From a virus, in the IMG/VR virus record IMGVR_UViG_3300025736_000081, positions 1 through 37,158 of that record: 37,158 nt of DNA, one strand, 5' to 3'. Of this stretch, positions 1 through 37,158 are shown one piece after another. Made by a program: the position numbers and the translations under genes. The notes under the pieces were generated by a model. That model had not been told where the DNA came from, did no database searches, and saw nothing but the letters and a program-made list of their open reading frames with translations. Position 1 is the first letter of the stretch. Each line of letters begins with the position of its first letter.

Positions 1-697
1 CCTATGGTTGACATTGTACCAGCATACATGGACACGTCAGATAAAATTGCTTCACGAGTTTTTACATCCTTGACATGTGTAATTATAGCTTCAATCACTT
101 TAAGAATGATAGTGCGTGCGTCTTCGAGGTGTTGTTGGTTGGGGTTCCATTCACCGGTCATGGCGAATACTAGCTCGATGGCTCGTTGGTCTCCGGCTTC
201 AGCGTTTCCGATTAATCTTTGACGGATTGCGGGGAGGGCTTCTTCGTAGTTGTTTTTGGTGTGTTGGTTGTAGAGTTCGTTGAAGAGGGGTTGTTTGAGC
301 CATGCTTGGAAGCGTGGCATGGGGGTTCCGAGGTCTTTGAGTTTGGTGGTGAGTCCGCGTCTGTCGAAGGGGTCGGAGAGTTTGAGGAGGACGGTTTGTT
401 GTTCCATGGTGAGGCCGTCTTTGGCGTTCCATTGGATGCCGCGGTGGGTGAGAGCCGTCTGAAATTCTAGCGTACTAAATATGCCGCTGATGACTTTCTT
501 CGACAGTTTGGGCCACAACTCGTGAACGTCATTAACAGTTGGTTGTTTCCCGTTACGGCGATAAGCAGTATCAAAAGCAGCAAGCGTCCCACGAAAAGCA
601 GCATCCGTAAATCCTTTAGGAGTTGGGATGTGTTGGAGCGTACCGTCCGGCAAGTGTACCGCGACACCGCCCTCGAACTGCTCAAACTTATCGGTCA
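1..697 (-). CDS. Terminase small subunit, 3'-truncated by the window edge
   Basis: This open frame starts at ATG 697 and runs off the left edge without a stop, so at least 232 residues are present. The segment AGDQRAIELVFAMTGEW resembles the conserved GD.kAi.l.l..TGew stretch near the C-terminus of phage small terminases, which bind DNA and recruit the packaging motor. The N-terminal half is a plain soluble domain that I do not recognise. The start overlaps the end of the upstream zinc-ribbon gene by 10 bases, and only a weak GAGA lies upstream. The gene points off the window towards the large terminase, which would follow if the right edge were joined. The family call is from pattern only. 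Codon choice changes visibly at about position 470, with NNC codons dominating the C-terminal half. Confidence 0.6.
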
Positions 698-885
698 TTG
701 TTCTCGCTTTTCGGTTGGCTGTCGTTTCGGTAAAAACCTGTACCGTTAAATGTTACACCGGAAAGGTGAAAAACTTTGCGTAACTCCCCGCCACAACCAC
801 ACAGGTCAGTGACTTTTTCATCAAACCCGTGGTGCCGGTCATGCCCTTTCGAGCATAACCGGCACGAGTAAGCGTAGACAGGCAC
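688..885 (-). CDS. FmdB-like zinc-ribbon protein (65 aa)
   Basis: The 65-residue product starts MPVYAYSC and ends in a VTFNGTGFYRNDS stretch, the signature of FmdB/CxxC_CxxC zinc-ribbon proteins (YxYxC start, FKGxGFYxTD end). Probable zinc ligands are C8, C11, C29 and C31. The second pair is CxC, one residue shorter than the usual CxxC. I chose GTG 885 because it gives the family N-terminus and overlaps the stop of the preceding small gene (TAGTG), which suggests translational coupling. A longer GTG start at 927 is open but adds 14 residues that belong to the preceding gene in another frame. Phage members sit next to terminase genes; their role is unknown and could be regulatory or in DNA binding. 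Confidence 0.75.
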   Translation of the reverse strand: MPVYAYSCRLCSKGHDRHHGFDEKVTDLCGCGGELRKVFHLSGVTFNGTGFYRNDSQPKSENNDR

Positions 886-995
886 TACTTCAGAAGCCTG
901 CCGAGCTCTTTGTAATATTCCTGCCACGACAGCCCGTCAACAATGTAACGGTTCACTACCTGCAGAATATTTTTTTCGCGTGTTTTGAGTTTCAT
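885..995 (-). CDS. Small basic protein, 36 aa, unknown
   Basis: The ATG at 995 follows GGAAAGGAC and encodes MKLKTREKNILQ and so on, to a TAG that overlaps the next start. The product has no cysteines, is rich in Lys/Arg at the N-terminus and looks like a single amphipathic helix pair (IVDGLSWQEYYKELGRLL). It is tightly chained: its ATG overlaps the TAA of the upstream membrane peptide, and its stop overlaps the GTG of the zinc ribbon. The helical pattern could be a degenerate HTH, but it is too short to decide. Coding is supported by the Shine-Dalgarno sequence, the exact stop-start overlaps on both sides and the lack of any other use for the interval. Confidence 0.65.
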   Translation of the reverse strand: MKLKTREKNILQVVNRYIVDGLSWQEYYKELGRLLK

Positions 996-1084
996 TATTC
1001 GTCCTTTCCATTGAGTGCTTTACCGACAAGATAAACAATCCAACCGCCAACAACAATCGCCAACCACATCGTTAACAGGTACAT
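995..1084 (-). CDS. Single-pass membrane miniprotein, 29 aa
   Basis: Starts MYLLTMWLAIVVGG at ATG 1084 and ends GKALNGKDE. Nearly all of it is one hydrophobic helix (residues 2-21) followed by a short charged tail, so it should sit in the membrane with the tail in the cytoplasm or outside. The start overlaps the stop of the HTH gene (TAATG) and the stop overlaps the next start (TAATG), so its translation is probably coupled to both. Function is unknown. Its position just upstream of packaging genes, far from the lysin, argues weakly against a holin role. Confidence 0.6.
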   Translation of the reverse strand: MYLLTMWLAIVVGGWIVYLVGKALNGKDE

Positions 1085-1608
1085 TAACCAACCCACTTTT
1101 CTTGGGCCTGCGCTAACGCAGCCGTGTGAGGGTATTTAACATCCGACAATGCTGCACGTAGCGCATCAGGCATTGTGGCGGTCTCGCCGCGAATGTAACG
1201 AGTCATCGTAATAGATGGAATTTTGAGCAGTTTGCAGAAACCCTGCAAAGAACCTGTGGTGTCTTTTACAAACTGGGCGACGGGGGGTGTGCCCTCAGAA
1301 CCCATAAAAGGTGGTGCAACTTTCGCCAAAACTGAGGGGGCCCGTAATCTACGGTCCTCACTCCGCCACGCCAAATAAGCTTCATTAAGCGAAGCCGACC
1401 CATACTCTTCTGCCAAAATGTCATATGCGTCAACACCCTTCTCTGAGCACTCTTTACCCAACGCAATACTTTGCCTGTCGGAAACACGAGTGTACATTCC
1501 CGATTCGAGGTACACCATTGTCATTTTTCCGAAGCTGTGCTTATCCGCAAACTTCTTCTGCGACAGCCCGCACAGCTCCCGCAATCTAACGTAAGGGTTC
1601 TTGTCCAT
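1084..1608 (-). CDS. Double helix-turn-helix DNA-binding protein (174 aa)
   Basis: Two XRE-like HTH units can be read. The first is at residues 8-57 (LCGLSQKKFADKHSFGKMT around the recognition helix). The second is at about residues 110-155 (TGSLQGFCKLLKIPSITMTRYI). A linker rich in Arg and Pro joins them. A tandem arrangement suggests binding to a bipartite or repeated operator. The ATG at 1608 has a strong TTTAGGAGA eight bases upstream, but that Shine-Dalgarno is one arm of a perfect inverted repeat (1612-1632), so its expression may be autoregulated or RNA-structure controlled. The gene is second in the late unit and is translationally chained to the small genes below it. A late-gene regulator is my best guess; a target is not visible. 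Confidence 0.65.
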   Translation of the reverse strand: MDKNPYVRLRELCGLSQKKFADKHSFGKMTMVYLESGMYTRVSDRQSIALGKECSEKGVDAYDILAEEYGSASLNEAYLAWRSEDRRLRAPSVLAKVAPPFMGSEGTPPVAQFVKDTTGSLQGFCKLLKIPSITMTRYIRGETATMPDALRAALSDVKYPHTAALAQAQEKWVG

Positions 1609-1611
1609 GGT

Positions 1612-1632
1612 TCTCCTAAACTTGTTAGGAGA
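1612..1632 (-). promoter_or_regulatory. Inverted repeat covering the HTH gene's ribosome binding site
   Basis: Perfect 8-bp arms TCTCCTAA (1612-1619) and TTAGGAGA (1625-1632) are separated by five bases. On the minus-strand transcript one arm is the AGGAGA Shine-Dalgarno of the gene starting at 1608, so a folded stem would hide it. As DNA the same palindrome could be an operator for the adjacent HTH protein. Confidence 0.6.
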
Positions 1633-1660
1633 TAGCGTAGCACACGTTTAGCGTTGTTAG

Positions 1661-3190
1661 TTACTGAAAAGCTCCGCGCAACACAGGAGTATTTTCAACG
1701 GCCTGTCTTCCAGTAATACCTAACTTTCTTAAAAGTGCGTCTACATTCGGGTTAGTAGCAAACTGGCGTACATCTTGAAAACCCTCGCCAGCGCCTCTAG
1801 GTAACGCCCTAGTTTCTGCAAACTCACGAATAAAGGCTGGCAAAGAAGACATATCTTCCCGGCTAAGAGCTGCTGCCAAAGAATCTAAAGTACTCGCCCC
1901 ACCCTCTCTAATTGAAGCACCTGCCCTACCCGTAGCTTCGGCCCCCCGTTGAGCAAGCTCCGAAACTTTTGTGTCTAAAACTTCCCCCACACGCCCTAAA
2001 CTAGGCAAAGTTGGTCTAGCTTGCATACCCGCAGGGTTTAAAAAAGCGTACACAGGGGTAACAATGTCACCCTGCAACTGCCCCGACAAATGCTTAATCG
2101 TGTCGTAACCAAACTCTTCCATTATGGGGCGCACAGCCTCTGAATAACGCGATTCATGCAAACCGCCCATGCTTGGGCCAGACCTAGTTAAATCCATTTT
2201 TGCTAAATCATCCGCAAAATTTAGTACATCGTCCGGGTCATCAAATTCATTTACAAGGCGTTGGTACAAAGCCGGGTCAACCTCGTCTAGCGTACCCTGT
2301 GTCAAATCAAGAATTTTACGATTAGCCACATCAGACATTGGCTCCGACAACCTGAACTTTGCTCCACGAGTAACAGGAAAACCACGTTGCGTAAGACCCG
2401 GAGGTAACTGGCCCGCCGGTAACCGAGTACCAGACTGCGTGTAACCCTCAGCTACTTGACGTCCCTTTCTACCTATCGCCCCAAAAATGTCCCCGCCAAA
2501 CCAGTTACGTGCCCAACTCTCAGCATCCCGGCTAACTGCAGTAAAAGGTTTAGCAACATTCGCTCCCGTATCCCTACTACCGTGATACAGCCCACGAACA
2601 ATCGAATTGTACAAAGCTTGGTTCTCAGGAGCCATCGCCCGGTAAGCATTGTAAGGTTTCGAAACAGCATCACCAGCAGCCCTAACAGCACCCCTACCAA
2701 CACCACCAACACCACCAGCCACCAAACCCGTTAACAAATCTAAAGCTGTCGCACCACCCCGAGCCGCTAACGCCGCACCACCCTCCAAACCAAACCTATC
2801 CACAGCAGCCTCACCAGCCGCCTCAAACTCGCGCGGTAGAAAAAGCGGTGTCTGTCCCTGCCCCGGTTTAAAAACATCTGACCACAAACCACCAACTTGC
2901 TGACCATAATTTTGTAGAGCCCGAGAACCCGGAGACTGCTCGCCCAGCATGTTACCCGCCACAGCATCACGGTGCATACCCCCAATAGCCTGCACAGGCA
3001 CATCAAGCAAACCCAGAAAACTACCTAAAGCTGCTTTAGCTGCTTTGTTCTGAACATTGTTTCCGGGTTGCCCATAAGTTTGTTCGTACCAACGAGAGGG
3101 CTTAAACGCTCGCAGAGGAGCTGTCGTGTCCTTCGGACGATACTGAGCAGCCAAATCCGCCTGACGCGGGTTAGAAATAGGAATGCTCAT
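1661..3190 (-). CDS. ADP-ribosyltransferase-like polyvalent/virion protein (509 aa)
   Basis: Residues 1-130 are polar, 140-175 are a Gly/Ala-rich hydrophobic stretch, and at 201-205 comes LYHGS. This is followed by a partly conserved core with an S/T-rich strand and, about 170 residues later, EEFGYDTIKH and VYAFLNP. YHG(S/T) at the start and GYDxI with a final YxxFNP-like strand are the layout I know from ADP-ribosyltransferase domains of phage polyvalent proteins, which are injected with the DNA and modify host targets. I cannot confirm the catalytic Glu. The tail (residues 390-509) is alpha-helical and Ala-rich. ATG 3190 is used; ATG 3214 in frame adds eight residues, and neither has a clear Shine-Dalgarno. 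It is the first late gene, 53 bp upstream of the HTH gene. Confidence 0.5.
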   Translation of the reverse strand: MSIPISNPRQADLAAQYRPKDTTAPLRAFKPSRWYEQTYGQPGNNVQNKAAKAALGSFLGLLDVPVQAIGGMHRDAVAGNMLGEQSPGSRALQNYGQQVGGLWSDVFKPGQGQTPLFLPREFEAAGEAAVDRFGLEGGAALAARGGATALDLLTGLVAGGVGGVGRGAVRAAGDAVSKPYNAYRAMAPENQALYNSIVRGLYHGSRDTGANVAKPFTAVSRDAESWARNWFGGDIFGAIGRKGRQVAEGYTQSGTRLPAGQLPPGLTQRGFPVTRGAKFRLSEPMSDVANRKILDLTQGTLDEVDPALYQRLVNEFDDPDDVLNFADDLAKMDLTRSGPSMGGLHESRYSEAVRPIMEEFGYDTIKHLSGQLQGDIVTPVYAFLNPAGMQARPTLPSLGRVGEVLDTKVSELAQRGAEATGRAGASIREGGASTLDSLAAALSREDMSSLPAFIREFAETRALPRGAGEGFQDVRQFATNPNVDALLRKLGITGRQAVENTPVLRGAFQ

Positions 3191-3234
3191 AAAAACATAA
3201 TACAACACATCCACAAAAACATGATTTTAATTTT

Positions 3235-3263
3235 ATAGTACACAAACAATATTCACTCTTGAA
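3235..3263 (-). promoter_or_regulatory. Candidate late promoter
   Basis: On the minus strand, TTCAAG (3263-3258) and TACTAT (3240-3235) are 17 bp apart, and the -10 is preceded by TGTG, giving an extended TANNNT box in an AT-rich stretch. It would drive the late unit with a leader of about 15-40 bases. It is the best candidate I see in the divergent gap, but the -35 match is weak. Confidence 0.4.
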
Positions 3264-3311
3264 ACGTATCGCCCAGGGAGATACAAACCAAGCAGAAATG
3301 TCAGCGTTCAA

Positions 3312-3330
3312 CGACATTCAATAAATGTCG
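3312..3330. repeat. Inverted repeat CGACATT / AATGTCG
   Basis: Perfect 7-bp arms (3312-3318 and 3324-3330) flank a 5-base loop. A further AATGTC lies at about 3298-3303, so GACATT could pair with either copy. It sits upstream of the candidate late promoter. It could be an operator or an RNA hairpin. Confidence 0.45.
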
Positions 3331-3364
3331 GGAGTTCGATGACACCCCTCCTCGAACCCCCAAC

Positions 3365-3393
3365 TCTTTACAGATACGGTTGGTGTGTAAAGA
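3365..3393. repeat. Inverted repeat TCTTTACA / TGTAAAGA
   Basis: Perfect 8-bp arms (3365-3372 and 3386-3393) have a 13-base centre. Centre-to-centre spacing is two helical turns (21 bp), the geometry of a dimeric repressor or activator site. No matching copy was noticed elsewhere. Confidence 0.4.
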
Positions 3394-3576
3394 ATAAGAA
3401 GGCCTAAGTCTGTTTCAAACCGCCCAGCATCAGCACGAACACGCGGATGTGGCTTGCAAATAGTATGCGCTGGCATCCTGGAGGGTCGAATCTGTGCGTA
3501 CGCGCGATTGTCGTTTGACCCCCCGCTTCCCTTGAATGACAGTAACACCACACTTAAATGACAGCGCGTACACACA

Positions 3577-3640
3577 TCCATGTATATGTGGACAAAACGT
3601 TCCATGTATATATGGAAATCAGCATCCGTGTATATACGGA
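3577..3640. repeat. Three near-palindromes at exact 24-bp spacing (operator or iteron array)
   Basis: Copies start at 3577, 3601 and 3625. They read TCCATGTATATGTGGA, TCCATGTATATATGGA and TCCGTGTATATACGGA. Each is close to a 16-bp palindrome, TCCrTGTATATryGGA. The third differs by compensating changes in both arms (A to G and T to C), which means the symmetry itself is kept. Spacers are 8 bp and not conserved. This layout suits a dimeric DNA-binding protein or replication-initiator iterons. Confidence 0.75.
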
Positions 3641-3804
3641 AATTAGGTGTCAAAACTTTATCCTTGGTTACAGGATTCGTTACCCAAGGCTATCCAGTGA
3701 CACTTCTAGCGTACATTAGCGTCCATGACCCCCAAAAAACAAACCCCAAAACATGGGTCAAATGGATTATGTGTTCAGTCCTTTACAACATCATTCTTGG
3801 GTTG

Positions 3805-3813
3805 TGGTACGTT
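3805..3813 (+). promoter_or_regulatory. Candidate early promoter, extended -10
   Basis: TGGTACGTT matches the TGNTANNNT extended -10. A TTTACA lies 20 bp upstream of the -10 hexamer, longer than ideal. The same TGGTACG(C/T)T string precedes genes at 5343 and 10723. The palindrome CCCCTAGGGG lies just downstream of the expected start. Confidence 0.4.
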
Positions 3814-3897
3814 AGATGTATCGCCACCGGCACCCCTAGGGGATTGATGCAGGGGGCAGACATCGCAAGTTGATAACTCCACAGAGACACACTCACC

Positions 3898-3919
3898 GGG
3901 ATACACTCCCGTGTATCCC
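3898..3919 (+). promoter_or_regulatory. Leader hairpin before the first early gene
   Basis: Nine-base perfect arms GGGATACAC and GTGTATCCC close a TCCC loop. The hairpin ends seven bases before the TTAGGAGA Shine-Dalgarno of the gene at 3940. It lacks a following T-run, so it is not a terminator. It may protect the transcript end or bind a regulator. Confidence 0.5.
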
Positions 3920-3939
3920 CTAACCATTAGGAGAAACAA

Positions 3940-4146
3940 GTGAACGATTACGATGACGAAATTGAAAGTATTGAGGCGTGTCTTGAGAGCATGATTGAGC
4001 TCTTGGCAGAGACACGGGATTACTTGCACCAGGGTTTGGTAATCAAGGCATCAGACAAAGCGTATGAGCTCAAGGGCTGGTACCGTCGCACGGATGCCTA
4101 CACCCATGACCTTTTCACTCAGCTTGAGCGGGAAGCCAAAAAGTAA
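3940..4146 (+). CDS. Small acidic early protein (68 aa), unknown
   Basis: The GTG start has AGGAG seven bases upstream; the product begins MNDYDDEIESIE. It is acidic at the N-terminus and predicted helical throughout: the first 30 residues form a heptad-like amphipathic helix (IEACLESMIELLAETRDYL), followed by a basic, aromatic second half (KGWYRRTDAY). It is the first gene of the early unit, as expected for host-takeover or regulatory peptides, but no family is recognised. It is separated from the next gene by a GC-rich hairpin. Confidence 0.7.
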   Translation: MNDYDDEIESIEACLESMIELLAETRDYLHQGLVIKASDKAYELKGWYRRTDAYTHDLFTQLEREAKK

Positions 4147-4151
4147 TCACC

Positions 4152-4175
4152 GGGGGCGGGTGCAAGCCCGCCCCC
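4152..4175 (+). promoter_or_regulatory. GC-rich hairpin between early genes 1 and 2
   Basis: GGGGGCGGG (4152-4160) pairs perfectly with CCCGCCCCC (4167-4175) around a 6-base loop. There is no T-run after it, and the Shine-Dalgarno CTAGGAGA follows eight bases later. It may block 3' exonucleases or limit read-through between the two genes. Confidence 0.5.
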
Positions 4176-4194
4176 ACAACCACTAGGAGACATC

Positions 4195-4425
4195 ATGATT
4201 GATTACGAAGAAAGCCCCTTCAATAACGGTGACGTCATTGACGTGGACGCCATCGACCGGATGCGCCCCGCGACTAAGACGATTGAAGTTCACATCGTTT
4301 ACCGTTGGGGTTACGACCAGACTGTGTGGGGGACGTTCACCTTTGATGACATGGACGACTTGGCCCGTCACGTCACCGCGTTTATCGGTGCTGAGAATGT
4401 CGTGTCTATCGTCTTTCGTAACTAG
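4195..4425 (+). CDS. Small acidic early protein (76 aa), unknown
   Basis: The ATG has TAGGAGA seven bases upstream. The product is strongly acidic (Asp-rich, for example DVIDVDAID and FDDMDDLARH) with alternating strands and a likely single helix: IEVHIVYRWGYDQTVWGTFTF is a beta pair, and DDMDDLARHVTAFIG is a helix. An alpha/beta fold of high negative charge could be a DNA mimic or an inhibitor of a host DNA-binding protein, but that is speculation. It is followed directly by a strong terminator, so it closes a two-gene transcript. Confidence 0.7.
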   Translation: MIDYEESPFNNGDVIDVDAIDRMRPATKTIEVHIVYRWGYDQTVWGTFTFDDMDDLARHVTAFIGAENVVSIVFRN

Positions 4426-4433
4426 ACACACAC

Positions 4434-4467
4434 AAAAAACCCCTGGTCTTCGGACTGGGGGTTTTTT
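4434..4467 (+). terminator. Rho-independent terminator with UUCG loop
   Basis: AAAAAACCCC ... GGGGTTTTTT arms with an inner GGTC/GACT extension close on a C(UUCG)G tetraloop, followed by the T-run. It starts nine bases after the stop of the gene at 4195-4425. A textbook intrinsic terminator. Confidence 0.85.
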
Positions 4468-4476
4468 GTTGCCCCC

Positions 4477-4503
4477 ATGGAATCAAATGGACGAACTGTT
4501 TGC
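4477..4503 (+). repeat. 27-bp direct repeat, copy 1
   Basis: Reads ATGGAATCAAATGGACGAAC then TGTTTGC. It matches copy 2 at 4971-4997 in 24 of 27 positions. Inside it are two near-copies of a 10-mer (ATGGAATCAA, ATGGACGAAC), phased at one helical turn. It lies ten bases after a terminator and upstream of the promoter at 4528, so it may be an activator site. Confidence 0.6.
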
Positions 4504-4527
4504 TTGCAACACGTGGACGCTAAGTCG

Positions 4528-4536
4528 TGGTATAGT
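4528..4536 (+). promoter_or_regulatory. Candidate promoter, TGGTATAGT
   Basis: Extended -10 TGG-TATAGT lies 48 bases before the ATG at 4584 and directly after a terminator, so the next gene needs its own promoter. No good -35 is present at 17 bp. The expected transcript would begin with the hairpin at 4546. Confidence 0.5.
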
Positions 4537-4545
4537 TTTCTTATC

Positions 4546-4562
4546 GGCACCGCTGGGGTGCC
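4546..4562 (+). promoter_or_regulatory. 5'-terminal leader hairpin
   Basis: GGCACC (4546-4551) pairs with GGTGCC (4557-4562) around GCTGG. If the -10 at 4531-4536 is right, this stem-loop sits at the very 5' end of the mRNA, a position known to slow decay. The AAGGAGAAAC Shine-Dalgarno follows. Confidence 0.45.
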
Positions 4563-4583
4563 CGACACCAAAGGAGAAACATC

Positions 4584-4898
4584 ATGGACAGAACAACATC
4601 AGGCACCTGGGAGGTCGTGGACGGCAAGCTGGTCGACATAGACCCCCAAATCATTGACCGAGGCTACTGGGTAGCCACCACCAACGACATCGCCACCAGT
4701 GACGACGACGTGGACCGCCTTGCCATCGCGCACATCGACAACGGTGCCGGGTTTGTCGGAATCTGGTGGGGCGGAGACATCACCTTCGTCGACAACGTGC
4801 AGCTGGTCGGCGACCTCATCGACGCGATTACGCTCGGACGCCTCCACGCCCAAGAATCCATCTGGGACATCTACCACAACCACGAAATCAACCTATAA
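4584..4898 (+). CDS. Small acidic early protein (104 aa), unknown
   Basis: The ATG has AAAGGAG upstream at good spacing. Very acidic (DIDPQIID, TSDDDVDR), with repeated short strands and tryptophans (GYWVATTND, GFVGIWWGGDITFVD), then a C-terminal helix and a His-rich end. The fold looks like a compact beta-rich domain; no cysteines and no membrane segment. It is a monocistron, flanked by its own promoter and by a strong terminator at 4913. Its length and charge resemble early host-takeover proteins, but no homology is claimed. Confidence 0.7.
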   Translation: MDRTTSGTWEVVDGKLVDIDPQIIDRGYWVATTNDIATSDDDVDRLAIAHIDNGAGFVGIWWGGDITFVDNVQLVGDLIDAITLGRLHAQESIWDIYHNHEINL

Positions 4899-4912
4899 GC
4901 CTCTCCTAAGGG

Positions 4913-4950
4913 CAGAAAACCCCTCCAGCACAAGCTGGGGGGGTTTTCTG
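4913..4950 (+). terminator. Rho-independent terminator
   Basis: CAGAAAACCCC pairs with GGGGTTTTCTG and an inner CCAGC/GCTGG closes on ACAA. It begins 14 bases after the stop of the gene at 4584-4898. Symmetric A and T tracts mean it could work on both strands. Confidence 0.85.
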
Positions 4951-4970
4951 TCACAAAAAAATTTTCTCTA

Positions 4971-4997
4971 ATGGAACCAAATGGACAAACTGTGTGC
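4971..4997 (+). repeat. 27-bp direct repeat, copy 2
   Basis: Second copy of the repeat at 4477, with three changes (ATGGAACCAAATGGACAAAC then TGTGTGC). Like copy 1 it lies just after a terminator. No gene starts within 300 bases downstream, and only a poor TATTTT box (5034) follows, so it could serve a short non-coding transcript ending at the 5075-5136 terminator. Confidence 0.55.
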
Positions 4998-5036
4998 CCC
5001 CCTCAACTGTCGGGAACAAACACCAATAACCCCTAT

Positions 5037-5072
5037 TTTTGTGTTTGTGTTTGTGTTTGGGTGTGTGTTGGT
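5037..5072 (+). repeat. GT-rich simple repeat
   Basis: About three TGTGTT units followed by TGGGTGTGTGTTGG. The strand is almost free of A and C. It lies in the 445-bp gap between the genes at 4898 and 5343 and could bind a protein or simply be slippage-derived. Confidence 0.5.
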
Positions 5073-5074
5073 TT

Positions 5075-5136
5075 ACGTCCCCCGCGTAGCCCCTTGGGGG
5101 CGGAGTGTGGGGGGCGTTCTCTTTTCTTCTTTAATA
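5075..5136 (+). terminator. Compound GC-rich hairpin with pyrimidine tail
   Basis: ACGTCCCCC (5075-5083) pairs with GGGGGGCGT (5109-5117) and encloses CCCC-TT-GGGG. A run TTCTCTTTTCTTCTTT follows. It looks like a terminator without a gene in front of it, which hints at a short RNA starting between 4998 and 5075 or at a fail-safe against read-through. Confidence 0.5.
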
Positions 5137-5175
5137 TAGGGGGTTAAGCTCCTTGATGGAGCTTACCCCCTATAT
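5134..5175. promoter_or_regulatory. Long 18-bp hairpin in the early gap
   Basis: ATATAGGGGGT pairs with ACCCCCTATAT, then one bulged T, then AAGCTCC pairs with GGAGCTT around TTGAT. A second GGAGCTT followed by TTTT occurs at 5182-5190, so AAGCTCC has two possible partners, as in attenuators. It lies about 100 bases before the promoter at 5275, so it is upstream DNA for that transcript unless a longer RNA crosses it. Confidence 0.5.
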
Positions 5176-5190
5176 TTATAGGGAGCTTTT

Positions 5191-5267
5191 TTGAGAAATG
5201 GTTTTGCGAGGTTTTGGTTAGTGTTTTCTAGGGACACGCCCGGGGTGTTGAGAAATGATTTTGCAAA
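5191..5267 (+). repeat. Two 20-bp direct repeats upstream of an early promoter
   Basis: TTGAGAAATGGTTTTGCGAG (5191-5210) and TTGAGAAATGATTTTGCAAA (5248-5267) are 57 bp apart, start to start, and agree at 17 of 20 positions. The second ends eight bases before the TGGTACGCT box at 5275, where an activator or repressor would be expected to bind. Part of it (GAAATGGTACG) continues into the promoter. Confidence 0.55.
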
Positions 5268-5274
5268 ATAGAAA

Positions 5275-5283
5275 TGGTACGCT
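5275..5283 (+). promoter_or_regulatory. Candidate promoter TGGTACGCT for the small-gene train
   Basis: Extended -10 TGG-TACGCT lies 60 bases before the first gene of the long early operon at 5343. It is identical to the box at 10684. No good -35 is present; the upstream direct repeats may replace it by binding an activator. Confidence 0.5.
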
Positions 5284-5342
5284 ATAGTCATTGGTAGAGG
5301 GAGCCAGAGAGTCTGGACCCGACACAAGAAAGAGAGAAAGTG

Positions 5343-5558
5343 ATGAGTGAGAAGACACTGATAACGGAACACCAGCTCACCGAAATGTTTGATGAGCTCT
5401 TGGATGATTCTTATCCGTGGTGTGATGTTGCTGGAATGTTGTATGCACCTAGTCGGGTTTTGAAGGAGCTCGACCCAATCGCTTACCGGGTATCGTTGGC
5501 GGACTACGCTGACAGTTTGACCCGGGATGACGACACGACTGAGATTGAGGGGTATTAG
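5343..5558 (+). CDS. Small conserved-looking phage protein (71 aa), unknown
   Basis: Begins MSEKTLITEHQL. The central part (WCDVAGMLYAPSRVLKELD, then AYRVSLADYADSL) is of a type often seen in small phage early proteins, but I know no function for it. Acidic, soluble, mixed alpha/beta. ATG 5343 was taken; an in-frame GTG directly before it (5340) is also possible, and the Shine-Dalgarno is a purine stretch (AGAGAGAAAG). It is the first gene after the promoter at 5275 and heads a train of overlapping small genes. Confidence 0.75.
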   Translation: MSEKTLITEHQLTEMFDELLDDSYPWCDVAGMLYAPSRVLKELDPIAYRVSLADYADSLTRDDDTTEIEGY

Positions 5559-5560
5559 AA

Positions 5561-5716
5561 ATGGTTACATCGGTGATTGAAACACAGCTCGACGGTACGA
5601 CCCGCATTTATGAGTTGGCGGGACCACAGTTCTTGACGGTGGCCAAGTTCTGGGCATGGCTTGAGGAGACTGGTGTGATTGACACGTACACAGTTTGGGA
5701 AGGAGAACTAGCATGA
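5561..5716 (+). CDS. Small protein (51 aa), unknown
   Basis: Starts MVTSVIETQLDGTTRIYEL and ends TYTVWEGELA. The ATG is two bases after the preceding stop, with GAGGGG ten bases upstream; the stop overlaps the next ATG (ATGA). It looks like a small beta hairpin followed by an aromatic helix (FLTVAKFWAWLEETG). No family is recognised. Coding is supported by the exact coupling on both sides and by reasonable composition. Confidence 0.65.
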   Translation: MVTSVIETQLDGTTRIYELAGPQFLTVAKFWAWLEETGVIDTYTVWEGELA

Positions 5717-5982
5717 CGACACGGCTGGGGGAGGTGCTGGGCGTTGACTTTGACGTCCACCACTACCCGACAGATGGGTTCCAACTGACCCTGACCGACC
5801 CTGAGGGGGAACTCTTGTGGGATTCCCGCATGATTGGTTACACACTGTGGGAGGCGGTCACTACGGCCTCGGCTAACGCTTGGGCTGCTGAGATGGACCA
5901 GCATGACGATTACGAACTACCTCGGCGCATTGCTGAGGCACTAAACATTGAAGAAACCTATGATGAAGAGGATGAAGACTAA
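5713..5982 (+). CDS. Acidic small protein (89 aa), unknown
   Basis: ATG 5713 is preferred over an in-frame upstream GTG at 5695 because it has AAGGAGAAC at ideal spacing and overlaps the previous stop. The product (MTTRLGEVLGVDFDVHHYPT...) has an N-terminal beta-rich part (FQLTLTDPEGELLWDSR) and a helical, very acidic C-terminus ending EEDED. The first half resembles small phage proteins with an EGELLWD-type strand; no function is known. Confidence 0.7.
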   Translation: MTTRLGEVLGVDFDVHHYPTDGFQLTLTDPEGELLWDSRMIGYTLWEAVTTASANAWAAEMDQHDDYELPRRIAEALNIEETYDEEDED

Positions 5983-6122
5983 TGGTATGGCAAGCGTACA
6001 CATGCCCGTTTGGTTGTGGTGCTATACACCAGGAAACTTTAGCATCGGAAGCTATGGCTTTTTGGTATGGCGTGCATGAGTGTAAGAACGGGGAGGTAAC
6101 TAATGAAGAAATTGATTACTGA
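5982..6122 (+). CDS. Zinc-finger-like small protein (46 aa)
   Basis: Begins MVWQAYTCPFGC; the start overlaps the previous stop (TAATG) and GAGGATG lies upstream. CPFGC (C8, C12) with H16 and a later HEC (residues 33-35) could bind one zinc ion, with a loop holding a helix between them. The spacing is unlike standard C4 ribbons. Its C-terminal codons also form the N-terminal extension of the next frame. It may be a nucleic-acid-binding accessory protein. Confidence 0.6.
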   Translation: MVWQAYTCPFGCGAIHQETLASEAMAFWYGVHECKNGEVTNEEIDY

Positions 6123-6135
6123 TAGGAGAATTAGC

Positions 6136-6339
6136 ATGACTGACAGCATTCAAAAAGAGTTGCAGGGCCTGTACGACTATTTCGAGAAGCGCTATGAAGT
6201 GAAAGAACGGCGGTTCCTAGAAAACGACAGTATGAAATATTACGGGGAGGCAAATGCTTATGCTGATGCCGGACATAAAGTGTATCGGCTTGCTCAGTCC
6301 TTAGGGCTCGAACTAATTACTGATGAGGATGACGACTAA
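6136..6339 (+). CDS. Charged helical small protein (67 aa), unknown
   Basis: ATG 6136 follows GATAGGAGAATTAGC, a clear Shine-Dalgarno; an upstream in-frame ATG at 6103 has none as good. The product MTDSIQKELQGLYDYFEKRYEVKERR... is almost wholly helical with a coiled-coil look, and ends in ITDEDDD. Acidic tail and helical core are common in small phage inhibitors of host enzymes. The function is not recognised. It overlaps the next start by one base. Confidence 0.7.
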   Translation: MTDSIQKELQGLYDYFEKRYEVKERRFLENDSMKYYGEANAYADAGHKVYRLAQSLGLELITDEDDD

Positions 6340-6485
6340 TGTGGTACGCTATTCAAGAAGAAGAAACTGACACGATTGGAGCAACTGATATGACAACACT
6401 GAGCGATGTATTTGCCGAAATGGACACGCTTGTGTCTGACCTGAACACCACCATTGACAAACTGACAACTGATAGGAGCAACTGA
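6339..6485 (+). CDS. Small acidic protein (48 aa), possibly with internal start
   Basis: MWYAIQEEETDT... starts in a TAATG overlap. A second ATG at 6390 has a better Shine-Dalgarno (TTGGAGCAACTGATATG) and would make a 31-residue product (MTTLSDVFAEMD...). The 15 bases GGAGCAACTGATATG are repeated exactly at 6475-6489 at the next start, which suggests a duplicated translation signal and favours use of the internal ATG. The C-terminal helix (FAEMDTLVSDLNTTIDKL) has a heptad pattern. Confidence 0.55.
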   Translation: MWYAIQEEETDTIGATDMTTLSDVFAEMDTLVSDLNTTIDKLTTDRSN

Positions 6486-6486
6486 T

Positions 6487-6906
6487 ATGCAATTCAAACA
6501 ACTACCAGAAATCCTGGAGAAGCCCGTCACGTTCCCCCTCACGGGGGAGTACGACATCAACGTTGGAGCCAACGACATTGAGCCGTGGGTTACCCTAGCT
6601 TTCTACCCCTTACTGTTTGTCGGGGATGAAGACTACCCATTCAGTGAGTTGGACCACGGTTTTCCGATGGCTGACTACACTCGCTGCTTTGCCCTACGTA
6701 TCCCTATCAGGGCGCGTGGACCTCGCCAGCGGGAGACTCTCGCCTACCTAGAGGCGTTAGTCAATGAGGGGTCTTTCGCCCCTGAATGGAATTTTGAGGA
6801 CATGAATTGGACATCCAATGAGTGTGTTCTGACCAGCCCCCCTGAGCTCATCAGGGAATTCGTTGAAAAGCTCCCTCGCCGGGGGCAGGTAAAGGAGAAT
6901 AACTGA
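6487..6906 (+). CDS. Early protein (139 aa), unknown
   Basis: ATG with GATAGGAGCAACTGAT upstream. The product is soluble, with proline- and aromatic-rich segments (FPLTGEYDINVGAND, LAFYPLLFVGDEDYPF) and a C-terminal helix (PPELIREFVEKLPRR). It is the largest of the small-gene train. The sequence looks like a compact alpha/beta domain of 110-120 residues, but I do not recognise it. It overlaps the next start (TGATG). Confidence 0.7.
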   Translation: MQFKQLPEILEKPVTFPLTGEYDINVGANDIEPWVTLAFYPLLFVGDEDYPFSELDHGFPMADYTRCFALRIPIRARGPRQRETLAYLEALVNEGSFAPEWNFEDMNWTSNECVLTSPPELIREFVEKLPRRGQVKENN

Positions 6907-7034
6907 TGTGGTACGTGAGAGAGAAGGACGGCACTTTGCGCCTTGTGCATAACTTGTCCACAGCTATTACACAAGCTAAGGAGCTAGGCACTGTTGTGGT
7001 GGATGGTTGGAGTGGTCGGGAGGTTGAGGTATGA
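6906..7034 (+). CDS. Small protein (42 aa), unknown
   Basis: MWYVREKDGTLRLVHNL... with AAAGGAGAATAAC upstream and TGATG overlap with the gene before. It begins with the same MWY as the gene at 6339. Predicted beta hairpin (WYVREKDGTLRLV), helix (AITQAKELG) and final strand. The stop overlaps the next ATG by four bases. No function recognised. Confidence 0.65.
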   Translation: MWYVREKDGTLRLVHNLSTAITQAKELGTVVVDGWSGREVEV

Positions 7035-7129
7035 CCGAGGACTTGTTCGACGACGAAGAAACTTATCTGGATGATGACCCGGCTGAGCCGTGGGTTGACT
7101 GGCAACGCGAGAAAGAAGGAAAACTATGA
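7031..7129 (+). CDS. Very acidic miniprotein (32 aa)
   Basis: MTEDLFDDEETYLDDDPAEP... has about a third Asp/Glu and two tryptophans. GGGAGGTTGAGG lies upstream and it overlaps both neighbours by four bases (ATGA). Such an acidic peptide could mimic DNA or just be a spacer for coupled translation. Function unknown. Confidence 0.55.
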   Translation: MTEDLFDDEETYLDDDPAEPWVDWQREKEGKL

Positions 7130-7251
7130 CTATCCGACAGATTGAACGTTGCAAAGAGTGTGACAACTTTGCTTGGGACAATTACGACTACGACATACAC
7201 ATGTGTGTCGACTGTGCAAAAAACTGGAACATTGAAGGAGAGGACGCATGA
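7126..7251 (+). CDS. Zinc-ribbon miniprotein (41 aa)
   Basis: MTIRQIERCKECDNFAWDNY... has C9xxC12 and C27xxC30 with 14 residues between, a plain one-zinc ribbon or rubredoxin-like knuckle. AGAAGGAAAAC lies upstream and ATGA overlaps join it to both neighbours. It is one of three cysteine-pair miniproteins in the early unit (5982, 7126, 17484). Role unknown; nucleic acid or protein binding is likely. Confidence 0.65.
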   Translation: MTIRQIERCKECDNFAWDNYDYDIHMCVDCAKNWNIEGEDA

Positions 7252-7433
7252 CCGATTACATTGATGACCCACGATTCACGGGGGTTACGTACAAACAATT
7301 TATGAACATTGTGGACCGGCACTGGAGCGATGGGGTTGTAAAAACACATCCCCGCACGGGTGAGCTCATTGTCCAGACTGGTGTGGTGCGTGACGGTGAT
7401 GACGTTATTAAGTTGCCCGATGAAGAACTCTAA
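7248..7433 (+). CDS. Small protein (61 aa), unknown
   Basis: Starts MTDYIDDPRFTGVTYKQF with GAAGGAGAGGACGC upstream and an ATGA overlap. An N-terminal helix (YKQFMNIVDRHW) is followed by strands. Acidic C-terminus. The last 14 bases overlap the start of the HTH gene that follows in another frame. Not recognised. Confidence 0.65.
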   Translation: MTDYIDDPRFTGVTYKQFMNIVDRHWSDGVVKTHPRTGELIVQTGVVRDGDDVIKLPDEEL

Positions 7434-7860
7434 TCAAACTTTAGTGGCTTACACTTTGGCTACGTCACAGAAACCGTTGACGTTGAAGGAGCTCGCTGCT
7501 AGGACCGGCAAGTCGTACAACACTGTGCGGAACATTGTTACCGGGCACCCTCTTGCGGTTCCTGAGGGGGCTCACCCGGTACGGTACACGTTGACGACAC
7601 CAGAGTTTCTGGATGATGAAATTTTGGTGTTGGATATGGGTGCCCCCGATGAGGGGTGGGTGATGTGGTTGGACCGTATTGCCCCTAAAGTGCCGTCTCT
7701 TATTCAGATAGATAAAACTAGGGATAGTGCAAGCCTTTTGAAGCAGGGGGGTGTCCTGGAGGCTTTGGGGACGAACTTTGTGAAGATTGGGCGGGAGCTC
7801 CAGGAGCATTACAACAAACCGGACTGGTTCACATTGTTGGGTGGTGATGAGAGTGCCTAG
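7420..7860 (+). CDS. Winged-helix/HTH-type DNA-binding protein (146 aa)
   Basis: Residues 18-42 (KPLTLKELAARTGKSYNTVRN...) form a clear helix-turn-helix of the kind that reads 'switch on rule, check, bind', with T-G-K-S-Y-N-T-V-R as recognition helix. A wing-like strand pair follows (AHPVRYTLTTPEF). The rest is helical with no known domain. ATG 7420 overlaps the upstream gene and has no real Shine-Dalgarno, so it may rely on coupling; a GTG at 7443 is an alternative. It is the only HTH in the early unit and so is a candidate early regulator or binder of the repeats at 3577 or 5191. Confidence 0.6.
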   Translation: MKNSNQTLVAYTLATSQKPLTLKELAARTGKSYNTVRNIVTGHPLAVPEGAHPVRYTLTTPEFLDDEILVLDMGAPDEGWVMWLDRIAPKVPSLIQIDKTRDSASLLKQGGVLEALGTNFVKIGRELQEHYNKPDWFTLLGGDESA

Positions 7861-8047
7861 TGAGGACCTCACACATTGGGTTGATGACTTGTACGACATG
7901 GGTGAGGGGCAGTTGCGGGCTGAAAGTGAGCGGTATGCCCGTCTTGCCCGTAAGTACGACACTGACCCGGAAAAGCCTGCCCACAAGTGGGCTTTCTTAC
8001 GACACAGAGAAGCGTTAACTATTTTGAAAGCGAGGACTAACAAGTGA
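7847..8047 (+). CDS. Small helical protein (66 aa), unknown
   Basis: MRVPSEDLTHWVDDLYDMG... is wholly helical: a first helix (LTHWVDDLYDM), then a long basic coiled-coil-like helix (LRAESERYARLARKY) and a third (FLRHREALTILKAR). ATG 7847 lies inside the previous gene's end, with only GGTGGTG upstream. The repeated A/R/E pattern suggests a dimer. No function is recognised. Confidence 0.6.
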   Translation: MRVPSEDLTHWVDDLYDMGEGQLRAESERYARLARKYDTDPEKPAHKWAFLRHREALTILKARTNK

Positions 8048-8184
8048 TTGAGACCGTAGTTATTGTAGCGATTGTTTTTATATCGATTGGGACTGTTGTT
8101 GCGTTGATGATGGCGTCAGCTATCGCTATCGAGTTCATTGAGTTCTTTGCGAACAAGCCACGTTACAGGAGACGTGGCCGTTGA
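8044..8184 (+). CDS. Single-pass membrane protein (46 aa)
   Basis: The GTG start overlaps the previous stop (GTGA). Residues 4-30 are hydrophobic (VVIVAIVFISIGTVVALMMA...), then a basic tail ends PRYRRRGR, so the tail should be cytoplasmic. It sits between a helical soluble gene and the SNF2 helicase, to which it is joined by a TTGA overlap. Early membrane miniproteins may act in superinfection exclusion or replication anchoring; nothing here decides. Confidence 0.6.
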   Translation: MIETVVIVAIVFISIGTVVALMMASAIAIEFIEFFANKPRYRRRGR

Positions 8185-10112
8185 ATTTCTTTGAACAAGT
8201 ATCTGACCTGGAGGCTCGGCGACAAAGGCACTTAGCCGTCGCTGATAGCAAGCGTGACGAAATCGCCAAGCTTCTGGGTCAGATTGAGGATGAGGATAAA
8301 GCTGAGAAGGCTCGGAAGAAAGAAATAGCTCAGTTACGTAAGCAGGAGCAACAGGAGCAGGTACGGCAGGAGTCTTTGGAGCAGGGCGAAACTGTCCGCG
8401 GTGAGGTAATGCAGCTTGAGGCTAAGCTCCTGGGGCTTGCTGAAGGGAAGCCTTGGTATTCAGGCAGTGACGATGTTGACCCGGTGCTTCCGTTTCAGTG
8501 GAAGGGCACACTGTTTGGTGCTGGGGCTAAGCGTTGGATATTGGGTGATGGGATGGGGTTGGGGAAGACACGACAGAGCATTGGTTGGCTTGACTTGGTG
8601 AAGGCTAAAAAGGTTTTGATTGTGTGCCAGGCTGACATTTGTGACCAGTTCGCTGGTGAGGTGATGACGTTGGCTCCTCACCGGGAGGTGTTTAATCTTT
8701 ACAAGAAGACCCCTAAGACCCGTCACGCCCTGATGGATAAATTAATAAAGTTGGATGATGCTGTCGTGATTGTGAATTATGAAATTTGGCGGAAAGATAA
8801 AGATTTGTTGGCTAAGTTGATGGATTGGCGCATTGACTCGGTAATTGTTGATGAGGCGCACAACTTGAAGAACACGGCAACCTCAAACTTTAGGTATATC
8901 GAAATGTTGTTGAAGTGTGACAACGTGTGTCCGAAGTGTAAGAACCACATTAAGGGTTTGTATGACCCCGAGAAGAAACCAAAGCTTGTCCCTAGGGCTT
9001 GCCCTCATTGTGATTGGAAGAAGGGGGAGCTGACCAATGTTCGTTACGCTTACCAGTTAGATGAGTGGTTGTCGACGAAAAGTATTAAGAATGTGTGTTT
9101 CACTACGGGCACACCTATCCTAAATAGCCCTCTTGATATATACGCTTTGCTTCACTTGTGTGACCCGATTTTGTTTGACCGTAAGACCAAGTTTTTGCAG
9201 ACGTTTTGTATCGAGAATTATCACTCGGGGAAGATTGAGTTCCGCGACGGGCAGTTGGATAACTTGAAGCCTCTGATTTCTGGCAGGTTTATTGCGAGGA
9301 CACGTGAGGAGGCGGGCATTGTGTTGCCGGTGCAACGTAAGCACATTATTCGTGTGGACTTGGACCCTGAGGTGTACAAGAAGCAGTACAAGATTATCCG
9401 GCAACTGTCGGAGCGGGCACAGATTATGTTAGACAGTGGGGAGCAAATGACTATCATGCACCTTATTGCTTTGATTACCCGCAAGCGCCAGGCAAATGTT
9501 TGGCCTGCTGGCATTGAGCTGAAGGATGCTGAGGGCAACGTGGTGTTCTCTGTCGGGGCTGAGGTTGATGAGTCTGCCAAGTTAGATGCAGCACTTGAAA
9601 ACATTATGGCTATCCACGCTGAGGGACGCCGACAGGTTGTGTTTAGTCAATTCACGACAGCTCTTATCGGTTTTTCTGAAATTCTGAAGGCACACGGTTT
9701 ACGTGTTGCACTTTTGACAGGTGCAACACCTAGAAACGAACGTCAAGAAATCAAAAACAATTTCTATGAAGCAAAGAAAGAGGAACCAAAATGGGACATC
9801 ATCCTGTGCAACTACAAAACTGGTGGGACGGGTTTGAATTTGACGTCTGCCAGTGCCACTCACATAATCGACGAGGAATGGAATCCTGGCAAGCGCGACC
9901 AGGCTTACGCGAGGACGGACAGGATTGGACAGTCCGAGGAGAGCGACGTGTACATATACCGTATTCCAGCGTCGATAGATACTTGGATGTCGAATACTAT
10001 TCACCGCAAGGAACAGATGGTGTCGGCCTTCCAAGATACAATGACTGATGAAGGGGTGGGTATGACCTTTGAAAGTTTGAGTGAAGCCATGAAGAGCGGG
10101 GAGATACTGTGA
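8181..10112 (+). CDS. SNF2-family DNA helicase/ATPase with zinc-ribbon insert (643 aa)
   Basis: Starts at TTG 8181, with AGGAG nine bases upstream. Residues 10-85 are a charged coiled coil. The helicase core then shows Walker A GDGMGLGKT (122-130), DEAH (224-227), TTGTP (about 308-312), GGTGLNLT, and QAYARTDRIGQ (motif VI). These are SNF2/DEAD-like superfamily 2 motifs. Between motifs II and III lies a four-cysteine ribbon (C250, C253, C274, C277). SNF2 proteins translocate on duplex DNA and remodel bound proteins; phage members are thought to help replication or recombination. It heads the replication block, joined to the HNH gene by a TGTGA overlap. The TTG start probably lowers its expression. 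Confidence 0.93.
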   Translation: MNFFEQVSDLEARRQRHLAVADSKRDEIAKLLGQIEDEDKAEKARKKEIAQLRKQEQQEQVRQESLEQGETVRGEVMQLEAKLLGLAEGKPWYSGSDDVDPVLPFQWKGTLFGAGAKRWILGDGMGLGKTRQSIGWLDLVKAKKVLIVCQADICDQFAGEVMTLAPHREVFNLYKKTPKTRHALMDKLIKLDDAVVIVNYEIWRKDKDLLAKLMDWRIDSVIVDEAHNLKNTATSNFRYIEMLLKCDNVCPKCKNHIKGLYDPEKKPKLVPRACPHCDWKKGELTNVRYAYQLDEWLSTKSIKNVCFTTGTPILNSPLDIYALLHLCDPILFDRKTKFLQTFCIENYHSGKIEFRDGQLDNLKPLISGRFIARTREEAGIVLPVQRKHIIRVDLDPEVYKKQYKIIRQLSERAQIMLDSGEQMTIMHLIALITRKRQANVWPAGIELKDAEGNVVFSVGAEVDESAKLDAALENIMAIHAEGRRQVVFSQFTTALIGFSEILKAHGLRVALLTGATPRNERQEIKNNFYEAKKEEPKWDIILCNYKTGGTGLNLTSASATHIIDEEWNPGKRDQAYARTDRIGQSEESDVYIYRIPASIDTWMSNTIHRKEQMVSAFQDTMTDEGVGMTFESLSEAMKSGEIL

Positions 10113-10681
10113 CCACATACGATTTGGATGCTTGGGAAGAAGCCTGGATTGACAGAAATTTTAAGGTCTATGAGCCTCACCAAGATGATTACGTTGTTGT
10201 GGGTACTGGCGAGCGGGGTGTCGGCAGGCCCATGTCCGAACCGTCAGACATTAGGGATGTGACATCGACAGGTCGTAAACGGGCTGCAATGATGTACCCA
10301 ATATTCAAAGACATGGTGTGTGAGTGGGCGGGATTAGCTAAGGCCGGTGGCGGTGTCGAGCCGATTGTCGGTTGTGATAACAACATTATTCAGCCCGGTA
10401 AGGGTCCTGATAAGGGTGACCGGCATCATGGTCCCGACAAGAACGTGATTAATAATTCTCCTGATAATGTTCACCGTATCTGTAGCCCTTGCCACAATAG
10501 GTGGCACGCTTTGAACAATCCCTATTACGGTCCTAGGCCTCCCGCCGATGAACCTTTTTTGCCTTTGCAAGACTTCAAAGACCACGACAGTAAAACCAAA
10601 GCAACTGACGAGGAAATAAAAGAAAACGAGCATTACTGGTCAACTAAAAATAAATTGCTTGTTGGAGTTGACACCGAATAG
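10109..10681 (+). CDS. HNH endonuclease (190 aa)
   Basis: The GTG start overlaps the SNF2 stop. The nuclease core is H106-H107 followed by GPDKNVINN and NVHRICSPCHNRWHALN (H122, C125, C128, H129, H133), a standard beta-beta-alpha-metal HNH with zinc cysteines. Residues 1-60 are an extra N-terminal part with no clear fold. Free-standing phage HNH proteins can be packaging nickases, replication nucleases or homing enzymes. Location between the SNF2 helicase and the exonuclease, away from the terminase, favours a replication/recombination or homing role. It ends 42 bases before the next gene with its own promoter-like box. Confidence 0.85.
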   Translation: MTTYDLDAWEEAWIDRNFKVYEPHQDDYVVVGTGERGVGRPMSEPSDIRDVTSTGRKRAAMMYPIFKDMVCEWAGLAKAGGGVEPIVGCDNNIIQPGKGPDKGDRHHGPDKNVINNSPDNVHRICSPCHNRWHALNNPYYGPRPPADEPFLPLQDFKDHDSKTKATDEEIKENEHYWSTKNKLLVGVDTE

Positions 10682-10683
10682 TA

Positions 10684-10692
10684 TGGTACGCT
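10684..10692 (+). promoter_or_regulatory. Candidate internal promoter TGGTACGCT
   Basis: The box lies right after the HNH stop and 31 bases before the ATG at 10723. TTGGAG lies 19 bp and TTGACA 13 bp upstream of the -10, so spacing is imperfect. It is identical to the box at 5275, supporting a shared early sigma signal. Confidence 0.45.
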
Positions 10693-10722
10693 AGTATCAA
10701 AACCGAAAGGACGGAAACAAAA

Positions 10723-11283
10723 ATGCAACTATGGATTGATTTAGAAACAACTGGACTAGCAGCTGATAACGATGAAATTATTGAGGTCGGCTGGTTTGTG
10801 ACAGACAACTGGGAATGGTTAACTCAACCCCAATCAGCTGTCGTCACACCCACCAAAGAGACCTGGGAGCTTGTAAAAGCTGACCTGTTCGTGCAGTCAA
10901 TGCACAGCGACAACGGTCTCCTGGACGACATGATGTTAGAAAACACTCTGATGATTGAGGACATCGAAGACCAAATCCTCGACGAGCTCAGGCCCCTGCA
11001 AGCACTTGAACCAGGAGCACACGTCATCCTGTCTGGTTCAAGCGTTCACTTTGACCGAAGCTTCATCCACGAATACATGCCACGACTCGACGACCTCTTG
11101 TCACACAGACACTTCGACGTCAGCGTTCTACGCACGTTCTTCGACGACATGGGGTACTCAGACCACAAACTCACCGGCGAATCAACACACCGCGCTGAGG
11201 ACGACATCAAGGCAAGCTACGCCCAAGCCCGCAACTACGTCAACCTCATGAACGCTTTGACGGAAGGCACACTCAATGCCTAG
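10723..11283 (+). CDS. Oligoribonuclease-like DEDDh exonuclease (186 aa)
   Basis: The DEDDh active site is visible: D6 and E8 (WIDLETTGL), D111 (VHFDRSF), H156 and D161 (THRAEDD). FVQSMHSDNGL and HFDVSVLR match features of oligoribonuclease, which degrades 2-5 nt RNAs, rather than the DnaQ proofreading subunit. The length (186) fits Orn (about 180). It could recycle nanoRNA primers for phage DNA synthesis, or cut linear di-/oligonucleotides derived from cyclic signals. The polymerase already has its own exonuclease, so proofreading is unlikely. AAAGGACGG lies upstream. It overlaps the next gene. Confidence 0.8.
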   Translation: MQLWIDLETTGLAADNDEIIEVGWFVTDNWEWLTQPQSAVVTPTKETWELVKADLFVQSMHSDNGLLDDMMLENTLMIEDIEDQILDELRPLQALEPGAHVILSGSSVHFDRSFIHEYMPRLDDLLSHRHFDVSVLRTFFDDMGYSDHKLTGESTHRAEDDIKASYAQARNYVNLMNALTEGTLNA

Positions 11284-12193
11284 TGTCAGCCACTCAGAAG
11301 TCGACAGCTACCTGCTCTGCCGACGTAAGCACTACTACGGTTACGGGCTAAGCCTGGAGCGCCTAAGCACCAGCCAAGCCCTAGCCACCGGTACAGCAGG
11401 TCACCGCATCCTAGAAGTTTTCTACCAAACACTTCTAGACCTTGCACCCGACGCTGAAGGCCAAGCAGAACGCTTCGACTTCGCTGTTGAACGAGCCAAA
11501 GAAGAATACAAAAACGTTGTGTCGGAAGGCTACACAGAAGCAGCCAACCGAGCACCGCTTGAAGACACGCTCTTCAACGAAGACTACGGATACTTCGCCA
11601 ACGAGTTCTTCGTCCGCAATGGATGGAAGATTCTAGCCGTAGAACAAGAGTTCAGCTTGGTCTACGACGAAGAAACCGACAGTAGGTACCCATTCGTAGT
11701 GGACATGATTGTGTCGGACCCGCAAGGCAACTTTGTGGTGGTCGACCACAAGTTTGTTTACGACTTCTATACGCCCGGACAGACCGACCTTCAGCCACAA
11801 ATACCAAAATATATCGGGGCGTTGCGAGCACTCAACTATGAAATCGCGTATGGTGCGTATAACATGCTACGCACACGCAAAATTAAAGTACCAACGGTTG
11901 AGCAAACAAGTTACATGATGTTGCTCAAGCCAAACACTGAACGGGTACTTAACACGTTCATGGAGCAGCTGGGTGTAGCAGCAGAGATACAAGCGCTGAA
12001 AGAACTTGAGCTGGATGACCAAAACAAGCGGGCCTACCGCACAGCCAACAAAATGGTGTGCCAATCCTGTTCGTTTAAAGACATCTGCTCAACAGAATTA
12101 GTCGGCGGCAACGTCGAACTAATGAAAAAAACTGAGTACAAAATACGGGAACGCCGACAGATTGGCGTCACAAATGATAAGGAAAGCAAATGA
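11276..12193 (+). CDS. Cas4/AddB-type PD-(D/E)XK nuclease with probable Fe-S cluster (305 aa)
   Basis: H43 (GTAGHRILE), D143 (YPFVVDMIV), D157-H-K159 (VVVDHKF) and QPQIPKY (about 173-179) give the RecB-like nuclease order. C15 (LLCRRKHYY) plus C262, C265 and C271 near the C-terminus (VCQSCSFKDIC) match the one-plus-three cysteine layout of the 4Fe-4S 'staple' in Cas4, AddB and Dna2. The family cuts single- or double-stranded DNA ends. With the Sak4-like ATPase and SSB that follow, it probably supplies the end resection for phage recombination. No Cas1/Cas2 or array is nearby. It overlaps both neighbours slightly, so it belongs to one operon. Confidence 0.85.
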   Translation: MPSVSHSEVDSYLLCRRKHYYGYGLSLERLSTSQALATGTAGHRILEVFYQTLLDLAPDAEGQAERFDFAVERAKEEYKNVVSEGYTEAANRAPLEDTLFNEDYGYFANEFFVRNGWKILAVEQEFSLVYDEETDSRYPFVVDMIVSDPQGNFVVVDHKFVYDFYTPGQTDLQPQIPKYIGALRALNYEIAYGAYNMLRTRKIKVPTVEQTSYMMLLKPNTERVLNTFMEQLGVAAEIQALKELELDDQNKRAYRTANKMVCQSCSFKDICSTELVGGNVELMKKTEYKIRERRQIGVTNDKESK

Positions 12194-13095
12194 GTAATCG
12201 CCTTGATGAACTCGTGAGTCGAATGACAGACCTGGGCACAGAAAAAGCCAACAAAAACCTAATGGCAATGCTTTATGGCAAGCCAGGTAGTGGTAAAACT
12301 GTTCTAGCTGTCGGACTCGCAAAGTACATTATCCAGCCCAAACAGAAAGTGCTATACATTGATACCAAAGAGGGCTGGGTGTCACTAGAAAACCACGGAG
12401 ACCTGATGAAGGACGTAGTGCGTATGGACTACAAAACCTTTGCAGACTTCGCAGTACTAGCTGACGCAATCGCCAAGAAAGAAAAAGGTCTAGACAAGAT
12501 TGGGGCTGTCGTAATCGATGAGTTTTCTACAGCAGCAGACATGCTGTTGGATGAACTGCACAGAGAAGACGTAGGCTCCAGCAGTGACCAAATCTCGACA
12601 GAAGCAGTCGATGCCAGGTTGTACAAACCACTTGGTGACGCTTGCCGTAAAGCTGTTGAAATGTTTCAGAACATTGCAGGGGTACACGTCATCCTCGTAT
12701 CACACGAACGAGAAGTTGTGGACCACCGCAAAGTTAAGGTAATCAAGCCAGGCTTCACCCCAAAGAACAACGACGGGCTACAGAAGCTGATGCACCTTAC
12801 CGCCCACCTCACCAACGAAATCAAAGGCCTCGGAAAGAACACCACCTATGACCGGGTTGTGCAATCTCACCCCAGTGCTTTGGTTGACGCAAAGAGCCGC
12901 ATTGGTGGGCTCCCCCTAACTTCCAGCCCGGAAGAGTTCGTGCAAGTCATTAAAAACTGGCTCTCGAACGACACCACGGGGCTGGTAGCCGAGGCTAAAG
13001 ATTTAGCCCCGGATGAACTGCCAGAAGAAGGCATCCCCGTCGCAGAAGGATACTCTGATGATGACGAACCTGCCTTTGTTGGCGAAACTAACTGA
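12190..13095 (+). CDS. Sak4-like RecA-fold recombination ATPase (301 aa)
   Basis: Walker A GKPGSGKT (30-37), a VLYIDTKEGW strand, and Walker B VVIDEF (D110, E111) give the P-loop core of phage Sak4/AAA_24 proteins. LVSHEREVVDHRKV follows as the sensor region. Sak4 is a short RecA-like protein that, with SSB, mediates single-strand annealing. The C-terminal 60 residues are acidic and disordered, perhaps for SSB contact. ATG with AAGGAAAGC upstream; overlaps the nuclease gene by four bases. The trio nuclease-Sak4-SSB is a familiar phage recombination set. Confidence 0.85.
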   Translation: MSNRLDELVSRMTDLGTEKANKNLMAMLYGKPGSGKTVLAVGLAKYIIQPKQKVLYIDTKEGWVSLENHGDLMKDVVRMDYKTFADFAVLADAIAKKEKGLDKIGAVVIDEFSTAADMLLDELHREDVGSSSDQISTEAVDARLYKPLGDACRKAVEMFQNIAGVHVILVSHEREVVDHRKVKVIKPGFTPKNNDGLQKLMHLTAHLTNEIKGLGKNTTYDRVVQSHPSALVDAKSRIGGLPLTSSPEEFVQVIKNWLSNDTTGLVAEAKDLAPDELPEEGIPVAEGYSDDDEPAFVGETN

Positions 13096-13118
13096 TAACA
13101 CTGAAAGGTAACAAAATA

Positions 13119-13607
13119 ATGGGACTGTTGGACGATTACGGAATCGACACATCAGAAATTGAAGCACCATCGTATGACCTCGCGGACGGCATCTATGAGA
13201 TGACTGTCGGAGATGTCTACGTCAAGCAGGGAAGCCAGGCTTACCCTGACCGTTCCTGGGTCATCGTCGAGTACCTCGTCGGTGAAGAGGGCAAGAAGAA
13301 GAGCGAACTCTTCGAGCTGCCCGCTGACCCTGAGAACATCACAGACCGTGAACGCCAGAAGCTTGGCTTCTACGTGGCCCGCTTGATGGACCTCGGAGTT
13401 GCACGCGACGACGTGAACGGTATCAACCGCGACGACCTTATTGGTTTGGGCGGAACTCTTCAGCTGTATTCGAGCGCCGGTAAGGGCAAGAACGCTGGTA
13501 AGATGTTCCAGAACATCAAGAACGTCAAACTGTCTTCTTCTGGAGCTACCCAGCCGGCCCAGAAGACGGCCCCTAAGACCGCAGCCAGCAACCCCTTCGC
13601 TGGTTAG
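13119..13607 (+). CDS. SSB-like single-stranded-DNA-binding protein (162 aa)
   Basis: Residues 20-75 are beta-rich (DGIYEMTVGDVYVK, SWVIVEYLVGEEG), consistent with an OB-fold of the DUF669-like phage SSB group. A helical middle and a Gly/Ser/Ala/Lys-rich tail ending in NPFAG follow; cellular SSBs end in a similar Pro-Phe tip that docks partners. Placement right after Sak4 is typical. Codon use is rich in C-ending codons, suggesting high expression. The gene is followed by a long hairpin. Confidence 0.65.
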   Translation: MGLLDDYGIDTSEIEAPSYDLADGIYEMTVGDVYVKQGSQAYPDRSWVIVEYLVGEEGKKKSELFELPADPENITDRERQKLGFYVARLMDLGVARDDVNGINRDDLIGLGGTLQLYSSAGKGKNAGKMFQNIKNVKLSSSGATQPAQKTAPKTAASNPFAG

Positions 13608-13619
13608 GTAACGGGCCCC

Positions 13620-13659
13620 GTGGCCCTGGTAAGTTACTCTCTTTCCTTACCAGGGCCAC
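13620..13659 (+). promoter_or_regulatory. 14-bp perfect hairpin after the SSB gene
   Basis: GTGGCCCTGGTAAG (13620-13633) pairs exactly with CTTACCAGGGCCAC (13646-13659); the 12-base loop is TTACTCTCTTTC. No T-run follows, so it is not an ordinary terminator; more likely an mRNA stabiliser or RNase III processing site separating the abundant SSB message from the primase message. Confidence 0.65.
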
Positions 13660-13679
13660 ACTCTCAAAGGACGGATAAT

Positions 13680-14249
13680 ATGAGCGACGCAACTGAAGAA
13701 CTAAAAGATTTTTACAACTACATGTGGGGGGCTGAAGAAACTGGTACAACCCCCACGTTTGTGTATCTCCCTGTCGAGCACGAAAACAAGTGGACGCCTT
13801 ACATGTTTGCTTGGCCTCGGCAAAGAGACGGGGTAATACGACACACCCTTAAATGGTCGGCAATTAAAGCCAACGTATTTTTCTCCCCCGCCTTATTTAA
13901 GGCAGCCAACCCCGCAAAAGAAAACGTGCTGGGCAGTTACGTACTGTGGGTTGACTTTGACGGTAACGCTCCCAAAGAGTGGCCCTCAGATGGAGAAAAT
14001 AATGTGCCTAGACCAACTTTGGTGGTGCAGTCTTCGATTGAAAAGCATGAGCATTGTTATTGGAAACTTGACAAGTTCTTGGATGACATTGAAGTATTAG
14101 AAGACAGAAATAGAGCTATTGCATATTTGATGCACGCGGATACGTCAGGCTGGGACGCGGACCAAATTCTTCGACCCATTCGTACCACTAATCACAAACG
14201 CAATATGCCCGTGATTGTGAAGGAGTGGGAACGTGAAGACGAGGTATAG
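13680..14249 (+). CDS. Archaeo-eukaryotic-type primase domain protein (189 aa)
   Basis: D92 and D94 in VLWVDFDG form the hhDhD motif. QSSIEKHEHCYWKL (about 117-130) is the sxH-like region, and RPIRTTNHK (165-173) resembles the RxPGTxNxK end motif of RepB/PrimPol primases. It has catalytic core but no PriCT or helicase. ATG 13680 is used; an upstream GTG at 13620 lies in the hairpin and is unlikely. The end overlaps the helicase gene by 17 bases, and the two proteins together match the usual one-chain phage primase-helicase. Confidence 0.7.
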   Translation: MSDATEELKDFYNYMWGAEETGTTPTFVYLPVEHENKWTPYMFAWPRQRDGVIRHTLKWSAIKANVFFSPALFKAANPAKENVLGSYVLWVDFDGNAPKEWPSDGENNVPRPTLVVQSSIEKHEHCYWKLDKFLDDIEVLEDRNRAIAYLMHADTSGWDADQILRPIRTTNHKRNMPVIVKEWEREDEV

Positions 14250-15471
14250 TCTCGAAGACTTTGCCCACGTGCCAGCGGCACGAAAGATTGTCAGTACAGA
14301 CATGGTATTGGGGACATTGCCGTCTGTCGATGAAGTTAAAGCTCTGGCTAAGTGGACCCCTGAAATATTGGAGAAGTTTGGTCGAGGCGCGGATTACTTC
14401 TCAGGTTTCCCGAAGAAGGACCGGTCCGCGGCCATGTCGGAGCTGGCTCACCTCGGGGCTGAGCTTGGATGGTCAGATGAGCAAATTGGTGCGATTCTGT
14501 ATGACGCTGATGACCGTTGGGGTAAATACAAAACTCGGCGTGACAGAGAACGTCGTCTGACAGATTTTGTTAATCGTGCCCGACAGAAGCACGGCTACAA
14601 CTCTTTGGATAATGTCGACTTAGCTAAGTTGATAAGTTCAGCTAATCAAAGTTCTGCTGTCATGGGCGAGTCAAAGCTTGTATATGGGTATCAAGACTTT
14701 GTTGATGCTGAGTTTAAAATTGAGTGGGTACTTAAAGATTTGTTGGCGCAGGGAGGCTTTGGGCTTATCACTGGGTACCCGGGGACTGGTAAAACCCAGT
14801 TTTCCATTGCTTTAGGGGCGCATATGGCGTTAGGGGAAAAGAAGTTTCTTAATTGGGAGAACGTGGCTGGGAGTAAAAAGGTTTTGTTTTTGTCGCTGGA
14901 GATGTCAGCGGCCCCATTGAATCATTTTATGGCGACGATTGGTAAGGCTTACCCAGACAAGAACACCCTGAACCGTAACTTTCTTGTAGCACCTTTTGGC
15001 ACACCAATTAACTTGGATGCTCCAGAGGGGCAACTATTCTTTGACCAGATAATGAATGACCACATGCCAGACATTCTTATTATTGACTCGTTGCAGAAGG
15101 TTGCATCTAAAGAGTTAACTGATGAGCAGGCAGTGAAAAACCTTATTCATTATTTGTCGACTATCAGGTCAAAGTATTCGTGCGCCATGCTGATGATTCA
15201 CCACAACCGTAAGAAAGCCAATGACGGGCAGAAGAAGGGTGTGGAGCTGTCGGACGTTTATGGTAGTACGTATATAACTACAGACGTAGACTTCGTGCTG
15301 TCGTTAAAAGTAATTGAAGGCAACCTGCTGCAAGTAGATATCTTGAAGAACAGGCTTGGGCCTACACCAGACGCCTTTACTATTACCCGAAACCCAGACA
15401 ACTTAAGTTTTACTACTGACATGGGTAATGTGTTTAATCAATTTAAAAAGGACACTGATTTTGAACTTTGA
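14233..15471 (+). CDS. RepA-like (AAA_25) hexameric helicase with primase C-terminal region (412 aa)
   Basis: Residues 30-120 look like a helical PriCT-type domain (SAAMSELAHLGAELGWSDEQ...). Residues 175-400 are a RecA-fold helicase: Walker A GYPGTGKT (181-188), a VLFLSLEMS strand, Walker B DILIIDS, and MLMIHHNRK. This is the RepA/DnaB-like family that unwinds the fork. The GTG at 14233 has GAAGGAG eight bases upstream inside the primase gene, so it is a real separate start. It probably acts with the primase of the preceding gene and the polymerase following it. Confidence 0.85.
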   Translation: MKTRYSLEDFAHVPAARKIVSTDMVLGTLPSVDEVKALAKWTPEILEKFGRGADYFSGFPKKDRSAAMSELAHLGAELGWSDEQIGAILYDADDRWGKYKTRRDRERRLTDFVNRARQKHGYNSLDNVDLAKLISSANQSSAVMGESKLVYGYQDFVDAEFKIEWVLKDLLAQGGFGLITGYPGTGKTQFSIALGAHMALGEKKFLNWENVAGSKKVLFLSLEMSAAPLNHFMATIGKAYPDKNTLNRNFLVAPFGTPINLDAPEGQLFFDQIMNDHMPDILIIDSLQKVASKELTDEQAVKNLIHYLSTIRSKYSCAMLMIHHNRKKANDGQKKGVELSDVYGSTYITTDVDFVLSLKVIEGNLLQVDILKNRLGPTPDAFTITRNPDNLSFTTDMGNVFNQFKKDTDFEL

Positions 15472-17224
15472 AAGCATTGAAGCAGAAAGCATGAAAGTTC
15501 TGGATTATCTTGCGGGTAATCCAGGCTCAGTAATCTCTTTAGATACTGAAGCGACAGGGCTGCGGGTAGCTGGCGACGATACGTGCATCGGAGTCAGCCT
15601 CGCAGCCGTCATTAACGACACGCCCATAAGTCATTACTTTCCCTTTTTTCACAAAACGGGAGAAAACTGCAGCTCTGCGGTTCTGCTTAAGTTAAAAGAA
15701 GTACTCGAAGAAGGTAACCACACGCTGGTGTTCTGCAACGTGCAGTACGACATCCTGTCGCTCAACACCATTTACATTTACTTGGACCACACAGATTTTA
15801 TTGATGTACCCACTGTGGCCCACCTTATTAATGAAAACAAACCATTCAACAAAGGCCTCGATTCGCTTGCCGCCTTTTACCTCAGAGACGAAGGCAAAGT
15901 CAAAGACCCCGTAATTGATAAAGAAAAGAAAACAGGTTGGGAAAACACCACCTGGCAAATGATGTGGGAATACGCTGTAAGGGACGCAGAACTCACCTGG
16001 AGGCTCTGGGCCCTGCTTCAAGAGCTGCCTCACTGGAAAGAACTACCCGCCGACCTGTGGTCTCACAAACAAAACCTTGTTCGCCTACTTCTGTCGATGA
16101 AAAGACACGGTGTAAATATTGATGTACAACTTGCCCAGAAGTATGTACAACTGGGGGAAGAGCACATGGCTCGGCTGCAAGAAGAGCTAGGCGCCAACCC
16201 GGCAAGTCCAAAGCAACTGAAAAAGCTCCTTATCGATGACTTAGGGCTACCGATTGTAAAGAGTAGTGTCAAAACGGGGGCGCCTAGTTTCGACAAACAA
16301 GCCATGTTAGCTTACGATTCTATGCTTGAAGAGCTAAATTCACCCGTTGCAACGCAAATAAAAGAGTTCAGGGGGTGGCAGAAAGCCGTCAGCGCCGCGT
16401 ACAGGCCCTATCTTGACCTAGTTGATGTGGATGGTCGACTTAGGTGCAGTTATCGCCTTCACGGGACTGCTACGGGGCGTCTTTCTTGCGCCGAACCCAA
16501 TTTGCAGCAAATACCCAAATCATCCGACAAACCCTGGAACGGAAAAGTCAAAGACTGTTTCATAGCCCAACCTGGATGGAAATTGATAAACGCAGACTTC
16601 AGCCAACTAGAACTGCGTTTAGCTACAGCCTACGCGGGAGAAGAAGAGCTCAAGATTGTTTTTAACGAAGGCCGCGACATTTTTACCGAAATGTCAAAAC
16701 AATTAGGGATGTCCCGCCACGACACAAAAACACTTGTCTATTCCATGCAATACGGCGCAGGAGAGCAACGACTCATGGACGCATTCAACGTAACCCGAGA
16801 ACGCTCCAAAGAAATACGTCAAAACTATTTCACCACCTACCCCAACTTCCGCCGATTCAACGAACGATGCACAGCCAAAGTAGAGCAATCAGGAAAAATT
16901 AAAATTTGGTCAGGCAGAGAACGACACTTTGAAAACCGTAACGACGGATACAAAGCAATGAACAGTGTCATCCAAGGAGGAGCTGCCGATATTGTAGAGC
17001 GAATCATGGTCCGTGCGTTTCAAGAACTAGAGGGGCCGGAGTGTCGGATTTTACTTCAGGTACATGATTCCATTACATTTGAAGTTAAGGAACCAGCAGT
17101 ACCCCAATATGTCGAGAAGATACGGACACTCATGGAAGACGTAAACGCCGTAACCGGTGACGTCAACTTCGATGTCCGATTTGCAGTAGAGGTAGATAGC
17201 TGGGTTCCTGAGGAGGACGGATAA
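15461..17224 (+). CDS. DNA polymerase I-like family A replicative polymerase (587 aa)
   Basis: The 3'-5' exonuclease has D28/E30 (SLDTEATG), NVQYD and YAVRDAELT; the polymerase has motif A DFSQLELRL (D379), motif B RHDTKTLVYSMQYGAG (R419, K423, Y427) and motif C VHDS (H535, D536). There is no 5'-nuclease domain, so this is a phage replicase with proofreading. Y427 is equivalent to Pol I residue 762, where T7 also has Tyr. The TTG at 15461, with AAGGAC at good spacing, is the preferred start; ATG 15491 would cut the first ten residues, and an ATG at 15428 adds eleven. Overlaps the helicase gene by 11 bases. Confidence 0.95.
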   Translation: MNFESIEAESMKVLDYLAGNPGSVISLDTEATGLRVAGDDTCIGVSLAAVINDTPISHYFPFFHKTGENCSSAVLLKLKEVLEEGNHTLVFCNVQYDILSLNTIYIYLDHTDFIDVPTVAHLINENKPFNKGLDSLAAFYLRDEGKVKDPVIDKEKKTGWENTTWQMMWEYAVRDAELTWRLWALLQELPHWKELPADLWSHKQNLVRLLLSMKRHGVNIDVQLAQKYVQLGEEHMARLQEELGANPASPKQLKKLLIDDLGLPIVKSSVKTGAPSFDKQAMLAYDSMLEELNSPVATQIKEFRGWQKAVSAAYRPYLDLVDVDGRLRCSYRLHGTATGRLSCAEPNLQQIPKSSDKPWNGKVKDCFIAQPGWKLINADFSQLELRLATAYAGEEELKIVFNEGRDIFTEMSKQLGMSRHDTKTLVYSMQYGAGEQRLMDAFNVTRERSKEIRQNYFTTYPNFRRFNERCTAKVEQSGKIKIWSGRERHFENRNDGYKAMNSVIQGGAADIVERIMVRAFQELEGPECRILLQVHDSITFEVKEPAVPQYVEKIRTLMEDVNAVTGDVNFDVRFAVEVDSWVPEEDG

Positions 17225-17490
17225 TGAACGAAAAAGAACAGTTTGTTGCGGGGATGGCTCACTGCTATCAGTTGCTTGCTCAGGAGCTGCGGGTGAAGCG
17301 TGAGGCGTTCCAAACTGTATGGGACTTCTATTACGAGCATGTCGATTTTGTGGGCGACGCTGAAAGCACTTTGTCAAAGGAGTTGGCTTTCGCCTCTAGT
17401 GTGATGCAGCATATGGAGAACGCCCTTGAGAGCGCATATTTTGATGAACTAGACAACTATAGGGACAAAATTGAGGACGAAGAATGCTAG
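17224..17490 (+). CDS. Acidic helical protein (88 aa), unknown
   Basis: ATG has GAGGAGGACGGATA upstream and overlaps the polymerase stop. Wholly helical: FVAGMAHCYQLLAQELRVKREAF, then a second helix with aromatic residues, then an Asp/Glu-rich end. The spacing of hydrophobics suggests a two-helix hairpin or dimer. Its position after the polymerase suggests a replication accessory role, but no family is seen. Confidence 0.7.
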   Translation: MNEKEQFVAGMAHCYQLLAQELRVKREAFQTVWDFYYEHVDFVGDAESTLSKELAFASSVMQHMENALESAYFDELDNYRDKIEDEEC

Positions 17491-17585
17491 TCGTCACCTA
17501 CGAATGCCCTCACTGCAAATACATTGACAGTGACGAAGAAATGGCAGCAAACCACTGCCTCGATAACAAAGGTCACTTGTGGTAA
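17484..17585 (+). CDS. C2H2-like zinc miniprotein (33 aa)
   Basis: MLVVTYECPHCKYIDSDEE... contains C8xxC11, then H24-C25 and H31 near the C-terminus, enough ligands for one zinc ion. GAGGACGAAG lies upstream. It overlaps the previous gene by seven bases and the following GTG start by seven. The third cysteine-pair miniprotein of the early unit. Role unknown. Confidence 0.6.
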   Translation: MLVVTYECPHCKYIDSDEEMAANHCLDNKGHLW

Positions 17586-17989
17586 TCAGTGTCGACCCCG
17601 GAGAAACAACAGGCATAGCCTACTGGACCGATAAAGGCGAACTTATCGAAAAAGAAATGCTCGGTTTCGAAGAACTATTAGAACGTTTAGAGAGTTTAGA
17701 AAACGTAACCACTGTCGTATGTGAAGATTACCGTCTTAGGCAAGGCAAACAAACCGCTCAAACAGGTAGCCGTTTTGTTGCTGTACAAATAATTGGTGCC
17801 CTCAAAGCCTACGCAAAACGACACAAAGCAAAAATGGTTCTGCAAGACGCCACAATCCTCACTGTGGCTGCTTTACACAGCGGAGTTAAACGACCCAGCA
17901 ACCACTCCAAAAGCCACGACACAGACGCATACAACCACGGATACTATTACTTTGAAACTAAGGGCTTACTTCAACCAAAACCCCTGTGA
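17579..17989 (+). CDS. RuvC-like Holliday-junction resolvase / RNase H-fold nuclease (136 aa)
   Basis: D6 (SVDPGETTG), E49 (VVCED) and D114/D116 (HDTDAYNHG) give the RuvC-type acidic set in an RNase H fold; the PGETTGIA start is typical of phage RuvC-like proteins. It would cut junctions left by recombination or branches before packaging. GTG start with AAAGGTCACTT upstream. It is the last plus-strand gene, just before the convergent terminator. Confidence 0.85.
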   Translation: MVISVDPGETTGIAYWTDKGELIEKEMLGFEELLERLESLENVTTVVCEDYRLRQGKQTAQTGSRFVAVQIIGALKAYAKRHKAKMVLQDATILTVAALHSGVKRPSNHSKSHDTDAYNHGYYYFETKGLLQPKPL

Positions 17990-17999
17990 TAGAATTTAT

Positions 18000-18033
18000 T
18001 GCACCCTCAGTTACCGTCCTAGCTGGGGGTGCA
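18000..18033. terminator. Bidirectional terminator between convergent units
   Basis: TGCACCCTCAG pairs with CTGGGGGTGCA (one T-G pair) around a 12-base loop. It starts 10 bases after the resolvase stop and ends directly at the stop of the minus-strand membrane gene. T-rich flanks are short on both sides, so efficiency is uncertain. Confidence 0.7.
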
Positions 18034-18309
18034 CTACTTTATAGAGTAAAGATGGTCCTCAATACGCTTCACTGCGTCTTTAATACTTGAGCCTCCATTA
18101 GTTTTAACCTCGTACTCAACACCCTTTAAACGTTCCTCTATTTTATCCAGCCCCTCGGGTAACTCAGAAATAATATCTATCGTATAAACAATTTTCGATA
18201 TTGTGGGCCAAATTTTCATTAACACACCAATGATGGCGACAATAAGAAAAACGGTCCAAACGATAGGACCATAGTCTGACAAAAATTGTGCTGCTTGTTC
18301 GGGACTCAT
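18034..18309 (-). CDS. Holin-like single-pass membrane protein (91 aa)
   Basis: After a short N-terminus (MSPEQAAQFLSDYG) residues 13-33 form one membrane helix (IVWTVFLIVAIIGVLMKIW). A charged coiled-coil tail follows (LPEGLDKIEERLKGVEYEV). This resembles the DUF2746-type proteins that sit after lysins in actinobacteriophages. AGGAG lies ten bases before ATG 18309; an in-frame ATG at 18318 has only one base of spacing. It overlaps or abuts the lysin stop. Probably a holin or lysis accessory protein; a one-TM holin would be class III-like. Confidence 0.6.
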   Translation of the reverse strand: MSPEQAAQFLSDYGPIVWTVFLIVAIIGVLMKIWPTISKIVYTIDIISELPEGLDKIEERLKGVEYEVKTNGGSSIKDAVKRIEDHLYSIK

Positions 18310-18314
18310 CTCAT

Positions 18315-19031
18315 TCATTCTCCTGGTAGTCGCAGGGCTACCCCATACGTTTTGTCTGACCACAAAGGCCTCATGGTTGTGCCCTTGCTGCTGGAAGCGT
18401 CCCAAATCATTCCATTCCCAGCATACACAGCAATATGGCTATTGTCATTCCAAACTACAAGGTCACCTGGGCGAAGATTATTAGTTGTAGTTCTGACTCC
18501 TGGGATAGTTGCTGCTTGCCCACTAACTGAATGACTTTGGATATTAAAACCAAGCTGGTTATATACAGACATAACAAGGCCAGAGCAGTCGATTCCCTTA
18601 ACTGTCCGTCCACCAAGCTGATACGGGGTCCCAGCATAACTAGCAGTTTTGTTGAGTGCCTGCTGTCGAGCGTCGGACAAAGTACCATCGGTTTGATAAG
18701 CATTACCAACCTCCCCCTGCACACTAGCATTAGTATCAGCAGCGTTTTGTTTACGAATACGTTCCTGTTCAGCCTGCTTAGCCCGGGCAAGAGCGCTAGT
18801 CTGGTTAACCAGTTCAGTGCTTTCCAAAGCAACCCGGTCCAAAGTGTTAATGGCCCCCTGCTCCAACGCACTTATAGGCTCGCCCTGCACATTAATAGCA
18901 GGAAAAAACTGCCCACTCATTGTGTCGGGCCTACGCTCCAACTCCGCTTCCTGCTCCTGCTGATTAAATTGTTGCGCGGAAGCGTAAGGGTTAAGGCTTT
19001 GCCTGGCCTGAATTGCCCCAGTCATACTCAT
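18315..19031 (-). CDS. NlpC/P60-family peptidoglycan hydrolase (238 aa)
   Basis: C149 in GIDCSGLV and H199 in NDNSHIAVYAG form the NlpC/P60 cysteine peptidase dyad; D211 takes the usual third polar position. Residues 1-125 are low-complexity, Gln/Ala-rich and unlike a lysin targeting domain, closer to the internal virion proteins upstream. The enzyme cuts peptide stems of peptidoglycan. It may serve entry, lysis or both. The start overlaps the stop of the giant protein (ATGA). No wall-binding repeats were seen. Confidence 0.85.
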   Translation of the reverse strand: MSMTGAIQARQSLNPYASAQQFNQQEQEAELERRPDTMSGQFFPAINVQGEPISALEQGAINTLDRVALESTELVNQTSALARAKQAEQERIRKQNAADTNASVQGEVGNAYQTDGTLSDARQQALNKTASYAGTPYQLGGRTVKGIDCSGLVMSVYNQLGFNIQSHSVSGQAATIPGVRTTTNNLRPGDLVVWNDNSHIAVYAGNGMIWDASSSKGTTMRPLWSDKTYGVALRLPGE

Positions 19032-22000
19032 CGCTGATTTCCTCTAGCTTCTTCTGCAGCCTTATTACGGGCTTCAATTTCAGCATAATTAATGTAGTTA
19101 GGTCTACTGTAATCTTTCAACCCAAGACCCGTCACATAGTTAAAGAACGAAGTGGCTTGGTCTACAGGACCCTTATTACCGACAGCGTACTGGTACTGGG
19201 GGTCAAAGCCCCCACCAGTCAACAAACTTGCGAGGCTACCTGTAACACTCTGCCCCGAAATACTAGAAATGTAGTTAACTCCTGGTATAGAAGAGTCCAC
19301 GTAGTCACTGTAATCACGAATTCGAGCTCCCGTACCTAAGCTTGCCCCCGCGAGCAATTCAATAGGTGCTCGCAACAACGGGTTAGTGGCCCCGACGACA
19401 CCCCTGATTGGGTCTGGGCCGAGCATGTTAAACACATCCCACGAAGCAATACCGGGGCTAATACCGTAGTAACGCCCCCCAACTTCAAACATGGGCCCCT
19501 GCATCTCTTCCTGCAAGAAACTGGGGAACAGTTGGTCGTCAGGGAAGGGGTCGTACAAAGAATTGGGGTCAATGCCCATCGCAATACCAAAGTTGTAAGC
19601 AGCTTTGTTAATTGTTTGAATACGGTTAGGGGCCATAACAGAAGCCTCACCCAAAGCGGTCACGGCCCCACGAGTCCAAGAATAAAACGGGATTACACGA
19701 CGCATATACTTAGCCTCAAACGCCGACAACTGAGAAACATCGGGGTGATACTTCATAACTCGTTCACCCGCAAAGTTAAACAACTCATCAATGTTTTTAG
19801 GTTTAACAAGTTTGCCCAGCCTACGAACCATAAACTCGCCGTCTTGAGCTTTATGGATGTACTGAATAAAGTGCTGCAAACGTGCATAATGGTCACGGTA
19901 CTCCGACACGCCCATAACAAAATTTTCTACTTTACCGCCACGAGCAGCCGTCCCCACACTACCTACAGCAGCAGCTTTCTGCAAAAACCTACTAAATTTA
20001 GAGGCCGTCACATCAGCGTCATAAAGGTCCTCAATAATAGCCGCAGGTGGAAGTAAGCCTCGTTCTTTAGCGGCCTGCAAAATTTCGTTCGCAGTAATTT
20101 TGCCAAATTTACCGCTAGCAATAACAGTGCTTTCCCGAGGAATCGTAACGCCCTCTTGCGTCAACGTCCGCAAAAGGTCTACCCCGTCATACTGGTTAGT
20201 TAAAGACATAACTTTAAAAGCATCGCGGCCCGAACGAAGGAAGTGTCGGGTGCCTTCGGCAAAATACGTAAACGATAGGTCGCCCACCATGTTACGGGTG
20301 TGGTGGCCTGGTCGGGGAAGCGTAATCGCATACTTCCACGTGTTAGTAATTGGGTCCATGTACTTGTTAATAAATTTACCGAAATCGCTAGTCAACCCAC
20401 GGCTTTGAGAAGCGGCGGTATCGATTGCCCTAAACACTTCAGCAACTTCTTCAGGGACAAACACCTCTTCTTGAATAAGACGCCCATAATGCGACTTTTC
20501 TTTACCCAGCAAAGGTACGTACCCAGCTATCTTTTTGTCGCTGACAAGGTTAAATGACTTGGCCTTAGAAAGAAACTTCTCAACAAACGACACATCCGCA
20601 GCCATACGCCCAGCAGCCGCATTCATACGACCAATAAACTCAACCGGGTCTTTAACATTCCATGTACGCCACTGGTTAGCCGCAGCAGTCAACTTATCAG
20701 AAGCCTGGCCTTTTCGAACAGCGTCGCTCGCCTGCCCAATATCAAAATAGATACCATTGGGTGGGGTTACGTTATCGCCCAACACCCGGTACTGGCCTAG
20801 CATGTCGTTAATGTACTCCATACCAGCCCCTGTGCGGAAGAACTGGTTACCGAGGACAGCGTTGGCGTTATTAGGGCTAAGGTCAAACAGCATAGCCATG
20901 TGCTTGCTGAGGTCATCTTCGACAGCCCTTAAAATTGTGTTTGCCGGGGATGAAACACCTGGGCGCTGAAGGTTACGGAAACCCTGCATCAAAACAGTAG
21001 TTTTACCGTCATCCAAATACTTGGCGTACTCTTCGTTCCTGGCAATTTTAGTTAAACTCTTAACGCGGTGGTTTACAAACTCTCGCATAGCAATACCCTG
21101 ACCGTGGTAAGTCATCCAACCCCACAAAAAGTCTTTAGTATTCATACCATATTTGCCATTTAATGCGCGGTTAAGGGGGTCCAAAATACCTTTAAAACCA
21201 CCCCAAATAGAACTGTAACCCTCAGACTGTTCTTTGCGGAAAGAAGACGAAGTAGCGTTGTCGCCAATCTCCTGACCAGCATCCTGCTTCAAAGCCTGAG
21301 TTTGAGCGTCATCTGTCGGGTCCGTGCCTTCCCGAGTAATCTTCTCGGCACCCTCATCGTAATCTTTAACAACCTTGTCGGTCTCGTCCATACGCTCTTT
21401 TTGAGCTTTTTTAACAGCAGCTTTGTTTTCTGCTTTAACCCCGTCAGCAAGGTCGGCACTGGCCTTAGCCATGTTAGCCACACGGTCACCCAAAGCTGCT
21501 CGAACCGCAAGTGTGGAGGCTACGACAGAAGCGTCAAAAGCGTTTAAGACTTTACCAAAATCTTTATTCATGTTGCCAATTTCTGCTGCGGCACGAATTG
21601 CGTTAGCCGCTTCTTTAGGTGTTTTTGCCAAACGCATAAAGTTTTCTGCTACTGGAGGAACAATTTGACCAATTTCAGCATCGACCAAAGCAGTCATACG
21701 CTTAGCGTTCTCTTCAGCTATTTGTGCAAAAGCTGTGCGAGAAGCCATAATTGCGTCAGCAAATTTAGCCGCAGCAACCTCTCTTTCGTAAAACTTTCTG
21801 TACCCAACAGTTTTACCGTTCTTAATATTAGGCTCGTTGCGAATTCCGACAGGAGCTTCAGGAACCTTCTGGCCCTTACCAATCGGGTTATGCCCAAAGT
21901 AGCCCTCAAAATCGTCAGAAGAAAGCCAGTTAGGAATAACTCCCTCTTCGCCATCTTTACGAATGTTTCTTCTCGTGTTGCTTTTAAGCACCTCTAATAC

Positions 22001-25000
22001 GTCATCTGTCGTACCGCCGGACAACGCAGTAGCTACAGCATCCATAACTTTGGTATAAGCCGTTCCTGTAGTGGCATTGTTAAACAACAAATAAAGCCAG
22101 TTTGCTTCCGCAGACAACGAATCAGCTGCCACGCCAAGGTCTTGAGCGTTAGAAATCAAACCAGCTTTAAGACCCTCAAATATGTCACTCCAACGCAAAG
22201 CATAAACCTTGCCACTGACAGGATGGTCAATTACAACAGGTATCCCTTTAGACTCCAGCACCCGTTCCATTGCCCTAGTAACTTCAATAATGTAATCGCC
22301 TTGACGCCTAGCCAAAGCATCCCCCAAATAAGGTTTATTTGTTTTAGGGTCCACAAAAACAGGTTTTTTCTTGTAAACAATTTCGCCCGCACCATCCACC
22401 TTTGGAACACCGCTTTTAAGCATCACAGGCACGCCCTTAAAAAGCTCGCCCACCCCCAAAAATACTTCACGAATAAACGTGTATTGAAAATGCGAATTAG
22501 CCTCTTCTAAGTTACGGCCCTTCCCCAAACCCCACTCAGTGTTGTTTCGATTTTTACCGTTATTAGTAAGCTCAGGATATTCCTTAGTAACGATTGCCTC
22601 GTCAAGCATTTTCTTGCCCGCAGCAAACGCCCGACCCATAATCCCAATTCCGTAATCAACATAGGCGTCGTCTTCAAAATAAGTACTAGCTTTCAACTGC
22701 TGACTAAACTGCTCCACAAACGTGGCATCATCACTCAAATTCTCAACAGCCTTAACAACAGTCTCGGGAGCAGCCACCGGCAACGCATCAATCTTCTTAG
22801 CAACAGCCCCCTCAGCCGCAACCCGAACCTCAGGACTAATATCAAAACGCTTCAACAACTCCGCCCGAACACCCCCCCGGTCCATAAACCCAAAAATAGG
22901 CACCATACCACTACCACTCAAAATACTTTGAACCTCATCAATAAGTATGCTCAAATTAGAGTCCTGCATAGCCCGCAAATCAGCCAACAACTTAGGCCCA
23001 AACAACAACTCAGCCTTAGCCAACCCCTCCGCCGACAAAGCATTTAACTTCTCCGACAAGCTCAACAACACAGCACCCTTAGCAGCCGCCGCAGTCTCAC
23101 GGGCTGTCGGAAGATTTACAAACTCCTGAGGGAACAACGCAGCCTTCTGAGTTGCAAACGCCTGAGGCTTATCAGGGAAGAAGTTATACCAACTATTCTG
23201 CCCACGAGTTTCCGTAGTCAAAACCTGCCGAGCCTTCATCGAAAACATTGAAGAGTGAGAAATCCAAGCCCCCTCTTCACCAGCAGCCTTAAAATTACTG
23301 CCCGAAGCTGCGTGCCCAAAAAACTCATGCACGGCACGGAAAATGTTGTTCTCCTCAGCAGTCATAATAGGGTGAGGGTCTACCTTAAAATCAGCCACAC
23401 TGTCACGAACAAACAAATGCTTGTTGTTTACAACATCTTCAATCATGGCCTTTGAGTTAGGCACCATCTCACCATTTTTACCCACAACGTTGTAAGGGTC
23501 AGCATCAACAAAATCGACCTTAATACCCAGCTCTTTAGTCATGTACTCGTACTGCTGACGAGACTCCTTACCCAAAGCCGCATAAGCTTCGCGTACAGCC
23601 GGGTTAGTAGGGTCACTCACCAAATCATCATAAACACGAGCAATTTCCTGCGCCCTAGGGCTAACCCGAGTCTTAGAAAAATCATGTTTCAACGTAGGAA
23701 GCTTCAAAGCCTTCTTAAACTTAGCAATATAAGCATCTTTAAACTTGCCTAAAGTCTCACGAGCGTTCTCATACACAGCCGCACTTACAGTGCTTTGAGG
23801 GGCCGACTCCTTAGCCAAATCCATATCTTTAATAGCAGCTTCCGACACCACAGCGTCATCATCCAACAAACGGCCCGTAACTGTCGCCCGCTTACCGGCT
23901 GTAATCTGTTTCGCATAAGGAAGATAAGCTCCCTCTTTAACAGCCGACAAAACCCCAGCACGAACATTCTGGCTAGTCCGCAAATTACGGGCAACCTCTA
24001 ACGCCTGCCCCAAAGTTTTAATCCCGCGAATAATCTGTTGGTCGTCGCGCGTGTACAAGTGAGCCGTATCACTAACCTTAAAAGGAATATCCTCAATTTC
24101 ACCGTTTTTAATTTTTTGAAGCACCTCAGTCTGCCAAGTAGGGTAACCAACAACCTTAGGGGCAGCAACCTTTTCAGCTTTAGTAGCCGCCTGAACAACA
24201 GGCTTAGAAAGGTCCGTCAAAAACTTCAACGTAGAAGCAGCAAGCTTAGTACCATCCGGCAAAGTCTTAGCCTGCACAAGGTTTGCAACAGCTTTAGAGG
24301 CAGACTCAGTAACATTAAGTCCCCCCTTAGCCCCCTCAGCAATGTTCTTAGTTACCTCAGAACCAATAGAAGAAGCCGGAATGTTATCAACAACCCCACC
24401 CTCAGCAACCTCACGAACAGCAGTGTTCTTAGGTGCAATACGATAACCATTAGCTCCACCGGCAGGGCGTTGCCCCTCACCAACCTCAACCCAATCCTTT
24501 TTACTCCGGCTCTTCGCCCGGGCAGCATCCAAAGCTGCCCGAGCTTCCTCAGCACTATTAAACGTCTGAGTGGTCCCCGCCTTGCTTTTACCCGCGTACA
24601 AAGTCAAATCGTAAAGTTCGGGAGCTGCTGCATCTGTCGGAGTAACCGTGCGGCTCAAAGCTTGGCTAACCGTCTCAGCAGTCTTCTTACCAGCCTTACT
24701 AGCCGTACCCGCAACACCCTTAGCTACATCACCGATTTTGTCGTAAACGGCTGCCGTCTTAGCCCCAGCTTTAATAAACCCGACACCGGGAATCCACGAC
24801 AAGGGGTCTAAAGCTACGTCCCCGACAAAACCAACAACACCTTTAGTTACAGGGTCAACGTTGTTTTCAACATCAACATAATTAGGGTCGTTTCGGTAAG
24901 AAACATCTTGAGCTTTTTCAATAAGGTCTGCCCAGTAAGGCTTATTCTCATCCTTGTCGGAGAAAAAGCCTGTAAAGGGGGCTGCCAACAAACTACCTAC

Positions 25001-25288
25001 AGGGGCCAGCTTTTCCCCAAAACTAACATCCCCGCCAGCTGCCTCCTCCATACGAATAGCATCGTACTTCTCAGGCATCTCCAAAGCCTTCTGCACAGGA
25101 TTGCTAACAATACGTAGCGGACGGCTAAGAATGTCAACAAAGCGACCCAAAAAGCCCATCTCGTTAGGCTGGTCAGCGCGTTTAGGGAACCCGACAGGTG
25201 CCGGAGTAGAACTAGCCGGTCCTTGCGACCCTAAAAGTTGGGTGTAATAATTTGAGAACTGGTCAGGCGTTTGTGGCACTTCAGCCAT
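19028..25288 (-). CDS. Giant internal virion/polyvalent protein (2086 aa) with HExxxH metallopeptidase-like and LPD38-like parts
   Basis: ATG with GGTTAGGAGCTAC upstream. Residues 1-400 are Ala/Lys-rich with hydrophobic stretches. At about 560-760 lies a conserved-looking domain with AVHEFFGHAA (HEFFGH 654-659), EEGAW, HSSMFSMKAR and ETRGQNSWYNF, a pattern I know from large phage virion proteins; HExxxH with downstream acids suggests a zinc peptidase. The middle is helical. The last 600 residues carry RPGHHTRNMVGD, an ExK/R-rich helical region, and FEAKYMRRVIPFYSWTRGA, as in LPD38-type polyvalent proteins. It is probably stored in the capsid and ejected with DNA, doing the job of T7 gp14-16 and a tape measure. 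Domain borders are approximate; the lysin follows it directly. Confidence 0.7.
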   Translation of the reverse strand: MAEVPQTPDQFSNYYTQLLGSQGPASSTPAPVGFPKRADQPNEMGFLGRFVDILSRPLRIVSNPVQKALEMPEKYDAIRMEEAAGGDVSFGEKLAPVGSLLAAPFTGFFSDKDENKPYWADLIEKAQDVSYRNDPNYVDVENNVDPVTKGVVGFVGDVALDPLSWIPGVGFIKAGAKTAAVYDKIGDVAKGVAGTASKAGKKTAETVSQALSRTVTPTDAAAPELYDLTLYAGKSKAGTTQTFNSAEEARAALDAARAKSRSKKDWVEVGEGQRPAGGANGYRIAPKNTAVREVAEGGVVDNIPASSIGSEVTKNIAEGAKGGLNVTESASKAVANLVQAKTLPDGTKLAASTLKFLTDLSKPVVQAATKAEKVAAPKVVGYPTWQTEVLQKIKNGEIEDIPFKVSDTAHLYTRDDQQIIRGIKTLGQALEVARNLRTSQNVRAGVLSAVKEGAYLPYAKQITAGKRATVTGRLLDDDAVVSEAAIKDMDLAKESAPQSTVSAAVYENARETLGKFKDAYIAKFKKALKLPTLKHDFSKTRVSPRAQEIARVYDDLVSDPTNPAVREAYAALGKESRQQYEYMTKELGIKVDFVDADPYNVVGKNGEMVPNSKAMIEDVVNNKHLFVRDSVADFKVDPHPIMTAEENNIFRAVHEFFGHAASGSNFKAAGEEGAWISHSSMFSMKARQVLTTETRGQNSWYNFFPDKPQAFATQKAALFPQEFVNLPTARETAAAAKGAVLLSLSEKLNALSAEGLAKAELLFGPKLLADLRAMQDSNLSILIDEVQSILSGSGMVPIFGFMDRGGVRAELLKRFDISPEVRVAAEGAVAKKIDALPVAAPETVVKAVENLSDDATFVEQFSQQLKASTYFEDDAYVDYGIGIMGRAFAAGKKMLDEAIVTKEYPELTNNGKNRNNTEWGLGKGRNLEEANSHFQYTFIREVFLGVGELFKGVPVMLKSGVPKVDGAGEIVYKKKPVFVDPKTNKPYLGDALARRQGDYIIEVTRAMERVLESKGIPVVIDHPVSGKVYALRWSDIFEGLKAGLISNAQDLGVAADSLSAEANWLYLLFNNATTGTAYTKVMDAVATALSGGTTDDVLEVLKSNTRRNIRKDGEEGVIPNWLSSDDFEGYFGHNPIGKGQKVPEAPVGIRNEPNIKNGKTVGYRKFYEREVAAAKFADAIMASRTAFAQIAEENAKRMTALVDAEIGQIVPPVAENFMRLAKTPKEAANAIRAAAEIGNMNKDFGKVLNAFDASVVASTLAVRAALGDRVANMAKASADLADGVKAENKAAVKKAQKERMDETDKVVKDYDEGAEKITREGTDPTDDAQTQALKQDAGQEIGDNATSSSFRKEQSEGYSSIWGGFKGILDPLNRALNGKYGMNTKDFLWGWMTYHGQGIAMREFVNHRVKSLTKIARNEEYAKYLDDGKTTVLMQGFRNLQRPGVSSPANTILRAVEDDLSKHMAMLFDLSPNNANAVLGNQFFRTGAGMEYINDMLGQYRVLGDNVTPPNGIYFDIGQASDAVRKGQASDKLTAAANQWRTWNVKDPVEFIGRMNAAAGRMAADVSFVEKFLSKAKSFNLVSDKKIAGYVPLLGKEKSHYGRLIQEEVFVPEEVAEVFRAIDTAASQSRGLTSDFGKFINKYMDPITNTWKYAITLPRPGHHTRNMVGDLSFTYFAEGTRHFLRSGRDAFKVMSLTNQYDGVDLLRTLTQEGVTIPRESTVIASGKFGKITANEILQAAKERGLLPPAAIIEDLYDADVTASKFSRFLQKAAAVGSVGTAARGGKVENFVMGVSEYRDHYARLQHFIQYIHKAQDGEFMVRRLGKLVKPKNIDELFNFAGERVMKYHPDVSQLSAFEAKYMRRVIPFYSWTRGAVTALGEASVMAPNRIQTINKAAYNFGIAMGIDPNSLYDPFPDDQLFPSFLQEEMQGPMFEVGGRYYGISPGIASWDVFNMLGPDPIRGVVGATNPLLRAPIELLAGASLGTGARIRDYSDYVDSSIPGVNYISSISGQSVTGSLASLLTGGGFDPQYQYAVGNKGPVDQATSFFNYVTGLGLKDYSRPNYINYAEIEARNKAAEEARGNQR

Positions 25289-25296
25289 CGTAGCTC

Positions 25297-26571
25297 CTAA
25301 CCTATACCAAACCTAGCTTGGGCTGAATCCAAAGCTGCCATCGCTGCCTGCATAGCTTCTTCATCTGACCCGTAATCTTGACGAATCTCTTGCCACAATG
25401 TTAGCAGTTTATTTTGTTGAGATAGCGTGTTATCAGCAGCAATCTCTGCCGCCTTCAAAGCCATCTCCTGCTGAGCAATAGCCGGAGCATCCATAGCAGC
25501 CTGCAAATTAAGCGTCTGCATCTGCTGCTCATAAGGCGACAAAGCCCCCTGCGTCTCCATCAACTGAGAATCAGCCAACTGACGTTGCAACGACTGCAAA
25601 ATAGCGGCGTTCTGTTCCGTACCCTGCTGCTGAGCAACCTGAGCCATCTGAGAACCAAACCCGCCCGCAGAAGCACCATAACGTTCCGCAGCCGACAACC
25701 CCGCACCCCGTCCCTGCTCCAAAGCAGAAATGTCCTCTGCCTGCGCCAACGCTTGTGTCGGAAGAATCTGCGAAGCAGCATCCTCAATACCAAGACGGGC
25801 CATCTGGTCAGCAGCCTGTTGCTGAGCCGAACTATAAGCATCCGCAATATTAGCCGAAGCGGTGTCGTAACCTGCACCAATTCCTGCAGTAGCGCCCCCA
25901 TAAATGTCGTTAAGACGGGCAACGTTTTCTTCAGCACTGGTACCCAACTGGTTGTACATTGCCTGAATCTGTGCGTTAAGCCCAGCGGCTTGGTCGGTCA
26001 GCGCTTGCCGGTAACTACTGTAATCAGGTCCTGTGTACCCACCCAATAGTTGAGAAGCTGTTTGAGGGCCCCCACCCGCCGACATAAAAGGAACCTGCCC
26101 GGTATCCATAGCATCCTGACGGCCCTGGCCCATGCCCGCAATAATGGCGTCCATAGCCCCCGGGCCTGTAGGAACTTGCGCACTTGAAGCCTCCCCCGTC
26201 CCGGGCAACAAGTATGCGCTAAGTCTTTCTTCAGGGGCGGGCAATCTTTCAGCCCCCACAATAAAACGACCTAAATCCTCTAAAGGGTCAAGAAATGTTG
26301 TACGAGCCGCCCAGGCCGCCGCGCCAGGAATTGTGTCCCGTAAAAACTTGGGCAACCCCCGCCTGTCGGAAGGTTCCATAGTAGGTGCAGGCTGGCCCTG
26401 AGCTAAAGCACTAATACCGCCCGCGGCACGTAAAAACGGGTTTAGCGACTGACTCAGTTGTGGCTGACGCTCATTTATGAAATTGCCAAAAGCTGCCAAG
26501 TCGCTACCGGGCTTTTTCCAAAAACCTTTATCTTCCTCGGTCTTTACTTTTACTTCTTCTCCAGGGGCCAT
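25297..26571 (-). CDS. Internal virion protein, Ala/Gln-rich (424 aa)
   Basis: Starts MAPGEEVKVKTEEDKGFW in a TAATG overlap with the gene before and ends 9 bases before the giant gene. Residues 160-424 are rich in Ala, Gln and Gly (QTASQLLGGY, SAQQQAADQMARL, GGFGSQMAQVAQQQGTEQ), predicted helical and coiled-coil. The composition is that of podoviral internal core or DNA-ejection proteins. No enzyme motif is seen. Role from context only. Confidence 0.65.
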   Translation of the reverse strand: MAPGEEVKVKTEEDKGFWKKPGSDLAAFGNFINERQPQLSQSLNPFLRAAGGISALAQGQPAPTMEPSDRRGLPKFLRDTIPGAAAWAARTTFLDPLEDLGRFIVGAERLPAPEERLSAYLLPGTGEASSAQVPTGPGAMDAIIAGMGQGRQDAMDTGQVPFMSAGGGPQTASQLLGGYTGPDYSSYRQALTDQAAGLNAQIQAMYNQLGTSAEENVARLNDIYGGATAGIGAGYDTASANIADAYSSAQQQAADQMARLGIEDAASQILPTQALAQAEDISALEQGRGAGLSAAERYGASAGGFGSQMAQVAQQQGTEQNAAILQSLQRQLADSQLMETQGALSPYEQQMQTLNLQAAMDAPAIAQQEMALKAAEIAADNTLSQQNKLLTLWQEIRQDYGSDEEAMQAAMAALDSAQARFGIG

Positions 26572-27428
26572 TAGGCAAATCCTCCCGCACTAGCAGCATT
26601 AATAGCAGCCCGCATCTGCGCATCACGTTGAGCCTGCTGCTCACGCTCAGTAGCAGAAGTCCTCTGCTGAGCAATATCCGTAGCCAAATCCTCCGCAAAC
26701 CTAGAACGACCAGTCTCCATCGAAGTCAACTGCTCCTGCAAACGGTTTTGGAAATCAGCAAAGTTCTTAGCAAAGTCGCTAGACCGCAAAGTACCTCGTG
26801 CAGCAAAATCGTCACGGGTAGACCTTGTTCCACGAGCTGCCGTGCTAAACGGGTCATATTGACCCTCAATGTCAAACGCTCCCGACACAGGCTGGACAAG
26901 TGGTTGTTCGCCTTGAGCGTTAGCTGCCGACATTAACGCCCTGGCCCGGGGTGCTTCAGCAGGGGTTTCCAAAAGGTTAGGCATGGCAGTGAAGTCGCTG
27001 CCTGGGCGGTAACCAAGTTTGTTTAACCCTGTCGTGTAGTCGATACCGTAACGGTCACCACGTTTTTGTGCGCCGGTTTCGTAGTCTTGGAGGGCTCGTT
27101 GGATGGACGCAATTTGTGCGTTGTAGTTGGAGTCACGCCATTGTAAAGGCTGTGGTTTGCTGGGTGTAGGTTTGGGGGCCGGGTTAGGGGTAGGTGGGGG
27201 TTGGTCAGTGTCAAGAGTGGGGGTGTTTCTCCCAAACAGTATGTCTCTCTCTTCTTTAGAGGGGAGCCCTGTACCCGTAGACCGCCAAATAGCCATTTTT
27301 TGTCCCGCAGGTTTAACAGTCGCAGGAGTGTAATTAGTACGAGTCTGGTTAGGAGGCTCGCCAGCACGCTTTTTAGCAGCTGCTATGCGCTCAGGCTCTC
27401 CTTTTTCTATTTGGCGAATACTAACCAT
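26571..27428 (-). CDS. Structural/internal virion protein (285 aa), unknown fold
   Basis: Starts MVSIRQIEKGEPERIAAAKK in a TAATG overlap. Residues 60-95 are Pro-rich (PTPNPAPKPTPSKPQP), likely a flexible linker. The C-terminal third is a charged helix (FQNRLQEQLTSMETGRSRF, then Gln/Arg-rich). Similar in style to the 424-aa protein that follows, so possibly part of the same core. No family recognised. Confidence 0.6.
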   Translation of the reverse strand: MVSIRQIEKGEPERIAAAKKRAGEPPNQTRTNYTPATVKPAGQKMAIWRSTGTGLPSKEERDILFGRNTPTLDTDQPPPTPNPAPKPTPSKPQPLQWRDSNYNAQIASIQRALQDYETGAQKRGDRYGIDYTTGLNKLGYRPGSDFTAMPNLLETPAEAPRARALMSAANAQGEQPLVQPVSGAFDIEGQYDPFSTAARGTRSTRDDFAARGTLRSSDFAKNFADFQNRLQEQLTSMETGRSRFAEDLATDIAQQRTSATEREQQAQRDAQMRAAINAASAGGFA

Positions 27429-27781
27429 TAGCGACCACCCTGCAAATACCGCATAAACATTTGAAAAGGATTAGTACCCCCAAACACTGCGTCGCCAAGG
27501 TCATCAGCAGGTTTATTGTAAGGAGCGATCTGCTCAGGCGTCATGTTAGGAATATCCGAAACCCTGGGCCCCTGCGGAGTACGAGTCTGCATAGGGGGCT
27601 CACCAGAAAACCCACCCATTTGAAGCTGCTCCATCAAAGCCCGTATCCGAGCCTGCTCAGGAGTCATCTGCTGAGGAGAAGGAATATTGCCGCCAAAACG
27701 AGTTTTACGGCGTCCCGGAGGCTCGCCATAATCTTCATCGCCGGGATACGGCAAACGTTCTCCATTGGGTCCAATTGGCAT
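27428..27781 (-). CDS. Pro/Gly/Met-rich small structural protein (117 aa)
   Basis: MPIGPNGERLPYPGDEDYGE... is largely disordered with a short helix (PEQARIRALMEQLQM) and a C-terminal helix (NPFQMFMRYLQG). TTAGGAGTTATT lies upstream. It lies in the tail/internal-protein block, so it may be a minor virion or assembly factor. Not recognised. Confidence 0.6.
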   Translation of the reverse strand: MPIGPNGERLPYPGDEDYGEPPGRRKTRFGGNIPSPQQMTPEQARIRALMEQLQMGGFSGEPPMQTRTPQGPRVSDIPNMTPEQIAPYNKPADDLGDAVFGGTNPFQMFMRYLQGGR

Positions 27782-27789
27782 AATAACTC

Positions 27790-27930
27790 CTAAGAAGACG
27801 CCTTACCAGGCGCAGACGACAAACGGTTCATCATAGCCCGCTCACGAGCCTTACGCTTCATTTCCTCATCGTCCCGCATCCCCTTCTGAGGAGCAAGGCG
27901 GTTACCCATAGCGGATTTGTCACGGTACAT
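27790..27930 (-). CDS. Basic miniprotein (46 aa)
   Basis: MYRDKSAMGNRLAPQKGM... with GAGGAGACTTTCATA upstream; the ATG overlaps the previous stop (TAATG). Rich in Arg/Lys and Met, with a helix (DEEMKRKARERAMMNRL). Together with the 65-residue gene before it, it could be a small internal or neck protein binding nucleic acid. The next gene starts nine bases further, using the Shine-Dalgarno at the end of this gene. Confidence 0.6.
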   Translation of the reverse strand: MYRDKSAMGNRLAPQKGMRDDEEMKRKARERAMMNRLSSAPGKASS

Positions 27931-28127
27931 TATGAAAGTCTCCTCATCAAAGCATCACGCCTCGCAGCGGCCTTGTTGTCTCTAATAGTATAACCCGCCC
28001 TATCAGTAACCTTACCAACAGTTGGCATAGGACGTCCACTACCATAATGTTTCTTACCCACAAACGACGAATTAAACCCACCACCTGCTTTAGGAGGCTC
28101 ACTAAACTGTTTGCGAATGTTTTGCAT
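27930..28127 (-). CDS. Basic Gly-rich small protein (65 aa)
   Basis: MQNIRKQFSEPPKAGGGFNSS... is basic and Gly-rich, with a final Arg-rich helix (AAARRDALMRRL). No strong Shine-Dalgarno precedes it. Composition resembles small DNA- or RNA-binding virion proteins; the function is not known. It ends in the TAATG overlap with the 46-aa gene. Confidence 0.55.
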   Translation of the reverse strand: MQNIRKQFSEPPKAGGGFNSSFVGKKHYGSGRPMPTVGKVTDRAGYTIRDNKAAARRDALMRRLS

Positions 28128-28148
28128 AACCGTATTCTAGCCTATACA

Positions 28149-29693
28149 CTACGTAATTTCGGCAGAAACAGTCTGTTTCGGGTTTACGTAAGTCATCAAA
28201 GAAAAAATACGTGCCGGGGCAGAGCTACTCGAACCATTTGTCGTGTGTTCAATAGTGAAATAAATTTGCCTAAACCGCAAAGATTTTAAAAACTTCACAA
28301 AGATGCGGGTAAACGCAACACTCGTGTCAGTAACTGTCGTAGCAATCGGAGGAGTACCGCTAGAGGGGCTGCCCCACGTAAACGACAACTCATCCTGCCA
28401 CGTAGCACTGTCATACAACTCCTGCCACGTCGTCGCAAACACGTGAGAAATAACATACGCCGTTCCCGTAACACTGCCCTTAAACGAAGCATCCAAACCC
28501 CACCAAAACAAACGCTTATATATAGAACTAGCCTGATAGTTAAAGTTCTTCGTCTGAATGACACAATCCATGTTTTCTTGAACATCTGCATACTCGTCCG
28601 TAATTTGGAGCAAGGGGGCTACCCTAGTGCCCCCACTCGCTACAGCAATGTTTGAATGAGTCAAAACAATCGACTTATCTTCGCTATTACTACGCGGAAG
28701 CATTTTACACAACGACCCATACTCGTCAGACCGCCACGTAGTCCACGCCCGAGTTCGCAAACTATACACAAACATTTGGTCAAAATAAGTAAACACAATA
28801 CGCCGGTTAAACTCCGACACAGCATAATTATTGTGCAACCCCGAAGTAGCTGTAGAAGTGAACGGAGTCTTCACATTAATCTGATTAGCCCTATTATTTG
28901 TAAACTCAAACGCTTTATCGTCGTACATAAAATAAATGTAACTTTCAAACTGCGTAATCGCATACCGAGAATTCAACCCAACCGTAGGCACAACCAACGA
29001 CACTACCGCAGCTGCAGGGTCAGACGTGTACTGCAACCCATAAATAGACGCTGTACGAAAAATTAGCAAAGTGTTAAAGTACACCACCAACTGCACAATG
29101 TTTTGTCCGTCCCCCGTACCAATGTCCACAAAATCGTTAGTTGCCTGCCACAAAGAAGGGTCTGCAATAGTTCTAGACCTGTACAACCGAGTACCCTGGT
29201 TTGCACTATCCTTACCTTTAGCAACCCACAAACGGCCCTTAAACGCCACAATCAAATTACCCTTAGGCATATTACTGTCGGTAGTAAAACTACCTCCAGG
29301 GGTCCAATACCCGCCAGGGTTAGTAGAACCGACAGGGGCCGTCAACCAAGCTTTATCATCAAACTGTACAAACCCCGCAGCCGCAACGGTGCTCGTAATA
29401 AGAACCCAAGCAGTACCATTAAAATAATAAGTTTTACTGTCCCCATCAGAAGCCAACAAATAAGATACCGTCTCAGACACTTGATAAGTCCCCAAAAACT
29501 CGATATCCCCAGCAGCTTCCAATGGAAAATCAATGTCTAAATCTTCAATCGGGGGGCGTGACTTTAAAGACCCGTCAAGGTCTAATTCAAAATTTTGACA
29601 AACAGTGAGTTCGTTGTCAGCAATGGCTGTGGGGTCGCTGAACGTATTAAGGCCACCAACAAAAGGCCCTACCTGTATAGACGCTCCCGGCAT
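28149..29693 (-). CDS. Beta-rich tail tube/stopper protein, podoviral nozzle-like (514 aa)
   Basis: Begins MPGASIQVGPFVGGLNTF with TTTAGGAGAGGC upstream. The N-terminal pattern GGLNT..DPTAIADNEL..CQNFELDLDGSLKSRPP is that of podoviral tail-tube B/nozzle proteins. The rest is repeated beta strands with many aromatic residues (FKGRLWVAKG, FNTLLIFRTASIYGL, YAITQFESYIYFMY), as in a propeller. It would form the distal tube below the adaptor. It follows the neck adaptor gene by eight bases, the order found in T7-like and related podoviruses. Confidence 0.7.
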   Translation of the reverse strand: MPGASIQVGPFVGGLNTFSDPTAIADNELTVCQNFELDLDGSLKSRPPIEDLDIDFPLEAAGDIEFLGTYQVSETVSYLLASDGDSKTYYFNGTAWVLITSTVAAAGFVQFDDKAWLTAPVGSTNPGGYWTPGGSFTTDSNMPKGNLIVAFKGRLWVAKGKDSANQGTRLYRSRTIADPSLWQATNDFVDIGTGDGQNIVQLVVYFNTLLIFRTASIYGLQYTSDPAAAVVSLVVPTVGLNSRYAITQFESYIYFMYDDKAFEFTNNRANQINVKTPFTSTATSGLHNNYAVSEFNRRIVFTYFDQMFVYSLRTRAWTTWRSDEYGSLCKMLPRSNSEDKSIVLTHSNIAVASGGTRVAPLLQITDEYADVQENMDCVIQTKNFNYQASSIYKRLFWWGLDASFKGSVTGTAYVISHVFATTWQELYDSATWQDELSFTWGSPSSGTPPIATTVTDTSVAFTRIFVKFLKSLRFRQIYFTIEHTTNGSSSSAPARIFSLMTYVNPKQTVSAEIT

Positions 29694-29701
29694 AGCCTCT
29701 C

Positions 29702-30358
29702 CTAAATAAGTTCGTAGACAGTGCCTTTTTCGTAAGTCATGTTCTGACTTAACATTTCGTTCTGACCCCGCTCGGCAATGCTGGAACTAAACTCGGCTTG
29801 CTTAGCCGCCATCATTTCAGGGTTTTCGTCCATCTCATAGGCACGCATAAGTACATAGTTCACTACATCAGTGAAGCAATCGTCAGGAACCGACAAAACA
29901 TCAGTAGTAGTCACTGTGACATCTGTCGGTTGTGCAAAATATCGAATGCTCATTGTGTAATCTTTGTTAGGAATAGGCCAAAAAGTAATATCCCCCGACC
30001 AGCTGTACCAAAACTGAGGAGCCCCAATTTCCAAACCTTCCGGGTCCGACAAAGAAATACTTTCCTCCGCCTGAGCAACACTGATGTTACCAATCCTGCG
30101 ACCATTCAAAGAAATACTTGCAACAGTATTAATTAAAGGGGTAACCGAAGTAAGACTGTACGTGGATGTGCCCGCCACAACCGAAATAGTTGCTGTAGCG
30201 GGGATAACACCAGCGGCTTCCGCAATTTCATTCTGGGCGTCGTTAATCCAGCGAACAATGTCAGCGTTTGTAAGTTGTACGCCGGACTCGTCACCAAAAG
30301 CACGTTTTACATAGTCGTAGATTTGTCCAACCGTTTTAGTAGGATTGCTATACGTCAT
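29702..30358 (-). CDS. Head-tail adaptor (218 aa)
   Basis: VGQIYDYVKRAFGDESGVQLTN with NADIVRWINDAQNEIA is the helical entry typical of podoviral adaptor (gp4/gp11-like) proteins, followed by a beta region (ISVVAGTSTYSLTS...) and a helical end with Met and Glu. It would sit under the portal ring. ATG overlaps the gene before by four bases. Length (218) fits tail tubular A-type adaptors (190-220). Confidence 0.75.
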   Translation of the reverse strand: MTYSNPTKTVGQIYDYVKRAFGDESGVQLTNADIVRWINDAQNEIAEAAGVIPATATISVVAGTSTYSLTSVTPLINTVASISLNGRRIGNISVAQAEESISLSDPEGLEIGAPQFWYSWSGDITFWPIPNKDYTMSIRYFAQPTDVTVTTTDVLSVPDDCFTDVVNYVLMRAYEMDENPEMMAAKQAEFSSSIAERGQNEMLSQNMTYEKGTVYELI

Positions 30359-30825
30359 CGCTCAAACTTCTTTCCGTTATGGGTGACTGTGTGCTTCTTG
30401 TCGCGTCCACCGGAAGCCAAAAATTCGATATGTTCGAGTCTATCCTCAATATCGTCTTCTTGCCTCTTCATCTGAAGTAATTGTTTTGCGTTCTCTTCAG
30501 CCTCAATCCGTTTCAAAACGTTTTCAGCTCCGTGACGTACCACGTCACCGTCAAACAACCACGCAACAATTTTGTGGGGCTCCTTCATATCCTCGGGCGA
30601 CAGGAAACGCACGATATATTCTGGCATATTGTCCGGTTTATCGAGGATAGCCCAAGGCTTTTTCTTTTCCTCAGGCTCCGTTCGCTCTTTCTCGGGAATG
30701 TAAATTAGCGAATAAGTAGGTTTTAGGTCCTGTAACACCTGTGCCAGACGCACATGGTCTTCGCTAACAAACTCTCCAAGGTCAGAGTTCCAAATTTGAG
30801 CTGATTGTCCTAGTGTAATAGTCAT
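30355..30825 (-). CDS. Head-completion region protein (156 aa), unknown
   Basis: MTITLGQSAQIWNSDLGEF... An alpha/beta first half (YSLIYIPEKERTEPEE, YIVRFLSPEDM) and a charged coiled-coil C-terminus (LKRIEAEENAKQLLQMKRQEDDIEDRL). Weak Shine-Dalgarno. Proteins like this often lie between capsid and adaptor in podoviruses and may be internal or decorative. No certain role. Confidence 0.65.
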   Translation of the reverse strand: MTITLGQSAQIWNSDLGEFVSEDHVRLAQVLQDLKPTYSLIYIPEKERTEPEEKKKPWAILDKPDNMPEYIVRFLSPEDMKEPHKIVAWLFDGDVVRHGAENVLKRIEAEENAKQLLQMKRQEDDIEDRLEHIEFLASGGRDKKHTVTHNGKKFER

Positions 30826-30839
30826 GGGTTTATTTTAGC

Positions 30840-31079
30840 TTATTCGCCGGCTAAAGTACCCCAAGTCACCCCATCAGCGGGGATACCGGCATCACCGTTA
30901 ACCCAAGTGCTGGAACTAGATTCGTACACAAGTGCTTGACCGTTGGTAGGAGTAGTAATGTCTGCCGACAGAATCTCCTTACCCGCATTGTCAGAATAAA
31001 AGCGGTGCTCATAGTCTGCAAGGCTGAGGCCTTCAGGAAGTTCTGAGGCTGCTTGGTAAAAAACAAGTTTGTTTTCCAT
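30840..31079 (-). CDS. Small head protein (79 aa), unknown
   Basis: The real start is MENKLVFYQAASELPEGL at ATG 31079, with TTTAGGAGAAATA upstream; a longer frame start falls in the terminator. The sequence ends in a Gly/Ser/Thr-rich strand pair (GQALVYESSSSTWVNGD), which looks like a collagen-like or tail-needle-type linker used in decoration proteins. It is the first gene after the capsid terminator. Confidence 0.7.
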   Translation of the reverse strand: MENKLVFYQAASELPEGLSLADYEHRFYSDNAGKEILSADITTPTNGQALVYESSSSTWVNGDAGIPADGVTWGTLAGE

Positions 31080-31093
31080 TATTTCTCCTAAAA

Positions 31094-31138
31094 ATAAAGA
31101 ACGCCCTGACCCCATTATAGGGCCAGGACGTTCTTTAT
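31094..31138 (-). terminator. Intrinsic terminator after the capsid gene
   Basis: Ten perfect outer pairs (ATAAAGAACG/CGTTCTTTAT) plus inner CCTG/CAGG and CCC/GGG pairs around an AT-rich loop. On the minus-strand transcript TTTTTA follows. It lies nine bases after the capsid stop and should give extra capsid mRNA while letting some transcripts through. Confidence 0.75.
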
Positions 31139-31146
31139 GCGAAGCT

Positions 31147-32367
31147 CTAGGCTTCCGTGATGTCCGAAATCAGCCCGTGGCTGTTACGGCGGTCAGTACC
31201 AAGCTCGTGGTACTCAACCATGCGAGCGTAGTATGCGTCGTAATCACCATTGGAGTCACGAACCTGCTTCCACATTGAACCATCACGGTCAATGAAGTGC
31301 CAGTCTTCGTCACGGTAGTAAGTGAGCGCATCTTCGTTCACAAACCACTGCTTACCAATCGGTGCATCGGGGTCAGCTACGACAGGGATTTCTCCGCGGT
31401 CAGTAGTGAACGCGAGGCCAGAGAATCCACCAGTGAATTCCTGCGTGTTAACCGTCTGACGCAACTGCGAAAGAAGGTTGAAGTACGCACGGCGAACACC
31501 GAGCGACTGCAGGATAAGGGAGGTCGAACCACCCTTAACACGGATGTCATCTGCCATCTTAATCATCAGGCTCTCCGACAAAGCGCGTGCGGTTCCACCG
31601 TTAGCGTTAACGGAAGCTTTCCACTCAGGCTCAGTCGAGGGGTCGATGTTGTAGAGGGTACCGGAGTCGCTAATGATAGCGGCAAGACCAGTAAGCTCAC
31701 GGTTACCACCAGCAGCCACACCAGAGCCCTTGCGGACAATGATGTCAGCAGAAGCAGTAGCGGTACCGGGAGTAGTCGTGAAGGTAACAGTGTTGGCACC
31801 AGCGGTGAGGTCTACAGAGGACACAATCAACCCTGTGTTGTCAACGGTGTTACCCGTCTGAGTGTCGACGACCATACCAATCTGGAACAGACGTGCATCA
31901 GCGACAGGAACGACAGCACCAGTGTTAGCACCAGTAGCAACGCCAATAGCACCGTTACCGGTACCGTAAATCTGGCGGTTCATGTCCTTCTTCAGGTCGT
32001 TCTTCAGACCCTCAACCTCGTTGTCCAAAGCCTTAGCAAAAGCTTTAGCATCGGTGTCAGAGAGGCTGATAGCCTGCCCGGTCAACTGAACTCCACCATA
32101 GGCGTATTTCAGTCCAACACGAGCTGCAGCGTGTCCTTGCTGACCGGGGGTCGGCAAAGCCTCGGACTCGAAACGAGATCCGATACCGCTGTTACGGCGT
32201 GTGTGAATGGGGAAAGTAACATACTTTCCACCAACTTCGTTGGTGACACCAGAACCACTGCGAGTAATACGCTTCAGAGCGACAATTTCGTCGCTCAGCT
32301 GCTCGCGGATACGTCCCTGGTACACCTCCTTGAGATATGACTCAATAGTTGCAAGGGTTGCAGCCAT
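31147..32367 (-). CDS. Major capsid protein, HK97-like (406 aa)
   Basis: Start MAATLATIESYLKEVYQGRI, with an AGAAAGGAAAT Shine-Dalgarno that is one arm of a hairpin. A P22/HK97-type N-arm (RIREQLSDEIVALKRI, GGKYVTFPI) is followed by E-loop-like GSRFESEALPTPGQQGH. A Gly/Thr/Ala-rich Ig-like insertion lies at about 145-225, and an A-domain with LILQSLGVRRAYFNLLSQLRQ comes after. The scaffold gene is directly upstream. This gene has the most C/G-ending codons of the late block, as expected for an abundant protein. No fused protease is visible. Confidence 0.88.
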   Translation of the reverse strand: MAATLATIESYLKEVYQGRIREQLSDEIVALKRITRSGSGVTNEVGGKYVTFPIHTRRNSGIGSRFESEALPTPGQQGHAAARVGLKYAYGGVQLTGQAISLSDTDAKAFAKALDNEVEGLKNDLKKDMNRQIYGTGNGAIGVATGANTGAVVPVADARLFQIGMVVDTQTGNTVDNTGLIVSSVDLTAGANTVTFTTTPGTATASADIIVRKGSGVAAGGNRELTGLAAIISDSGTLYNIDPSTEPEWKASVNANGGTARALSESLMIKMADDIRVKGGSTSLILQSLGVRRAYFNLLSQLRQTVNTQEFTGGFSGLAFTTDRGEIPVVADPDAPIGKQWFVNEDALTYYRDEDWHFIDRDGSMWKQVRDSNGDYDAYYARMVEYHELGTDRRNSHGLISDITEA

Positions 32368-32373
32368 TTTATT

Positions 32374-32392
32374 TCCTTTCTGTAAGAAAGGA
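32374..32392 (-). promoter_or_regulatory. Hairpin covering the capsid ribosome binding site
   Basis: TCCTTTC (32374-32380) and GAAAGGA (32386-32392) are perfect arms around a 5-base loop. On the transcript GAAAGGA is the Shine-Dalgarno of the capsid gene, so a stable stem would reduce initiation unless opened. Compare the HTH gene at 1612-1632. Confidence 0.55.
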
Positions 32393-32406
32393 GATTAAAC
32401 CTTTAG

Positions 32407-33252
32407 TTACCGGCCTTGTTCAAGTGAAGAAGCAATAAGACTTTGCACATCGTTTCTTGACAACTTTCCGAGCGGTTTAGCCTGTTGTCCACCAGGCATA
32501 CCCCCCGAAGTGGGCAGCAATTTTGGGGCCGAATCTCCTGGTCGCGGTACTGCGCGAATTCGGTTTACTGTTTTATCGACATACTCATTAGCAACTTCTG
32601 ACAGTTTTCCTGCCTTACCGCTACTTTGAAGTTGAAACGCCGCCCGCATCAAAACTTCCCGCACATCGTCCTCCGAAAAGTCCGGGTGTGCTTGCTTAAG
32701 TGCGCCGATTTCCTGTTCGAGTACGGAATCTGCTTCCTGCTGAACCCTTACCTGCTCCTGTTGGGCAAGAAACTGCTGCATTTGCTGCTGCTGTTGCTCC
32801 AACTGTGCCAAGCGAGGATCTTCAGGGGCTTCTCCGTGCTCATCTGTAGCTTCTTCATCTACCGCATCCTGCATTTCTTTAGCAGTTTCCGGTAGTCGAC
32901 CATTTTGCTTTAGGAATTCACCTAGAGCGTTGTAGATAACTTCAGGTTCTGTGTCGAGTCTCTGAGCAATTGCAGAATAGTTCTGTAACTGTTCAGGTGA
33001 TCCCAACCCAGAATATTCCTTAAGCTGTTGATTTAACGAAGAAATACGAGATTCCGCATTCTTGTCAAAATTCTTAAGGTCATCCTGAATGCTATGGAAG
33101 CTAACAGGGTCGAGTTTTGTACGCAAAGACTCCCAAGCGGGATTGCCTCCTGAAGAATCAACTTCGGGAGATGCCTCCGCTGTTTCTACTGGCCCTGAAG
33201 AATCCGACACTTCCGGTTCTGTGTCAATCTCTGTACCTGTAGGTTCGTCCAT
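32407..33252 (-). CDS. Scaffolding protein (281 aa)
   Basis: ATG with AAGGAGTACAAA upstream. Acidic N-terminus (TDTEPEVSDSSG-like), helical and coiled-coil middle with Gln runs (LEQQQQQMQQFLAQQEQVRV), and a basic C-terminal helix (LGKLSRNDVQSLIASSL) for capsid binding. Gln/Glu-rich, no cysteines and placed directly before the capsid gene, as scaffolds are. No protease motif is present, so it is probably recycled rather than cleaved. Confidence 0.8.
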   Translation of the reverse strand: MDEPTGTEIDTEPEVSDSSGPVETAEASPEVDSSGGNPAWESLRTKLDPVSFHSIQDDLKNFDKNAESRISSLNQQLKEYSGLGSPEQLQNYSAIAQRLDTEPEVIYNALGEFLKQNGRLPETAKEMQDAVDEEATDEHGEAPEDPRLAQLEQQQQQMQQFLAQQEQVRVQQEADSVLEQEIGALKQAHPDFSEDDVREVLMRAAFQLQSSGKAGKLSEVANEYVDKTVNRIRAVPRPGDSAPKLLPTSGGMPGGQQAKPLGKLSRNDVQSLIASSLEQGR

Positions 33253-33338
33253 TTTGTACTCCTTATCGCCGTACCTCCCAGTGAGGCCCTAGCATTGTGG
33301 ATTTAGTTTACTATATTTAGTTGTTATTTACACACGTT

Positions 33339-33530
33339 CTAAGAAAGAGCGTGAATTGCATACGTCAAATCGTTGTAAGTCATTTTAAGGACTTCAGCGT
33401 TTGTGTACGTGGTTGCGTCGATAGCCTGTAGCTCAGTCTTAAGTTGAGCTATCGTCTTACGACCATAGTTTCTTGTAGGACGGTACTCCATTTGAGGTAC
33501 CGTGCTGGCAATAACATCAAAATCTGCCAT
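33339..33530 (-). CDS. Small protein after portal (63 aa), unknown
   Basis: MADFDVIASTVPQMEYRPTR... begins three bases after the portal stop with AAGGAG. The fold looks like strand-helix-helix with NAEVLKMTYNDLTYAIHAL at the end. Its position between portal and scaffold suggests a head-assembly factor. An 86-base AT-rich gap follows before the scaffold gene, with a TATAGT box (33309-33314) but no -35. Confidence 0.65.
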   Translation of the reverse strand: MADFDVIASTVPQMEYRPTRNYGRKTIAQLKTELQAIDATTYTNAEVLKMTYNDLTYAIHALS

Positions 33531-33532
33531 AA

Positions 33533-35710
33533 TTATACTCCTTGCGGTTGTTCAGGGGCCATATCGGGTACAGCCCCATTAGGTGCCATCATAGCACCTG
33601 CACCCATCTGAGGACCACCAATAGGCACTTCCATGTTATCCCCGCCAAGAGGGGGCCCACCCTCTTCCGTCCCATCACCAGGAATTGTTTGCAAGAACTG
33701 TTGCAACTGTTTCTGCTGCACAATCTGCTCGTGCATAGCCACGTGGTCTGCAAACTGCTGTTTAAGTTCGTCAGGCAAAATTTCGTACTCTTGTGACATA
33801 CGGAACTTGTTATGCGTTTCAATATGGACTTCGTGGACATCAAAATCATCGACAGGGACGATCAGCGGTGTCGGCATGTTCTGCAACTCTTGCATGATCG
33901 TAGGATCAGCCATAGCCTCCGGCGGAATCTGAGTCATCAATTCTTCCATAGCCTGCTGGCGAGCCATTTCCAAAACATCTTCTGTAAGCATTTTCATTTT
34001 AATGTTTTCTCGTTGCGCTTTACGTTCAGCCACATTGAGAGTGTCCATAATTTTCTGTACCCCGCCAATTTCCAACATGCGAGCAGCCGCTGGCTGGTCA
34101 ATGATGCCGACAGCAAACATATCCATCACACGAGCTTCTTGAGCAGCTTTAGACTTCGCAAAGCTAGAACCAGGCTCAATACGAATATCTGTACCCGAAG
34201 CAATATCGGCACCTTGCAACAACATTGTGTCGAAAGCACCATCAGCACCAATCGTGCGAATCTTCCGAGGAATGTCAACATACTGCACAAACAACTCAAT
34301 AGTTTGTATAGCAATCTTTTCCACACCAGCCTCAATACTCTGGAACTGTGGTGTCAGATACTGGTTAGACGCTTCCTGCAAATAAGAAATAGCGGTACCG
34401 GAAGTAACACCCGGAGGTGTGTCACCACGCGACACTTCCCTTTCACCAGAAATATCAATCCAGTCATTCAAAATACGATCCTGCTGCTCCAAATAATATT
34501 GAGGCAGCGGCGACAAAGGCAACGGCTGAGGCGGTGGCATGCCAGGCTTGTACTGAATCACCAAACCAGGCTCATTCGTCAACTTAGATGGAACAATAGA
34601 ACCCATTGGTGCGATCAGCTGAGGCTTAGCCATGCGACGTCCGGCTTCAGAAATTTCGGATCGCAACCCGTTGTATTCTTTCTGCAACTGTGACAAGTCG
34701 ACAATGGGGCTATCTGCGTAGAACGTGGCTGTGGGGATGTGCTCAAACTTTGTAAACGGATACATGTTGTGCCCGTAAGGAAAACCGTCTTTGTACACGC
34801 TGATCAGAATGTCGTCGACAGTAACGATGACGCCACCTTCGGGCATAAGTTTGTGTGCTCCGGGCTTAATCCACGTTTCGTACACAATCACACTGTCAGG
34901 TGCTTTGTTGTGCCCCAAGTTCAAATAGGCTTCATCCAAAATTTGGTTGGCACTGGAAACGCTGGGAGACAACTTAATATCACCCAATTCTTTGGCGAAA
35001 TAGTATTGTGCCCATTCGACAGTCTTTGTGTAAGCGTTAATAACAAAAGGTTGGTCTTCAATGTCTTGTTCGCGGATGTCGGGAACAAAAAGATGGAAGG
35101 GTGTGACGTGCCCGAACTTGATGTCCCCCATTTCACCAGAAACTTTGTCTTTACAGTAAGGGTCCCAATGTGTTTTTAGGAATCCGTTGCCGGTAACAAT
35201 GGTCCACCACGTTGCACGGGACACGTGCTGACGCAACTTTTTAGACTCACTAATTGATGTCCAGGCTTGTTCAGCGGCAAACGCAGCACGCTGGTCATCA
35301 TCTTCAGACGATGCGGGGATAGCTTGCGCCGTTGGAAAAGACGACAACATTTTTGACATTTCCCAACGAACATAAGACCTAATACGGTTAATAGTTTTAC
35401 GTTCGTGGTAGTAAGGCTTCCGAGGTGTAAACAACTTGTCTTTGTAACCGTCAGGAAAGTTACCGCGTGTCTGCTCAACCCAGTGATGCCCATAAAACAT
35501 TGACATGTTGTGAAACCATTGCAGCTGTTTTTGAGAACGAGCAGTTTTAGCTTTAGTCCATTCAGACTGTACCCAAGCAACTAGCTTGCGGGCTTCTTCG
35601 CTTTCACGGTACTTATCAAGGTTCAGCCCGTCTTCGGGTAATTTAATTACTGTAGAACTCTGGGTCAACCCCGGTGAGTTCTGCGAATAACTGTCTGGCG
35701 TCTCGGGCAT
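33533..35710 (-). CDS. Portal protein (725 aa)
   Basis: ATG 35710 has AGGAGAAGATTTAG upstream. Portal features: a helical clip start, NRIRSYVRWEMSKMLSS, TGNGFLKTHWDPY, and a wing with SQLQKEYNGLRSEISEAGRR and VSRGDTPPGVTSGTAISYLQEASNQ. These are the P22/T7-type podovirus portal signatures. The C-terminus has a Gln-rich barrel-like helix (MHEQIVQQKQLQQFLQT) and a Gly/Met/Pro tail. It forms the dodecameric ring for DNA passage. The start overlaps the preceding membrane gene by 68 bases. Confidence 0.9.
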   Translation of the reverse strand: MPETPDSYSQNSPGLTQSSTVIKLPEDGLNLDKYRESEEARKLVAWVQSEWTKAKTARSQKQLQWFHNMSMFYGHHWVEQTRGNFPDGYKDKLFTPRKPYYHERKTINRIRSYVRWEMSKMLSSFPTAQAIPASSEDDDQRAAFAAEQAWTSISESKKLRQHVSRATWWTIVTGNGFLKTHWDPYCKDKVSGEMGDIKFGHVTPFHLFVPDIREQDIEDQPFVINAYTKTVEWAQYYFAKELGDIKLSPSVSSANQILDEAYLNLGHNKAPDSVIVYETWIKPGAHKLMPEGGVIVTVDDILISVYKDGFPYGHNMYPFTKFEHIPTATFYADSPIVDLSQLQKEYNGLRSEISEAGRRMAKPQLIAPMGSIVPSKLTNEPGLVIQYKPGMPPPQPLPLSPLPQYYLEQQDRILNDWIDISGEREVSRGDTPPGVTSGTAISYLQEASNQYLTPQFQSIEAGVEKIAIQTIELFVQYVDIPRKIRTIGADGAFDTMLLQGADIASGTDIRIEPGSSFAKSKAAQEARVMDMFAVGIIDQPAAARMLEIGGVQKIMDTLNVAERKAQRENIKMKMLTEDVLEMARQQAMEELMTQIPPEAMADPTIMQELQNMPTPLIVPVDDFDVHEVHIETHNKFRMSQEYEILPDELKQQFADHVAMHEQIVQQKQLQQFLQTIPGDGTEEGGPPLGGDNMEVPIGGPQMGAGAMMAPNGAVPDMAPEQPQGV

Positions 35711-36056
35711 CTAAATCTTCTCCTGCTGCTAAATTCGGGTTTCGACTAGCAATTCTTTCCGCCTCAGCCTCGTCGGATGGGTCATAGTCCTGGTAACCAC
35801 TATAATCTAAAGTTTGATTCATCGCTTGAATTTGTTGAAACGCTAGTGGATCGCTTGATGCCACCAGTGCTTGCGCTTTCTCGTTCAACTTCGCCAACGT
35901 TTGAACCGTCTTGTGGTTCTCCTGCTGCTGTGTCTGAAGAACCTGGGACTGCTGCGCCAGCAGATTGTCCACTACCTTCTGGTGCCAAAGGTACTGCAGC
36001 ACCAGCAGTGTTAGTAGAATCAATGAGAACACGCTCGACAAAATTATTGACAACAT
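35643..36056 (-). CDS. N-terminally anchored coiled-coil protein (137 aa), overlaps two genes
   Basis: One membrane helix (LSIILSSVFSLILLTLLVLQYLW) then a Gln-rich coiled coil (QQSQVLQTQQQENHKTVQTL) and an acidic tail ending DPEFYSN. The ATG has AAGGAG ten bases upstream. Its first 257 bases lie inside the 176-aa gene in another frame, and the last 68 bases overlap the portal. Both frames look like proteins, so this is a genuine overprint candidate. Role unknown; an i-spanin-like look is noted but no lipobox partner is present. Confidence 0.6.
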   Translation of the reverse strand: MLSIILSSVFSLILLTLLVLQYLWHQKVVDNLLAQQSQVLQTQQQENHKTVQTLAKLNEKAQALVASSDPLAFQQIQAMNQTLDYSGYQDYDPSDEAEAERIASRNPNLAAGEDLDARDARQLFAELTGVDPEFYSN

Positions 36057-36330
36057 CGTTTTTTAGCTCCTTAATAGCTTCGTTATAGCCACGGTCATAC
36101 CATTCTTTTTCTTGTAGTTCGACAGAAACAGGTTTTGCTTCGTCGAATAGCCCAGCAAGCTGAGCCATTTCGCGGATAACGTCCACCGCAAGGTATAGCC
36201 GTCCCCGGTCAATTACTTTGGTGCTCATGTCAATACCGGTATCGATAAACGGTCCGACAGAAGTTCGTGTGATGTAACATACGCCGGGATCTTTAGCCGG
36301 TGCGTTTATTACTGAGTATCTACTGGTCAT
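35800..36330 (-). CDS. Head-region protein with low-complexity tail (176 aa)
   Basis: ATG overlaps the large-terminase stop (TAATG), with GGAGGATATTAC upstream. Residues 1-91 are compact alpha/beta (RGRLYLAVDVIREMAQLAGLF, EKEWYDRGYNEAIKELK). Residues 92-176 are Ser/Gly/Ala/Glu-rich and disordered; this part is read in another frame as the membrane gene at 35643-36056. The contrast suggests the tail is the newer, less constrained frame. Not recognised. Confidence 0.65.
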   Translation of the reverse strand: MTSRYSVINAPAKDPGVCYITRTSVGPFIDTGIDMSTKVIDRGRLYLAVDVIREMAQLAGLFDEAKPVSVELQEKEWYDRGYNEAIKELKNDVVNNFVERVLIDSTNTAGAAVPLAPEGSGQSAGAAVPGSSDTAAGEPQDGSNVGEVERESASTGGIKRSTSVSTNSSDESNFRL

Positions 36331-37158
36331 TAGTAATATCCTCCTATGACGGTAAGTCCGTCCTCATTCGTTGCTTTGTCTTCTGCGAACTCGACGTTAG
36401 GGTCTTCTCGCATCTTCAACAACAACTCCTCATACCTTAGCGTAGTTGGAGCTTCTTCGGAACCACTAGCGTCTACGTAAGGGGTCAGATCGGGCCTTGT
36501 CGTAGCAAAGTATCGTGCCGAGTCAAAAGCGTGATCATCCTTTTTGTGGACAACTTCCTGCTTATTCATCTCATACGCCATTTTGTCGGAACTATATGAC
36601 GACCACCGCAGTTTCTTCATCTCACGAATAAAGTTGGGGCAGTTACGGGAAACAACCCATTTAGGCCTGTTTTTACCCCAACGGGTGTCACCACGAAGCC
36701 TCATGTACGCCTGCATTTTTTCAATACCTACCATCACGTCATGGGGTATGCCCTCAACGTTCACGTAAAGCCCGTGGAGGGCATATTCCTGAATAATGGA
36801 TGTCCCAGTCACCCCGTTGCGTTGACGCATCGCAGGGTCGCCCATACGCTCTATAGAGTCGGGTTTACGCCCCCAGCTAAGCTCACGCTGCTTCACAACC
36901 TGTGAATGCTCCGACACAATCATATTTGACTGGTAATGCTCCGCAAACGTCACAATATCCCCGTTAGGCGATACAGCGTGCCACAACCAAGCCGTAGGGT
37001 TATTCAACCCATGATCCACAGACGCATACACCGACCAACCCTTAGGCACATCACCCGGACCAAAATCTACAAGATGTTGTTCCAAATTTTGGCTAAAAGT
37101 AGGAAACACCAAACCACTGCGAGCAACAAAGTTGCCTTTTTCACGAATATCACGTTCC
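36330..37158 (-). CDS. Terminase large subunit, 5'-truncated by the window edge
   Basis: The frame is open to the right edge and continues at least 15 codons before the first listed start, with ERDIREKGNFVARSG. This is the RNase H-like nuclease domain: YASVDHGL (first Asp), GDPAMRQRN (second) and KKDDHAFDSARYF (third) are the metal-binding acids; the ATPase domain is missing. It cuts concatemers during packaging. TerL proteins are 400-550 residues, so roughly 150-270 are absent. It is followed by the coupled 176-aa gene. Confidence 0.88.
   Translation of the reverse strand, partial: ERDIREKGNFVARSGLVFPTFSQNLEQHLVDFGPGDVPKGWSVYASVDHGLNNPTAWLWHAVSPNGDIVTFAEHYQSNMIVSEHSQVVKQRELSWGRKPDSIERMGDPAMRQRNGVTGTSIIQEYALHGLYVNVEGIPHDVMVGIEKMQAYMRLRGDTRWGKNRPKWVVSRNCPNFIREMKKLRWSSYSSDKMAYEMNKQEVVHKKDDHAFDSARYFATTRPDLTPYVDASGSEEAPTTLRYEELLLKMREDPNVEFAEDKATNEDGLTVIGGYY

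Follow-up and report, generated by a model that had tools for sequence, protein, structure and literature searches.

The window analyzed here, a 37,158-nucleotide stretch covering positions 1 to 37,158 of IMG/VR virus record IMGVR_UViG_3300025736_000081, is a 37-kb virus record; Microbacterium phage Shocker and Arthrobacter Jasminevirus are among its relatives, with major capsid identities of 55% and 43%, respectively. A gap between divergent genes contains three near-palindromes of 16 bp, located at 3577–3592 (TCCATGTATATGTGGA in the window, TCCATGTATATGTGTA in relatives), 3601–3616 (TCCATGTATATATGGA), and 3625–3640 (TCCGTGTATATACGGA, nearly invariant), with start-to-start distances of 24 and 24 bp, as an earlier note on this DNA had described. 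The three-copy array is well beyond chance. Its consensus, at up to three mismatches, matches the window six times, five of them inside the array, against an expectation of 0.14, and six matches are reached in 0 of 100 shuffled windows. Judged by symmetry alone, the array stands out less: shuffled windows contain on average 0.08 phased triples in which every dyad has 6 or more of its 8 pairs, an uncommon outcome but one possible by chance, and the repeated sequence is the source of the significance. The 24-bp spacing is preserved in most of 15 aligned contigs. The sites form one cluster per genome, with none elsewhere in the genomes, and therefore do not constitute a regulon. The further statement that no gene covers the array holds in the sense that no known gene lies there, though open reading frames overlap it on both strands; their frames are broken by an 11-bp insertion (contig L062), a 70-bp indel, and truncations. 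A small coding repeat, in which 24 bp would equal eight codons and for which most contigs keep an open plus frame (HTSMYM...VTQG), was rejected: the frame is shifted in L062 and interrupted in L063 and L083, and there is no evident ribosome-binding site.

The dyads are imperfect, pairing at 6, 7, and 7 of 8 positions in copies 1, 2, and 3. Positions 6 and 11 are mismatched (G/T) in all three window copies, and among 15 sequences this pair, wherever it is kept, is G..T in all copies. In the same 15 sequences, copies 2 and 3 have A-T, G-C, or an asymmetric A..C at pair 4/13; the last form, with C instead of T at position 13, occurs in copy 2 of 8 of the 14 sequences that keep the pair, window included, and in copy 3 of one sequence. 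Paired changes in both arms of copy 3 had been read as a sign of selection on the symmetry. Such a change is real in the window (A..T to G..C, copies 2 versus 3), but the symmetry is not conserved, and the paired change is weak evidence for selection on it because one-sided A..C intermediates are common among relatives. The same variants bear on a structured non-coding RNA gene, on the plus or minus strand, with the dyads as tandem hairpins. The non-Watson-Crick dyad pairs in the window are all G-U when read on the plus strand, plus-strand 3215–3710 folds better than shuffles (z of −5.0; −4.25 for the array alone), and RNA-based phage origins are known from cluster A mycobacteriophages (PMC7157519). 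Across relatives, however, the A..C forms break the copy-2 hairpin on the plus strand in 8 of 14 sequences, the G..T pairs leave the minus strand mismatched in all copies, and no consistent pairing of either RNA strand was found. RNAalifold on the element alignment gives no covariation support, with an unfavorable covariation term of 0.33; neither the element nor p98, a protein family considered below, has a match in Rfam, Pfam, PHROG, or NCBIfam; and no clear promoter-terminator pair surrounds the element, including by inspection. The strand-wise broken pairs and lack of covariation speak for an oriented double-stranded DNA site and against both an RNA hairpin and strict selection on the dyads. 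The apparent placement of the window and L065 elements outside transcripts, judged from gene order and promoter-like sequences, also favors DNA. An RNA gene is quite unlikely.

The array is the core of a non-coding stretch of ∼300–440 bp that is common to otherwise unrelated actinobacterial phages. Scans of the viral collection locate it in about 20 contigs, which belong to at least two other kinds of phage and are otherwise unrelated to the window. The core element common to these contigs spans 3403–3695 and includes the most conserved block, 3566–3695, with a mean identity of 95% between contigs and 89–99% between the window and the others. An optional stretch at 3502–3565 is present in the window, L026, L027, L049, L065, and a truncated L083 and is missing in the other contigs. 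A second shared block at 3258–3294 (GTATC...GATACAAACCAAG) has the order and orientation relative to the core that it has in L032. Around copy 1, a wider inverted repeat at 3568–3593 reads GTACACA-N12-TGTGTAC in relatives. The second arm is TGTGGAC in the window, a variant that creates TTGTCCACA, a perfect actinobacterial-type DnaA box, on the minus strand, where copy 1 has the DnaA-box-like TTGT(C/A)CACA. Copy 3 is adjoined by GGTGTCAAAAC at 3646–3656, invariant in the contig alignment, and by an invariant TTGACA on the minus strand, and an inverted repeat, CCTTGG...CCAAGG, occupies 3662–3689 at the right end of the element. The blocks, dyads, and inverted repeats are annotated without strand. 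Misassembly of the window contig is an unlikely source of its element, which has its own variant (TGTGGAC) and no exact match to another contig. Among 18 element contigs, six (L045, L064, L027, L036, L065, and L066) end less than 160 bp from the element, probably an effect of assemblies breaking at shared sequence.

The identity of the core block exceeds that of genes near the element (79% for p98, 82% for p108, and 80% for HNH DNA), and in 54 of 55 contig pairs the block shows greater conservation than p98. Part of this high identity could come from recent recombination or gene conversion instead of constraint. The region is mosaic, with alternative allele segments and the 70-bp indel; one repeat unit is deleted in L066, 11 bp are inserted in L062, an insertion or truncation affects L063 and L083, and L036 and L063 contain partial duplications. 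L066, L063, and L083 are natural variants that tolerate a lost or displaced copy, a point against the reading preferred below. Mosaic edges, partial duplications, and the one-unit deletion are also what might be seen if the element were a selfish or hitch-hiking intergenic sequence, of MITE or MPME type, or a functionless recombination junction; MPMEs are small mobile elements of actinophages, and MPME1 is 439 bp long (PMC3029335). This reading is highly improbable given the absence of a transposase ORF, the lack on inspection of clear terminal inverted repeats or fixed ends (the ends vary between contexts), the single copy per genome, and a conservation greater than that of neighboring genes. 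The element also has no match in isolate phages or plasmids, and an exact 19-mer search for a host copy in 84,980 bacterial and archaeal species returned two unrelated, chance-level matches only.

The distribution among the phage's own relatives is the reverse. Nearly 30 loci were gathered by helicase and HTH searches, and a profile scan finds the array in none of them, the best matches being single sites inside the helicase gene; the element is likewise absent from anywhere in four large relative records of 38–49 kb (G009–G011 and G013). Direct reading of the gap in L004 and L005 places the start of the left gene ∼40 bp from the promoter region containing TAGCGTAC, with no array between them. 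The window has ∼440–480 extra bp (roughly 3230–3700) between the left gene and the native promoter region, and the comparison indicates that the element entered the window phage as this additional segment. The native promoter and leader of the rightward operon (3700–3940, plus strand) show partial conservation in relatives without the element. Nearby, the N-terminal part of a 517-amino acid protein (2657–3096) is 97–98% identical to L023 and L024, the rest being unrelated, and appears to be another recently exchanged segment. The earlier note had held that absence of the array from close relatives would count against it. The array is indeed absent there, but its strong conservation in unrelated phages indicates a real functional element, probably acting as a DNA site and not as a switch for the window phage's own genes.

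This pattern excludes the proposal that the HTH protein at 1084 or the one at 7420 uses the repeats as operators, because the distributions of array and HTH genes disagree. Many relatives without the array retain HTH1084 (at up to 83% identity) and HTH7360, and no element-bearing contig, most of them partial, encodes either one. An operator or promoter region for the neighboring genes is suggested by the intergenic position of dyad-symmetric sites adjoining gene starts and by the invariant minus-strand TTGACA beside copy 3. By inspection, however, no TATAAT-like hexamer lies at the right distance from that TTGACA, both HTH candidates fail by distribution, no further sites exist elsewhere in the genomes, and the flanking genes differ among the four gene contexts described below, leaving regulation of neighboring genes a distinctly unlikely role. 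A separate octamer, GTACGCTA, occurs at window positions 3707, 5277, 6344, and 10686 and at equivalent places in relatives, mostly in the sense of transcription, and overlaps promoter-like sequence upstream of some genes. It is a better candidate than the array for a family-wide regulatory motif.

Most carriers are siphophages that encode a tape measure protein, a RecE-like exonuclease, HNH, and a replication initiator, and the element in them lies in the order 108aa-p98-element-HNH-RepI. Among cultured phages, the one closest to them is Pontimonas phage phiPsal1 (terminase 57% identical), which has the gene order exonuclease-192aa-108aa-...-HNH-RepO and in which no equivalent array was found at the matching synteny position. 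A second context is provided by G001, a 44.5-kb record of a different kind of phage with a Clavibacter-phage-like terminase, in which the order is p98-element-TerS-TerL and the element is directly upstream of TerS. The L065 element is flanked by a terminator and a promoter, and that of the window occupies the divergent gap. Upstream of a promoter in L065, at 4726–4741 of that contig, is a perfect parS-like TGTTTCACGTGAAACA, the only one among the loci searched. The element is thus shared by unrelated phages, independent of position, unusually slow to change, and absent from the window phage's own relatives.

HNH genes are often found beside cos sites. That association, together with the position immediately upstream of TerS in G001, would suit a packaging or genome-end site (cos, pac, or the edge of a terminal repeat). 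Direct terminal repeats of 484, 1330, and 1551 bp are present in the cultured relatives Shocker (MW507126), Jasmine (NC_041875), and Adat (MF668266), respectively, and in all three the inner edge lies 65–66 bp upstream of the first rightward, structural-side gene. This distance maps to ∼3256 in the window, where the foreign segment begins; the coincidence is suggestive only, and the segment may begin at the terminal-repeat edge. Against a packaging role, the terminases of the carriers are unrelated, the window family has a terminal repeat without the element, and proximity to terminase genes does not extend to all carriers, those of G002 being ∼18 kb from the element. A genome-end function is very unlikely on this evidence.

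A possible partner of the element is p98, a family of 88–98-amino acid proteins whose gene adjoins it in nearly all other carriers. The window homologue, an 88-amino acid acidic helical protein encoded at 17224–17490 on the plus strand, is 13.5 kb away, and tblastn finds no match for the gene in the window phage's own relatives. Gene and element do not always go together: in L080 the gene occurs with no element nearby, and the 5.5 kb of L065 contain the element but no p98 gene. The predicted fold is a two-helix hairpin, and fold comparison gives insignificant matches only, the best being T4 Vs.4 (E of 0.59), a cGAMP-binding phage protein. The strongest alternative to the reading preferred here is a self-immunity or anti-defense DNA site resembling aba of BstA prophages, by which carriers would escape or titrate a host defense protein and which would spread among phages of one host. 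Spread through unrelated phages, position independence, non-coding nature, a single copy per genome, and strong conservation all fit this alternative. No BstA or other defense gene was identified nearby, however, the element is much longer than aba, and p98 belongs to no recognized family, such that an anti-defense site is, on balance, unlikely.

The distribution is best explained, at a probability of roughly 40%, if the array forms the core of a double-stranded DNA element, non-coding and cis-acting, that is exchanged horizontally, is read by a factor, and is possibly origin-like. Several unrelated phages of actinobacterial (Microbacteriaceae-like) hosts would carry this element once per genome, and the three dyads would be binding sites, phased on the DNA, for a factor common to all infections, the simplest candidate reader. 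The putative reader could be a host protein or something tied to the 88–98-amino acid protein. In the window phage, the element would have been inserted with the structural-side operon on one side and the native early promoters on the other, close to the position of the terminal repeats in related phages.

The most likely specific job of such an exchanged element, a guess and a doubtful one, is that of an origin-like or replication-assisting site, in which the repeats would serve as iterons next to DNA that melts readily. In duplex instability the element ranks at the 97.4–100th percentile of each of five contigs tested, within the top 2.6%, and the 60-bp minimum of stability for the entire window, 3187–3246, lies between the element and the left gene, although low duplex stability also fits promoters. 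In siphophage carriers, the replication initiator gene RepI is downstream of the element, after HNH. An iteron-type origin would combine repeats of fixed period with an easily melted neighbor, both of which are seen here, and with a cognate initiator in every carrier, which is not. A RepI homologue is absent from G001 by tblastn and was not found in the window family, and the replication module of the window differs from that of the siphophage carriers. The lack of an initiator gene common to all carriers argues against an origin but still allows a host initiator; the DnaA-like box in copy 1 fits an origin but is the only one in the element and is one base off in most carriers. GC skew, which the earlier note had proposed as a check on an origin at the array, lends it no support: skew follows gene direction, is monotonic in G002, and has its minimum ∼3 kb from the element in G001 (44-kb record). 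A broader possibility, rather unlikely, is a portable DNA-only element with no common viral gene, which unrelated phages of a single host lineage would exchange because a host factor reads it, as a universal replication start or as a defense decoy or immunity tag. Non-coding DNA that evolves more slowly than adjacent genes and moves among unrelated phages suggests a shared function facing the host, one missed by gene-based annotation. If read by a host protein, the element would mark a common replication handle or a common defense target in poorly studied actinobacteria and their phages.

The element bears partial resemblance to several known systems. The cos/cosB regions carry TerS-binding R sites. 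Three 16-bp sites, adjoining TerS in G001, recall this arrangement, but the carriers' terminases are unrelated and the element is far from TerS in siphophages. Cluster O mycobacteriophages have 17-bp palindromes, TGTTCGGNNNCCGAACA, proposed to be protein-binding sites (PMC4351075), and these are likewise dyad-symmetric actinophage repeats; they occur throughout the genome, at 34 sites in Corndog, whereas the present array is a single phased cluster in unrelated phages. The RNA-based origins of cluster A extrachromosomal prophages also lie in non-coding phage regions of ∼400–500 bp but require an expressed RNA (PMC7157519), and RNA structure is not conserved in the present element. The likeness to phage and plasmid origin arrays, which is at the level of sequence only, extends to repeats that are partly dyad-symmetric and lie in tandem at even spacing, in a single cluster per genome, within non-coding DNA that melts easily; the element differs in that no common initiator gene travels with it and in being shared across different replication modules. 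The aba element of BstA prophages is a 63-bp DNA element that requires its terminal direct repeats and acts as DNA (PMC8585504). The present element is longer and has no BstA gene, but in its sequence features it is similarly a short, phage-carried DNA element with repeats, here possibly also acting as DNA.
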